In this document: positions 1 through 64,000 of the stretch, one piece after another
Layout: each line of letters begins with the position of its first letter
Numbering within the stretch: position 1 is the first letter of the stretch
Assembly (NCBI GenBank): GCA_026874595.1
Contig: CM049315.1
Span: 39,946,164-40,010,163, forward strand
DNA length: 64,000 nucleotides
Direction of reading: 5' to 3'
Source: Sipunculus nudus
Lineage: Eukaryota; Annelida; Sipuncula; Golfingiida; Sipunculidae
Made by a program: the position numbers and the translations under genes
The notes under the pieces: generated by a model
What the model was told of the DNA's origin: nothing
Databases searched by the model: none
Seen by the model: the letters and a program-made list of their open reading frames with translations, nothing else

Positions 1-917
1 TGAAATTCATATTAATAAAGTACATTTTGAGTTTCTTTAAAAATGAGTTTTCTATTCACTATAGACCCAACATTAAAATAAAATGTTCTGTAACATGTGT
101 TTATGGCCTCAATGTTGAAAATGGAATGTTTGAACACTTAATGGCTAATAAATGATCATGTCAGTTTAAATTGTGAGGCTTAAATTGATAAAAGATTGCA
201 ATCACCAAGATGTGGAAAATTTTCAAAGTTCCGTATACCACCGAGCACAGAAAATTATTATTTTTCAGAATATATAAAATTGCCCTCAAGTTATTGAGAC
301 AAAACTAAAGCAATATTTACACACACCCCATTAGAGTCTATTAAGATAAGAAAAAAAAAATAAGTTAAGAAATCAACACAACAATAGGTGTAAAAAATAA
401 AACATAATACTGAGGATGAGCCATCCATGTGGCTTCAAGAAAACAGTGGCCCCACAACAATAAAGCATTTTAAAAGCACAATCCTGCAAGCATATATAAT
501 GGATAGTGTGCATTTTCAAGATATTTGTTTTGCCACTTTAATTATTTAGGTAAAACTGGGAATATTTAAACAGGTCAGACCAATTAACACTCAGTGTGAA
601 GCACTGAAAAAAAATGTAACTTGCTTTTTAAAAGATTATCAAATTAATGAACAATTAGCTAGGTTCCCAGGGCAGCAGCTTGGCGATATTAAAGAAAACT
701 TCAAGAATAAAATATTTACACATACCGAAGAGCAAGTCCTTATACCTTTAAAATATAATAGGCAGAGAAATTTACAACTTGATCAGATTACAAAACAATA
801 AATTGATTGAACAAAAGCCAACAATCTGGTGACAAACAAATTGTATTAGGAATTATGCCCAGCCAAACCTAGCAATGCCCAGTCATAACCATGCAAACCC
901 CACACCTAGCCTTATAA
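1..917. other. AT-rich sequence, no gene seen
   Basis: No credible exon, RNA gene or repeat boundary was recognised here. The sequence is AT-rich with short homopolymers and stop codons in all frames. Confidence 0.5.
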
Positions 918-1095
918 AACAAGGGCCATGTGGGTCACGGCGCTCAGCTGAAACTGATTTTGAAAATATTTTTATAACGTTCAGACTAAATGCCAATCGG
1001 GAATCTGACCATTCCAAACCTTGAACAGGATCTGGTCCAGACCAAATCCTGATTCAGGCTGTAATTTGATGTAAAACTGAAAAACGCCTTCTACT

Positions 1096-1125
1096 CCCCC
1101 CCCCCCCCCCCCCCACACACACACA
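1096..1125. repeat. poly(C) run followed by (AC)n
   Basis: A run of about 19 C is followed directly by ACACACACACA. It lies inside the interspersed repeat at 918-2206. Confidence 0.9.
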
Positions 1126-1239
1126 AAGGGGTTCTCACTTTATTGGTGGGCCTTGTATAAATCAAATTTGAAACCAATATATTAATCCAAAAACTTAAGC
1201 TATCATTCAGAAAAAAAACATGTTGACAGATGGCCACTG

Positions 1240-1397
1240 TGACCTTGACCTCTAACCTTGTGACCCCAATATTAATCAGGTTCTTCCCCTATTGGCAGGT
1301 CAGATATATGTGCAAGATGGAAGGTTTGGGATGAAAAGTTTGGCTATTAATGTATGCACCATCTTTCAAAATGAGTGGGTTGGGTGACCTTTGACCT
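1240..1397 (+). promoter_or_regulatory. Nuclear-receptor-type half-sites inside a repeat
   Basis: TGACCTTGACC at 1240-1250 and TGACCTTTGACCT at 1385-1397. The second is the exact reverse complement of a DR1 element (two AGGTCA half-sites spaced by one base), the classical RXR/HNF4/COUP-type site. Both lie inside a repeat, so the motif is probably spread with the family. Function is not shown. Confidence 0.35.
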
Positions 1398-2177
1398 TAT
1401 GACCCCTAAATTCATAGGTTTCTTGTGTTAAAGGTGGGCCATATGCAAGTCAAGTTTGAAACCCATATGTCAATCCAAACTGGAATTATCATCAGGAAAC
1501 AAATATGACGGACATACATAAAGACAAACAGAAGGACAGACGAACAGAAAGGGTGATTACCACAGGACATCCACTTACTCAAGTGGGGCCCTAATAAACA
1601 CAAGTTTTCAGAACACTGATGAAACCACAGTTGCATATCTTATATTATCAATATAATTTGGCAGTCTCAAAATAAAGGAAAAAAACTGGTAAGAATTCAG
1701 GCGGCGCCACCCATCTTCAAGAACTGAAGAAACAAGCCACAATCAATGAACACACCCGTATAGGACAGTAGATGAAATCGCAGTCGAGAACCGGACTCAA
1801 TTGCTGTCATTTTATATTCTCAAAAACAAGGGAAATGGTCGTAAAAATCAGAAAAAAATGCAAGTGGTGCCATCCATTTTCGGGAACTGACAACCCTAGT
1901 CATTGTAAACATTCAAGCCAAGACTCAGAGCAATACAAGCATTAATTGTCAAGATACTGAAGTTTTGTATGAAATTTTAATTGTTCTTTGTGGGTAATTA
2001 CGACCGCCGTTAGGTCGAAGAATATAGGTCACAGTAACCTTATTTCAGGTTTCCAAGGAGATTCTTTATGGATCTCCCTGGATATTCAGTTACAGGTTTC
2101 TAGATCCAATGGTGTCAAAACGTGCCAGTCTAACAAACAGACAGACAGACGGAAGATGGATACTGACTGATCACGAT

Positions 2178-2206
2178 AGCTAAGTTGACTTACAGTCAGC
2201 TTAGCT
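2178..2206. other. Terminal hairpin of the repeat family (AT-pair version)
   Basis: AGCTAAG and TGACT pair with AGTCA and CTTAGCT around a 3-nt loop. The other two copies have AGCTCAG/CTGAGCT, so one base pair changed on both sides (A-T versus C-G) while pairing was kept. This is direct evidence that the fold matters. Confidence 0.7.
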
Positions 2207-2259
2207 GAAAAGTCTCTATAGCTTCAACAATTCTGTTTAGTGAGAAAAACTTTTTTTTC

Positions 2260-2577
2260 TGATTTTCAATAAGTGCATTATGTACGGGCCCATAACTTCA
2301 GTATTTTAAACATGTCCAAAACCAGAGTAGTGGTTTTGAAAATAAGCAAGGTTGAAGTGTAACAATGAGTTTTTAATGGGAAATTGAGGTTTTCCATAGT
2401 ATCCAAGAGGGACAAAGACCTACTGATAATTTTTTCGGTAAAAGGAGATTTTAGGGACATCTTAATGTATGCCAAATTTCGGATTCATATGTCTAACAGT
2501 TTCAAAACGTCCCCTTTAAATGTATTTCCGGCCGTCCGTCATGACTATAGCTCAGATGACTTGTAGTCAGCTGAGCT
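2260..2577 (+). mobile_element. Second, truncated copy of the hairpin-ended repeat family
   Basis: This stretch ends in CCGTCCGTC-type sequence and the hairpin AGCTCAG..CTGAGCT at 2549-2577, the same end as the elements at 918-2206 and 16015-17174. Its body is unlike the core of those two, so it is a different subfamily or a fragment. No coding capacity was seen. Confidence 0.5.
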
Positions 2578-3228
2578 TTAATTAAAATCAGTGGAGAAGT
2601 AAGGAAGGAGGAGCATGTTTTTGTGATTCTGGAAAAGTGTGCATAAATCTAGGACCAAATTTAGCTAAAAATGTAAATAAAATCAACAAATTTACCAAAT
2701 GATATGCCTCCACCTAAATTAATACATGTGTAAAATATAGTGCAAATTAATGCAATCATTTCTCAGAAAAGCTTCCTGTTGTATCAGCATTTAATGAAAT
2801 AATCATAATCATGCCTAAAGCGCCTTGTCTTACATTTTATGAAAATTTAGTTAGGCCAAATTCCTTCAAAATTTGCTTGGTAAGAAGAATAAATATCTAA
2901 ATGATGCAAATACTTTCTTATTTTAGATTTGATACATTAGTGTTAAAGGTTTTATAAGCTGCATTGCTCTAGTCAGATTCCTAATGGGCCCACAATAAGT
3001 AAACACAAACTAACAAATAAATCACCAAAAATGTGCGGGCACCACCAACTTCTGTATGTGGGCACAAGTATCTATACAGCCGTTAATAAGAAAAGCTGCT
3101 AGTATTAAGAGATGAATAACAAACGATAGACAGACCAGTCATGGTGCTGGAGCTCAACGATGTGCTAATGATGATGTATACACTGTAGGGATCTTGATAG
3201 AGAGAAGACTCAAAATAAAAAAAAATTA
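2578..3228. other. Intergenic, no gene seen
   Basis: AT-rich sequence downstream (on the minus strand) of the poly(A) signal of the small gene at 3444-4982. No exon or repeat boundary recognised. Confidence 0.45.
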
Positions 3229-3234
3229 TTTATT
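3229..3234 (-). promoter_or_regulatory. Poly(A) signal AATAAA
   Basis: AATAAA on the minus strand about 210 nt after the stop codon at 3444-3446. It fits a short 3' UTR for the terminal exon. Confidence 0.45.
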
Positions 3235-3443
3235 TTAATATCAAAAGCATAAATTACAATGCATCCAAATTGCATGAAAAAAATGTTATATATACCACTC
3301 ATCTGTAGATTTAAAAGGGACCAATGAGTCATGAAGATCACCTGTTAACAGTTCTTAGACTGTGAAATCTCAGTTAGATGTCCAGCGCCATTTAAGACAC
3401 ATGTTTCTATACTATCTCCAACTATGACTGTTGATCCCAAATC

Positions 3444-4982
3444 TCAATCATCATAGGTAAAGATGATGAAAGGCTCAGCTCCCTCAGCAGACTTGAATGT
3501 GTTGTTTCCAGTAACATCCTCCTTGGAAGAAAAAAAAATAAATTACATATATGAACTAACAGGAGTAAATCTTGTAGAATAACTGATATTCTGATAATAA
3601 CAATTTTACATACTAACATGTTCCAGATACAACTTGTGTCATACATCAGATGGGGCTATTCAAAGTTAACATTGATACTAAGTTTCAATTTAATCAGTGC
3701 ATGAGGCATTAGCAACTGATGCTTTTGTATAAAATGCTTTTGTAATCAAAGTAAAAGTGCTTAATTATGGGAAAAGATAGTAGAAAAATTCCTCTTAATA
3801 CTCTCCATGAGCAAATCATGCATATCAATTTCAGGAAAATATATAAAAAGCCTGATTTTACAAAATCACATGCCTGCTGTTACCTGGCAGTTACCAGCAA
3901 AAGTGAATAAAATTAAAGAGTGACACAGCTTGTCTTGTGTTTATCAAACTAATCACGACTAAGTATATGTACATCTATAGAGTTCCAGTACGGTTTTGGA
4001 CTGCGTGACAAGGCAGTATCACACATTCCTCACATTTTATTTCCTGATGTTAACCAGGCCCGGTGACTGCTGCACCTGTGGGCCCTGGCTGTGTAATCGT
4101 CAACATTGTTGGGTCTTACCACAGAAGAATCTCCGAAAAGTGCTCACTCTGGGTGGGGCCTCTGCAGAGATTCGAACTCACGACCTCCCGAGTCATTTGT
4201 TCTACCCATGAGCCACAGAAGCCGGTTAAGAGGACCTAACCATTGTCCTCCCTCTACTTACACCACTACCATGAGAGGATTTACCATTTTTCTATTATCA
4301 AGTGTTATGCTTTCCACCTTTGGACTTAGCTAACGTAACCCTAAAGCCTGATATGAAGATGGGGTTTTAAATTTCCGACCTTCATAAGCCAGGTTGGTGG
4401 TAAAAAAATGCCATTTGGAGCATTAGTTCAGTCACTGGCCTTTTGTTAACTTCTCCGAGCTAGCTCAAAGGGATACGGGAAGTGTAACTCGCTTCACACG
4501 TACACGTCTGTTGCAGCTAGCTACATTGTCACAGTTCTTGGTTCAGACGGCGTGTGAAATGTGCATTATTCGTTGTATTTGATATGGCAGTTCATTATTC
4601 ATGAAATAGAAAGCAGAGGGGCTCACTCAATCAACGTAGCCGCCACAGACCTGATAGTATGAAAATGGTGTTACTGGCACTATCTTAATCACAGGCACTC
4701 GTTTCCAGCACTAAAATGGCCTAGAAACCGTAAACACGTTGAGTATAGGCGATATACCAGTTATAAAAGAACAAGGTAATGAACTCCACCGCTACGCGGG
4801 CAAGACAACTTTTTTTTCACAAGTCCGAATTCCGGAGAATTATCCGCTTCACAAGCATGATCGCGCGCCTTTTTGTTGAAAATATCTTTATTTACAAGAT
4901 TAAACTTCCAAATATAAAAGTTCCCCACACTAACCGCGAATTCCAGCACGTTTATTTCAGCTGCGGCACCGTCATTTGTCAT
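3444..4982 (-). CDS. Small two-exon gene, product not recognised
   Basis: Exon 1 coding part is 4982-4935: ATG, 16 codons beginning MTNDGAAAEINV, then a GTTAGT donor in phase 0. The terminal exon is 3521-3444, preceded by a pyrimidine-rich tract ending TTCCAAG. It encodes 25 residues ending FIIFTYDD and a TGA stop, also in phase 0, so the two join in frame to a 41-residue protein. The 1.4-kb intron contains a SINE (3957-4226), and no convincing middle exon was found, though one could be missed. A poly(A) signal follows at 3234-3229. Upstream lie ETS-like and CRE sites, as in TATA-less housekeeping promoters. The residue composition of the last exon looks coding rather than random. I do not recognise the family and assign no function. 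The two exons could belong to a longer protein or to different genes. Confidence 0.45.
3957..4226 (-). mobile_element. tRNA-derived SINE, decayed
   Basis: On the minus strand it opens with a tRNA-like head (TGGCTCATGGG A-box type, GTTCGAATCTC B-box type) and continues into the body shared with the SINEs at 13076, 40972 and 43823 (GGCCCGGTG, GTGTAATC, GACTGCGTGACA on the plus strand). Internally deleted, with no clear target duplication. It sits in the intron of the small gene, on the same strand. Confidence 0.7.
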
Positions 4983-5234
4983 GTATACATTTACTAGTTG
5001 CGGAAGTTGACGTCATCCCGGGCTTAATGTATGTTATGGTTATAGAACAGACGTCAATGTATACAAAACAAGTGACATAATGGTCCTGGTTGTGTTTGCA
5101 TGCCATGCTCACTGATTTCCAACTTCATTGACAATTTGACAGCTGTTTGATTAGTGCGCCCAAAAGAGATGTAGAAAACGACTGGTACCATGCAGCCAAT
5201 CACATACCCCAGCTCAGGGGGAAATCCATTCTGT
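4983..5234. promoter_or_regulatory. Candidate bidirectional promoter with ETS, CRE and CCAAT motifs
   Basis: CGGAAG (ETS core) at 5001-5006 and TGACGTCA (full CRE) at 5008-5015 lie within 35 bp of the minus-strand ATG. A CCAAT motif lies in the spacer near 5195. The mirror arm keeps the CRE at 5241-5248 but has CGGATG in place of CGGAAG. There is no TATA box. This arrangement is typical of housekeeping promoters, and activity is inferred only. Confidence 0.45.
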
Positions 5235-5273
5235 CCGGGGTGACGTCAACATCCGCAACTAGTAAATGTATAC

Positions 5274-5321
5274 ATGACAAATGACGGTGTCGCAGCTGGA
5301 ATAAACGTTCTGGAATGCGCG
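5274..5321 (+). pseudogene. Mirror copy of exon 1 in the right arm
   Basis: This 48-nt copy of the first coding exon keeps ATG, frame and GTTAGT donor but has three amino-acid changes (A6V, E9G, F15C) against one silent change (GTG to GTT). No downstream partner exon was found on the plus strand. It is likely a non-functional duplicate, or the start of a diverged transcript. Confidence 0.45.
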
Positions 5322-5564
5322 GTTAGTGTAGAGAACTTTTATTTTTTGAAGTTTAATCTTGTAAATAAAGATGTTTTCAACAAAAGGCGCGTGATCATGC
5401 TTGTGAAGCGGATAATTCTCCTGAATTCGGACTTGTGAAAAAAAGTTGTCTTGCCCGCGTAGCGGTGGAGTTCATTACCTTGTTCTTTTATAACGGGTAT
5501 ATCGCCCATACTCAATGTGTTTACGGTTTCTAGGCCATTTTAGTGCTGGAAACGAGTGCCTGTG

Positions 5565-5938
5565 CTCGAGAGCTGGGTCACAAATGTGATACGAACTTTC
5601 AACGAGGCTATGGCAACAAAGCAACCTATGCAGCAAAAAATTACGAGGGAATATTTATCAGGGTATTACTCGCACCATATAGGAGCTGCACAACCAAATG
5701 AAACAATTGATTTCCTTTCTACGATGAAAGTTTTCAAAGTGGGATTGAAATTCAATTAAAAGGACACTATATAGCAATATGTGCAATGTTAAAATGAGTG
5801 GTTTTGCCTAACTGTAATGAATAAATGAATGAATGAATGAATGCTTTTATTTCAGACACATACATTGGTCTATATATTGATGATTATTATGGCATTATTA
5901 TAAGAAATAATAATGTGGCAATACCAGTGAATATTTGG
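5565..5938. other. Spacer; one unassigned 67-codon ORF
   Basis: An open frame on the plus strand (5556-5759) runs out of the inverted repeat into unique sequence. It matches nothing I recognise, and its start codon lies at the repeat edge, so I do not call it a gene. A short (AATG)n-like tract lies near 5820. Confidence 0.35.
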
Positions 5939-6452
5939 CTACCGGAATGTAGAAGACAAATACAGTTTGTACAGACATGATTTACCGAAAATCTCAAAAT
6001 TACTCATGGTATTGATATACACATTGTTAACATCATTGTTAAAGGCAATATCATGCAATGTGCCATATTCATAACATACATCCACCAAAGCCTGTAATCC
6101 CTTCACAAAAGGTGAAAACAGGACGGCATCATCCGCGTGCATTGGGTGATTTTATTTCGCATTACTTCTACAACTTCCGGTTGGCTAATTGTTTAGCTCA
6201 GCCCTCAAGTCATGCATACAAATATTGAATAACAAAGGCGAAAGTATCCCCTTTGCCTGACTCCGTTTGTGGCATTTCAGAGTAAGTCAGGTTCCACCTG
6301 ACACACATTTCTTGATTAATATACCAATAAAATAGTATTCGAATGATAAATATGGGAATGTTTCGTCCTAAGAGCTTGTTAAAATGAGTGTATATGACAG
6401 TTCTCGAAAGCCGCTGAAGCGCCAAGGGCACACACAAACATATTAAACCCAT
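5939..6452 (-). pseudogene. Non-LTR retrotransposon reverse transcriptase fragment, dead
   Basis: Two adjoining minus-strand frames read as a decayed LINE RT palm. The first has NKLLGRNIPIFIIRIL, then WYINQEMCVRW. After a frame break and a PLLFNI-type stretch comes HADDAVLFSP, the catalytic (Y/H)ADD motif, followed by GLQALVDVCYEYG. Motif A upstream and the thumb downstream are missing, and in-frame stops interrupt the link between the parts. No UTR or tail was recognised, so this is an internal fragment. The clade (Jockey/CR1 or RTE-like) cannot be fixed by eye. Confidence 0.75.
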
Positions 6453-7045
6453 ATAAGTATAATAGATTAAACATTCTTTAAGAGTGTAAATACAGAATTC
6501 TGTTCCAAGTGCTTCCTTAAAGCAAACTATTTATCAGTGGTGTACAGGTAATAAACCATTGTAGAATACAGAAACATTCCAAGTTATTTGGAAATGACTG
6601 GTGACATTGCAATAGGCCTATAGTTTCTCTTGCCATTCGCCGAGTGACTTTTACTTTTAACTATTGGTACTATAACACTCTGCATTAAAGTCTAAGGTAA
6701 ATTAACATGCATTTTAACATACGAAAATAACAGAGAGAGGGGCTTGGCTATGTAAAGTGTGGCATATCTGATATGTTCTCAAGTCAGGTTGTATAAAAGA
6801 ATTTGAAAGAAAATTGACTGAACGTTTAATCAATAACACAATATTGGCGTCTCGTTGTCCTGACAAACTGCTGTTTGCCAGAAGAGAGTTCATCACGACA
6901 CCGCCTCGGGGACTAAATTGCGTGTAACCCGCTACTCTTTTTCACTCCTTTTCTTGCCTGGCCCTTCCTGTTTGTTGGCTTGGCTGCTCTTAGGGTCTCC
7001 TCGCCAATCGTCACCCTTCACTTTTTTTTTACTTTGTTTTCTCAG
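6453..7045. other. No gene seen
   Basis: AT-rich sequence without recognised repeat structure. A pyrimidine-rich stretch builds up towards 7045, where it serves as the acceptor tract of the candidate exon that follows. Confidence 0.4.
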
Positions 7046-7105
7046 TCAAACCGATGGAGAAGGTCGGGAAGAGGGTCTCATAATCACCAACCCACCCAGG
7101 CAGCG
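7046..7105 (+). CDS. Candidate internal exon, 60 nt, gene unknown
   Basis: A long pyrimidine tract ending TTTTCTCAG precedes a 60-nt segment with two open frames, followed by a strong GTAAGG donor. In one frame it encodes QTDGEGREEGLIITNPPRQR. The length is a multiple of three, so the exon is symmetric. No partner exons were identified on either side and the family is unknown. Splice-like signals of this strength can occur by chance in AT-rich DNA. Confidence 0.3.
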
Positions 7106-8105
7106 GTAAGGGCCTATATAAAACGACAGCTACTGGACATTTTATTAGTAAATCACAGGATAAATATTTCATACGTACTGAAATTCTGTTAAAGGTTGGG
7201 CAATAGACATTTCACTGTTTCCTTGTTTTAAATGATGTGTGAAATCAATATACCAAATGTTTTCCATGCATTTAGGTGAATTTGATGTGGAATCGTGAAA
7301 ATATTGCTTTTTTTAAGACGAGGCCTTCACGCGGATATATAATTGGCGGGGGTATGTGCTCTCTAGTGCTTTCTATTTAATTTTTCCATGTACTTCAGTT
7401 GTAACGTTATAATCCTCCTTATAATTGAAACTGAATACATTGAACAGCATTTACATCATTTAATCAGCGTCTTTGTTCAAAAGTACTCGCACTTGTAGTC
7501 ATGCGTACTTTCTAGAATATTCAGCACTTCTTATCAAACACTTTCATCAAAATGGCCGTAAAAGTACTCGAGTACTATTCAGTATTCATAAAAACGAGTA
7601 TTTAAAAAAAATATACATCACATTCTTCTTTATCAAATCAATGCCAGACAAAAAGTACAAAACAGGAATTAGCTGTTATAAAGTCACATTGGCAATAATT
7701 ACCTCCGGTAATGACTAATGATAGGTGATTGTTCGCTCGAGTTTTCAGTGAGTAAAGGCTTTAACCGAGTTAATCCCAGTTAGCACATAGAGGGTCGGCT
7801 AGTAACTATGAGGATTATCAGTATTACCATGATAAATTATGTGCTGCTTTAGACAGGTTCATCACAGCACACGATGGAGCTTTAGCTAACTCAGGGTATA
7901 TTTTAACGTGCGGTCGGCCACTTTTGTTTACCTATAACTGGAAACGTGCAGCTGTAATTCTACATTTTGCGCAGTTCTTAAATTTTAAGTTTTGTTCCCG
8001 TGACTAAAATCTACATTTATGTCGATGATTAGATAATTGAATTTCATCGTTCACTTATGTCAAGGCTATACACGAAGTAATTGGCTCTGTTTGCAAATAT
8101 TTCTG

Positions 8106-8151
<46 letters not shown>

Positions 8152-9521
8152 GTTTTCATGATTTCATTCACAATGCATTAATAATATATATATATTGTAT
8201 GAATGTTATCAATGGAAATACGACAGATAATAGACTTCACTTTAGATTAAAAACAAATACAATCAAAAAGTATCCATTTAGATGTAAGTACACAAGACTA
8301 TAACTTCCCATAGTTATAGTCTAGCACACTCGGCTATAAATATATTTATATATGAGCAAGTAAAATCCCGCAACATTTTATAATTTAATGCCGAAAGGGG
8401 CACTATTTATTTCAAATTTCTAAATTTCCTTAAAATATAACTGAGCAAACTCCTGAAGTGAAGAGTCATTGAGTTGTCTGAGAAAATAGTTTGTTCAAAC
8501 GGGTAGGATTAAAATCATATGTGAAAACATAAGAGACATCTGACATTCAGTTGCAGAAGCGTGTCCAGGAGTGGGCTAAGACCACCCCCCCCCCCCCACC
8601 CTTCCGCTTTTTTTCAGCTAAAGCAATCTTTTTTTTTTTCGAAACCAGGGGACCTTTATAGGTTAGTCATTTGTCCTTCTAGGTTTGACCCCTCTTTTAC
8701 CTAAATCCAGGATCCGCCATTGAGTGCATGTCATTTGTTTGTCGGTGAGGATAATATCCACTTACTTTACCGAGATACCACGGCATTTCGTCTTAAAGAG
8801 ACAGTTATCACAGAAACTTCCGGAGTAATCTGAGGGCACTAACTACCTGGCAAAACACATTTAAAGAAATATAAAAAAAAAACAATTTGCAGATACATAA
8901 ACATTTGGAATAATATGTGTATTATCTCACTCTATTAATGCAAAAGCCTCCTGAAAAACACCCCAACATTTTTACCTCTTATTAACTTTTTTATACTTTG
9001 ATATGGTTCTGTGTGTGAGTGAACACAGTCCACTCCTGCACAAAAAGAAAAAACTTGGAAATAGAAACCCAGAGGAAACATCGGTTAGAAGCTTGAAAAA
9101 TCTTGATTTGTGAAATTGCGCGGTACAGCTAGCAGATGGCGTACGCGGTATGTCTATGTTTACCGCGCTGCTCGCGCCCGGTGCAAGCTTTCATGTCATT
9201 TGAGCGGGTGTTCAGCATCTCCGGCAAGATTCCGTCAAGTGGGCCGCGCTTTTCAGACCTAACTGTTCTATAAATGTATCGTGTCAAAATACCTTATGGT
9301 ACAAATTGTCTTGAATTTTCAATGGAAAACTTTTATAAACAAAGTGCGTTCTTGCATAACTATGCGACATAGGTCTGTCAACTGAAGGTACTCGTTTATG
9401 TACTTATGAGTACTCGGTACTCGTTCAGGAATACATGTATAAAAATGGCTATAGAGTACCGGTTCTCAATCATTACTCGAGTACTTTCTAAGTACCCAGA
9501 CCCAACTCTGCACTTAATGGC
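7106..9521. other. No gene seen; microsatellite and short poly(C)
   Basis: Contains a TATATAAAA sequence near 7115, a (TA)n tract at 8108-8156 and a poly(C) run near 8582. Around 7480-7600 and again at 9385-9490 are dispersed GTACTCGAGTAC-type sequences, apparently two copies of one repeat. The second is interrupted by the LTR at 9522. Confidence 0.4.
8108..8156. repeat. (TA)n microsatellite
   Basis: Uninterrupted alternating A and T over about 49 bases. Confidence 0.95.
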
Positions 9522-9937
9522 TGTTACAGGTGTCCTTTTTATTGTGTGCAGCGGTCTTGCATGTGTTTCTTTTGTTGTGCGCAGGGATGCTCCATGCGTT
9601 TTTTACATTTGGTTCGTGTGCTACGCGTAGCACTTTTTTATATCGGCCCGCCTGGCCGGGTGTTGTAGCCTCGGTTTAATCCGCATTGGTTGAACCCTTC
9701 ATACACAGCGTTCTTTGTTCTAGTATGTTCTTTTAGCGTGTGTACTGTGTATTATGGATTGTTCGTGAAAGGGAATTTTCTAGAGTTTTCGGGAAAAGGT
9801 TATAAAAAGAGGCCGTGTTTTAGAGCCGAGAGAGAGGCGAGAGTATATTCCAGCGGACACAGAAGCGTGTATGTCAGTTTGTGGGACCTATTCCTTCATC
9901 ACGCATACGTGATCTGTTGGTATAAGGTTCCGTAACA
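9522..9937 (+). mobile_element. Internally deleted solo LTR, plus orientation
   Basis: Starts TGTTACAGGTGTCC and ends GTTCCGTAACA, the termini of the LTR family at 12095 (there on the minus strand). TATAAAA lies near 9801, followed by GAGCCGAGAGAGAGG as in the other copies. About 400 bp between the GTGATCTG side and the GGGACCTATTCC side are missing compared with 12095-12880. The flanks (ATGGC and TGGTT) do not form a target duplication. Confidence 0.75.
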
Positions 9938-12089
9938 TGGTTTATACACTTGCTTTCATAATATTTTCTAAACATACTATCTCGTAGTGCAGGTTTAATT
10001 TATATATATTTTATGAAAGTTGGCAATATTTTCAAGATTCTCAACGTGCTTGATTTTTTTAATGTTTCAATTTTTACTAGTTGATAATTCTAAGAAATGC
10101 TATAATACCAAGAAACATTATATTTTTCGGAGGGTAGGAATAATTGTGCAGGATTTATTTTGTGAGTATTCTTAAATAATTTCACCATATGTTGGTTTTA
10201 ACAATTCAAATGTCATCATATATTTGTCTTTACTCATGATAATTGTCTTAATCATATAATATATTTCATTACAAACGATGATCTTTTTTTAAAAGAAGGT
10301 TCAAAATATACATAATTGGTATAACTCATGTGTTCATATTATATACAGGAATAGCCTACTAGAATCTGAGCGTTTGAGTGGCCAAAAAAAGTGTTATTAT
10401 CATTTAAACGTTACCGATACATGTCCCTACGACACCAAACTCTCATCACAAATACATTCCGTCTGTGCGTTGTTCTCGGGGCATTCTCGTGTCGCATTCC
10501 CATGTCGGGTTGAACCCTGACAGACCTTCATCTTTCCTATGGGATATCTCAGGTCGAAATTATGGGTATACCGAGAAAAAAAAAAATTTCGAGAAAATTA
10601 CCTGATACTTTGAAAATACTGAGAAGCATCATCCAAAACCTTAACTACGTTAAGTAGCATCCCTGGCAGGTATCCATTAATTATTTGTATATCTAAATTT
10701 TGGGCCAGTATATTTAAATCTAAACACTGCCTACTCAGTATTCAATTTAATAACATGTATGTATCAGCTGTCTCATCAAATATCTCTTATATTTGAAAGT
10801 TGTAAAAAATAATGGTTTAAGAATTTAGTTATTCTAAGCATCCAAAAAATTAAATAGGAATAAAAATGAAATTGTTCTAGACAAGGAGGTTTCGTTAAAA
10901 GAAAAAAATAGCCGGTGACGTTAGTCTCAAAATAATCGACCGTGGTGCGGAAGGAGTTCAAGTAAAAGTCGCTTGGTTTTCTATACTGGGACAAACAAAC
11001 AAACATGACGAACTGCATGAAGAACTTCATTTCCTGAGCGTTACTCCCACAGGAAAACGCAGCTGTGGAAAATGCCTGAGTTGCGAATGGAGCTTCTCTC
11101 CCATGACAGTGCTGTAATTATAGCACACAAGTCCCAAGGAGTTCCGTCCGGGAAAATACCGCCATTTTTCTCGGGTTTTGTTTCGCTTTTGACCCCGTAA
11201 TAATTAAAGCAAGTCACATCAGAACGGAAGGTGCTTTTCAATTTTACAGTGGTTTTGGTAACACCAGGTGGGGGACCCGCCTTTGTATTTAACTACAATC
11301 AGTCAAGTCTTGCACGCCAGTCACTAAATTTACTACACATCACGCGATGTCTTTTTTTTCTTCAATACCATGAAGATACACTACTTATCGAGCATTTGTA
11401 TCTTGTTAAATAAGACACAGAATTCCTTTTCTCTGGCTGGAAAAGTACACATGTTGATATTAGTTATCTTGTCGGATTCAATGATCGATTTTAAAATAAA
11501 TATTTTTAAAGACTTTTTTAGACAAATGACGCACAAACCCCCATATATAAAATATACAGCTGCCTATACATAAAATCATAAAGGTACGGAGATACTTCAA
11601 TCATAAAATCTTAAACTTAATCGAATTTTATTTAATATGTCTTTATATTAATACTTTCCAAAACGAAATATATTGTAAAATATATTTTATTTTCGTAATG
11701 TCTGGAGAGATTACTCATTCTTAAGTCCATTCAGATTATATTAAATCGTTTAGCTTTTTTTAAGAAGAAGGAAGGAAACAATAAAATTAAAAGCAGTCTA
11801 TAGCAATGTATTGATAACGTGTACAATCACGAATATATAAATGAGAGAGGAAAAAGGAAAACATAAAGTACGAAAACTCGTGAGGAAAACCCATTATTTC
11901 CTTCTTCGTTGTAACTATTAACTTGTGCTTTTAGGCAAACTATGATCAGCTGAAAACTTTAACAGAACACAGGCTGACGATTACACGATCATCGTACCGG
12001 GGTGGAGAAGAGGCACATCGCAAGGTGTGAGCGATTCAGGTATTTGATGCTTCAGCCATTCTCTGTATGAAAGTGAGGCTTAAATAACA
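9938..12089. other. No gene confidently seen
   Basis: AT-rich. On the minus strand, 11041-11241 (66 codons) and 10776-11030 (84 codons, hydrophobic start MKFFMQFVMFVC) are open and slightly richer in GC than their surroundings, but neither has a recognised family, splice partners or a repeat match. I do not call them genes. Confidence 0.4.
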
Positions 12090-12094
12090 TAGGG

Positions 12095-12880
12095 TGTTAC
12101 GGAACCTAATATCAACAGATCACGTAGTCGTGACGAGCAAAAATTTGGTTATGGAGATAAAACAAAATCAGATCCTATAACACTAGGCAGCTTGAAATGT
12201 CTAGGGGAATGAATAAAGTCAGTGTTTTTTTTTGTTAACCAATAATTATAATTTATTCTTAAAACAATCCTAACATTACAATACACTAAATCAATACAAT
12301 TACACAGTATAACACCAGTACAACAGTCAATCAATACAAGTATATAAATAAAGTGTACAGTACCTGGACACAACCACTGTCACAGCGACAACAATTCCTT
12401 TATAACGTACATCCCAGATTAGCAGTTCACATAAATCTTCTCAAAGAATAACAGTGCAGTTCAATCACAAAATCAATTTGTTGTAATCCAAAAATGAAGT
12501 TCGGGTAGTTATCCCAAAGGCAAACTGAAGACTACATAAAAACAGTTACAATTATGCTGAAACTATCGGATAGGTCCACAAACTGGCTAACACTCCGTGT
12601 ACGCTAGAATATTTCTCTCTCTTCTCTCCCTCGGCTCTAAACACAGCCCTTTATTTATAACTTTTCACCTCAAGCCGAGAACTTTCCATTTCCCGAACAA
12701 TCTAAAGAACTCATAATACACACGCCTAAAGAACAAACTAGAACAAAGAACTCTGTTTCTACATATCAGGGTTTACACGTGGGACGGCCCGGTCGCGTGT
12801 CGCCCATGGCAACGAACAATGCTACCGCTGCACATACACATGTAAGAGTGCTGTATATAATAAAAGAGACATCTGTAACA
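12095..12880 (-). mobile_element. Solo LTR, 786 bp, with perfect 5-bp target duplication
   Basis: Begins TGTTACGGAACC and ends CATCTGTAACA, with TGTTAC/GTAACA inverted termini, flanked on both sides by TAGGG (12090-12094 and 12881-12885). On the minus strand it has a TATAAATAAAG promoter-like motif near 12650 followed by GAGCCGAGGGAGAGAAG, and an AATAAA near 12256, so transcription would run on the minus strand. There is no internal region or second LTR, so it is the product of LTR-LTR recombination. The same family recurs at 9522, 25218, 37870, 47158 and 57614. The superfamily is not determinable without internal sequence, although a 5-bp duplication fits Gypsy, Copia and BEL elements. Confidence 0.92.
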
Positions 12881-13075
12881 TAGGGGTTGACAAGTTTATT
12901 TTTAAATCAAGATTTGGGTCATTTTTTTGTTGAAAGACTTATTTATGCAATCCAGAATGCAAAACAATCAATTACTTTTCTGCTTTTTCTTTATTTTGCA
13001 CATAATTGCGCTGGATCTTAAGCATATTTTCAACAACAAAAAATTCCATTGTGCATTGGTGACACATTTGCACCT

Positions 13076-13459
13076 GACAACTTTTTTTTGGTGGACGTAA
13101 CCACCTCCATTTTTTTATGCTTGCTTAACTTAGTATTATGTGCATCTAAAAAAATTCCATTCTGCTTTGGGACTGCGTGACAGGGGCTTACACGCGATAA
13201 TTCTGGCGTCAACCAGTGTATCACTCCTGCGGATCCTGAGTGTCATCCCCATTGCTGGATCATAACACAGAGGAACCACCGAAAGGCGCACCCGTATCTC
13301 AGTGACAGACGACTGTTGGGCACAGTCTCCCCATTAAGCCTGCAGAGCGCTCACCCTGGGTGGGATCCGATCGTCAAAAATCTTACCGCATCTGCTAAAA
13401 TTCTAACTCACGATCTCCCGGCTTGAGCCCTGCGCACCTCCCCTGAACCACAGAAGCCG
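13076..13459 (-). mobile_element. tRNA-derived SINE with 9-bp target duplication
   Basis: The target duplication TTTGCACCT is at 13067-13075 and 13460-13468. The minus strand reads tRNA-like head, body, the hairpin-forming GGAGGTGGTTACGTCCACC tail motif, then a poly(A)-rich end. The B box is degraded (TAGAATT in place of TCGAATC), so it is probably silent. Confidence 0.85.
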
Positions 13460-13468
13460 TTTGCACCT

Positions 13469-14685
13469 ATCATCTCCATTATTGCCCGATTAACCGTTGG
13501 AAGGCTTTCAGTGATCGTTCAGCGACTGTAAATATCTAGTTTTTCAACAAGAAATGTCCATGCATCACATTAGACCTACCGGTAATTCTTTTTCTTCCTC
13601 TCTTTCTTTCAAAGTATTTCAGAGATTGTCATAGGTCATAAATTCACACCTGATATTTAGTTTTGATCTTGATCTGATTGCCAAGGTCTTACACTCTACA
13701 GCAGATTTCCAATTATCGCCCAGTTCTGACCGTGATCTCCAATTTGGATGATTTACAGTTAAAAAAACAATAAGCTTATATTTGAGCACAACAACACACA
13801 GAGTTTAGTCCGATTTACGTAGTATGATTATCTTTATCTTGACCATATCTTAAAGGCATGCACAACTTAGGCGCGCTTAGCTTGTGACGGAAGAGCAGTC
13901 ACAGATCAATAGTATTCAAGCCTAAATAATAATTACGCGTCAGACCCCCGTGTTGTTGCAGCCATCAATATTGCACCAGACTTCAAGCACAGTGAGTGTC
14001 GCTTAAAATAACGGAGTGCAGTTACTACATACCATCTTTTTAATTAAAATATTAAAAAATGGTATTACACAACAGGTTTGAGTCTGAATATTTTAAACAT
14101 TTCCCAAATATACACGCTCTTCAACAAGGGTCCAGTTATCCCTTGAAACTAGTAGTCCAGTTTCATCACCCCAAGCTGCTTCTTTCTGTTTACGCTAGTT
14201 TCCAAATTTACCAAAAGTTATCTATTAGGGACTTTAACCTGATTTTCAAGCTGCATAATCTGTCCGAGATATCCCTAGCTATTACTGCTCACATCCGGAA
14301 AACCGGGAAGGGGAGGGGTTGGAGAACGGGGCTTAGGGATCTGAGTTGGTATGGAGTTCAGGGGGGCGCGGGGAACCCCATGCAATTCATTAGCAATGTT
14401 TAATGACGACATCTATGTTTTTCATTTTTATTGACTATCTTTTAATTTGAATTGTCTTTGAAAGGTGGTTGAAGATTTTGATACTTCGTATGGTAAATGA
14501 TAACGTGTTTATGTCATCCGAAAAAATTGCAGAGCCCCTCTTAGTTAGACTAATGCAAGTGATGCAACTTGCTTGCTTTGTGGACCGCATAAAATGTAGG
14601 TTATCAAAGTAAGTCCATTTGTCCCCACATTCTGGTTATCCCGCTCTTATTACTATACAGTATTTTTTTTAACTTTGCATTTCAG
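13469..14685. other. No gene confidently seen
   Basis: A 114-codon open frame lies at 14059-14403 on the plus strand. Its C-terminal half is low-complexity G-rich sequence and it matches no family I recognise, so it is left uncalled. Confidence 0.4.
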
Positions 14686-14783
14686 CTTTGAAAAGCAAAA
14701 TCAAACGTGACACTGCAGTGAAAAATACTGGTATTTCTTCTGAGAAACACAAGCCCAGTTTCTTTCCATCCATTTATATTTGA
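14686..14783 (+). CDS. Possible terminal exon, 31 codons, gene unknown
   Basis: A T-rich tract ending CATTTCAG precedes 31 open codons beginning LKSKIKRDTAVKNTG and ending at TGA (14781-14783). The composition is lysine- and serine-rich and could be a C-terminus. No upstream exon, poly(A) signal or family was identified, so this is a weak candidate. Confidence 0.18.
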
Positions 14784-15805
14784 TTCGTAAAACAAAACGT
14801 CAGGGCAATGGTACATTCTTTTTGCGATACGTGTTCATAAAGGTAAATTCAGTTACATACCATTTTTTTGTGTTTGTGATTTTCATAATGTTATATATGT
14901 CCGAAAGCAGGAATAGGGACCCTATTCTATATACTCTTATAAAAAATGCCTACCATCTGCCGTTTTGTAGCTCTGGTAAAATCTCAGTAATCAAAGTATT
15001 GTGTAGAACATGTGGAAGATATTTAATACAATTCGAGGAAGTGGAGATGGTGACACAAAAAAAGCAATGAAGCAATGTCACATGAAATAGTAATGATCAA
15101 TAACACAACGTATAACTGGAAAGAAACAAGACCCGAATGTTAAGTAACTTTTGTAAGAGTCTATAAAAACGCTACATACAGCCGAACAACAGACATTGGT
15201 GCACCTGAAACGGCCAGCGATAAAACAGAGTCGTAACCCTATCATATAATATATTATATTGATACCCATGATATGGGCTTGGAGAATTTTTATCGTGTTT
15301 TATGTTTCAATTAAATGACGTTATTATAATTCAAATCTTCATAATAAAATCGGTACAATATTTTATGACCATGGGGATAATGGACACTTAAAAATGAAAC
15401 AAACAAAACAAAATTCACCATTATACTGTTTACAACAATGATCTCTAAGGCCGGGAAAATATATGTGGTTCCAGCTTGTCTTACTGAATCTTGCTTAGGT
15501 CACTTATTTTCTATGTTTCGGTTGCAGTTACGGCTTAAATTGTCCATAATATCAGTTAATGTTAAAGTCTTCAGGAAATTATGAATATAATCATATATAT
15601 GCATCAGGACGTTAGAGAAGTGATGTTTTTGACAATATTTGTTATCAGAATATAATTCTGCCGTTGACCTCTGGACACGTGCCCATAGATAATTGCATGT
15701 AAACATTGTAAACGGCATTGTAAATAGTATCAGTAATTCAACTAAAATGATCATCAGTGCAACAATACACATGGATCAACACATAGCGTTGCTTTCAACA
15801 TTTTC
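14784..15805. other. No gene confidently seen
   Basis: A 96-codon plus-strand frame (14780-15070) and a 90-codon minus-strand frame (15500-15772) have no recognised motifs. Otherwise AT-rich unique sequence. Confidence 0.35.
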
Positions 15806-15994
15806 ATGATGTTCTTACTGATAATAAACGTTACTTTTGGAATCGTGTCTGATTTTTTCCTTGCACACACGGCATTTTCCCATGAGGCTGATGGAAAATT
15901 GGAACTTATGCCACTCGGTGCCTTGAGGATGGATGGTTCGATTGATTTATTCACCGTTATTTCCGCCGACATCGAAGAGTACACCGATACATAG
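15806..15994 (+). CDS. Candidate small secreted peptide, 62 codons
   Basis: Starts with two in-frame methionines. The N-terminus MMFLLIINVTFGIVSDFF reads as a hydrophobic signal-peptide core, with possible cleavage after HTAFS. The remaining ~37 residues are acidic and soluble (DGKLELMPLGALRMDGSIDL, then ISADIEEYTD) before a stop. The coding stretch is less AT-rich than its flanks and ends just before the repeat at 16015. There are no cysteines, so it is not a typical cystine-rich toxin or antimicrobial peptide. It could also be the first exon of a larger extracellular protein or a chance frame. No family recognised. Confidence 0.28.
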   Translation: MMFLLIINVTFGIVSDFFLAHTAFSHEADGKLELMPLGALRMDGSIDLFTVISADIEEYTDT

Positions 15995-16014
15995 CTATGT
16001 GGATCGTCACTTTA

Positions 16015-17174
16015 TAAAACAAGTGGCCCATGGGCCATGACGCTCAGCTGAATTCAAGGAATGTTGAACAAGGAGCAAAATGACTGCCAGAGTGAAAACA
16101 AATCATGAATTTTGTGAAGAGTCCTTAGAAATGGGTTTCAGTGGGCTTTTGGACAGATGACATCTTCATTTGAAGGTCTCATAAATAGAAAAAAAAATGC
16201 GTAAAAATTTGCAAAAAATACAGGCAGTGCCACCAGTCTGCTGGAACTGATGAAACACTCCATGATCAATATATATCCGAAGAATCATGGCTATCAAGGC
16301 ATCAGTTATTCAGATACTGAAGCTTTTGTTTGTATCAAATTTTTAATTATTCTTGGGGGTATTTATGAGCCCTATAGCTCGGAAAATATGGGTAACAGAA
16401 ACCTAATTTCAGGTTTCCAAGGAGATTTCTTCCTGGATGTCAAGTAAGAAGATTCTAGGTTTAGCAGTTACAGTTTGTGCCATGTTAACAGATGACCACT
16501 TCATTTGAAGGTCTCATAAATAGAGAAAAAAATCCCTAAATAATTGAAAAAAAAAATAGAGGTGGTGCCACCAGTTTGCAGGAACTGATGGAACACTCCA
16601 TGATCAATATGCCTGCAAAAAATCATGGAGATCAATGCATTAGTTATTCAGATACTGGAGCTTTTGTATCAAATTTTTAATCATTCTGAGGGGTACTTAC
16701 TACGAAGGATATGGGTAACAGAGACCTAATTTCGGTTACGATTTGTGCCCTGTTAACATATGACAGTTTCATTGCAGGTCTGAAAAAAAGAGAAAAAATT
16801 CATAAAAATTGGAAAAAATTCAGGTGGCGCCACCAGTCTGCAGGAAGTGATGGAACATCCCATGATCAATATTCATGCAAAAAATCATGGTGATCAAGGC
16901 AGTAGTTATTCAGATACTGAAGCTCTTGTATCAAATTTTGCATTTTTCTGGGGGGTACTTTAGAGACCCATAGCTTGGAGATTATGGGTAACAGAGACCT
17001 AATTTCAGGTTTCCAAGGAGATTTTTCATGGTCCTCCCCGGATGTAAAGTTACAAGATTCCAGGTCTAGTGGTTACGATTTGTGCCCTGTTAACGGAAGG
17101 CCGGACGGCCGGACGATCGGACGCCGGACAAAGGGTGATCGCTATAGCTCAGATGACTTTCAGTCAGCTGAGCT
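16015..17174 (+). mobile_element. Interspersed repeat with three tandem core units
   Basis: The left end (ACAAGTGGCCCATGGGCC, then CGCTCAGCTGA) matches the element at 918, and the right end is the hairpin at 17146-17174. The core has three tandem units starting near 16158, 16494 and 16761. Each runs from a TTCATTTGAAGGTCT-type block through GTGCCACCAGTCTG and CATGATCAATAT to TAATTTCAGGTTTCCAAGG. A GC-rich CCGGACGG tract precedes the hairpin. No coding capacity. Likely a non-autonomous element of Helitron/Helentron type, by structure only. Confidence 0.65.
17146..17174. other. Terminal hairpin of the repeat family (GC-pair version)
   Basis: AGCTCAG and TGACT pair with AGTCA and CTGAGCT around TTC. 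Same 29-nt design as at 2178-2206 and 2549-2577. Confidence 0.75.
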
Positions 17175-18149
17175 CAAAACTGCGCACTTTAAACTTCGAA
17201 TGCATCTTTCAGTCGGAGTTCACTTAATATTTTATTTACATTTCTATGATTAATTTGGTTAATTTATATTCACTTTATTGATATTTATTTTTATTATTAT
17301 TATTATCTATTCATTTTATCGATATTTAGGTTGAAGCCGGTATATTCTAGCTAGGTTTATTCTAGGTGAGCATTCCTGATAAGAAATAATGAAAGCACAT
17401 ACATATGCAGGAGGTAAACATCGGATGGTTTGCAGGTGTAAGCAGTTACAAAAACATAAGATAACATATAGACAAGGTTACATTTTTGTGATTTTCTTTT
17501 TCATCGTTTCGCGAGAGTTTAATTTTCGCGATATCAAAATACTATTACTGACAAAGTGTATCCAATATTATAAGAATTTGAAAAAAAATAAAACACAGCC
17601 ATTATATAATTAAGCTTGGGTTAACGTGTCAGTCTTGTTTTTACAAATAGCAATGTGATTTGTAGAAAACTTTTTTCAGACTACCTGCCTGAGAGAGAGA
17701 GAGCCATAGAGAGACAGAGGGGGACAGAGGGGGAGACTGATTCTCAGCTACCCCCCTCCGGTTTGAATGGTGCGTTGTTGCTGTTCTCATTTGTTGATCA
17801 GTTCCAGGCGTATTCACTAATGCAATGAGTCCCTAATTAAACCAATCCCTGGGGTACAGTTGTAACAATAACTTAATAATTTCATGACAACGACCCATTC
17901 TTCCAACTACAAGGCGCCATTTACACTTGTGAGAGGCGACTAGTTGAGTACCCGGAATCTATCGGGCTTTTACTTGCATATACAGTTGTTAACTCATGTA
18001 TGCATGTAAAAGCCAAATTTAATAGAGTTAGCCGACTTTTCTGTACCGAACTCCCAAACAAGATTGGCAGATCTAACATGTCTCACTTTGGCCGAATTTC
18101 TTAAGGGCCGAAAGTCTGATGTGGTCTGACTAATGGGGCTATCCCACTT
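17175..18149. other. No gene seen; short GA tract
   Basis: AT-rich sequence, a short (GA)n with G-rich flank near 17691-17735, and a TTCGCGAGAGTTTAATTTTCGCG dispersed-repeat-like sequence near 17508. That sequence resembles 21128-21145 and 21468-21500. Confidence 0.4.
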
Positions 18150-18900
18150 AAACGTCTCTACAGGCGACTTAAGGCGACCAGGCTGTCGCCTTATGGTCGC
18201 CGAAAAATACGCGACTTGATCCCCGCTACGACAATAGTCTACGACAAGCTAAAAATGGTTGGCGACTATCTGACGACAAGCTGCCGACAACCGGCGACAC
18301 AGTCACCGCGACAAAGGAAAACGGCGACACAGTCGCCGCGACAAAGGACAATCACCCACGACAACCTACGACCACATCTACGACAACCCACGACCTCACT
18401 GGCGACAACATACGACACCAGAATTCTTGCTACGTCCACCCGCGACGATTCTCTACCATGTGCTTTTTTAGGATCCGGACACAAGGATGGGCCTTGTTTC
18501 AAGTAACAACAGCCCGCAACAACACACACGACAACCCGCGTCACCTGGCGACAGGCTACGACAGGACCAACGACAACCCGCGTCAGCTGTCGACAGCCTA
18601 CGACAGCACCTACGCCATTAGAAGACATGTTTTGAACATGTTGAAAATCCAGAGGCGACAGCTTCGATGTCACGCGTCTTGGGGCGACTTCACGTTGTTC
18701 TCTTTTAGCTTCCAAATGTATTTGCTGAGTTCCGTACTATTCCTTTTTTTCTGGGTGTCTGAACGATGTTTTATGGTACAACGTCAAATTTGAAATACAG
18801 TGGAAAATACTCAGAAAAGCCAAAGCACATTCCCCGGACACTAACAGATGTAACCTATGCCTGTGGGAGAAATATTTCATTTTATGTAAACAAAACATGG
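18150..18900. repeat. CGACAA-rich degenerate repeat block
   Basis: Between about 18160 and 18690 the motif CGACAA/CGACAC and its extensions (CTACGACA, GGCGACA) recur dozens of times at irregular spacing, unlike flanking DNA. The paralogous segment near 22610 runs straight through the corresponding site (GGGGCTGTCCCGCTTAAC), so this block looks inserted between CACTTAAACG and GCTTAACG. Those two sequences could be a diverged target duplication. A 149-codon minus-strand frame here is a by-product of the repeated motif. Confidence 0.55.
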
Positions 18901-18902
18901 CC

Positions 18903-19162
18903 ACGCTTAACGAATGCAATGAACTTGTAACAAGTTGTAGACACGCTAACAAATTCCTGTTACGTAAACTCAGCACAAAGAGTAATCCAGATTAGGAACG
19001 TTGTACAAATCCACATTGTAATAATCACAAACACGCTCCAGTGAACAACCAGTTGGTCAACGTACAACCCCTCCAATCATACCGTTCTGAAGAGTGCCGT
19101 ACAACGGTACGAAACTAATTAGTAAACACGATGCTAACAATCGTTTGATTCCTTACACATGA
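18903..19162 (+). repeat. 260-bp direct repeat, copy 1
   Basis: Nearly the same sequence recurs at 22618-22886, including GAACAACCAGTTG, CCCCTCCAATCATACCG and CGGTACGAAACTAATTAG. Both copies are followed by a (TA)n tract. No coding content. Confidence 0.85.
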
Positions 19163-19240
19163 CATATATTGATACGCTCTTGTTATACCATAGAGCACTT
19201 TGCCATCAGTGCATTGCCAACAGCCTAGAAAGAACAATCG

Positions 19241-19241
19241 T

Positions 19242-19312
<71 letters not shown>

Positions 19313-19316
19313 TATA
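19241..19316. repeat. (CA)n/(TA)n microsatellite
   Basis: A short CACACA run passes into about 60 bases of alternating TA. Confidence 0.95.
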
Positions 19317-20339
19317 ATTCTCTGAAAAGTGGGTGGGGATGATAACATTTACCATCCCCCCCCCCCTTGCCAAAAAAATGGGGGGGGGGATATATACCCC
19401 CATCCCCCCTAAATTGACGCCCCTGCTCATCATTAACGAATGTACTGTGTCTTTCGTAATTTTATATCGGAAATTGTACATGAACAATTATAGATGTCTG
19501 GATTACGGACTTCTGTACCATTGTCCGTAACATATAGGTGTCCTTAGTAGAAAGATTACGGACCAATAGATCTATTTCGAATTTCGAATGGAGATGACTG
19601 TATTTAAATATGTGACTTATCAGCCATATACTGGGTAATTGGGTAAATCAGTATTTTGAATGAGTAAATGTATAAATGAATGAGTGAATATAAAATGTGA
19701 GAATTCAAAGCACTGAACCTACACCTTCTTTTTCAAACTATTGATAAACTTATGGAAGAGAAGTATTTGACCAATCCGTTAATAGAATTGAAAGGACTCG
19801 TAAACCACAAAACCCTGTCAACATTACCAAGAAGCTTATAAATTATTGTGTGGTACGCGAGCGAAGAAGTTATCTATGCATGATATATGTACATCAGGGT
19901 CAACCAGTTCTATAGTTGCAGCATCTTTAGTTTCATCACATATATGCCCTGCCAACCAGAACAAAGGAAAAATTACTTTTTCTTAAATGAACTTGAAGAT
20001 GATGTGGCAAGGCCACCGGTTTTCGATCCCATCCAAGATTTTCGCAGAAAAAATTCCCGTATGGAATTTCACGAAAACATATTGAATGGTTCAAAAGTTA
20101 TCGCGTTCACAACAAATGACATAGAGGGCGACGGAGACAGACCAAACAGTCTATCCCTACCCCCCCCCCCACACACATATATTGGAGGTGAGACATAGAT
20201 ATAAGTAAACAAATTTTTAAAAGTCCATAAGGCACTTATATGGCGCCATGTTTAACCGACCTGTTTGAGCCTTGAAGAGTGCATATTCTACGTACGTGAC
20301 CCCTTTTGATTCCTTTGCTCGTGTGTTTGATTTAAATTA
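19317..20339. other. No gene seen
   Basis: Holds C- and G-homopolymer runs (19357-19390) and a 103-codon plus-strand frame at 19887-20198 without recognisable motifs, ending in a poly(C) run. Confidence 0.4.
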
Positions 20340-21190
20340 CAGGATTTATGAACTCCGGAGACCTGTCCGCCAGAGGGCGTGACCGCCGGATGTGTTCTTA
20401 GACCCCCCGATAGTCTTTTTGTGTCTTATTGGATAATGGCATATCTCCCTATCCAGCGCTACAGGGGGGTTAATCATCAGTAATTGAATTTTACGGCAAG
20501 ATGATCATACAGATCCATAAAGGAGGCAGTACGCTGTGATCCCGCGGGTAACGAGACTCCTCGATAATTAACAGCTACGAAATAACGAAGTGGCGTGCGC
20601 GTCAGAACAGATGATAAAACTCACTCATACCCGCGAACACTTGAGCCTTGTAGATCCCGATCTGTGCCCCAGGAGACCTGTCCATTCATTCATTAATTAC
20701 CTGGCATCTTGAGTTTCCCTTTATCCGCCCCTGTGATGCTGAGTTACTGCGCTGATCACAGAAGGAAGGTTTAATAACCGGTCGGGGTGGTATGGTGGAA
20801 TTTTTATCCTTAAAGTGCGGGGCACCAGGGAAGAATAGAGTCAGAGCTTTATTTAATTATGAAATAATGTTATTCAGGCCAAATGACATTACGCTTGTTT
20901 ATACAACTGTTAGACAGGCGCGAAGCATTTTCACGCAATTCCTCCCGGGAATACACGAGTTGGCGGCGTTTCTTCTGACTGGGGTTGTAAGGGACCCGGG
21001 GCGTGAGCGGAATAATGGATACTTCCGCCGTGCGATACCTACATCACACGCAGAAGACAGGAGTTCATATTATGTAGGCTTCATATCCAGGAGGCTATTC
21101 GCGAACGGACAATCCTTCAGTGTTTTGCGAGGGTTTCATTTTCGCGATTTACCATACAGTTACTTATACACAATCTCAATCACATAACAG
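20340..21190. other. GC-richer, non-repetitive stretch, possible regulatory DNA
   Basis: Higher GC than the surroundings and no repeat recognised. It contains CCGCCAGAGGGCG near 20369 (one mismatch to the CTCF core) and several TAATTA homeodomain-type cores, such as ATTAATTACC near 20695. A 131-codon frame at 20792-21187 has no recognised motif. Regulatory function is speculation. Confidence 0.25.
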
Positions 21191-21601
21191 TTATATTAAT
21201 TACGTAATATGCACGCAAAATCTTAACAATTGCAAGAGAACCTAAGGGAACATCAAACAGGTGGAAATTCTTCATGCTATAGTAGTAGATATAGAAAAGT
21301 ATTAGTATTATTTAAATTATTATCTTTGAATTGCGACTTATACAAATAATCGGGATTATGTGATATAATATTAACCTTACAATTTTGACATATAATGTAC
21401 GTGGAATGCCATTGAAGCTATGGAATAAAATACTGCCCATCTGCGCAGATGTGGCGTCTAATTGACGAAGGTTTTATTTTCGCTACAATTTCCCTTCGCG
21501 GATTTGAAAGCCTCGCAAACATAAAAAAAGCACAGTATACGGATCTCGCACTGTCTTTCTAAATCCAAGCTTTAGTGTCCATGAATACCCTATATTGAAC
21601 G

Positions 21602-21603
<2 letters not shown>

Positions 21604-21656
<53 letters not shown>
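21604..21656. repeat. (TA)n microsatellite
   Basis: About 53 bases of alternating A and T. Confidence 0.95.
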
Positions 21657-21660
<4 letters not shown>

Positions 21661-21859
21661 GCGGCAATACTAATGACAATAAAAAATGTGTTTATTTTGT
21701 ATATAAGTATTTGGTATTCATAAAGGTCTGTATAGGGCAAAGTCGCTTGTTTGTATTTCTCGTCAAACTGTTCTAAATAAGTCCGTAGGCAGACATGCAT
21801 ATGATTTGTTAAGTCCATGTCTGACTTCCCACGTCCAACAGTACTGTGCCTCACGGTCC

Positions 21860-22617
21860 AGCTACCGCAAGTCAGAAAGTGACAGTGTCGGGAATGAACT
21901 TGATAAATGAAGACTGCATTCTCGATACGTATTTCTCGTTCATCTACGGTGCTGCTACGGCATTGAGACGGTTATAACGTGATTTGCCGTAGAAGAACTT
22001 AGAAAGGCCCCTTCGTCCCAGTGCTCACCACGTTCTTGGTACTGCTACTGTTAGCTACGTTTTCCTACGGCAGTGTCACGACAGCTACACGGTCATTACG
22101 TTCAGCTAGGTTTTCCTCCAGTATCTTACGGCAATGGACCACGTTCTGGGATGACAAAAGGATTTACCGTGCTCAGGTCCAAGCTTTTGAGAAACCAAAT
22201 CAGTTCCATCCAGGGTGCCATGAGGGGCGCATTTCTATGTCAGAGACCACGTTCTGACCGATTCCACGTCCACCTAAGGTTTCTGACGGTAAAGGCCACG
22301 TCCTAACAAGTCCTTCCATGACCTTCAAGAACATGTTGAACCGTAGACAGACCGTGATAAATGAGAACTAGGCTTAAGAGATAGGTCATATAAAGGAGAC
22401 GTCTGACAACAATTAAGTCCTAAGCTGTGTTCAGAGACGCATGGTGTGACTGCCTTATGCCGTGGCCGCACTGCCCGACTTTTATTAGTCGGCCGACATT
22501 TCTAACCCGATCTGGGGAATTTTGGAGGGTAGCAACACATTTTTTCAGTGAATCAGTCCCTTTGAAATTCGGAAAACAAAATCGGAAAGCCTGAAATGCG
22601 AGAATTAAGGGGCTGTC
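21860..22617. other. Unclassified repeat-like block upstream of direct repeat copy 2
   Basis: CCACGTTCT, CTACGG and ACGGTAAA-type words recur between 21940 and 22310 at irregular spacing. It precedes the direct repeat at 22618, as the CGACAA block precedes copy 1. No gene recognised. Confidence 0.35.
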
Positions 22618-22886
22618 CCGCTTAACCTACGCAATGAACATGTAACAAGTTGTAGACAAGCTAACAAATTCCTGTTTATATATACGTAAACTCAGCACAA
22701 AGAGTAATCCAGATTAGGCACGTCGTATACAAAACCACATTGTAATAACCACAAACACGCTCCAGTGAACAACCAGTTGTTCAATGTAAAACCCCTCCAA
22801 TCATACCGTTCTGAAGAGTGCCGTACAACGGTACGAAACTAATTAGTAAACACGATGCTTACAATCGTTTGATTCCTTACACATGG
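22618..22886 (+). repeat. 260-bp direct repeat, copy 2
   Basis: Copy of 18903-19162 with scattered substitutions and a few short indels. It is preceded by GGGGCTGTCCCGCTTAAC without the CGACAA block, so it represents the uninterrupted form. Confidence 0.85.
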
Positions 22887-22922
22887 TATATATATATGTA
22901 TATATTTATGTGTATATATATG

Positions 22923-22979
<57 letters not shown>

Positions 22980-23067
22980 TGTAAATGAAGGTTTGAATAG
23001 AATATAGACATGCTCCATTTATGAGTTTACTGTGAAATATTATATTGAAATATATTTGAAATGTGAT

Positions 23068-23119
<52 letters not shown>

Positions 23120-23152
23120 GTGTCATACAGGCGCCAAAAAGTTATATATATA

Positions 23153-23204
<52 letters not shown>
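22887..23204. repeat. Cluster of three (TA)n microsatellites
   Basis: Long TA runs at about 22887-22975, 23069-23114 and 23147-23204, separated by short unique AT-rich DNA. Confidence 0.95.
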
Positions 23205-23206
<2 letters not shown>

Positions 23207-25217
23207 GTGTGTGGGTGTGTCGGCGAGTCATCCCCCCCCCCACCCTGGAAGAAAAATAAACGCCACTGATGATGAGTTTTAAATCATATAGTTATAATGC
23301 GAATATCTTGCATTTTTAAAATGTACAAAAAAAATAATAAGGGACGCATATGTTTCTACCGCATCTAGCCTGATTCCCGTCCATAACCATTACGCTCAGA
23401 GCTGTAGGATAAGCGCGAGTAACCTTGTTTATCCACTAATTAAGGAGACCCCGGCTTGGAAAGGGCTTTCATGTTTTGCCTCCTTGGTTCACCACCTGCA
23501 GGGTGCTGATTAATGCATGACGGGAAGTCGTCACGTGACAGCGGTTCATTGAAACAGCCCTTCGACTTGTAAGAAACATCTGTTTGGAATAAAAATAAGA
23601 ACACAGCAGCTTGAGCAGGAAGATGGGGAGCCTGGGGGAAGATGCACTAAAATTAATATTAATCCGTGCGCACGAATTCTTAATGCACTCACGCAAGCTC
23701 ATGTTTATTTTTACCATATCGTCATTCCAGCTCACAGTGCATCTGCGTATATAGTTAAGGACCTTTCGTTTTAGATTCGTCTTCAACTACCAAAGTTATG
23801 ATATTTGTAATTTGGAGAACTCAGTGCAAACATCCTTCATAAAATGTCTGACTATATATTTAATTGCTTCGGCAACGAAGATTTACAGCAATTAATAAAA
23901 AAATGACTGGAAATTTTAAGCATTTTAAAATTGACTGAGAAATCAGGTACTTTATTTGGCACACTAACTGAAAAGATGACATTCTATTGCAATAGATAAA
24001 CCAAGATTAATGTGACATTTCATTTATTTCATATACATGGGTGTAACAAAATATTTAATTATATTTTTGTACAGTGAAATGTTTCAAATAACCAAAAGCG
24101 TCCATTTTCTCGGCTATGGTTCTTGCAAAAATCTTAACATATGGGATGTTAAACATTATACTCCAAGGGGTGCAAATTCTTTTTACACCGGACAGTTGGT
24201 GATGGTCAGTAAAAGGGCTAGAACTTCGAATCCGATTTCCCCCCAAAAAATAATTAAAAACACACACACGTTTTTGCAATATGAATAATTTAACGTGTTG
24301 CATCTAAAACTCAATCCGGAAGGGGAGGGGCGCAAGCATTTTGAGGGAAGAGCGCATGTCCATTTTGCATATCAGCTGAGGAGTGGATGTAGGAGCGGTG
24401 CTCCCTTCCCTCGTTGCCGGAATATCGATTCAATTTTCATTCAAAAATTATTCAGCAATTTAGAAGTAATTTTATTGTAAAATAACCGGAAATGTTTTTG
24501 CTACAGAAATCTTAAACGCATAATACTTAAAATTCTTTAAAACCTACCCGGACCTTCGGCCTGCCGCTGCCGTTATTTCAAAATATAATTTCCTGGTTTG
24601 AATTTTCAAAATCTGCATGAATTGTTCAATTTGTGCTTTACTACGTAGGTTCCACAATGTCGTTGAAAAGAGTTAACTAAGTAAAATATTTCACTTTAGT
24701 AATTTCTTAAAGAAAAAATGTGTTAATATTGGAGGATCCTGTCACAGCTTTTATAAATAACTTACATTTTACGGGTTGAATTGAGAGCCTTACTTGATGG
24801 CTTCATGACATTCTTTTGATTTGCTAATAATTGGAGGGTGGGGGTTATATAGTATTAATCCCTAATTCCCCCAACAAACTGCGCTGATGTACTTTCTCGT
24901 TTAAAGTTGACTACTCAACTCTACCAGCGAGTTCGGATGTACTCAAAAAATATGTAGATGTCAAACTCATTAAAGAATAAAAAGCAGTCGGCAATTGTGA
25001 TTAAAACCTATACCTTTGTAACTCAAGCATACATTTAAATAATGTTTTTGATAAGTAACTGTGGTTATCCCTCATACCATTCTTCATCATATACATTTTC
25101 ATGTATCATATAATCAAAAGAGTGCACTTGTGGTGATTCTCATTCTTGAGTAATGTAGTCATGTGAGGTGTGAAAAGTATTCATATTTCATTAAAATATA
25201 ATAGTATATGTATATTT
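23205..25217. other. No gene confidently seen
   Basis: A stretch at about 23340-23800 is GC-richer and includes a 105-codon minus-strand frame (23469-23786), CACGTGAC and TGATTAATG motifs. I recognise neither a protein family nor a repeat there. The rest is AT-rich unique DNA. Confidence 0.4.
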
Positions 25218-25313
25218 TGTTACGGAACCCAATATTAACAGATCAAGTATGCGTGGCGAGTATAAACTTAGTCAGATCCTGTAACACTAGGCAGCGTGAA
25301 ATGTCTAGGGGAA
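25218..25313 (-). mobile_element. LTR fragment, split by a DNA transposon
   Basis: Starts TGTTACGGAACCC and follows the LTR family up to CTAGGGGAA, where the transposon at 25314 begins. It continues at 29408. Confidence 0.9.
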
Positions 25314-25509
25314 CACTCTAAGAAAAAAGGGTTCTTGATGGTTCTTTTAAGAACCCAAATGGTTCTGGATAGAACCATGGTTCTTTCTGGAACTCTTTTC
25401 CCCGTTAATAGGTTCCAGATGGGACCTGGAGGTTCGTGCCATGACCATAACTCAAAATGAGGTTCTAGATGGAACCCGTGTTTTGACCGGATATCAAGAT
25501 GATTAGGAC

Positions 25510-25600
25510 GCGCATGCGCAGCTTTATTTGAACTAATGAAGTCAACGGTCAGGTTGTTTTGGTTGCTCGATATATAAGAAGGGGAAACACAGTATATAAG
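25510..25600 (+). promoter_or_regulatory. Promoter-like sequence inside the transposon
   Basis: GCGCATGCGCA (25510-25520) is a full NRF-1-type palindrome. TATATAAG lies near 25571, and a GTAAGA donor-like sequence at 25601. These precede the exon-like modules on the same strand. It may drive a transcript from within the element. Confidence 0.3.
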
Positions 25601-26252
25601 GTAAGACTGATGTTTATATATTATATAATTTCTTGTGGAGAACGTCGAAGTTATATGTCTAGAGATTAACTGTCCAGTGAATAAGTCTCTGTCTGCGAAC
25701 GGATTTACGTTCAATTAATCTAAGCGTGGACAGAGTCCCATGATAAACATGCTATTACGAGCAATAATCGTTGCAGCAATGTAATTAAAGTTCAAAGTAA
25801 CACAAGTCACGTAGAATTATGAAACGTTCCAGGATTGTTAAGGAACAGTCGCCAAACAAAAGTGTAAATCGGCTTGAGTGACTAAAACTAAACAAGCTGG
25901 ACGATTATACATGGAATACATTCATAACAACCTGTATACAATGTTTACAAGTCTCTATCCCATGTCATTTCTTTAGACTGTTCGACAAATCATATATTAT
26001 ATATAAGGCGTAGGAACAAGCCTTGCTATCTTAAATTTGGTCAGTTAATGTTAGAGATTGGAGCCCTGTTTTGAACATTAATTGGGATTTTCAACACTTT
26101 GGCCTGGGGACAAACCGGACTCTCTCATTGTATAGTCACACCCGATTGCACATTGACTGAGGGTGTTCTCTAATTAACTTGGTGTTATATAGTAGACTAA
26201 TTATTACCAAGCGTAAACTTTACTTAATTAACACATGCATTCCTCTTTGCAG

Positions 26253-27949
26253 TGACAAGATACATCTGCCTGGCCATTAAGAGAGCAAATGAAAAAGAAT
26301 TTGACAGGAATTTTCCTATGAAAAGGTAAGTTAATATAACGTGTTTTAAAAGTTATTCCAGAGTTATACTTAAATTGTTACGTGTCAAGTGGTACCAACA
26401 CACAAGGGAATTGTGTATCACAAAACAAAAATCTAAGATTTTTATGTCTGTATTTACATCTAATTGTGAGGAACATACAATACATTATAAAGAATAAGAC
26501 AAGGTTGCTTATTATTTTTTTATACATCTTATACACACATATGCATTCTATTTAAATTACGTTTATATTTGCTCTGAAAACTTTAGTATAGGGGTTTTCC
26601 CTACATATGGGCATGCGGGACAGAACTTGGTGACTCAATGTGTGGTTACGCTTAATTACACATTCGTTTAAGGCGTTGTTTAATTAACCTGGTGTTGCAT
26701 TGATTAATTGCGTGTATTACCAAGTACAGAATATACTGGTCACCCATTTATTCTTTCTCTTTGCAGGAACCAGATACATCTGCCTGGCTAGCAAGAATGA
26801 AAATAAAAAAGGAATAGTGGATTTTGTTGTAATCGGGATGACATTTATACCATGGTACGTTATTCTAAATCATAAAAAAAGTTTTTAATAATGCACATGG
26901 CACTGTGTATCACAAAGCAAAAAACAGGTATTTTTTGTCTGTGTTAACTACCTATAAATATATAAGGAGGCTGTAAATAATTTGAAAGCAAGGTAATAAG
27001 GCAATTAAGAAAAAGTAAGAATAATTACGCATTCTGTGTTAATAGATGTTTGGGAAATAGTGTTTATTATAGTAATTGTATTCATTAATTGCAGTTCATA
27101 TGATTTAACATTTTTTCGTGTTAAAGATATTTCGGGATGCTTGCAAAACATTGTCATGTTAACAATATAAACATTCAAAATGCAATCCCTACTCACAGAG
27201 AGAGAGAGAGAGAGAGAGAGAGCGAGTTCAAATAAGCGACTTCACAGACCAAAAATATCTTATGTTAATTAATTCTTAACTGCTGATAATATATATTTCA
27301 TCTTTTATTTTACAGATCGATTCTCCTTACCCTTCCTTACCCAGTACGCATCACGCAATTAAGATATGTTGACACGGAATCAGAGATTAGTTCGACCGTC
27401 GCAGTGTTTGGACTTTATCGCCTCTCATACAGCTCATCGATTCTTTGCGGGCATATCGTTTTCGATTGAAGATTTGTATACCAAGAAACAATAAATTTGC
27501 CTAACGGACTTGAATACGTTTGAATCGCTTACTAAGGCGTATCAGTAGTAAAAGCCATACAAAAAAGGAATAGTGGATTTTGTTGTAATCGGGATGACAT
27601 TTATACCATGGTACGTTATTCTAAATCATAAAAAAAGTTTTTAATAATGCACATGGCACTGTGTATCACAAAGCAAAAAACAGGTATTTTTTGTCTGTGT
27701 TAACTACCTATAAATATATAAGGAGGCTGTAAATAATTTGAAAGCAAGGTAATAAGGCAATTAAGAAAAAGTAAGAATAATTACGCATTCTGTGTTAATA
27801 GATGTTTGGGAAATAGTGTTTATTATAGTAATTGTATTCATTAATTGCAGTTCATATGATTTAACATTTTTTCGTGTTAAAGATATTTCGGGATGCTTGC
27901 AAAACATTGTCATGTTAACAATATAAACATTCAAAATGCAATCCCTACT

Positions 27950-28006
<57 letters not shown>

Positions 28007-28249
28007 TTCAAATAAGCGACTTCACAGACCAAAAATATCTTATGTTAATTAATTCTTAACTGCTGATAATATATATTTCATCTTTTATTTTACAGATCGA
28101 TTCTCCTTACCCTTCCTTACCCAGTACGCATCACGCAATTAAGATATGTTGACACGGAATCAGAGATTAGTTCGACCGTCGCAGTGTTTGGACTTTATCG
28201 CCTCTCATACAGCTCATCGATTCTTTGCGGGCATATCGTTTTCGATTGA
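26253..28249 (+). CDS. Spliced-exon-like modules inside the transposon, product unknown
   Basis: Module 1, 26253-26325: acceptor CCTCTTTGCAG, peptide TRYICLAIKRANEKEFDR and onwards, donor GTAAGT-like. Module 2, 26767-26854: acceptor TCTCTTTGCAG, start of peptide TRYICLASKNENKKG, donor GTACGT. Both start in the same phase with the same TRYICLA sequence, so they are duplicated exons. Module 3, 27316-27469 (copied at 28096-28249): acceptor TTTATTTTACAG. It is in frame after module 1 and gives 50 more residues (starting SILLTLPYPVRI) before TGA. Module 2 joined to module 3 gives an immediate TGA. No first exon was found and no family is recognised. This may be a captured host gene piece or an element-specific gene. 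Confidence 0.35.
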
Positions 28250-28340
28250 AGATTTGTATACCAAGAAACAATACATTTGCCTAACGGACTTGAATACGTT
28301 TGAATCGCTTACTAAGGCGTATCAGTAGTAAAAGCCATAC
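26805..28340 (+). repeat. 756-bp tandem duplication within the transposon
   Basis: 26805-27560 is repeated at 27561-28340. The copies differ by very few substitutions (for example AATAAATTTG versus AATACATTTG) plus a longer (GA)n tract in copy 2 (27953-28003 versus 27196-27222), which accounts for the extra 24 bp. The junction joins GCCATAC to AAAAAAGGAATAG, with AAA microhomology. It duplicates the end of exon-like module 2, the intron and module 3. Confidence 0.95.
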
Positions 28341-29407
28341 AAACGTCGTACAAGATACTTGTTGCATCCCTTGTTGTGTATCGATTATATATTGCTGCAT
28401 CTTCATATATTTTATTTTGTAAAGCAGTCAAGTATTATTTTTTGAAATACAGGATAACTACACAAGAGATAAACAAATTCCTGAGAACACACACATAAAT
28501 CATCGAAAATATATTTAATGTGACTTTCACCGGATATCAAACCCACACAAAAACAGATCACTAAGCGCAACGTCGATGTTCTATTCTAACAGGCATTTTG
28601 TTGTGTGCAGATAAGACAGACAGTGCGAAATATTCAATTTACCATTAGTATATACCAAGAAAACTGAAATTCTTACAGGCAATCACAACATTTGCCTGAA
28701 TGATCAAATTCCTACGCTGAACGATAACAAGTGAATTTATTTAATTTTTAGAAAACGACTCGGAACTGTGTGAGGTGTTCACGAACTCTGTATAGCAAAT
28801 GTCAGTTAAATCATCACGTGCACATATTAGCTAATGCTTTTTGTAATTGCTATTTTTCCACAGACTGATCTTGTCAACTAAATGAAAATGTGTTACCTAC
28901 AGAAAAGTCGTTTCATTTCGCCTTGAAGGTTTCACCATATTTAAAGTACACAAGCATAAATATAATTTCGGCCATGATCCTTGCAGTTGCACACCCTCTT
29001 TGAGAAATGCTTATATATGTTTTGCATATCTATCAACACTCTATCAAATACATGTATGTATGGACATATGACGTAATAAATTTATCCTAAACGTATGATA
29101 TGACATCCTAGACTTTTTTTTAAAATAAAACTGCATTGAAGGTTCTATCATGAACCTTACACATGGGTTCCTCCAAGAACCTTTTAAGGTTCCCCACTCA
29201 GTCCATCGTGAAGAACCCTTGATGGTTCTTCTCGGGACCTCTGAAGAGGTTCTTCCTGGAACCTTACAGGTTCCATAAAAGAACCTTTTGGAGGTTCCAT
29301 AAAGAACCCCGCTTGAAGGTTCTAGCTGGAACCTTAAAAGGTTCCCCACTCAGTCCACTCTGAAGAACCCTTTTGGGTTCTAGTTGGAACCCTTTTTTCT
29401 TAGAGTG

Positions 29408-29542
29408 AATGAACAAGGAAGTCAGTGGTTTTTGTTAACAAATAACTATAATTTATTCTTAAAACAACCCTAACATTACAATACACTAAATCATTACAAT
29501 TACACAGTACAACAACAGTATAACAGCAAATCAATATAATCA
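29408..29542 (-). mobile_element. LTR fragment, continuation after the transposon
   Basis: Resumes the LTR at AATGAACAAGGAAGTCAGTG and runs through AACAACCCTAACATTACAA to AATCAATATAATCA, where it ends abruptly at the satellite array. Confidence 0.9.
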
Positions 29543-30560
29543 AACTTTTTATATTTGTGTTCAATAGTGATATTCTGGGGAATTAAAGTATTCCAAAGGT
29601 TGTAATCCATCCTTACTTAATTAATTTTACCTAATACGAAATTTATTACAATAGTGAACGTTATTACAATAGTGACCGTGTCGAGCAACCACTATTGTAA
29701 TAACGGTCACTTATGTAATGAAAAATAGCCGCCACTTTTATCTCACAACTGAAGAAATAATTTGCCTCGTAGTTCATCTTGAAATGCCACCATCTTTTCA
29801 TATTTGTGTTCAAGTGTAAAATGCTGGGGAATTATAGTATTCAAAACGTTGTAATCCATCCTTACTTAATTAATTATACCTATAACGAAATTTATTACAA
29901 TAGTGAACGTTATTACAATAGTGACCGTGTCGAGCAACCACTATTGTAATAACAGTCACTATTGTAATTAAAAATAGCCGCCACTTTTATCTCACCACTG
30001 AAGAAATAATTTCCCTCGTAGTTCGTCTTGAAATGCCACCATCTTTTTTATATTTGTGTTCAAGTGTAAAATGCTGGGGAATTATAGTATTCCAAATGTT
30101 GAAATCAATATTACTTAATTAATTATACCTTTAACGAAATTTATTAGAATAGTGAATGTTATTACAATAGTGACCGTTTCGAGCAACCACTATTGTAATA
30201 ACGGTCACTATTGTAATAAAAAATAGCCGCCACTTTTATCTCAAAACTGAAGAAATAATTTGCCTCGTAGTTCATCTTGAAATGCCACCATCTTTTTATA
30301 TTCGTGTTCAAGTGTAAAATGCTGTGGAATTATAGTAATCCAAACGTTGTAATCCATCCTTCCTTAATTAATTATACCTATAAGGAAATTTATTACAATA
30401 CTGAACGTTATTACAATAGTGACCGTGTCGAGCAACCACTATTGTAATAACAGTCACTAATGTAATAAAAAATAGCCGCCATGTTTATCTCATCACTGAA
30501 GAAATAATTTTTCCTTATCTTATATCTTGAAATTCCACTTATATTTCATATTTGTGCAAA
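29543..30560 (+). repeat. Satellite array A: four ~248-bp units
   Basis: The unit palindrome centres (GTGTCGAGCAAC) are near 29683, 29931, 30180 and 30429, so the period is about 248 bp. Each unit has four copies of a TTATTACAATAGTG-type word, two forward then two reverse. They form a ~32-bp-arm palindrome around a ~15-nt centre. The rest of the unit is CTGGGGAATTATAGTATTCC, TTAATTAATTATACC and AGCCGCCACTTTTATCTC. The same unit occurs in reverse orientation at 36525-37869. Confidence 0.95.
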
Positions 30561-30709
30561 ATATTTCTTGCAGTTGGACTCCATACATTATTACTCTGAT
30601 ATGTAAAAATAAAAACATCTCTACCCGTTCCCTCTCACAACGTGATGAAGATTCCTGTGCGCCTTGAAAGCTCGGATTAAAAATTTAGTCTATAGAATTT
30701 ATTTATTTC

Positions 30710-30789
<80 letters not shown>

Positions 30790-31157
30790 CATTGCTCCAC
30801 TCGTAAAATTTGCCGCAACTGCATGAATACCTTTGTCACCAATATTATGACGTCATGTCACGGGTCGCTTGGTACAAATGGATAGATTTCTAATATATTA
30901 TATATATACATAGATATGGGTTATGGGATGATGTATATTTAAAATGGGGTCATGACCTTTCCTATGAGAGTGGCTTTGACCTTGAGTATTGCCATATATG
31001 GCGACAATCACATAAAATCATAAATATCTCGATACGTGATGCATGGAATGGTCCAAAAATCAAGTTGAACGAAGATTTTGGACAGTTTTGTCTTCTGCGG
31101 AAGATTATTGGCGCAATCTTCTGTCCTTTTCTTGTTTTCGTGCCGTTTAATATCCCA
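30561..31157. other. No gene seen
   Basis: AT-rich DNA with one compound microsatellite (30714-30788), between array A and the hAT-like element. Confidence 0.45.
30714..30788. repeat. Compound (TA)n(GA)n microsatellite
   Basis: About 45 bases of TA pass directly into about 30 bases of GA. Confidence 0.95.
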
Positions 31158-31165
31158 TCAATGCC

Positions 31166-33310
31166 CAGTGGCGTACCTAAGGGGGGGGGGGGGGGGGGCG
31201 GGAGGGGCGGTCCGCCCGGGGCGGCACATTTTGGGGGCGGCATTTCGAGGAATTAGTATAATGAGTGGTACAAGGAATTCCTCAAAAAATACAAATTTGT
31301 CTTTTTTGTCCAATGTTCAAGTATTCCAAGGATTATAAACTGGACAGTATTCCAGGGATTATAAACTGGACAATGGAACCTACCAAATGATTAGCGAACG
31401 ATTTGTACATATTTTTTTATGGGCGGCATTTCTGGGATTTAGTATGATCAGTGGCACAAGGAGTTCTCTAAATGTACAAATTTGTCTTTTTTTGTCCAAT
31501 GTTCAAGTATTCCAGGGATAATAAACTGGACAATGGGACCTACTAAATGATAAGAGAAGGTTTTGTACATTTTTATTTATGGGCGGCATTTCTGGTATTT
31601 AGTATAATCAGTTGCATAAGGAGTTCTCAAAAAGTACAAATTTGTCCTTTTTGTCCCATGTTTAAGTATTCCAGGGATTATAAACTGGAAAGTGGAACCT
31701 ACAGAATGATTAGCGAACGAATTGTACATTTGTTGGGGCGGCATTTCTGGTATTTAGTATAATCAGTGTCATAAGGAGTTCCTCAAAAAGTTCAAATTTG
31801 GCCTGTTTGTCCCTTTTCAAGAATATCAGGGATTAAACACTTGGCACTGGAACCAACCATTTTTTTTGCGGACGATCTCTATAGAGGCAAGCTATACGTA
31901 AAAAAAGAAATACATATCTGTAGTTATTCTTTGTTAGATCTGTGGTCTTGCAATGTCAGAACGCCATCGATTAACTGACCAATCATGCAAAAAGCCTGCA
32001 TTTCAGGACGGTCGTCGTTTACAGAAATCCCTAGCAGCACCTGATAATCACCAGGGAAATACCCTGCCAGAAGACCAATAGCCCCCGGTGGTGGGGGTGA
32101 GGTGTCTGTCATACACATTGTGCGAAAAATATTTTTGACGAATTGTGTTGCACTTTCCTTGGAAAGTATTAAGAATATCCATTCTTGAACCCTTGAATTC
32201 CCGAAATTCCAGGATATTTAAACAGCCTAAAACAACCTGAAACGCCCTTTTTCTACGATTCTTCATACTCTAGCATCAGTCTTGTTAAAATACAGACGTT
32301 TACACTATTGTGTTTATAATGAGTTCTACCTATAATGCCTGTGTCTTTTGATTAACCAATATGGCCTGCATGATCTTTTATGTAACGTGAATAAAAACAA
32401 TAAACACCCAGGCTAATGTAGGAATGATTTAACTTTAAAATATAATTCTATTATAACTGTTTGGCGGGATGAATCCCCCTGGCCGCTTAGCCAATGTTCA
32501 ATATACGTATCAAGTATCAGTTTTAACTTTTAGAGTTCAAAACTTAAATTAAAGATATATTTCCTGTACTGTTAATTCTGTTATTAACAGGTCAATTATC
32601 CACTACTTACAGACAATTGTTGTATATTGTGACAAATCATTTGAAATTAAATTATAATATATATTTAAATTATATCATTACTTGAAATTGATTTAAATAC
32701 TTTATTGAATAACAAATAGTCATCAGTTCATAAATAAAACCTCGCAATGTGCATAATCACTATAATTCTTAAATGATTTTGATGTAGCCTTGAAATAAAG
32801 TATGCTTTTAACTTGGAGGATTTTTTTGAATTAAACAAAGTCAGTTTGTCCAAACATTGGATTTTTCATGTGAAAATATTAAACATGCCCTGCCTACATA
32901 TATAGGCTTAACTCATGAATTACGCTATTTCAGTAAAGACTAAAGTGCCTTGCATGCAGCAGTACCATGCATATTTCACACATTATATGTGTATCCTGCA
33001 GTGTAATCTGTTTATAGTTACAATTTATTCGTTTTATTCCTTTCTGTTCTCATCATAATGAAATATAATTGTTTGAGGTTCGAGCGATCTTTTGATTTAC
33101 ATTAGCAAAGAGATGTCTGCTTTTTAATATGTGGCGGAAGAATTCCCTGCCAGTGAATCCATATAATTGCGTTGTGGTCAAATACAAGCCTGTAACAAGG
33201 ACATTTGACACGATATATTTCAATATGTTATCCAGGTTTGTAATGTTTTGCTAGAGGGGCGGCTATTTCTAAGACCGCCCCGGGCGACAATGAGGCTAGG
33301 TACGCCGCTT
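31166..33310. mobile_element. hAT-like DNA transposon, 2,145 bp, 8-bp target duplication
   Basis: TCAATGCC flanks both ends (31158-31165 and 33311-33318), the 8-bp duplication expected of hAT elements. The left end is CAGTGGCGTACCTAAGG followed by a G-run and CCGCCCGGGGCGG. The right end is the inverted counterpart, CCGCCCCGGGCG then CTAGGTACGCCGCTT, with the expected CACTG terminus changed to CGCTT. Inside, a GGCGGCATTTC(T/G)-started unit of about 160-195 bp repeats four times (31225-31860). No transposase frame remains, so the element is non-autonomous or decayed, and the altered right terminus should prevent remobilisation. Confidence 0.85.
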
Positions 33311-33318
33311 TCAATGCC

Positions 33319-34502
33319 ACGTTGCAGTACTGTAAGCATTAAAAGTATAAAAACCAATGACCAGATTAAAATGAAATTGTTCATTGGTGGCGCCATCTGC
33401 AATTGTTTTCGTTTGGCGTCCATCCATACATCCATACGTTTTAGGTATAAATTGCTCATATCCTAGGAGTGGTTCAATGTGTTTTGCTGCAATTTGGCAT
33501 GTACATCTATTTTGGAGAGTTTTCTCAGCAACAAGACAGGTGACGCCACCTACCGTGCCCTTTTAAAGATATAAATTAATTAAACAAAAACGTAATTAAA
33601 GATATAACACAATAATGGTCATAGCGAATCCCGTACACAGTACACTATAAAAATGGAGACACGTCTAATGTTTTTTTTTACAATACACCAGTGTTATATT
33701 TGAATACCCACGTGTTTAAAACGTCTGTGTTTATGCAGAAAACACTGGTGTCTACTGATAGACACAAGACGTGCTTTTACCAACATGTTTAAAGGTCCCT
33801 TTAAAGTGATATAATTCTGTCAAAATAAATCTCAATATATTGTAATAGTTTCAAATTTGTGTGAATAAACTTAAAAAAAAATATTTAATGTACATAAACG
33901 TATTTCAAGCATTATTGTCAGGGGTCAGTACTGAGTTTGACCATATATATTTGCTGTTAAATAATTTATCGGGGATTCGAGGTCTTATAATGCCCTTCCG
34001 TTTATTCATTAATTCATAAGCCCTTGAGCCCTTGTTTTAACATGAGCAGTAAAAACACCCGGGTGTTTATAAGCGGCTCGATATAAACACCTGGAAACCA
34101 AAGGGTTTCCATGGTTGACAAGGGTCCAGTGCTTGATGAGATCACGTAATACTGTGAGGCAAGCTGCTGATAAATGCGCGGTTGATTTTAAATGACTAAC
34201 ATATGTTGCTTCAAACTAGTATGTATATAGACATCCAAACATCCAGTGCACTCGAGATGTATCAAATGTCATTTAGAATGTCACCATTTGAACACAGATA
34301 CGTCTTTATTTAGCCTAACAATTATTATATGATTATATTTATATTATATTCATATTGCAAGAAATTACTTTTATTTGTTACTTTCTCACTCCCGTATGAC
34401 AGACATTGTAAAAATGTAAATGTGAAAATTGCCACAAGGTTGGTATCAACCTTGTTTTTATTAACTGCGTTTGAGGTATGTGGTGGTATATATATCTATA
34501 TG
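33319..34502. other. No gene seen
   Basis: AT-rich DNA. A GTGTTTATAAGCGGC sequence and a short CACCCGGGTGTTT palindrome lie near 34055, with no recognised repeat family. Confidence 0.4.
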
Positions 34503-34626
34503 ATGGTACAAATGGCAATCTGGTACGCTTGGCAATTGTACCAGTACAGATCGCAATTAGGGACTTTTACTGGTACAAATCCCAATCGCAATCTATACTA
34601 TCATACCAGATTGCCATTTGTACCAT
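34503..34626. other. Nested hairpin, 23-bp perfect outer stem
   Basis: 34503-34525 and 34604-34626 are perfect 23-bp inverted repeats (starting ATGGTACAAATGGCAATC). Inside, 34536-34546 and 34568-34578 form a second perfect 11-bp stem (TTGTACCAGTA). It is followed at once by a (TA)n tract. It could be a very short foldback element or a hairpin-RNA precursor. The TGGTAC word recurs in both stems. Confidence 0.75.

Positions 34627-34627
<1 letters not shown>

Positions 34628-34678
<51 letters not shown>
34628..34678. repeat. (TA)n microsatellite
   Basis: About 50 bases of alternating A and T next to the hairpin. Confidence 0.95.
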
Positions 34679-34680
<2 letters not shown>

Positions 34681-35069
34681 TATTTTTATTACAATTAGAA
34701 CTATTGTGCAAGATAAATGAATAAAAAAAATATATTTTAATATATACGCTGTCTAGCGTTATCGATAAATAATATATTAATTACTGCATTTGCAATGCGT
34801 ACATGTTTCATGGACACCTCAGCCGTCTTATAAGTTATGGGGTTAAAGTTTTCTTTGGATGTCTCCAGGCAAACTCCGATATTTCATCCTAAGGATGTAG
34901 CTCATCGTATCTGCATGTGAACTGACATCAGTGCCATGCAAGCACAGGAATTTTATGATTAGACATAGTGAAATCCCGGGATAACTGGTAGTACCAAAGG
35001 GAGGACCGGGGGTTGGGGCGTGGCCCTGTGGGCCTACTTGGCTACGCCCCCTATGATTGGGTTATTATT
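34679..35069. other. No gene seen
   Basis: AT-rich, then a short G-rich stretch (35000-35050) just before the element at 35070. Confidence 0.4.
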
Positions 35070-35774
35070 ATCCCCTGCCACCTCCATAGAAATGGAAATG
35101 GTCAGCGTCCGTTCGTCGTGCCGTCCGTCCGTCACAGATAAGATGTTAACGGAAAAACTCAAAAAGAATACGAAGTACAGCCACCAAAAATGCAGCACTG
35201 ATGCATCTTATCAAGGGCCAAGACATGGATGACCTTGACACATTTTTAAGATCACTGTGTCGATAATGCTAAAATGATGTTAGCACAGTAACTGGAAAAG
35301 TTCTTCAGGTACAGTCACCAAATATGCAGCTTAAATGCTTCAATGAATGGCCAATCAAGTTCGAATATAGATGACCATGGCCCATTTTTCAAGGTCACAG
35401 CGGCAATAATGCTGAAATGATTTTAACGCAAAAACTCAAAAAGAGTTTCAGTTACAGCCACCAAACTTGCAGCATTGATTTGCCTTATCAAGGGCTAATT
35501 CGAGTTCAAATATTGATGACCTTGAAACATTCTTTAAGGTCACAGAGGCAATGATGATTCAATAATTATTACGCAATAATTCGGAAAAAATGAAGCACAG
35601 TCACCAAATTTGCAGCATTTACCTTCCTCATGAGAGCTAGGTCACGTTCGAATATGGATGATATTGATGCAGTTTTCAAACTCACAGTAAACTTGGTGGG
35701 TGACATTGACCCATCTTAAATTTCATATAGGTGTTCACAATTTTTTCCAGGTATATCCACAACAGGCAGGGGAG
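35070..35774 (+). mobile_element. Non-autonomous element with CCCCTGCC inverted ends and tandem core
   Basis: CCCCTGCC (35072-35079) faces GGCAGGGG (35765-35772), with partial similarity beyond on both sides. Between them are four ~141-bp tandem units, each with ACAG(T/C)CACCAAA.(A/T)TGCAGC (near 35177, 35312, 35454, 35596). The first three carry a GATGACC(T/A)-type block and the fourth a diverged form. A CCGTCCGTCC tract near 35123 resembles the ends of the hairpin repeats. No coding capacity. The target duplication is unclear. Confidence 0.6.
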
Positions 35775-35778
35775 ATAC

Positions 35779-36524
35779 TAGATCTGTTCCACAGATCAAC
35801 TTTTCCCTTGTATATTCTTGATTGACTTAGTTTGTTTTAATTCTACGACTGCTCAATCTATTTTCTTAGCTAAGGAACAAATTTCCCAGCGAGATAGATT
35901 TATATATTGTATGTCTTATGGGGGTTTAATTTTTCCTCCAGCATCTCCCCATATCAGGCGAATCTATTGAGTCTCCTCAGTCCATTAGGTTTGGCTGGAT
36001 TCTTTGTTTATTCCATGATTCGAAAAAAGATTTCTAAATTACTTACAATATATTTACATTCAATTACAATATATTACAACATAATACGCATTTCTCGCAT
36101 TCACTACTGCCGTGTGAGTAAGTTCTCAGGACATTTTTTAGTTAAACATTAAATTACCTTTTAGAATTGCATTTCACTCACAACGAATGTACTCTCATTG
36201 ACTGCAATTTTTTAACTACTTGCTTATAATGAATAATGAGGATAAGATAACACTGCGTTAATCCAGTGTTTTATTATACTGATATAGATGGCAAAATAAA
36301 GTTGGCTCAGCGTGGTAAATAAAACATAAAAATCCCAGACCACAAAATTATAAAAGAACTCCAATTTATCATTAAAAAATGGGACGAACTATTTGCCTTT
36401 AATATTGCAGTAATTGTTACTGTTGTAATAAATGTCGTTTGTGGCATAAATAAACACGTATGGGAGGATTGTAAATGTATTCTGAATAATAAAGACTCCT
36501 AACCTTTTCGTTAAATTCGTTAAA
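35779..36524. other. No gene seen
   Basis: AT-rich DNA between the inverted-terminus element and array B. No exon signals or repeats recognised. Confidence 0.4.
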
Positions 36525-37869
36525 TTAAGAAAAATTATTTCTTCAGTGGTGATAAAAACTGGCGGCTATTTGTTATTACAAAAGTGACCGCTATTACAAT
36601 AGTGGTTGCTCGACACGGTCACTATTGTAATAACATTCACTTTTGTAATAAATTTCGTTATAGGTATAATTAATGACGTGAGAGTAGATAATAACGTTTG
36701 GAATACTATAATTCCTCAGCATATTACACTTAAACAGACATATAAAACGATGATGGCATTTCAAGATAAACGGTGAGGGAAATTATTTCTTCAGTGGTGA
36801 GATAAAAGTGGCGGCTATTTTTTATTACATTAGTGACCGTTATTACAATAGTTGTTGCTCGACACGGTCACTATTGTAATAACGTTCACTATTGAAAAAA
36901 AATTTCGTATTAGGTATAATTAATGACGTGAGAGTGGATAATAACGTTTGGAATACTATAATTCCCAAGCATATTACACTTAAACAGACATATAAAACGA
37001 TGGTGGCATTTCAAGATAAACGGTGAGGGAAATTATTTCTTCAGTGGTGAGATAAAAGTGGCGGCTATTTTTTATTACATTAGTGACCGTTATTACAATA
37101 GTGGTTGCTCGAAACGGTCACTATTGTAATAACGGTCACTATTGTAATGAATTTCGTATTAGGTATAATTAATTAAGTACGATTGATTTCAACACTTGGA
37201 ATACTATAAGTCCCCAGCATTTTACACTTGAACACAATTGTAATAAAGTTCACTATTGTAATAATTTCGTTATAGTATAATTAATTAAGTACGATGGATT
37301 ACAACGTTTGGAATACTATAATTCTCCAGCATTTTACACTTGAACACAAATATAAAAAAGATGAAGGCATTTCAAGATGAAATATGAGAGAAATTATTTC
37401 TTCAGTGGTGAGATGAAAGTATCGGCTATTTTTTATTTCAATAGTGACCGTTATTACAATAGTGGTTGCTCGACACGGTCACTATTGTAATAACGTTCAC
37501 TATTGTAATAAATTTCGTAATTGCTATATAATTAATGATGTAAGAGTGGATTATAAAGTTTGGAATACTACAATTCTGCAGCATTTTAGAATGGAACTCA
37601 AATTTAAAACAATGGTGGCATTTCAAGATGAACGACGATAGAATTATTTCTTCAGTGGTGAAATAAAGGTGGCCGTTAGTTTTTATTACAATAGTGACCG
37701 TTATTACAATAGTGGTTTCTCGACACGGTCACTAATGTAATAAAGTTCACCAGTGTAATAACATATGAAATACAAACTGATGCGTTTTTGGGGAGACAGA
37801 GTATGAATTGTGTGATTTTTTAAAATAATTATTACAATAGTGAACGTTATTACAATAGTGGTTGCAACA
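36525..37869 (-). repeat. Satellite array B: inverted copy of the ~248-bp unit
   Basis: Reverse-orientation units with palindrome centres near 36602, 36856, 37106, 37466 and 37717, plus a shortened unit around 37200-37290 and a partial unit ending at about 37869. Landmarks are the reverse complements of array A (GAAATTATTTCTTCAGTGG, GTGGTTGCTCGACACGGTC). Sequence differences between units are modest. Confidence 0.95.
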
Positions 37870-37929
37870 CCGCTACAACACGAGCTACGCGTGGCACACG
37901 AACCAAATGTCAACAACGCATGGAGCACA
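37870..37929 (-). mobile_element. LTR fragment at the array B / duplication boundary
   Basis: CCGCTACAACACGAGCTACG to GCATGGAGCAC matches the inner right part of the LTRs at 47158 and 57614. The last ~60 bp of the LTR, up to CTGTAACA, are missing. Confidence 0.85.
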
Positions 37930-39018
37930 ATTTCAACTGTATGATGGTGGTAACCCCTAAAAGGTTTGTGTATTTTAGTCTTATAACCTCCTCGGTACCC
38001 TTAATAAATAACTTAAGAAAGAATAAATATGCATAACGGTACTCAAAAGCAACAAATTATAGACAATATGACATTGTCTACTTTATAATTGTAAGATATA
38101 TCAAATACATATATCGATTCAATCAATCTGTCAAATACATTGGCTAATTGTTCAGTCAATTTATAAAATTCCTAAAATTTTCTTTCAATTTATTCATATC
38201 TTGAGGGAATCAGGCATTTTTGTAAATTGCCTGAAATTTTTGGCAATTTACAAATTGACTGATTTTACACATTGACCGTGGCAGATATAAGATGTTTCGG
38301 ATTCTTTATTTTTGTCATGTCTATGGAATCGGTTTCAAAATCAGCTGTCAATCATATAATCTTTTGGAGACGTACACACCATACATTCAACAATGAGTGG
38401 CTTAACTGATATGCCGAGTTATAACGGAATGGTTTACGTACATGATGTTAGAAAGAAGACACACTTATTTAAGGTTGGTCCAGTTTACCCTCCCTAACTG
38501 TCAGGTTGAGTGCAAAATGTGACATGTTGTGAAACATGACGAAATATATGCCCCTGGTTAATGTTTCACAGTGTTTTTTACCATATGAAAAGATCTGTCG
38601 GACATATCTTAGTAAAATATTGTGCCTCATGCAAACAACATCTCTCGATAAGTCAAGGTAATCAATTAAGCGTCAAAGGAAATGAAAAAAATGTAACGCA
38701 TGCTTCTTTCCAAATGTAATCACCATGAAGTATTTTCTCGTTTGATTTATTTATTTTAAGAAACCTCGAGGTCTCCTTTACAGTGTTAACCTGTGGGTTT
38801 CATGATCCCGTCAGCAACATTCGACACGGCCAGACCTCGAGTTGTAACTCCATTAATGTAACCTCCTTGTTAAACATTTTGCAACATGAATACATCGTAG
38901 GAATAGGAGAAAATTTCCATCAGATCATGGCGACATTGTATATGCGACATCAAGGGCAACACTTTTTTAAATATTTTTGGTTTAGATGACTGCTTTCATT
39001 TATAATGCTTGCTTAAGT

Positions 39019-39180
39019 AAATGTGTACATCTGCAGAATCCCACTTCGGTGTCCGATTACGTACCAAGGCGGTGACACACGAATACCATGGCGTCAACCA
39101 GACTCGATGTGCCGCACCTGTGAGCCCTGACTGTGTAATCAACCCCATATCTGGGAGGCAAAACTGGGGCACAGTCAATA
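39019..39180 (-). mobile_element. SINE fragment (unit 1); homologues near 49510 and 59935
   Basis: GTACATCTGCAGAATCCCAC to CTGGGAGG resembles the body of the SINEs at 3957 and 43823 (GGTGACACACGAATACCATG, GTGTAATCAACCCC) but lacks the tRNA-like head. In units 2 and 3 the TRIM is inserted just left of it. Confidence 0.65.
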
Positions 39181-39913
39181 TCCAAAATCGATATATGTCC
39201 AGTCAATGTGTTTGAAAATATAATCATATATCTTATTTATAATATATCTTCATTTCCTGTGGGTGTTACTTGGATTTTGATGAGGTTATGAAGCAAAGCT
39301 GGCTCTTTAATGTGTCTTTTAACCTGATAGCCTTGACTTTAACCGGAGAAAAATATATAGCATTTCATAACAGCTGCAGGGTCTAATGATCACTCCTATC
39401 ATGTTAATCTAACCTAAGGAGGCTCAGCTGTTAACGCAGCGTCTTTATCCTGCTTATTTATTGATACTCGACCACTGTTTGATGTCTTGTACATTAAGAA
39501 TTCGACGATGAATAATTTCCCCTTCGTGTATAAATTTATTCATTGACCGTTGTAGGTCTTGCGGTAAAATCTTTACCTGGCTTACACATATTGCTAATGA
39601 ACAGAGTCGCAAAGATGCTAACTTAAAACCAGTAATAAATCATCAAAGCAATACTATTTAACCAGAATATTATAAGTTACCCTAATTACTTAAATGCCCT
39701 AGGTCCCTTAAGATAAGTAAAGAACATCTGGCTTTACATCACGTTGAAGTGTACGTTTTTTCTCAACCCATTTTATAATATGCTACTTAAACACTATATC
39801 TTTTATACAAAGGTTGCTTAAACAATTAGGACCATGCCATAAATAGCAATGCTTGTTTTTCTGCACTCTGAGGTTGCCAGTTGTGTTATCAGGGGCGTAG
39901 TCCGGATTGGCGA

Positions 39914-40000
39914 GGGAGAGAGAGAGACAGAGAGATAGAGAGAGAGAGAAAAAAAGAGAGAGACAGGGAGAGTAAGAGTGAGAAAGAGACAGAGGGACCT
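39914..40000. repeat. (GA)n-rich tract; homologues at 50404 and 60823
   Basis: Imperfect GAGA/GACAGA purine-rich tract. Its length and interruptions differ between the three units. Confidence 0.9.
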
Positions 40001-40439
40001 AAACAGACAGAGAAAGGCACAGACAGACTTCAAAAAAAGATTTTAGATTTAATTCGTTTTCTAAATTATAGAGAGTTTTATACGTCGAGATCGTAATTCA
40101 GGAATTATTTTACAAATATACTGTACACGCTGTGCCTAGAACTTAACTTCTTGTAACAGTTTTAAATTCAAATTTAGGGAAATGGTTGCCAATGAAAACC
40201 AAATTTGAGTAAAAAGTGTCGGTTATATATGCAAGCAATTAAACCCAATAACCATTGGTGAGCAGAAAAACATTAACTCTAGATTCTAATAGATAACTGC
40301 CGTCAAACACTATTAGACAGGTCTCTATCCAAGTATGTGTTGTTAGAAACGAAAGAATACAATAGTGACAAAAAGGAACCAGTTCCTCATGTTTTGAAAA
40401 CATTATTTTCACCGGCAGATATGTCAATATTTAAGAAAA

Positions 40440-40810
40440 AAGCTATCATCAGATTTTCATGCAAAGTATGGGTGTAGGAGGTACGTCACTCTTAGTAAGA
40501 TGGCAGTCACTTCACTACACTGTCTCCGATAACAGTGTTCAAATCATCTTATTGTGCCAGAGGGCATTGGTGATCTACTGTGTCAAAGGCCGTAGTAAGG
40601 TCCAGTAACAAGCTTGACAATTATGCGTTCTCGAGGGGCATAGATGACGCCATTCTGGGACCGAAACAGCTAAGTGGAATGGCTCTCCCTGTTTAGGGGC
40701 GGGGGAGAGTGGAAGGCCTTCAGAAGACCGTCGTGACTGAGCGCCAGAACACACAGTATCGGAAAGCAATCACTCGGCAGTTTCAAGGCACAATAAAGCT
40801 GGTGGCATGC
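40440..40810 (-). pseudogene. CR1-like LINE reverse transcriptase fragment, unit 1
   Basis: The minus strand reads LNRESHST, a stop, then LFRSQN-type sequence (the YRxxHSTETALL region of CR1-group RT). One frame over comes LLLDLTTAFDTVDHQ, the RT motif A with its catalytic aspartate. This is followed by DDLNTVIGDSVVK-like sequence with stops. A frameshift, an HST-stop and further stops make it dead. Homologues occur in units 2 and 3. Confidence 0.75.
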
Positions 40811-40971
40811 GTTAGAATTTTTACGGTAGTGTAACAGGACGCTTAGGTGGCGCAACCTTAGGTACCAATGACACATTTGAAGGTAAGAGTGTAATAGCAC
40901 CTGATCAAGAGATAAAGATCTCCTAACTTTATCTGCGCAACGTAAAAGAGAAAATGCTTAACATTTAGCAT

Positions 40972-41339
40972 ATATTTTTGAATTTTGTTGTTGTTGGAGG
41001 TAACAAGTGTATGTACATCTGCAGAATTTCTTTCCGATTTCGGACTCCGTGACAGGGTATTATCACACGCTTCCTCTCAATTTATATATCTTGGTGACTA
41101 CTGCACCTTTGAGACCTTGGTGTGTAATACTCCCCATTGCTCATACAAACGAAGTACCCCCGAAAGGTGCACTCGTTGGTGACTATAAAACGGTCGTTGG
41201 GCACGACCATACTATTGAGGCTGCAGAGAGCTTCCCCTAGGTGGCCGAGCGTGAAAAATCTCACCGTGAAGGCTCAGTTTTGAATTCACGCTATTCAGGC
41301 TTGAGTCCTGTGCTCTACTCCTAAGCCACAGGCGCCGGT
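40972..41339 (-). mobile_element. tRNA-derived SINE, unit 1
   Basis: Target duplication CATTTAGCAT / CATTTAGTAT (40962-40971 and 41340-41349, one mismatch). tRNA-like head at the right end (minus strand: TGTGGCTTAGGAG, with a degraded B box GTGAATTC), body shared with the SINE at 43823, and tail GTTACCTCC. Compared with unit 2, about 30 bp of the tail are missing. Confidence 0.8.
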
Positions 41340-42502
41340 CATTTAGTATGTAAAAAATTGTGTCTATAAACATATGACCTTAGATTCGTTAACAACCAAG
41401 GGGTGCCACACACCCTCATTTGCATACATTATAAATAAAAAAGATTATCTCATTCCAGACAGGAAATATCTGCAAGTGAAAATATAGCATAAAAGTAATT
41501 TTCAGGAAAATATAAATAGGCAATGTTAACATCATGTTTCATTATTGAATTCTTCCGTTTGCAACAAGTAAAATGCTAGAAAGAAATCTAGCTCCGGTAC
41601 ATTACTCTGAATTTGTCTTTAGATAACTAAAAAACTCGAGGTATTGATTCTTGCATTCCGTGCACATTAATATTGGGTTAAAATGTTTCAAATAATTAGC
41701 ATTTTTTCGTCCATTTCATTTATCTGTCAATCATTTATCTCTCCTCTCATTAAACAGCACTCTCAAGCAAACCAGGTGAAGTCTCAGAAAATGAACACTA
41801 TTTATATTACAGTTCAGGGTTAGCTAGGCATCCCCAAGCTTCTTGGTGAAGTCTCGTCTTCGTCGGCTTCGTTAACTGGGCCAAAGAAAGGAATGATTTC
41901 TAGGAACCACCCGCGTCAATTTTAAACCCCGTATCAAAAATTTTTTACTTTGATTATCATCTTTCTATAAGATAAAATAATGCAATTTTGATGAGGTTTC
42001 CTTTTTAATGTAGTGCTTTTACCTGTCTAGCAAAAAATTATGTTATTATGAAGGTTTCACCTGATCATATGACATTTTTATCGAAACATACAAAAAGGTA
42101 AAAAAAAATCCCTCCTCCGCACTGATTTCTGAAAAAAAGTGCCTGAAAACCACATACTTTATTTTAGCCTAATGCATGTATTGAAGAAACTCTTCTGGAA
42201 GGTCCGGGTGTAGCTAGATATGTAGATAATTTCAGTTTAGTTTACATTTATTTATTTTCTGTATATAATGTCATTATGTCCTGGTTTTGGGATGATCAGT
42301 GAGCTTTAAACAATATACAATTGATATTTATTTCCTGACTAAGTCATACATTTTCGTTTGAATTAAGTCGTGTGTATTTAGTGTGTATGAAGTTACATTT
42401 TGTCTTATACCTTATTTTAGATGAATGTACATGTTGCTGTATGTACCTGCTCAATAGTGTGGTTGGTCCGTAAATATATATCAAACTAATAATAAGAAGA
42501 AG

Positions 42503-42506
<4 letters not shown>

Positions 42507-42568
<62 letters not shown>
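42507..42568. repeat. (TA)n microsatellite
   Basis: About 60 bases of TA. The homologue in unit 2 (53516-53596) is about 20 bases longer. Confidence 0.95.
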
Positions 42569-42572
<4 letters not shown>

Positions 42573-43241
42573 ATTCTAAATCCTGGCTGCATCCCTAGCC
42601 TGCTGCCTAATTTTAACCTTGAATAAAGAAGCTTGCCATCACCATTCTTGTCTTCCATGGTTGTCTGGAATTAGTCTGCTCCTGGCTGATGTAGGAAACA
42701 TCATTGACTAAGTCAGTTCTTCCAATGAATACCTGTTGATGAGCTGTCAATCATCTTGTGTGTCACGGTCTGGTTTGTCTGCTGCCCGTCTCCGGTCTTG
42801 TTTGGCCTTGTGAGTGACGTATCATTCAGCTTTGATCGGATGAAGATTTTGCGGTTTTAAAGGTATTTCATCTTGAACGGTAGACAGCGCTTTGTTGTAA
42901 CTTGTGGGCGTTGAGTAGGTCATCCGGTGAATAATTCGACGCCGCATCTTTAGATAAAGCAGGCACTTCTTCTACAAAAAAAGCCAAAAAATGATAAAGA
43001 ATCTGCGTGGTTCGCCGCCTACATGAAATCTGAAATCACTGAGAAACATTAATATTCCCGCCACTGCAAAAAGAGAGTCAAGATAATCAATAAAATCGGG
43101 AAAAAAGTGGCCTTCTGACAAATACCATAAGCGCTTGCATTAATGCACATGAAGGAATGGTGAATTAGAGATATGTTATAGCTTACATGAATCATAATCC
43201 TGTTTTCCTCCCAAGCGTCTTCCTGGATAATTATGGCTGTC

Positions 43242-43243
<2 letters not shown>

Positions 43244-43286
<43 letters not shown>

Positions 43287-43297
43287 GGGGGGGGGGG
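43244..43297. repeat. (GA)n followed by poly(G)
   Basis: About 38 bases of GA, then a G-run of about 13. The homologue at 54271-54342 has expanded in both parts. Confidence 0.95.
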
Positions 43298-43822
43298 GCA
43301 AGAGTACATTAGGTTTTTTTACCTATGCATATCTATGCCCAGTGGGCCAGTTCCTGTGAACTAGTTCTAGAATCTTGTCAACAACTATATCACACAGGGT
43401 TATTTCTTTGGTTTACAGACAGATCATGTCTATTTTTGGGGCAAATAAAAATATAATGACCAAGGCAGTAAAAATAAATAAATTAAAGATTTAACACAGA
43501 TTTAAGCTTGTACATTCATTAGGGTAAAAACCCGTGTTTACACACTATGTATTATTTATATTATTTATTATCTGTTCGTTTTTCTTGACTCTAAGCAAAC
43601 ATTTATTTTGTTTGTGAGACGATTGTCAGTCAAATCAAGATCCAAGATTATTTTTACAACATACAAGGTATTTATTCACAAAGTTAATTAATGAACATGT
43701 CACAACGTAATTCATTTAAGACATTTTAACGTAGAATACCAACAAATATACGCTTTATACGTTTCTCCACGTAAATGTAACGTGAATTGCAGCACCTCGG
43801 GTGAGGTGTTTGACATTTAAAC

Positions 43823-44259
43823 TTTCTTTTTTGTTTTTTTTTGGTAGAGGTAACCGCCTCGAGTTTTAGTGCTGACTTATCTAATTCTTAACCTAAGTTT
43901 ATACATTTGCAGAGTTTTCATTTCGGTTAGGGACTACTTGACAGGGTGGTAGCACTCGCTTCCTATCATGTTTGTTTAATAGTATTCTGGTGTCACCCAG
44001 GCCCGGTGTCTACCGCACCTACGGGTCCTGGGTGTGTAATAACCCCCATTGCTTGGTCATAACACCGAGGAACCTCCCAAGGACGCACTCGTATGTGAGT
44101 GATACACGGCTTTGGGACACAGCCTTCCCATTAAGCCTGCAGAGCGCTCCCCTTGGTGTGGGCCGACCGTGAAAAACCTCACCGCCTCGGCTGAGATTCG
44201 AACCCACGATCTCCCGGCTTTGAGTCCTGCGCTTTTCCCTTGAGCCACAGATACCGGGT
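43823..44259 (-). mobile_element. Full-length tRNA-derived SINE with 10-bp target duplication
   Basis: ACATTTAAAC occurs at 43813-43822 and 44260-44269. On the minus strand: head with A box TGGCTCAAGGG and B box GGTTCGAATCTC, a ~300-bp body, the tail hairpin GAGGCGGTTACCTCTACC, then an A-rich end. It is the best-preserved SINE in the window and the reference for the others. It may belong to one of the bivalve SINE superfamilies, which I cannot confirm by eye. Confidence 0.9.
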
Positions 44260-45353
44260 ACATTTAAACATTTTAATAAAACTCTTTTTAATGACATTAT
44301 TTTTCTCCTGAAATTTATAATATTTTAAGAAAGCTGATATGTTAAAGGGGTCAAATATGCATTTGTTTAGTTTCTCATTTCATTTGTTGATTCACCCTAC
44401 GCCCACATAGCAGGCTGTCTAACATTTTTCAAAGTTAAGTTGGTGGACTATACCAAAAATGTCACATAATGACTTGTTTGAACAGAATGGTTTGTATAAG
44501 AAATGAATTCATCGATGCTTTCAAAATTGAGCATATAATGACCGGAAATAGCTTCTATGAGAGAACCAGTTTATCGAATTAGATGTAAGTCCATAACCTA
44601 CGTTGCGAAACGTTGAAATGTCCGAACGAATACATAATGTGAGATAGCAGCCCAGTAATGAGATATCGTCCAGGCATTTATCATATGAAGAAAAATGGCA
44701 TGGACGGTATATCCTAATTGGATGTTGATCTGGTTAATGCCTTAAAAAATTTAACCACAAAATGTGACGTTAAGATTACATGACTGATGCCGTGTGACCC
44801 GGTCCAAAAAACCGTTAAGCTACCATACAGTTACTCCTATAACAGTAACTGTTCATTAAATATGTATGGTGTCATATAGACCCATGAAGCCTTGGTACCA
44901 ATTAAGTATCTATGCATTATTTCATTCCGATAATGTATGTACATGTCTCAATATTAAATAAACTCTCTCTACAAGCAATGAATCAAGGCAATGACATTTG
45001 ATATTAAATTAGACTCCTGTGACCTCAATAAGAGAGTGCATGTACATAAGGGGAACAATAATAGTTTTAGAGAATGATTGACATGGCTAACCATAACATG
45101 ACCATGCTGACTATAAATATTTTTTTTTATTTCAGTAAGTCGGTTCCCATTTGTTAATGTATAGTAAAAGGTACATGTTGACTGAAAAAAAAATTATAAT
45201 AATGAACGAAAATTATATCCGTAGACTGGCAGAATCGGTAAAGCTAATAACATTTACCATTGCTATATAACCACCTGGCCTAGGTACTGTCACCTAGCGG
45301 CAAATCATGTGACTTATTTAAAATTCTCTCGCACCCATTCGATAACTCTGAAG

Positions 45354-45415
45354 TTCGGGACTCCCGTCTATCAACCAGCGGAATACGGGACTCCCGTCTA
45401 TCAACCAGTGGAATA
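45354..45415. repeat. Short tandem duplication, 2 x ~29 bp
   Basis: CGGGACTCCCGTCTATCAAC occurs twice in succession. It is also present in unit 2 near 56325-56385. Confidence 0.85.
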
Positions 45416-47157
45416 GTATTGTTTACATATTGTAAGGGCAAAACTAATAACTACTGGCCTATATATCAGCATTGCTTGTTCGAAGGGACATCATGAGGAG
45501 CCATATACTGCTTATTCTTTTACACTATAAGCACAGATTTGATTTGTATAAAAGCTATCCAGCAAAACAATCCCAACACACAGTCTCAGTACCTGGCATA
45601 CGGCTATTAAATATCTTGTTATTGTTCTTCGGGTTTGTAAAAAATCCATGTGTGACTGATTATCATGAAAAGGCTGCGTTACCGGAGGTCCGATTGTGAG
45701 CCACAACACGCGATGCTTTTTGTCAGCTGAAACATTTTTTGGGCCATGTCAAACAGGGCATCTTGTTGTGGCCCGGACATCCACGCGCTGTAATCGCGCC
45801 CGGTCCATTCTTTTTATACTCGTTTACTGTAGTGTGCAAACTGTTTGAGGGCAACATTTTGGCAGGTACAAATATTTTAAAGGGAAGAAGCTATTTTTTC
45901 GTTTTAATTCAACATGCTTAATAGGTGATCGGGCACACATATTCGTATAAGGCCTTCAAACTTTCGTTGAAATTGACACGGTTTAGTGATATACTATCCC
46001 TGACTGCTTTATATTTACACACGCACACAATATTGTCATGTAGGAAATATATATTAACGACATGCATCAGAGTGTTAAACGTACATAGGTCATACGTGAC
46101 ACAATTTTAAGAGTTTCTTAATACTAATTATTCTCTTTTTTTACTGGTGCATTATATTCTGACAACGGACAGAAAACCTTATGTTTAATCAAATGACTTA
46201 GGTATTTATTTCTCTGTAATATTTATACACACATCTAGATCATCAGTATAGCCACAAAAGAGTAACAACAATAGATATATAACAAAACCATACCTGTTTT
46301 ACCAATCCTTGTTGTAATACGTATTTAGTCCTTATCTTCGGATTGCATATAAAATTGTCTCGTGTATGATGAACTCAAGAATTACGACTAAAACTTTGAT
46401 AAACTAGAATTTCTAGGCACCGCAGGTTCCATAGTATTCCCAGACACTTAATTAAATCCCTCCCCTTACTATATAGGCCCCATATTCAACAGCATATACT
46501 GAAACTTGGCCATGGTTTCTTCCATCTGTCAACTTGAGAAACAATATTTTTCACCAAATATTGAAATATTCAAAGTCAAGGCTACTCTCATTGGATCTGG
46601 TCATGATCCCAGTTTAAATATACCTCATTCCATAACCCACATCTATTGTATATGCATAATATGAAAAGCTATCCGGCGCAACAAGCATTATCTAGTTGCA
46701 TCAAAATCAGCGTTACCAATGGCGTGCGTGTTTTTTCATCTAATTCAGTTCATATCCTCCAGTAAACCTTGTTTCTGAAATGTCAGTCATGAGAGTTCAA
46801 CCTGAATGCTATTTTCATAACCTGGTGTGGCAACAGAATAAGTGGCTCCGGTAAAATACGTCGTCATTTTTAATGATTTTTCGTCGTTTTCAAGTGCGTT
46901 AGTATGAGCCATAACATAGCTGATTCAGAGGTGCTGCTGCTGTGTGTGTGTAAACAACATATTATTTGCGTCCGACGCACAGTCATACCACACCCGCCAT
47001 TTTTTGGCCAGTTGAGCACATGGGGCCAAAACAGGTTGGGCGAAGGGATTTTTTTTAGAACTCAAGTGTTTCGTGACAGCTTCGTATGTTAGTAAATCTT
47101 TACCCAGCTAGATCGGTCTTCTTTAATTTCATTGAACCCAAACATGGCGTTACTTTG

Positions 47158-47970
47158 TGTTACGGGACCTAATATAAACAGAACACGTATGATTCAAGGA
47201 GATTCTGTAACACTAGGCAGCGTGAAATTTTTAGGGGAACGAATAAAGAAGTCAGTGTTTTTTGTTAACAGATAACTATAATTTATTCTTAAAACAACCC
47301 TAGCATTACAATACACTAAATCAATACAATTACACAGTACAACAACAGTTTAACAGCAAATCAATAAAATCACACAGCCTAATCAACAAAGCGCACAGTA
47401 CCTGGATACCACCACTGTCACAGCAACAAGTCCTTTAAAATGTATAAGTCGGACAAATAGTTCACACAAATCTTCTCAGAGAATAACAGTCCAATGTAAA
47501 GTTCTTGTAACAATCCCGAAAGTAAACTGAAGACCAAATAAGAATCGTCACAAATACAGAAGAAAATCTATAATTGCCGCACTTATCGGAATAGGTCCCA
47601 CAAACTGACTTACACCCTTCTGTGACTGCTTGAATATTTTCTCACCTCTCTCCCGGCTTTAAAACACAGCCTCTTAAATAACTTTTCACCCCAAGCCGAG
47701 AACTTTCCATTTCTCGAACAATCTAAAGAACCTAACATAATAAACATGCTCAAAGAACATATTAGAAGAAAGAACGCTGTGTATCTACACGTCAGGGTTC
47801 AACCAATGCGGATTAAACCGAGCCTGCAACACCCGGCCAGGCGAGGCCGCTACAACACGAGCTACGCGTGGCACACGAACTAAATGTCAACAACGCATGG
47901 AGCACCCCTACGCACAATAAAAGAAACACATGCAAGACCGCTACACACAATAAAAAGGGCATCTGTAACA
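47158..47970 (-). mobile_element. LTR (813 bp) at the junction of units 1 and 2
   Basis: Starts TGTTACGGGACC and ends CATCTGTAACA. On the minus strand it has TATTTAAGAGGCTG-type promoter sequence and an AATAAA. The flanks CTTTG and ATTTC do not form a target duplication, as expected if the junction arose by LTR-LTR recombination. On the minus strand no primer binding site follows it and no purine tract precedes it. Confidence 0.92.
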
Positions 47971-49162
47971 ATTTCAACTATATGATGGTGGTAACCCCTA
48001 AAAAGTTTGTGTATTTTAGTCTTATTACCTTCTCAGTATCCTTAAAAAATAACTTTAGAAAGATTAAAAATGCATAACGGTACTCAAAAACAACAAGATA
48101 TGGACAATATGACATTGTCTACTTTATAATTGTAAGATATATTAAATATATATATATCTCAATTAAATCAATCTGTCAAAAACATTGACTAATTTTTCAG
48201 TAAATTTATAAAGTTCCTAAAATTTTCTTTCAATTTATTAATATCTTGAGTGAATCAGGCAATTTTGTAAATTGCCCGAAAGTTATTGGCAATTTACAAA
48301 TTGACTGATTTTACACATCGACCGTGGCAGAAATAAGATGTTTCGGATTCTTTATTGTTGTCATGTCTATGGAATCGGTTTCAAAATCAGCTGTCAATCA
48401 CATAATCTTTTGGAGACATGTGCACACCATACATTCAACAATCAGTGGCTTAACTTATATGCTGAGTTATAACGGAATGGTTTTCGTACATGATGTTAGA
48501 AAGTAGACACACTTATTTTAAGGTTGGTCCAGTTTTCACTCCCTAACTGTCAGGTTGAGTTCAAGATGTGACATGTTGTGAAACATGACGAAATATATGC
48601 CCCCTGGTTAATGTTTCACAGTGTTTTTTACCATATGAAAAGATCTGTCGGACATATCTTAGTAAAATATTGTGCCTAATGCAAACAACATCTCTCAATA
48701 AGTCAAGGTAATCAATTAGGCGTCAAAGGAAATGAAAAAAAAAATGTAACGCATTCTTACATTCCAGATATAATCACCATAGAGTATTTTCTCGTTTGAT
48801 TTATTTATTTCAAGAAACCTCGAGGTCTGCTTTACAGTGTTAAACTGTGGGTTTCATGATCCCGTCAGCAACATTCGACACGGCCAGACCTCGGGTTGTA
48901 ACTCCATTAATGTAACCTCCTTGTTAAAACATTTTGCAACATGAATACATCGTAGGAATAGGGGAAAATTTCCATCAGATCATGGCGACATTGTATATGC
49001 GACATCAAGGGCAACACTTTTTTTAAATATTTTTGGTTTAGATGACCGCTCTCATTTTGAATGCTTGCTTAAGTTGTTACGAAGACAAATTGCTCAGGGG
49101 AAAAGACTGGGTCGATCGGGGATTCGAACCCATGACGGTGGCGAACAAGTGAGGCGTACCAA

Positions 49163-49173
49163 CCGCTCCGCTA
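49163..49173 (-). promoter_or_regulatory. tRNA-like A box and B box, 3' repeat of TRIM
   Basis: A box TAGCGGAGCGG here. B box GGTTCGAATCC at 49120-49130, about 40 nt downstream on the minus strand, the spacing of a tRNA gene. CTTTTCC follows the B box by about 20 nt. The anticodon arm is degenerate, so it is not a tRNA gene. Confidence 0.75.
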
Positions 49174-49232
49174 GAAAAGCAAGCTTCACTAGTGAGACAG
49201 TTCGGTCCGCTTTTGTGTCACCCCGTAACACA

Positions 49233-49241
49233 CCCCCTCTT
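49233..49241 (-). other. Polypurine tract of TRIM
   Basis: AAGAGGGGG on the minus strand, two bases before the 3' terminal repeat (which begins TGTTACGG). This is the expected position for plus-strand priming. Confidence 0.75.
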
Positions 49242-49334
49242 AAGAGCGTTCTGCTATCAGAACAAGACTAATTATCCCAGGAGTCACACTTTGGTGAGCT
49301 TATTCCCTGGGCCACAAAGTTAACCGTCACATTA

Positions 49335-49346
49335 GACGAGCCCCCA
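49335..49346 (-). other. Primer binding site of TRIM, tRNA-Pro type
   Basis: TGGGGGCTCGTC on the minus strand, three bases after the 5' terminal repeat. It is the complement of the 3' end of animal tRNA-Pro including CCA over 12 nt. The same 12 nt stand at 59760-59771 in unit 3. Confidence 0.8.
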
Positions 49347-49437
49347 TTTCGTTACGAAGACAAATTGATCAGGGCAAAAGTCTGGACCGGTCCTGGTTTC
49401 GAACCCATGTCCGTGGCGCACAAGTCCGGCGTACCAA

Positions 49438-49448
49438 CCGCTTCGCTA
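49438..49448 (-). promoter_or_regulatory. tRNA-like A box and B box, 5' repeat of TRIM
   Basis: A box TAGCGAAGCGG here and B box GGTTCGAAACC at 49395-49405, same spacing as in the other repeat. A transcript from this promoter would start inside the 5' repeat, but the TTTT about 20 nt past the B box would end it before the primer binding site unless read through. Confidence 0.75.
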
Positions 49449-50939
49449 GAAAGGCAAGCTTCACTAGCGAGACAGTTCGGTCCGCTTTTGTATCACCCCG
49501 TTACAAAGTAAATGTGTACATCTTCAGAAGTCCACTTCGGTGTCCATTTACGTACCCAGGCGGTGACACATGAATACCATGGCGTCAACCAGACTCGATG
49601 TGCCGCACCTGTGAGCCCTGACTGTGTAGTCAACCCCATATCTGGGAGGTAACACAGGGGCACAGTCAATATCCAAAATCAATATATGTCCAGTTAATGT
49701 GTTTGAAAATATAATCGTATATCTTATTTATAATATTTCTTCATTTTCTGTGGGTGTTACTTGGATTTTGATGAGGTTATGAAGCAAAGCTGGCTCTTTA
49801 ATGTGTCTTTTAATCTGATAGCCTTGACTTTAACCGGAGAAAAATATATAGCATTTGATAACAGCTGTAGGGTCTAATGATCCTATCATGTTAATCAAAC
49901 CTAAGGAGGCTCAGCTGTTAACGCAGCGTCTTTATCCTGCTTATTTATTGATACTCGACCACTGTTTGATGTCTTGAACATTAAGAACTCGACGATGAAT
50001 AATTTCCCTTTCGTGTATTAATTTATTCATTGAACGTTGCAGGTCTTGCGGTAAAATCTTTACTTGGCTTACACATATTGCTAACGAACAGAGTCGCAAA
50101 GATGCTAACTTAAAACCAGTAATAAATCATCAAAGCAATACTATTTAACCAGAATATAAGTTAACCTAATTACGTAAATAGGTCCCTTAAGACAAGGAAA
50201 GAATATCAGGCTTTACATCACGTTGAAGTGTACGTTTTTTTCTCAACCCATTTCCTAAGATGCTACTTCAATACTATATCTTTCATACAAAGGTTGCTTA
50301 AACAATTAAGACCATGTCTTAAATAGAATTTTTTCTAAGCAATGCTGGATTTCTGCACTCTGAGGTTGTCAGTTGTGTTATCAGGGGCGTAGTCCGGATT
50401 GGCGAGAGAGAGAGAGACAGAGAGATAGAGAGAGAGAGAAAAAGAGAGAGAGAGACAGGGAGAGTAAGAGTGAGAAAGAGACAGAGGGACCTAAACAGAC
50501 AGAGAAAGGCACAGACAGACTTCAAAAAAAGATTTTAGATTTAATTCGTTTTCTAAATTATAGAGAGTTTTATACGTCGAGATCGTAATTCAGGAATTAT
50601 TTTACAAATATACTGTACACGCTGTGCCTAGAACTTAACTTCTTGTAACAGTTTTAAATTCAAATTTAGGGAAATGGTTGCCAATGAAAACCAAATTTGA
50701 GTTAAAAAGTGTCGGTTATATATGCAAGCAATTAAACCCAATAACCATTGGTGAGCAGAAAAGCATTAACTCTAGATTCTAATAGATAACTGCCGACAAA
50801 CACTATTAGACAGGTCTCTATCCAAGTATGTGTTGTTGGAAACGAAAGAATGCACTAGTGACCAATAGGAACCAGTTCCTCATGTTTTGAAAACATTATT
50901 TTCACCGGCAGATATGTCAATATTTAAGAGAAAACATCA

Positions 50940-51315
50940 TCAGGTTTTCATGCAAAGTATGGGTGTAGGAGGTACGTCACTCTTAGTAAGATGGCAGTCA
51001 CTTCACTACACTGTCTCCGATAACGGTGTTCAAATGATCTTATTGTGCCAGAGGGCATTGGTGATCTACTGTGTCAAAGGCCGTAGTAAGGTCCAGTAAC
51101 AAGCTTGACAATTATGCGTTCTCCAGGGGCATAGATGACGCCATTCTGGGACCGAAACAGTTGAGTGGAATGGCTCTCCCTGTTTAGGGGCGGGGGAGAG
51201 TGGAAGGCCTTCAGAAGACTGTCAGGACTGAGCGCCAGAACACACAGTATCGGAAAGCAATCACTCGGCAGTTTAAAGGCACAATAACGCTGGTGGCATG
51301 CGTTAGAATTTTTAC
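50940..51315 (-). pseudogene. CR1-like LINE reverse transcriptase fragment, unit 2
   Basis: Reads RESHSTQLFRSQNGVIYAPG and, one frame over, LLLDLTTAFDTVDHQ (motif A). The HST-stop of unit 1 is open here, but the frameshift before motif A is the same, so the copy was dead before the duplication. Confidence 0.75.
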
Positions 51316-51975
51316 TCCCTTCTAAGATGAGACGTATTTTGGTATACCCACGGTCCACAGAAAAAGCAGAAAAAGACACTAAAACATTGGTTCTTGGCTT
51401 CCTATCTAAACGTGTATGATGAAATACGATACGAAGACCCACGATATTTGCTTTCTTTTCGTTTCGCATTTGACAATCGCATCTCCGACGTGTGAGCTAA
51501 GACTTGCCATGAATGTCCTCTTCTTCTGACCGGTGGATCCTCTTTGTCGCCTTCTAATAATTAGGCTACCAAGCACATATATATTATAAAACCAATTTTC
51601 TCTGATATATAGAAACAACTGTGTCATCGGCAGCCATGTTGCTGATTAGTATTTGATGTTATTATCCATTCCACTTTACAAATTCGTATATTGAACCAGA
51701 AAATACGATTTGAGTCTTTGGCATTTACGACGTTGTGATAGGAAGCTACGAAATCGTATGGTATCCAAATTTCGTAACGATTGCAGGTCGTGACTAGTCG
51801 TAACCGGTAGTGTAACAGGACGCTTAGGTGGCGCAACCTTAGGTACCAATGACACATTTGAAGGTAAAAGTTAAAGCACCTGATCAAGAGATAAAGATCT
51901 CCTAACTTTATCTGCGCAACGTAAAAGAGAAAATGCTTAACATTTAGCATATATTTTTTTAATTTTGTTGTTGTT

Positions 51976-52350
51976 GGAGGTAACCGCCTCAATTTTTTTA
52001 AATGATAGTTTAACAAGTATATGTACATCTGCAGAGTGTCTTTCCGATTTCGGACTCCGTGACAGGGCATTATCACACGCTTCCTCTCAATTTATATATC
52101 TTGGTGACTACTGCACCTTTGAGACCTTGGTGTGTAATACTCCCCATTGCTCATACAAACGAAGTACCCCCGAAAGGTGCACTCGTTGGTGACTAAAAAA
52201 CGGTCGTTGGGCACGACCATACTATTGAGGCTGCAGAGTGCTTCCCCTAGGTGGCCGAGCGTGAAAAATCTTACCGTGAAGGCTCAGTTTTGAATTCACG
52301 CTATTCAGGCTTTGAGTCCTGTGCTCTACTCCTAAGCCACAGGCGCCGGT
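51976..52350 (-). mobile_element. tRNA-derived SINE, unit 2
   Basis: Homologue of 40972-41339 with the complete GAGGCGGTTACCTCC tail hairpin that units 1 and 3 lack. The same ancestral insertion, copied by the segmental duplication. Confidence 0.8.
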
Positions 52351-53514
52351 CATTTAGTATGTAAAAAATAGTGTCTATAAACATATGACCTTAGATTCGT
52401 TAACAACCAAGGGGTGCCACACACCCTCATTTGCATGCATTATAAATTTAAAAGATTATCTCATTCCAGACAGGAAATATCTGCAAGTGAAAATATAGCA
52501 TAAAAGTAATTTTCAGGAAAACATAAATGGGCAATGTTAACATTATGTTTCATTATTGAATTCTTCCATTTGCAACAAGTAAAATGCTAGAAAGAAATCT
52601 AGCTCCGGTACATTACTCTGACTTTGTCTTTAGAAAACTAAAAAACTCGAGGTATTGATTCTTGCATTCCGTGCACATTAATATTGGGTTAAAATGTTTC
52701 AAATAAATGGCATTTTTTCGTCCATTTCATTTATCTGTCAATCATTTATCTCTCCTCTCATTAAACAGCACTCTCAAGCAAACCAGGTGAAGTCTCAGAA
52801 AATGAACACTATTTATATTACAGTTCAGGGTTAGCTAGGCATCCCCAAGCTTCTTGGTGAAGTCTCGTCTTCGTCGGCTTCGTTAACTGGGCTAAAGAAA
52901 GGAATGATTTCTAGGAACCACCCGCGTCAATTTTAAACCCCGTATCAAAAATTTTTATTTTGATTATCATCTTTCTATAAGATAAAATAATGCAATTTTG
53001 ATGAGGTTTCCTTTTTAATGTAGTGCTTTTACCTGTCTAGCAAAAAATTATGTTATTATGAAGGTTTCACCTGATCATATGACATTTTTATCGAAACATA
53101 CAAAAAGGTAAAAAAAAATCCCTCCTCCGCACTGATTTCTGAAAAAAAGTGCCTGAAAACCACATACTTTATTTTAGCCTAATGCATGTATTGAAGAAAC
53201 TCTCTTCTGGAAGGTCCGGGTGTAGCTAGATATGTAGATAATTTCAGTTTAGTTTACATTTATTTATTTTCTGTATATAATGTTATTATGTCCTTGTTTT
53301 GGGATGATCAGTGAGCTTTAAACAATATACAATTGATATTTATTTCCTGACTAAGTCATTCATTTTCGTTTGAATTAAGTCGTGTGTATTAAGTGTGTAT
53401 GAAGTTACATTTTGTCTTATACCTTATTTTATATGAATGTACATGTTGCTCTATGTACCTGCTCAATAGTGTGGTTGGTCCGTAAATATATATCAAACTA
53501 ATAATAAAAAGAAG

Positions 53515-53515
<1 letters not shown>

Positions 53516-53596
<81 letters not shown>
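53516..53596. repeat. (TA)n microsatellite, unit 2
   Basis: About 80 bases of TA, homologous to 42507-42568. Confidence 0.95.
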
Positions 53597-53600
<4 letters not shown>

Positions 53601-54269
53601 ATCCTAAATCCTGGCTGCATCCCTAGCCTGCTGCCTGATTTTCAACCTTGAATATAAAAGCTTGCCATCACCATTCTTGTCTTCCATGGTTGTCTGGAAT
53701 TAGTCTGCTCCTGGCTGATGTAGGAAACATCATTGACTAAGTCAGTTCTTCCAATGAATACCTGTTGATGAGCTGTCAATCATCTTGTGTGTCACGGTCT
53801 GGTTTGTCTGCTGCCCGTCTCTGGTCTTGTTTGGCCTTGTGAGTGACGTATCATTCAGCTTTGATCGGATGAAGATTTTGCGGTTTTAAAGGTATTTCAT
53901 CTTGAACGGTAGACAGCGCTTTGTTGTAACTTGTGGGCGTTGAGTAGGTCATCCGGTGAATAATTCGACGCCGCATCTGTAGATAAAGCAGCGCTTCTTC
54001 GACAAAAAAAGCCAAAATATGATAAAGAATCTGCGTGGTTCGCCGCCTACATGAAATCTGAAATCACTGAGAAACATTAATATTCCCGCCACTGCAAAAA
54101 GAGAGTCAAGATAATCAATAAAATCGGGAAAAAAGTGGCCTTCTGACAAATACCATAAGCGCTTGGATTAATGCACATGATGGAATGGTGAATTAGAGAT
54201 ATGTTATAGCTTACATGAATCATAATCCTGTTTTCCTCCCAAGGGTCTTCCTGGATAATTATGGCTGTC

Positions 54270-54270
<1 letters not shown>

Positions 54271-54334
<64 letters not shown>

Positions 54335-54342
54335 GGGGGGGG
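54271..54342. repeat. (GA)n plus poly(G), unit 2
   Basis: About 54 bases of GA, then about 18 G. Homologous to 43244-43297 but longer. Confidence 0.95.
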
Positions 54343-54889
54343 CAAGAGTACATTAGTTTTTTTTTTACCTATGCATATCTATGCCCAGTGGGCCAGTTCC
54401 TGTGAACTAGTTCTAGAATCTGGTCAACAACTATATCACACAGGGTTATTTCTTTGGTTTACAGACAGATCATGTCTATTTTTGGGGCAAATAAAAATAT
54501 AATGACCAAGGCAGTAAAAATAAATAAATTAAAGATTTAACACAGATTTAAGCTTGTACATTCATTAGGGTAAAAACCCGTGTTTACACACTATGTATTA
54601 TTTATATTATTTATTATCTGTTCGTTTTTCTTGACTCTAAGCAAACATTTATTTTGTTTGTGAGACGATTGTCAGTCAAATCAAGATCCAAGATTATTTT
54701 TACAACATACAAGGTATTTATTCACAAAGTTAATTAATGAACATGTCACAACGTAATTCATTTAAGACATTTTAACGTAGAATACCAACAAATATACGCT
54801 TTATACGTTTCTCCACGTAAATGTAACGTGAATTGCAGCACCTCGGGTGAGGTGTTTGACATTTAAACTTTCTTTTTTGTTTTTTTTTT

Positions 54890-55307
54890 GGTAGAGGTAA
54901 CCGCCTCGAGTTTTAGTGCTGACTTATCTAATTCTTAACCTAAGTTTATACATTTGCAGAGTTTCCATTTCGGTTAGGGACTACTTGACAGGGTGGTAGC
55001 ACTCGCTTCCTATCATGTTTGTTTAATAGTATTCTGGTGTCACCCAGGCCCGGTGTCTACCGCACCTGCGGGTCCTGGGTGTGTAATAACCCCCATTGCT
55101 GGGTCATAACACCGACGAACCTCCCAAGGACGCACTCGTATGTGAGTGATACACGGCTTTGGGACACAGCCTTCCCATTAAGCCTGCAGAGCGCTCCCCT
55201 TGGTGTGGACCGACCGTGAAAAACCTCACCGCCTCGGCTGAGATTCGAACCCACGATCTCCCGGCTTTGAGTCCTGCGCTTTTCCCTTGAGCTACAGATA
55301 CCGGGTA
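54890..55307 (-). mobile_element. tRNA-derived SINE, unit 2 copy of 43823-44259
   Basis: Same A and B boxes, body and tail hairpin. The right target-duplication copy has mutated to ATATTTAAAC. Confidence 0.88.
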
Positions 55308-57613
55308 TATTTAAACATTTTAATGAAACTCTTTTAATGAAATTATTTTTCTCCTGAAATTTATAATATTTTAAGAAACATAGCAGGCTGTCTAACATTT
55401 TTCATATTTAAGTTGGTGGACTATACCAAAAATGTCACATAATGACTTGTTTGAACAGAATGGTTTGTATAAGAAATGAATTCATCGATGCTTTCAAAAT
55501 TGAGCATATAATGACCGGAAATAGCTTCTATGAGAGAACCAGTTTATCGAATTAGATGTAAGTCCATAACCTACGTTGCGAAACGTTGAAATGTCCGAAC
55601 GAATACATAATGTGAGATAACAGCCCAGTAATGAGATATCGTCCAGGCATTTATCATATGAAGAAAAAAGGCATGGACGGTATATCCTAATTGGATGTTG
55701 ATCTGGTTAATGCCTTTAAAAATTTAACCACAAAATGTGACGTTAAGATTACATGACTGATGCCGTGTGACCCGGTCCAAAAAACCGTTAAGCTACCATA
55801 CAGTCACCCCTATAACAGTAACTGTTCATTAAATATGTATGGTGTCATATAGACCCATGAAGCCTTGGTACCAATTAAGTATCTATGCATTATTACATTC
55901 CGATAATGTATGTACATGTCTCAATATTAAATAAACTCTCTCTACAAACAATGAATCAAGGCAATGACATTTGATTTTAAATTAGACTCCTGTGACCTCA
56001 ATAAGTGAGTGCATGTACATAAAGGGAACAATAATAGTTTTAGAGAATGATTGACATGGCTAACCATAACATGACCATGCTGACTATAAATATTTTTTTT
56101 TTATTTCAGTGAGTCGGTTCCCATTTGTTAATGTATAGTAAAAGGTACATGTTGACTGAAAAAAATTATAATAATGAAGGAAAATTATATCCGTAAACTG
56201 GCAGAATCGGTAAAGCTAATAACATTTACCATTGCTATATAACCACCTGGCCTAGGTACTGTCACCTAGCGGCAAATCATGTGACTTATTTAAAATTCTC
56301 CCGCACCCATTCAATAACTCTGAAGTTCGGGACTCCCGTCCATCAACCAGCGGAATACGGGACTCCCGTCTATCAACCAGTGGAATAAAGTATTGTTTAC
56401 ATATTGTAAGGGCAAAACTAAAAACTACTGGCCTATATATCAGCATTGCTTGTTCGAAGGGACATCATGAGGAGCCATATACTGCTTATTCTTGTACACT
56501 ATAAGCACAGATCTGATTTGTATAAAAGCTATCCAGCAAAACAATCCCAACACACAGTCTCAGTACCTGGCATACGGCTATTAAATATCTTGTTATTGTT
56601 CTTCGGGTTTGTAAAAAATCCATGGACAGAAAACCTTATGTTTAATCAAATGACTTAGGTATTTATTTCTCTGTAATATTTATACACACATCTAGATCAT
56701 CAGTATAGCCACAAAAGAGTAACAACAATAGATGTATAACAAAACCATACCTGTTTTACCAATCCTTGTTGTAATACGTATTTAGTCCTTATCTTCGGAT
56801 TGCATATAAAATTGTCTCGTGTATGATGAACTCAAGAATTACGACTAAAACTTTGATAAACTAGAATTTCTAGGCACCGCAGGTTCCATAGTATTCCCAG
56901 ACACTTAATTAAATCCCTCCCCTTACTATATAGGCCCCATATTCAACAGCATATACTGAAACTTGGCCATGGTTTCTTCCATCCATCGACTTGAGAAACA
57001 ATATTTTTCACCAAATATTGAAATATTCAAAGTCAAGGCTACTCTCATTGGAGCTGGTCATGATCCCAGTTTAAATATACCTCATTCCATAACCCACATC
57101 TATTGTATATGCATAATATGAAAAGCTATCCGGCGCAACAAACATTATCTAGTTGCATAAAAATCAGCTGTACCAATGGCGTGCGTGTTTTTTCATCTAA
57201 TTCAGTTCATATCCTCCAGAAAACCTTGTTTCTGAAATGTCAGTCATGAGAGTTCAACCTGAATGCTATTTTCATTACCTGGTGTGGCAACAGGATAAGT
57301 GGCTCCGGTATAATACGTCGTCAATTTTAAAGATTTTTTGTCGTTTTCAAGTGCGTTTGTATGAGCCATGAGGCAGTTGATTCTGAGGTGCTGCTGCTTT
57401 GTGTGTACACAACATATTATTTGCGTCCGACGCACAGTCATACCACACCCACCATTATTTGGCCAGTTAAGCATCTGGGGCCCAAAGAGGTTGGGCGAAG
57501 GGATTTTTTCTTAGAACTCAAGTGTTTCGTGCCAGCTTCGTATGTTAGTAAATCTCTACCCAACTAGATCGATCTTTTTTAATCACATTGAGCCCAAACA
57601 TGGCGTTACTTTG

Positions 57614-58401
57614 TGTTACAGAACCTAATATCAACAGATCACGTATGAACATAAATTCTGTCAAGGAGATTCTGTAACACTAGGCAGCGTGAAATGTCTA
57701 GGGGAAGGAATAAAGAAGTCAGTGTTTTTTTGTTAACAAATAACTATAATTTATTCTTAAAACAACCCTTACATTACAATACACTAAATCAATACAATTA
57801 CACAGCACAACAGCAGTATAACAGCAAATCAATATAATCACACAGCCTAATAAACAAAGCGCTTAGTACCTGGATACCACCACTGTCACAGCAATAAGTC
57901 TTTTAAAATGTATAAGTCGGACGAATAGTCCAATGTAAAGTTCTTGTAAGAATCCCGAAAGTAAACTGAAGACCAAATAAGATTCGTAACAAATACAGAA
58001 GAAAATCTATAATTGCCGCACTAATCGGAATAGGTCCCACAAACTGACTTACACGCTTCTGTGTCTGCTTGAATATTCTCTCACCTCTCTCTCGGCTCAG
58101 CCTCTTATATAACTTTTCACCCCAAGCCGAGAACTTTCCATTTCTCGAACAATCTAAAGAACCTAACATAACAAACACGCTCAAAGAACATACTAGAACA
58201 AAGAACGCTGTGTATCTACACGCCAGGGTTCAACCAATGCGGATTAAACCGAGCCTGCAACACCCGGCCAGGCGAGGCCGCTACAACACGAGCTACGCGT
58301 GGCACACGAGCTAAATGTCAACAACGCATGGAGCACCCCTACGCACAATAAAAGAAACACATGCAAGACCGCTGCACACAATAAAAAGGGCATCTGTAAC
58401 A
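57614..58401 (-). mobile_element. LTR (788 bp) at the junction of units 2 and 3
   Basis: Starts TGTTACAGAACC and ends CATCTGTAACA, with flanks CTTTG and ATTTA as at the unit 1/2 junction. Minus-strand TATATAAGAGGCTGAGCCG is the promoter-like motif. It differs from 47158-47970 by small indels and substitutions. Confidence 0.92.
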
Positions 58402-59500
58402 ATTTAAACTATATGATGGTGGTAACCCCTAAAAAGTTTGTGTATTTTAGTCTTATTACCTCCTCAGTATCCTTAAAAAATAACTTTAGAAAGATTAAAA
58501 ATGCATAACGGCACTCAAAATCATCAAGTTATGGACAATATGACATTGTCTACTTTATAATTGTAAGATATATGAAATATATATATCGATTAAATCAATC
58601 TGTCAAAAACATTGACTAATTTTTCAGTCAATTTATAAAGTTCCTAAAATTTTCTTTCAATTAATTAATATCTTGAGTGAATAAGGCAATTTTGTAAATT
58701 GCCCGAAAGTTTTTGGCAATTTGCAAATTGACTGATTTTACACATCGACCGTGGCAGAAATAAGATGTTTCGGATTCTTTATTTTTGTCATGTCTATGGA
58801 ATCGGTTTCAAAATCAGCTGTCAATCACATAATCTTTCGGAGACATGTACACACCATACATTCAACAATGATTGGCTTTACTTATATGCTGAGTTATAAC
58901 GGAATGGTTTTCGTACATGATGTTAGAAAGTAGACACACGTATTTAAGGCTGGTCCAGTTTTCACTCCCTAACTGTCAGGTTGAGTTCAAGATGTGACAT
59001 GTTGTGAAACATGACGAAATATATGCCCCCTGGTTAATGTTTCACAGTGTTTTTTACCATATGAAAAGATCTGTCGGACATATCTTAGTAAAATATTGTG
59101 CCTCATGCAAACAACATCTCTCGATAAGTCAAGGTAATCAATTAAGCGTCAAAGGAAATGAAAAAAAAAATGTAACGCATTCTTCCATTCCAGATATAAT
59201 TACCACAGAGTATTTTCTCGTTTGATTTATTTATTTCAAGAAACCTCGAGGTCTGCTTTACAGTGTTAACCTGTGGGTTTCATGATCCCGTCAGCAACAT
59301 TCGACACGGCCAGACCTCGGGTTGTAACTCCATTAATGTAACCTCCTTGTTAAAACATTTTGCAACATGAATACATCGTAGGAATAGGGGAAAATTTCCA
59401 TCAGATCATGGCGACATTGTATATGCGACATCAAGGGCAACACTTTTTTTAAATATTTTTGGTTTAGATGACCGCTCTCATTTTTAATGCTTGCTTAAGT

Positions 59501-59930
59501 TGTTACGAAGACAAATTGCTCAGGGGAAAGACTGGGTCGATCGGGGATTCGAACCCATAACGGTGGCGAACAAGTGAGGCGTACGAACCGCTTCGCTAGA
59601 AAAGCAAGCTTCACTAGCGAGACAGTTCAGTCCGCTTTTGTGTCACCCCGTAACACACCCCCTCTTAAGAGCGTTCTGCTATCAGAACAAGACTAATTAT
59701 CCCAGGAGTCACACTTTGGTGAGCTTATTCCCTGGGCCACAAAGTTAACCGTCACATTAGACGAGCCCCCATTTCGTTAGGAAGACAAATTGATCAGGGC
59801 AAAAGACTGGGCCGATCCCGGTTTCGAACCCATGTCGGTGGCGCACAAGTCCGGCGTACCAACCGCTTCGCTAGAAAGGCAAGCTTCACTAGTGAGACAG
59901 TTCGGTCCGCTTTTGTGTCACCCCGTTACA
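59501..59930 (-). mobile_element. TRIM retroelement with tRNA-like LTRs, unit 3
   Basis: Same insertion site and AAGT duplication (59497-59500, 59931-59934) as in unit 2. The terminal repeats are 59501-59655 and 59775-59930, the primer binding site is 59760-59771 and the purine tract 59658-59666. As it shares the site with unit 2, it was copied by the segmental duplication rather than inserted independently. Confidence 0.88.
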
Positions 59931-61379
59931 AAGTAAATGTGTACATCTTCAGAAGTCCACTTCGGTGTCCATTTACGTACCCAGGCGGTGACACACGAAT
60001 ACCATGGCGTCAACCAGACTCGATGTGCCGCACCTGTGAGCCCTGACCGTGTAATCAACCCCATATCTGGGAGGTAACACAGTGGGGGGTCAATATCCAA
60101 AATCAATATATGTCCAGTTAATGAATTTGAAAATATGATCATATATCTTATTTATAATATTTCTTCATTTTCTGTTGGTGTTACTTGGATTTTGATGAGG
60201 TTATGAAGCAAAGCTGGCTCGTTAATGTGTCTTTTAATCTGATAGCCTTGACTTTAACCGGAGGAAAATATATAGCATTTCATAACAGCTGCCGGGTCTA
60301 ATGATCCTATCATGTTAATCTAACCTAAGGAGGCTCAGCTGTTAACGCAGCGTCTTTATCCTGCTTATTTATTGATACTCGACCACTGTTTGATGTCTTG
60401 TACATTAAGAACTCGACGATGAATAATTTCCCTTTCGTGTATTAATTTATTCATTGAACGTTGCAGGTCTTGCGGTAAAATCTTTACTTGGCTTACACAT
60501 ATTGCTAACGAACAGAGTCGCAAAGATGCTAACTTAAAACCAGTAATAAACCATCAAAGCAATACTATTTAACCAGAATATTATAAGTTAACCTAATTAC
60601 GTTAATAGGTCCCTTAAGACAAGGAAAGAATATCAGGCTTTACATCACGTTGAAGTGTACATTTTTTCTCAACCCATTTCCTAAGATGCTACTTCAATAC
60701 TATTCAATACAAAGGTTGCTTAAACAATTAAGACCATGTCTTAAATAGAAATTTTTCTAAGCAATGCTGGATTTCTTCACTCTGAGGTTGTCAGTTGTGT
60801 TATCAGGGGCGTAGTCCGGATTGGCGAGAGAGAGAGAGAGAGAGAGACTGAGAGATAGAGAGAGAGAGAGAGAGAGAGAAAAAAAAAAGAGAGAGTGACA
60901 GGGAGAGAAAGAGTGCGAAAGAGACAGAGGGACCTAGACAGACAGAGAAAGGCACAGACAGACTTCAAAAAAAAAGATTTTAGATTTAATTCGTTTTCTA
61001 AATTATAGAGTTTTATACGTCGAGATGGTAATTCAGGAATTATTTTACAAATATACTGTACACGCTGTGCCTAGAACTTAACTTCTTGTAACAGTTTTAA
61101 ATTCAAACTTAGGGAAATGGTTGCCAATGAAAACCAAATTTGAGTTAAAAAGTGTCGGTTATATATGCAAGCAATTAAACCCAATAACCATTGGTGAGCA
61201 GAAAAACATTAACTCTAGGTTCTAATAGATAACTGCCGACAAACACTATCAGACAGGTCTCTCTCCAAGTATGTGTTGTTAGAAACGAAAGAATACAATA
61301 CTGACAAAAAGGAACCAGTCCCTCATGTTTTGAAAACATTATTTTCACCGGCAGATATGTCAATATTTAAGAAAAAAGC

Positions 61380-61755
61380 TATCATCAGGTTTTCATGCAA
61401 AGTATGGGTGTAGGAGGTACGTCACTCTTAGTAAGATGGCAGTCACTCCACTACACTGTCTCCGATAACGGTGTTCAAATCATCTTATTGTGCCAGAGGG
61501 CATTGGTGATCTACTGTGTCAAAGGCCGTAGTAAGGTCCAGTAACAAGCTTGACAATTATGTGTTCTCCAGGGGCATAGATGATGGCATTCTGCGACCGA
61601 AACAGCTGAGTGGAATGGCTCTCCCTGTTTAGGGGCGGGGGAGAGTAGATGGCCTTCAGAAGACTGTCGTGACTGAGCGCCAGAACACACAGTATCGGAA
61701 AGCAATCACTCGGCAGTTTCAAGGCACAATAACGCTGGTGGCATGCGTCAGTAGT
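61380..61755 (-). pseudogene. CR1-like LINE reverse transcriptase fragment, unit 3
   Basis: Reads RESHSTQLFRSQNAIIYAPG, then motif A LLLDLTTAFDTVDHQ in the neighbouring frame. Same frameshift as units 1 and 2. Confidence 0.75.
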
Positions 61756-62205
61756 TTTACTCCCGTCTAAGATAAGACGTATTTTGGTATACCCACGGTC
61801 CACCCGTTCGTTTGTCCGTCTTTCCGTCCGTAAACTTAATTTTAGTGTCGCCGCTATAACTAACTGGAGCTTTATTGGATTTTCATAAAACACACCATAA
61901 CTACTTACTTATGGTTTAACTTGCCCGACTTTGTTTATGGGCAAATTCCACGAATATTTAATAAAATACCAGGAATATGATGGATTTTGATATAACTCAA
62001 CAAAAATAATTATCAATATAATATCACGCCTTAGTTCGAATTCCTGCAAACCCATGCATGAAGTCAGAGGTCACCAGGCTTTGGTAGTAGGGCCATGATG
62101 AATTTGCAAAAATCTTATAAATTTTCATGAAACTCAATATGAATATTAACCAATACTGTTTCTAACCTGAATTACATTCTCAGCAAAATTCGCGCATATT
62201 TAATG

Positions 62206-62218
62206 AGGTCATAGGTCA
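62206..62218 (+). promoter_or_regulatory. Perfect DR1 nuclear-receptor motif
   Basis: AGGTCA T AGGTCA: two consensus half-sites spaced by one base. No gene nearby, and function is unknown. Confidence 0.35.
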
Positions 62219-62368
62219 AAGGTAGTAGTGTTGTAGTAGGATCCACAGTACAACTTATCAATGGGATCCTGATAATCTATGCATACGATATAATATAAGG
62301 TGTCAAATTAATATTACGGTAATCTAATTCTGTCATGCCTAGTAGGCCTCTTGACTTATGGAAATTGT

Positions 62369-62784
62369 GATCAAAGTAACGTTGTCATAAAATTAGCTCG
62401 TTTACATTTTTGGTATTGATTTTATAACCTATCAGCAGTGCAGGGTAATTTAAAGCCCGCTCACAGGTGAGCTACGATCGCCTGCGACCAAGACTATGCT
62501 CCATTCCACCAGCCCTGTCCACCTTATTTTTCTTTAAAATTTTATATAATGCACTAAAGCTTACCTTTATTTAATTGTGATCCAAGTAACATTGTCATAA
62601 AGGTAGCTCGTTTACATTTTTGGTATTGATTTTATTACCTATTAGCAGTGCAGGGTAATTTAAAGCCCGCTCACACATGAGCTACGATCGCCTGCGACCA
62701 AGACTATACTCCATTCCACGAGCCCTGTCCACCTAATTTTTCTTTAAAATGTTATATAATGCACTAAAGCTTACCTTTATTTAC
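62369..62784 (+). repeat. Tandem duplication, 2 x ~210 bp
   Basis: AGCTCGTTTACATTTTTGG (62395 and 62605), GCAGTGCAGGGTAATTTAAA and GAGCTACGATCGCCTGCGAC occur in both copies with few differences. Each copy also contains a short palindromic CTCACA(G/C)(G/A)TGAG sequence. Confidence 0.9.
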
Positions 62785-63972
62785 CCTAGAGGCAAATCAG
62801 ATATCTGTTGGCGATAATCTAGCAGCAAATCAATACTCTCCCGTGTATGGATTTCATATGATTAATTCAGAAAGAAATATGACTGAACATATGTAAGGTC
62901 TTGCGACACATCAGTGATGACCTAAGATGACGGACTAAAACTACATCCACTTGACGATTCGAAGTGATGATGTATTTGTACGTCACACGTTTGTTGCGTC
63001 ACGCATACACCCCTCCTATATTACATGTATAAACAGATATGGCAATCATATATCGCCACATCAATATGATTGATAAAAGCTTATGTATAGTGGCAAACAA
63101 AACATATTTGAAAGAAATATCGCGAATAATTAGGTGAACAGGGCTGTTAGAACAGAGTATATAGTCGTAGAGTCTGTCGCGGCGACAGGCTGCAGCTATT
63201 TGGCATAGAATAGAGATCGTGTGACTGGCTTACAACTGTCATCAGAGAACCATTTTGACCGACTGCTGATCTAAAGACATATTGTAGGTTGTGACTGTTT
63301 TAGATCATGGTACAGCCCAACGTACACGTCAAATAATTTGAAAAGGATATGTAAAGAAACAGAAAACGACACTAAAACTTTGGTTCTTGGCTTCCTATCG
63401 AAACGTGTATGTTGAAATACGATACGAAGACCCACGATATTTGCTTTCTTTTCGTTTCACGTCCGACAATTGCATCTCCGCCGTATGAGCTAAGACTTGC
63501 CAAGAATGTCCTCTTCTTCTGACCGGTGGATCCTCTTTGTCGCCTTCTAATAATTAGGCTACCAAGCACATATATATTATAAAACTAATTTTCTCTGATA
63601 TATAGAAACAACTGTGTCATTGGCAGCCATGTTGCTGATTAGTATTTGATGTAATTATCCAATCCACTTTACACGAAATTCGTATATTGAACCAGAAAAT
63701 ACGATTTGAGTCTTTGGCATTTACGACGTGGTGATAGGAAGCTACGAAATCGTATGGTATCCAAATTTCGTAACGATTGCAGGTCGTGAATAGTCGTAAT
63801 TGGTAATGTAACAGGACGCTTAGGTGGCGCAACCTTGGGTACCAATGACACATTTGAAGGTAAAAGTGTAATAGCACCTGATCAAGTGATAAAGATCTCC
63901 TAACTTTATCTGTACAACGTAAAAGAGAAAATGCTTTACATTTAGCATATATTTTTGAATTTTGTTGTTGTT

Positions 63973-64000
63973 GGAGGTAACAAGTGTATGTACATCTGCA
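63973..64000 (-). mobile_element. SINE, unit 3, cut by window end
   Basis: GGAGGTAACAAGTGTATGTA matches the left edge of the unit 1 copy and shares its tail deletion. So on this feature unit 3 groups with unit 1, not unit 2. Confidence 0.7.

Follow-up and report, generated by a model that had tools for sequence, protein, structure and literature searches.

A Helenus-type TRIM with tRNA-like boxes in its LTRs in Sipunculus nudus, and joints between its LTR and a tRNA-Pro-primed Gypsy leader

Background

The stretch of DNA analysed here (the window, 64,000 nucleotides) holds at 49075-49505 a 431-bp LTR element without genes, each of whose two LTRs contains a pair of tRNA-like boxes. The locus raises the question of what kind of element this is, whether the boxes may serve as a Pol III promoter, and which coding element would act as its helper. 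The joint explanation that we consider best, with a probability of about 0.8, is a TRIM of the Helenus group that has a tRNA-like Pol III promoter in its LTR and a tRNA-Pro-primed Gypsy element as helper.

Results and Discussion

Structure of the element in the window

The element lies on the minus strand, which corrects its orientation and makes 49350-49505 the 5' LTR. Its features, together with those of a second copy in the window, are as follows.

49350..49505, minus strand: 5' LTR, 156 bp (blastn, 87.7% identity to 49075-49230 over 155 bp)
49231..49349, minus strand: internal region, 119 bp, without a long ORF (blastn and alignment)
49075..49230, minus strand: 3' LTR, 156 bp (blastn and alignment)
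49438..49448, minus strand: A box TAGCGAAGCGG of the 5' LTR (A/B pair pattern)
49395..49405, minus strand: B box GGTTCGAAACC of the 5' LTR (A/B pair pattern)
49376..49379, minus strand: TTTT in the 5' LTR, 3' of its B box, a possible Pol III terminator (sequence)
49335..49346, minus strand: primer binding site (PBS) TGGGGGCTCGTC, taken as the complement of the tRNA-Pro 3' end
49233..49241, minus strand: polypurine tract (PPT) AAGAGGGGG, adjoining the 3' LTR (sequence)
49163..49173, minus strand: A box TAGCGGAGCGG of the 3' LTR (A/B pair pattern)
49120..49130, minus strand: B box GGTTCGAATCC of the 3' LTR (A/B pair pattern)
49101..49104, minus strand: TTTT in the 3' LTR, 3' of its B box (sequence)
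49071..49074, plus strand: left target-site duplication, AAGT (sequence)
49506..49509, plus strand: right target-site duplication, AAGT (sequence)
39015..39018, plus strand: empty site in unit 1, AAGT present once
59501..59930, minus strand: copy in unit 3, with the 3' LTR at 59501-59655, the internal region at 59656-59774 and the 5' LTR at 59775-59930 (blastn, alignment)

Most of the anatomy described in the initial annotation was recovered, namely two direct repeats around a short interior, a purine tract at the repeat opposite the PBS, and a 4-bp duplication with its empty counterpart. The TG...CA ends that it gave stand at the outer tips of the element, whereas the inner end of the 5' LTR reads CG, not CA, in both units. 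The 12-nt PBS, which follows the end of the 5' LTR after a spacer of 3 nt, matches the window twice when one mismatch is allowed, and both matches, one in each copy, are exact (shuffle mean, 0.04); we name its primer on the basis of what we take to be the 3'-end letters of tRNA-Pro. The longest stop-free stretch across the whole 431 bp has 78 codons and is antisense. In the window, a Pfam search of ten ORFs gave no match, and a search for homologues of one ORF found none.

The claim of A and B boxes at tRNA spacing also held, since every LTR of both window copies, four in all, has a mismatch-free pair at a gap of 32 nt, a value taken from the sequence itself after an earlier setting of 30 nt had matched nothing; shuffled sequences gave 0.15 matches to the pair pattern at up to two mismatches. 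We do not take the tRNA-like unit for a tRNA gene, because ARAGORN reported no gene and the tRNA-like RNA folded no better than shuffles. Rfam gave no tRNA match and no match in the window at gathering score, and on the element itself a search at up to E 10 returned one match, at chance level. Two further A/B pairs, each with one mismatch, lie on the minus strand at 44194-44247 and 55241-55294 and are followed by unrelated sequence; these look like a separate tRNA-derived SINE head in two of the tandem units.

A single insertion copied with its host unit

The copy at 59501-59930 sits in the third copy of a unit of about 10 kb and shares its flanks and its AAGT with the copy in unit 2. From these common flanks and the shared duplication it follows that the two window copies go back to one old insertion, carried along when its host unit was duplicated, and are not two insertions. 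Within the element, the LTRs differ at 20 of 156 positions in unit 2 (12.8%) and at 18 of 155 in unit 3 (11.6%), the interiors of the two copies are identical, and the flanks of the units differ by just 2.6-5.5%. Thirteen alignment columns separate the pair of 5' LTRs from the pair of 3' LTRs, indicating that the differences between the LTRs are older than the split between units 2 and 3.

Such LTR divergence could be seen as an anomaly of age, an idea that we dropped once copies from the genome had been sampled by pattern and not by similarity. In that sample (13 LTR-internal-LTR units from 11 of 33 places on C1) the mean divergence was 11.4% between LTRs of the same element, 14.0% between LTRs of different elements and 10.9% between interiors of different elements, which is what old insertions should show. 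We tentatively ascribe the case in the window to concerted evolution acting on the tandem units, together with chance. Across 26 elements, the divergence of LTRs and that of interiors have a Spearman correlation of -0.51, which we put down to the picking of best-scoring copies. Interiors of 119 bp that are 100% identical occur in separate insertions (window 49231-49349, C3:76532077-76532195 and C2:30595531-30595649), and despite this identity the LTRs within an element differ by 12.8% in the window and by 17.9% in the C3 copy (L024); a selection effect explains the identical interiors in part, not fully.

The family in its own genome

If the element is a retrotransposon, then copies should occur at many sites with their own duplications, along with solo LTRs, as the initial annotation had predicted, and this is the pattern that we observed in the genome (1,426,538,692 bases in 153 contigs). 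The 431-bp query gave 1911 candidates, and the 40 that were scored yielded 56 matches at 81-100% identity. The exact LTR end with the tRNA-Pro PBS occurs at 644 + 584 = 1228 sites, a count that includes Gypsy elements with another LTR, and the reversed pattern, used as a control, occurs at none in the genome.

An exact 4-bp target duplication flanks 22 of the 38 insertions checked, compared with 2.9 expected from cross-paired flanks (7.5%) and 0-3 of 38 in offset controls. These 38 comprise 37 of the 38 places fetched and the insertion in the window, an LTR being required at both ends; L017, with one end that is not LTR, and unit 3, which is the same insertion, were left out. Because 14 of the 22 exact duplications contain G or C, richness in AT alone is not their cause. 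Solo LTRs were found at six of the 28 loci obtained with the LTR query (30 loci less the two of the window), and four of these six have exact duplications; seven of the 28 have no recognised interior on either side, and one of them, L075, was left out of the solo count since PBS-like bases follow its LTR. Both boxes are kept in independent copies: outside the window, 157 LTRs reach 140 bp (a count without loci that repeat other fetches and, inadvertently, without L063), and the consensus is present for the A box in 131 of them, for the B box in 117 and for both in 96. The family is thus neither confined to two copies nor devoid of kept boxes or of duplications, any of which would have spoken against the proposal. 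We conclude that the element was inserted in the integrase manner, with a 4-bp duplication, a tRNA-Pro PBS and a PPT, and that it is present in many independent insertions.

The structures range from single elements to tandem LTR-internal arrays of up to five LTRs. In one array (L043), five LTRs and four interiors lie inside one 4-bp duplication, ATGT. Elsewhere, a Helenus-type LTR and PBS are followed immediately by an inverted LTR, a fold-back form (L091:1353-1635), and two LTRs about 24 bp apart, with a gap that begins with the PBS, make up a still smaller element (L088:1353-1678).

Relation to described families

Helenus elements are, by definition, TRIMs whose LTRs contain sequence derived from tRNA (Kojima 2024, PMC10886601). 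In the portions of that report used here, they measure 311-1263 bp, have a PBS and a PPT, make 4-bp duplications in animals, and occur in six animal phyla, fungi and a plant; 51 families are given for bivalves, in five orders and in Pteriomorphia only, and the bivalve primer sites include tRNA-Pro. The features of Helenus that could be tested are all present here (boxes in the LTRs, size and lack of coding capacity, PBS and PPT, and 4-bp duplications), and hence the design is not new: the initial annotation, which knew of no described family built in this way, has to be corrected on this point. We assign the window element to the Helenus TRIMs (proposed class TRIMp3) on the basis of the features described for that group.

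The agreement with the Helenus account, as far as it is drawn on here, covers the size class, the tRNA-like LTR with A and B boxes, the lack of genes, the PBS and PPT, the 4-bp duplications (in animals), the tRNA-Pro primer (in bivalves) and solo LTRs. It extends to tandem arrays, which were reported for one Helenus family, LTR-11_DR of zebrafish, and are represented here by L043 and others, and to Gypsy, which is tied to animal Helenus by similarity of the PBS and presumed to be its helper (PMC10886601). The two accounts part over the LTR itself. Numerous places in this genome have it attached to a Gypsy leader, whereas the same source considers extended LTR sequence unlikely to be common to a Pol III-type TRIM and its helper. 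Its text offers the Pol III transcription of Helenus without experimental validation, at least in the portions cited.

Two other families resemble the element in part. Cassandra (PMC7215508, as excerpted) is likewise an LTR element without genes that has tandem LTR-internal arrays and an LTR promoter of the Pol III type; it differs in being a plant family whose promoter derives from 5S rRNA, whereas the boxes here are of the tRNA type and Rfam gave no match at gathering score, so that membership was rejected. The biv-TRIM elements (Satovic 2019, PMC6934838) are also small gene-less LTR elements, of bivalves, with solo repeats and tandem arrays. The sections of that paper that we cite give repeats of 202-218 bp, an interior of 77-80 bp and, in most, the PPT GGGGAGA, with no canonical PBS identified and no mention of a tRNA promoter; the window element, with an LTR of 156 bp, an interior of 119 bp and the PPT AAGAGGGGG, does not belong to them.

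A candidate helper and its joints with the TRIM LTR

Matches to the pattern of LTR end and PBS that have another spacer, CGTAACATAAAATTGGGGGCTCGTC, come from a coding Gypsy element, which was read at L108. Its separate stop-free pieces encode, in order, integrase zinc-binding, integrase core, integrase C-terminal, reverse transcriptase and RNase H domains (Pfam), the core piece falling below Pfam's cut-off and the zinc-binding and C-terminal pieces above it. An integrase upstream of the reverse transcriptase is given as a mark of the Gmr1 clade of Ty3/Gypsy in the cited parts of PMC8220671 and PMC6238403, and L108 has this arrangement, a likeness in domain order only. The LTR of L108-type Gypsy ends in GTAACA, as does that of the TRIM. 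No TRIM LTR was found in five loci with L108-type Gypsy.

The longer elements with the same repeat that the initial annotation had expected do occur, joined to Gypsy sequence. At L107, a Helenus-type LTR (82% identical to the window LTR, with a perfect A box and one mismatch in the B box) is followed, from the PBS on, by a Gypsy body 91-93% identical to L108, which continues through integrase in L115. An ORF of 330 aa at L107 has no Pfam match and matches 48 proteins, one of them named Ty3-I Gag-Pol; the 3' end of the element was not found at its expected place (L116). The same locus contains an exact direct repeat of 1699 bp (L107:1550-3248 and 3703-5401) that starts inside the Helenus-type LTR and reflects either duplication in the very recent past or an error of assembly.

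We used the L107 LTR and leader as a query, which gave 3321 candidates, of which 40 were scored. Both LTR and Gypsy leader are spanned at 32 of the 40 (L107 at 100%, the others at 86-91%), which suggests this Gypsy as the helper. Six places begin at query base 151, where the LTR ends and the PBS starts, and thus presumably have another LTR, and two have a partial LTR, one of them being L107's own duplicate. The exact end of the window LTR joined to the Gypsy leader has no match in the genome; the LTR end of L107 differs from it by a base. Four of the 32 places were read beyond the leader. Two of them, L107 and L118 (C14:8771627), run on into the Gypsy body, and the other two are short chimeras in which TRIM sequence resumes. 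In L055, which has two PBS copies, this happens at the TRIM PBS, and in L117 at LTR position 44, 14 nt upstream of the A box. At a further place, C3:15693223, the coordinates put a TRIM interior and an LTR about 540 bp past the leader, on the same strand.

Neither short chimera has a clear target duplication, L055 being flanked by ATAT and ACAG and L117 lying in AT repeats. The L055 junction is unique among the 40 scored places, and its outer LTRs differ by 5.2%; among 156 other LTRs, the 3' LTR is the nearest to the 5' LTR, while in the reverse view three LTRs are slightly nearer to the 3' LTR and two are equal. At L117, the outer LTRs agree with each other against the inner fragment at seven sites, and six sites support other groupings. 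The L117 joint could be taken to mark where an RNA starts, but it falls within a microhomology, GAAGCT, which weakens it as proof and leaves the start unfixed.

Joints of this kind would result if reverse transcription switched templates between a TRIM RNA and a Gypsy RNA packaged in one particle, and the L108 type, a tRNA-Pro-primed Gypsy with integrase upstream of reverse transcriptase, is the likely helper on the evidence of these sequences. On their 5' side, where the coding copies were read, the joints go against the expectation that no long LTR stretch is shared (PMC10886601, in the portion used). The presence of the same tRNA-like LTR on protein-coding Gypsy elements as well looks new relative to the known Helenus design. 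A further step would be that coding Ty3/Gypsy elements with integrase upstream of reverse transcriptase and a tRNA-Pro primer wear Helenus-type LTRs with a Pol III promoter, and that LTRs with such a promoter pass between TRIM and helper by template switching, a reading that we hold tentatively and at slightly less than even odds.

Alternatively, the TRIM may be an internally deleted coding Gypsy that already had tRNA-like LTRs, in which case the LTR would have originated in Gypsy. The joining of LTR and leader at most scored places fits such a history, as does the entry into the Gypsy body at two of the four places read further (L107 with L115, and L118). Against it, the TRIM interior matches L108, L107 and L095 in its first 16 bases only, the PBS. 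Other Gypsy copies, such as L095, carry an LTR unrelated to that of the TRIM, and the two PBS copies of L055 fit template switching or recombination and not deletion. We regard this origin as doubtful.

The boxes as a possible promoter and a proposed cycle

Whether the boxes serve as a promoter was approached through their conservation in 95 LTRs, a sample of best-matching loci in which four LTRs are from the window. The mean majority fraction was 94.3% for box columns, 94.5% for the rest of the LTR and 91.1% for tRNA-like columns outside the boxes. This comparison neither proves nor excludes promoter use, because copies are probably neutral once inserted. A TTTT follows the B box within 25 nt in 86 of the 95 LTRs and lies within 20 nt ahead of the A box in 65. 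The run past the B box could stop Pol III inside the 5' LTR: if Pol III is used, this first T-run must be read through to give the full RNA, and otherwise only a tRNA-sized RNA would be made.

These observations bear on a second alternative, in which the element is an ordinary TRIM driven by Pol II and the tRNA-like stretch is a passenger from a SINE or tRNA that had inserted into an ancestral LTR. Boxes no better conserved than the neighbouring LTR and a TTTT so commonly placed after the B box are in keeping with it, and so is the joining of the same LTR to leaders of Gypsy elements, which need long RNAs. The persistence of recognisable boxes at tRNA spacing in many copies argues the other way, and we consider a purely Pol II-driven element unlikely. 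That the locus is no retrotransposon at all, and instead a tandem pair of SINE-like tRNA units spread by segmental duplication, is extremely improbable: the two window copies do stem from duplication of the 10-kb unit, but the PBS, the PPT, the TG...CA tips, the exact 4-bp duplications at 22 of 38 insertions and the solo LTRs at unrelated sites all stand against it.

With the reading as a Helenus-group TRIM transcribed by Pol III, which we infer from the LTR sequence, the following cycle can be proposed. The decayed tRNA-like sequence in the LTR would act as an internal Pol III promoter, and transcription would start about 12-18 nt upstream of the A box of the 5' LTR, the spacing between start and A box found in tRNA genes. 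The polymerase would pass the weak TTTT after the B box and stop at a T-run of the 3' LTR; the product, a short RNA that begins and ends with R, may then be packaged in Ty3/Gypsy particles. Reverse transcription primed by tRNA-Pro at the PBS and integration with a 4-bp duplication would complete the cycle; for these two steps the structures are seen in the element itself, and the enzymes are those presumed of the helper.

Taken alone, the window element is a further Helenus member with clean evidence from an empty site and a duplication, and its wider value lies in the connection with a helper. Through the Gypsy leaders that carry a Helenus-type LTR, and through the short chimeras, the identity of the helper becomes directly testable. 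They also prompt one to ask how an element with genes copes with an LTR whose promoter is of the Pol III type. If Gypsy elements with Helenus-type LTRs are what they seem, the animal Helenus helper would be named from genome fossils, and a protein-coding retrotransposon would have acquired a Pol III-type LTR. A dispersed repeat at about 47575-47876 of the window, with a counterpart in unit 3, shows about 70% likeness to part of the L108 Gypsy's 3' region, and that same part also lies near the TRIM loci L008, L041, L071, L076 and L082.
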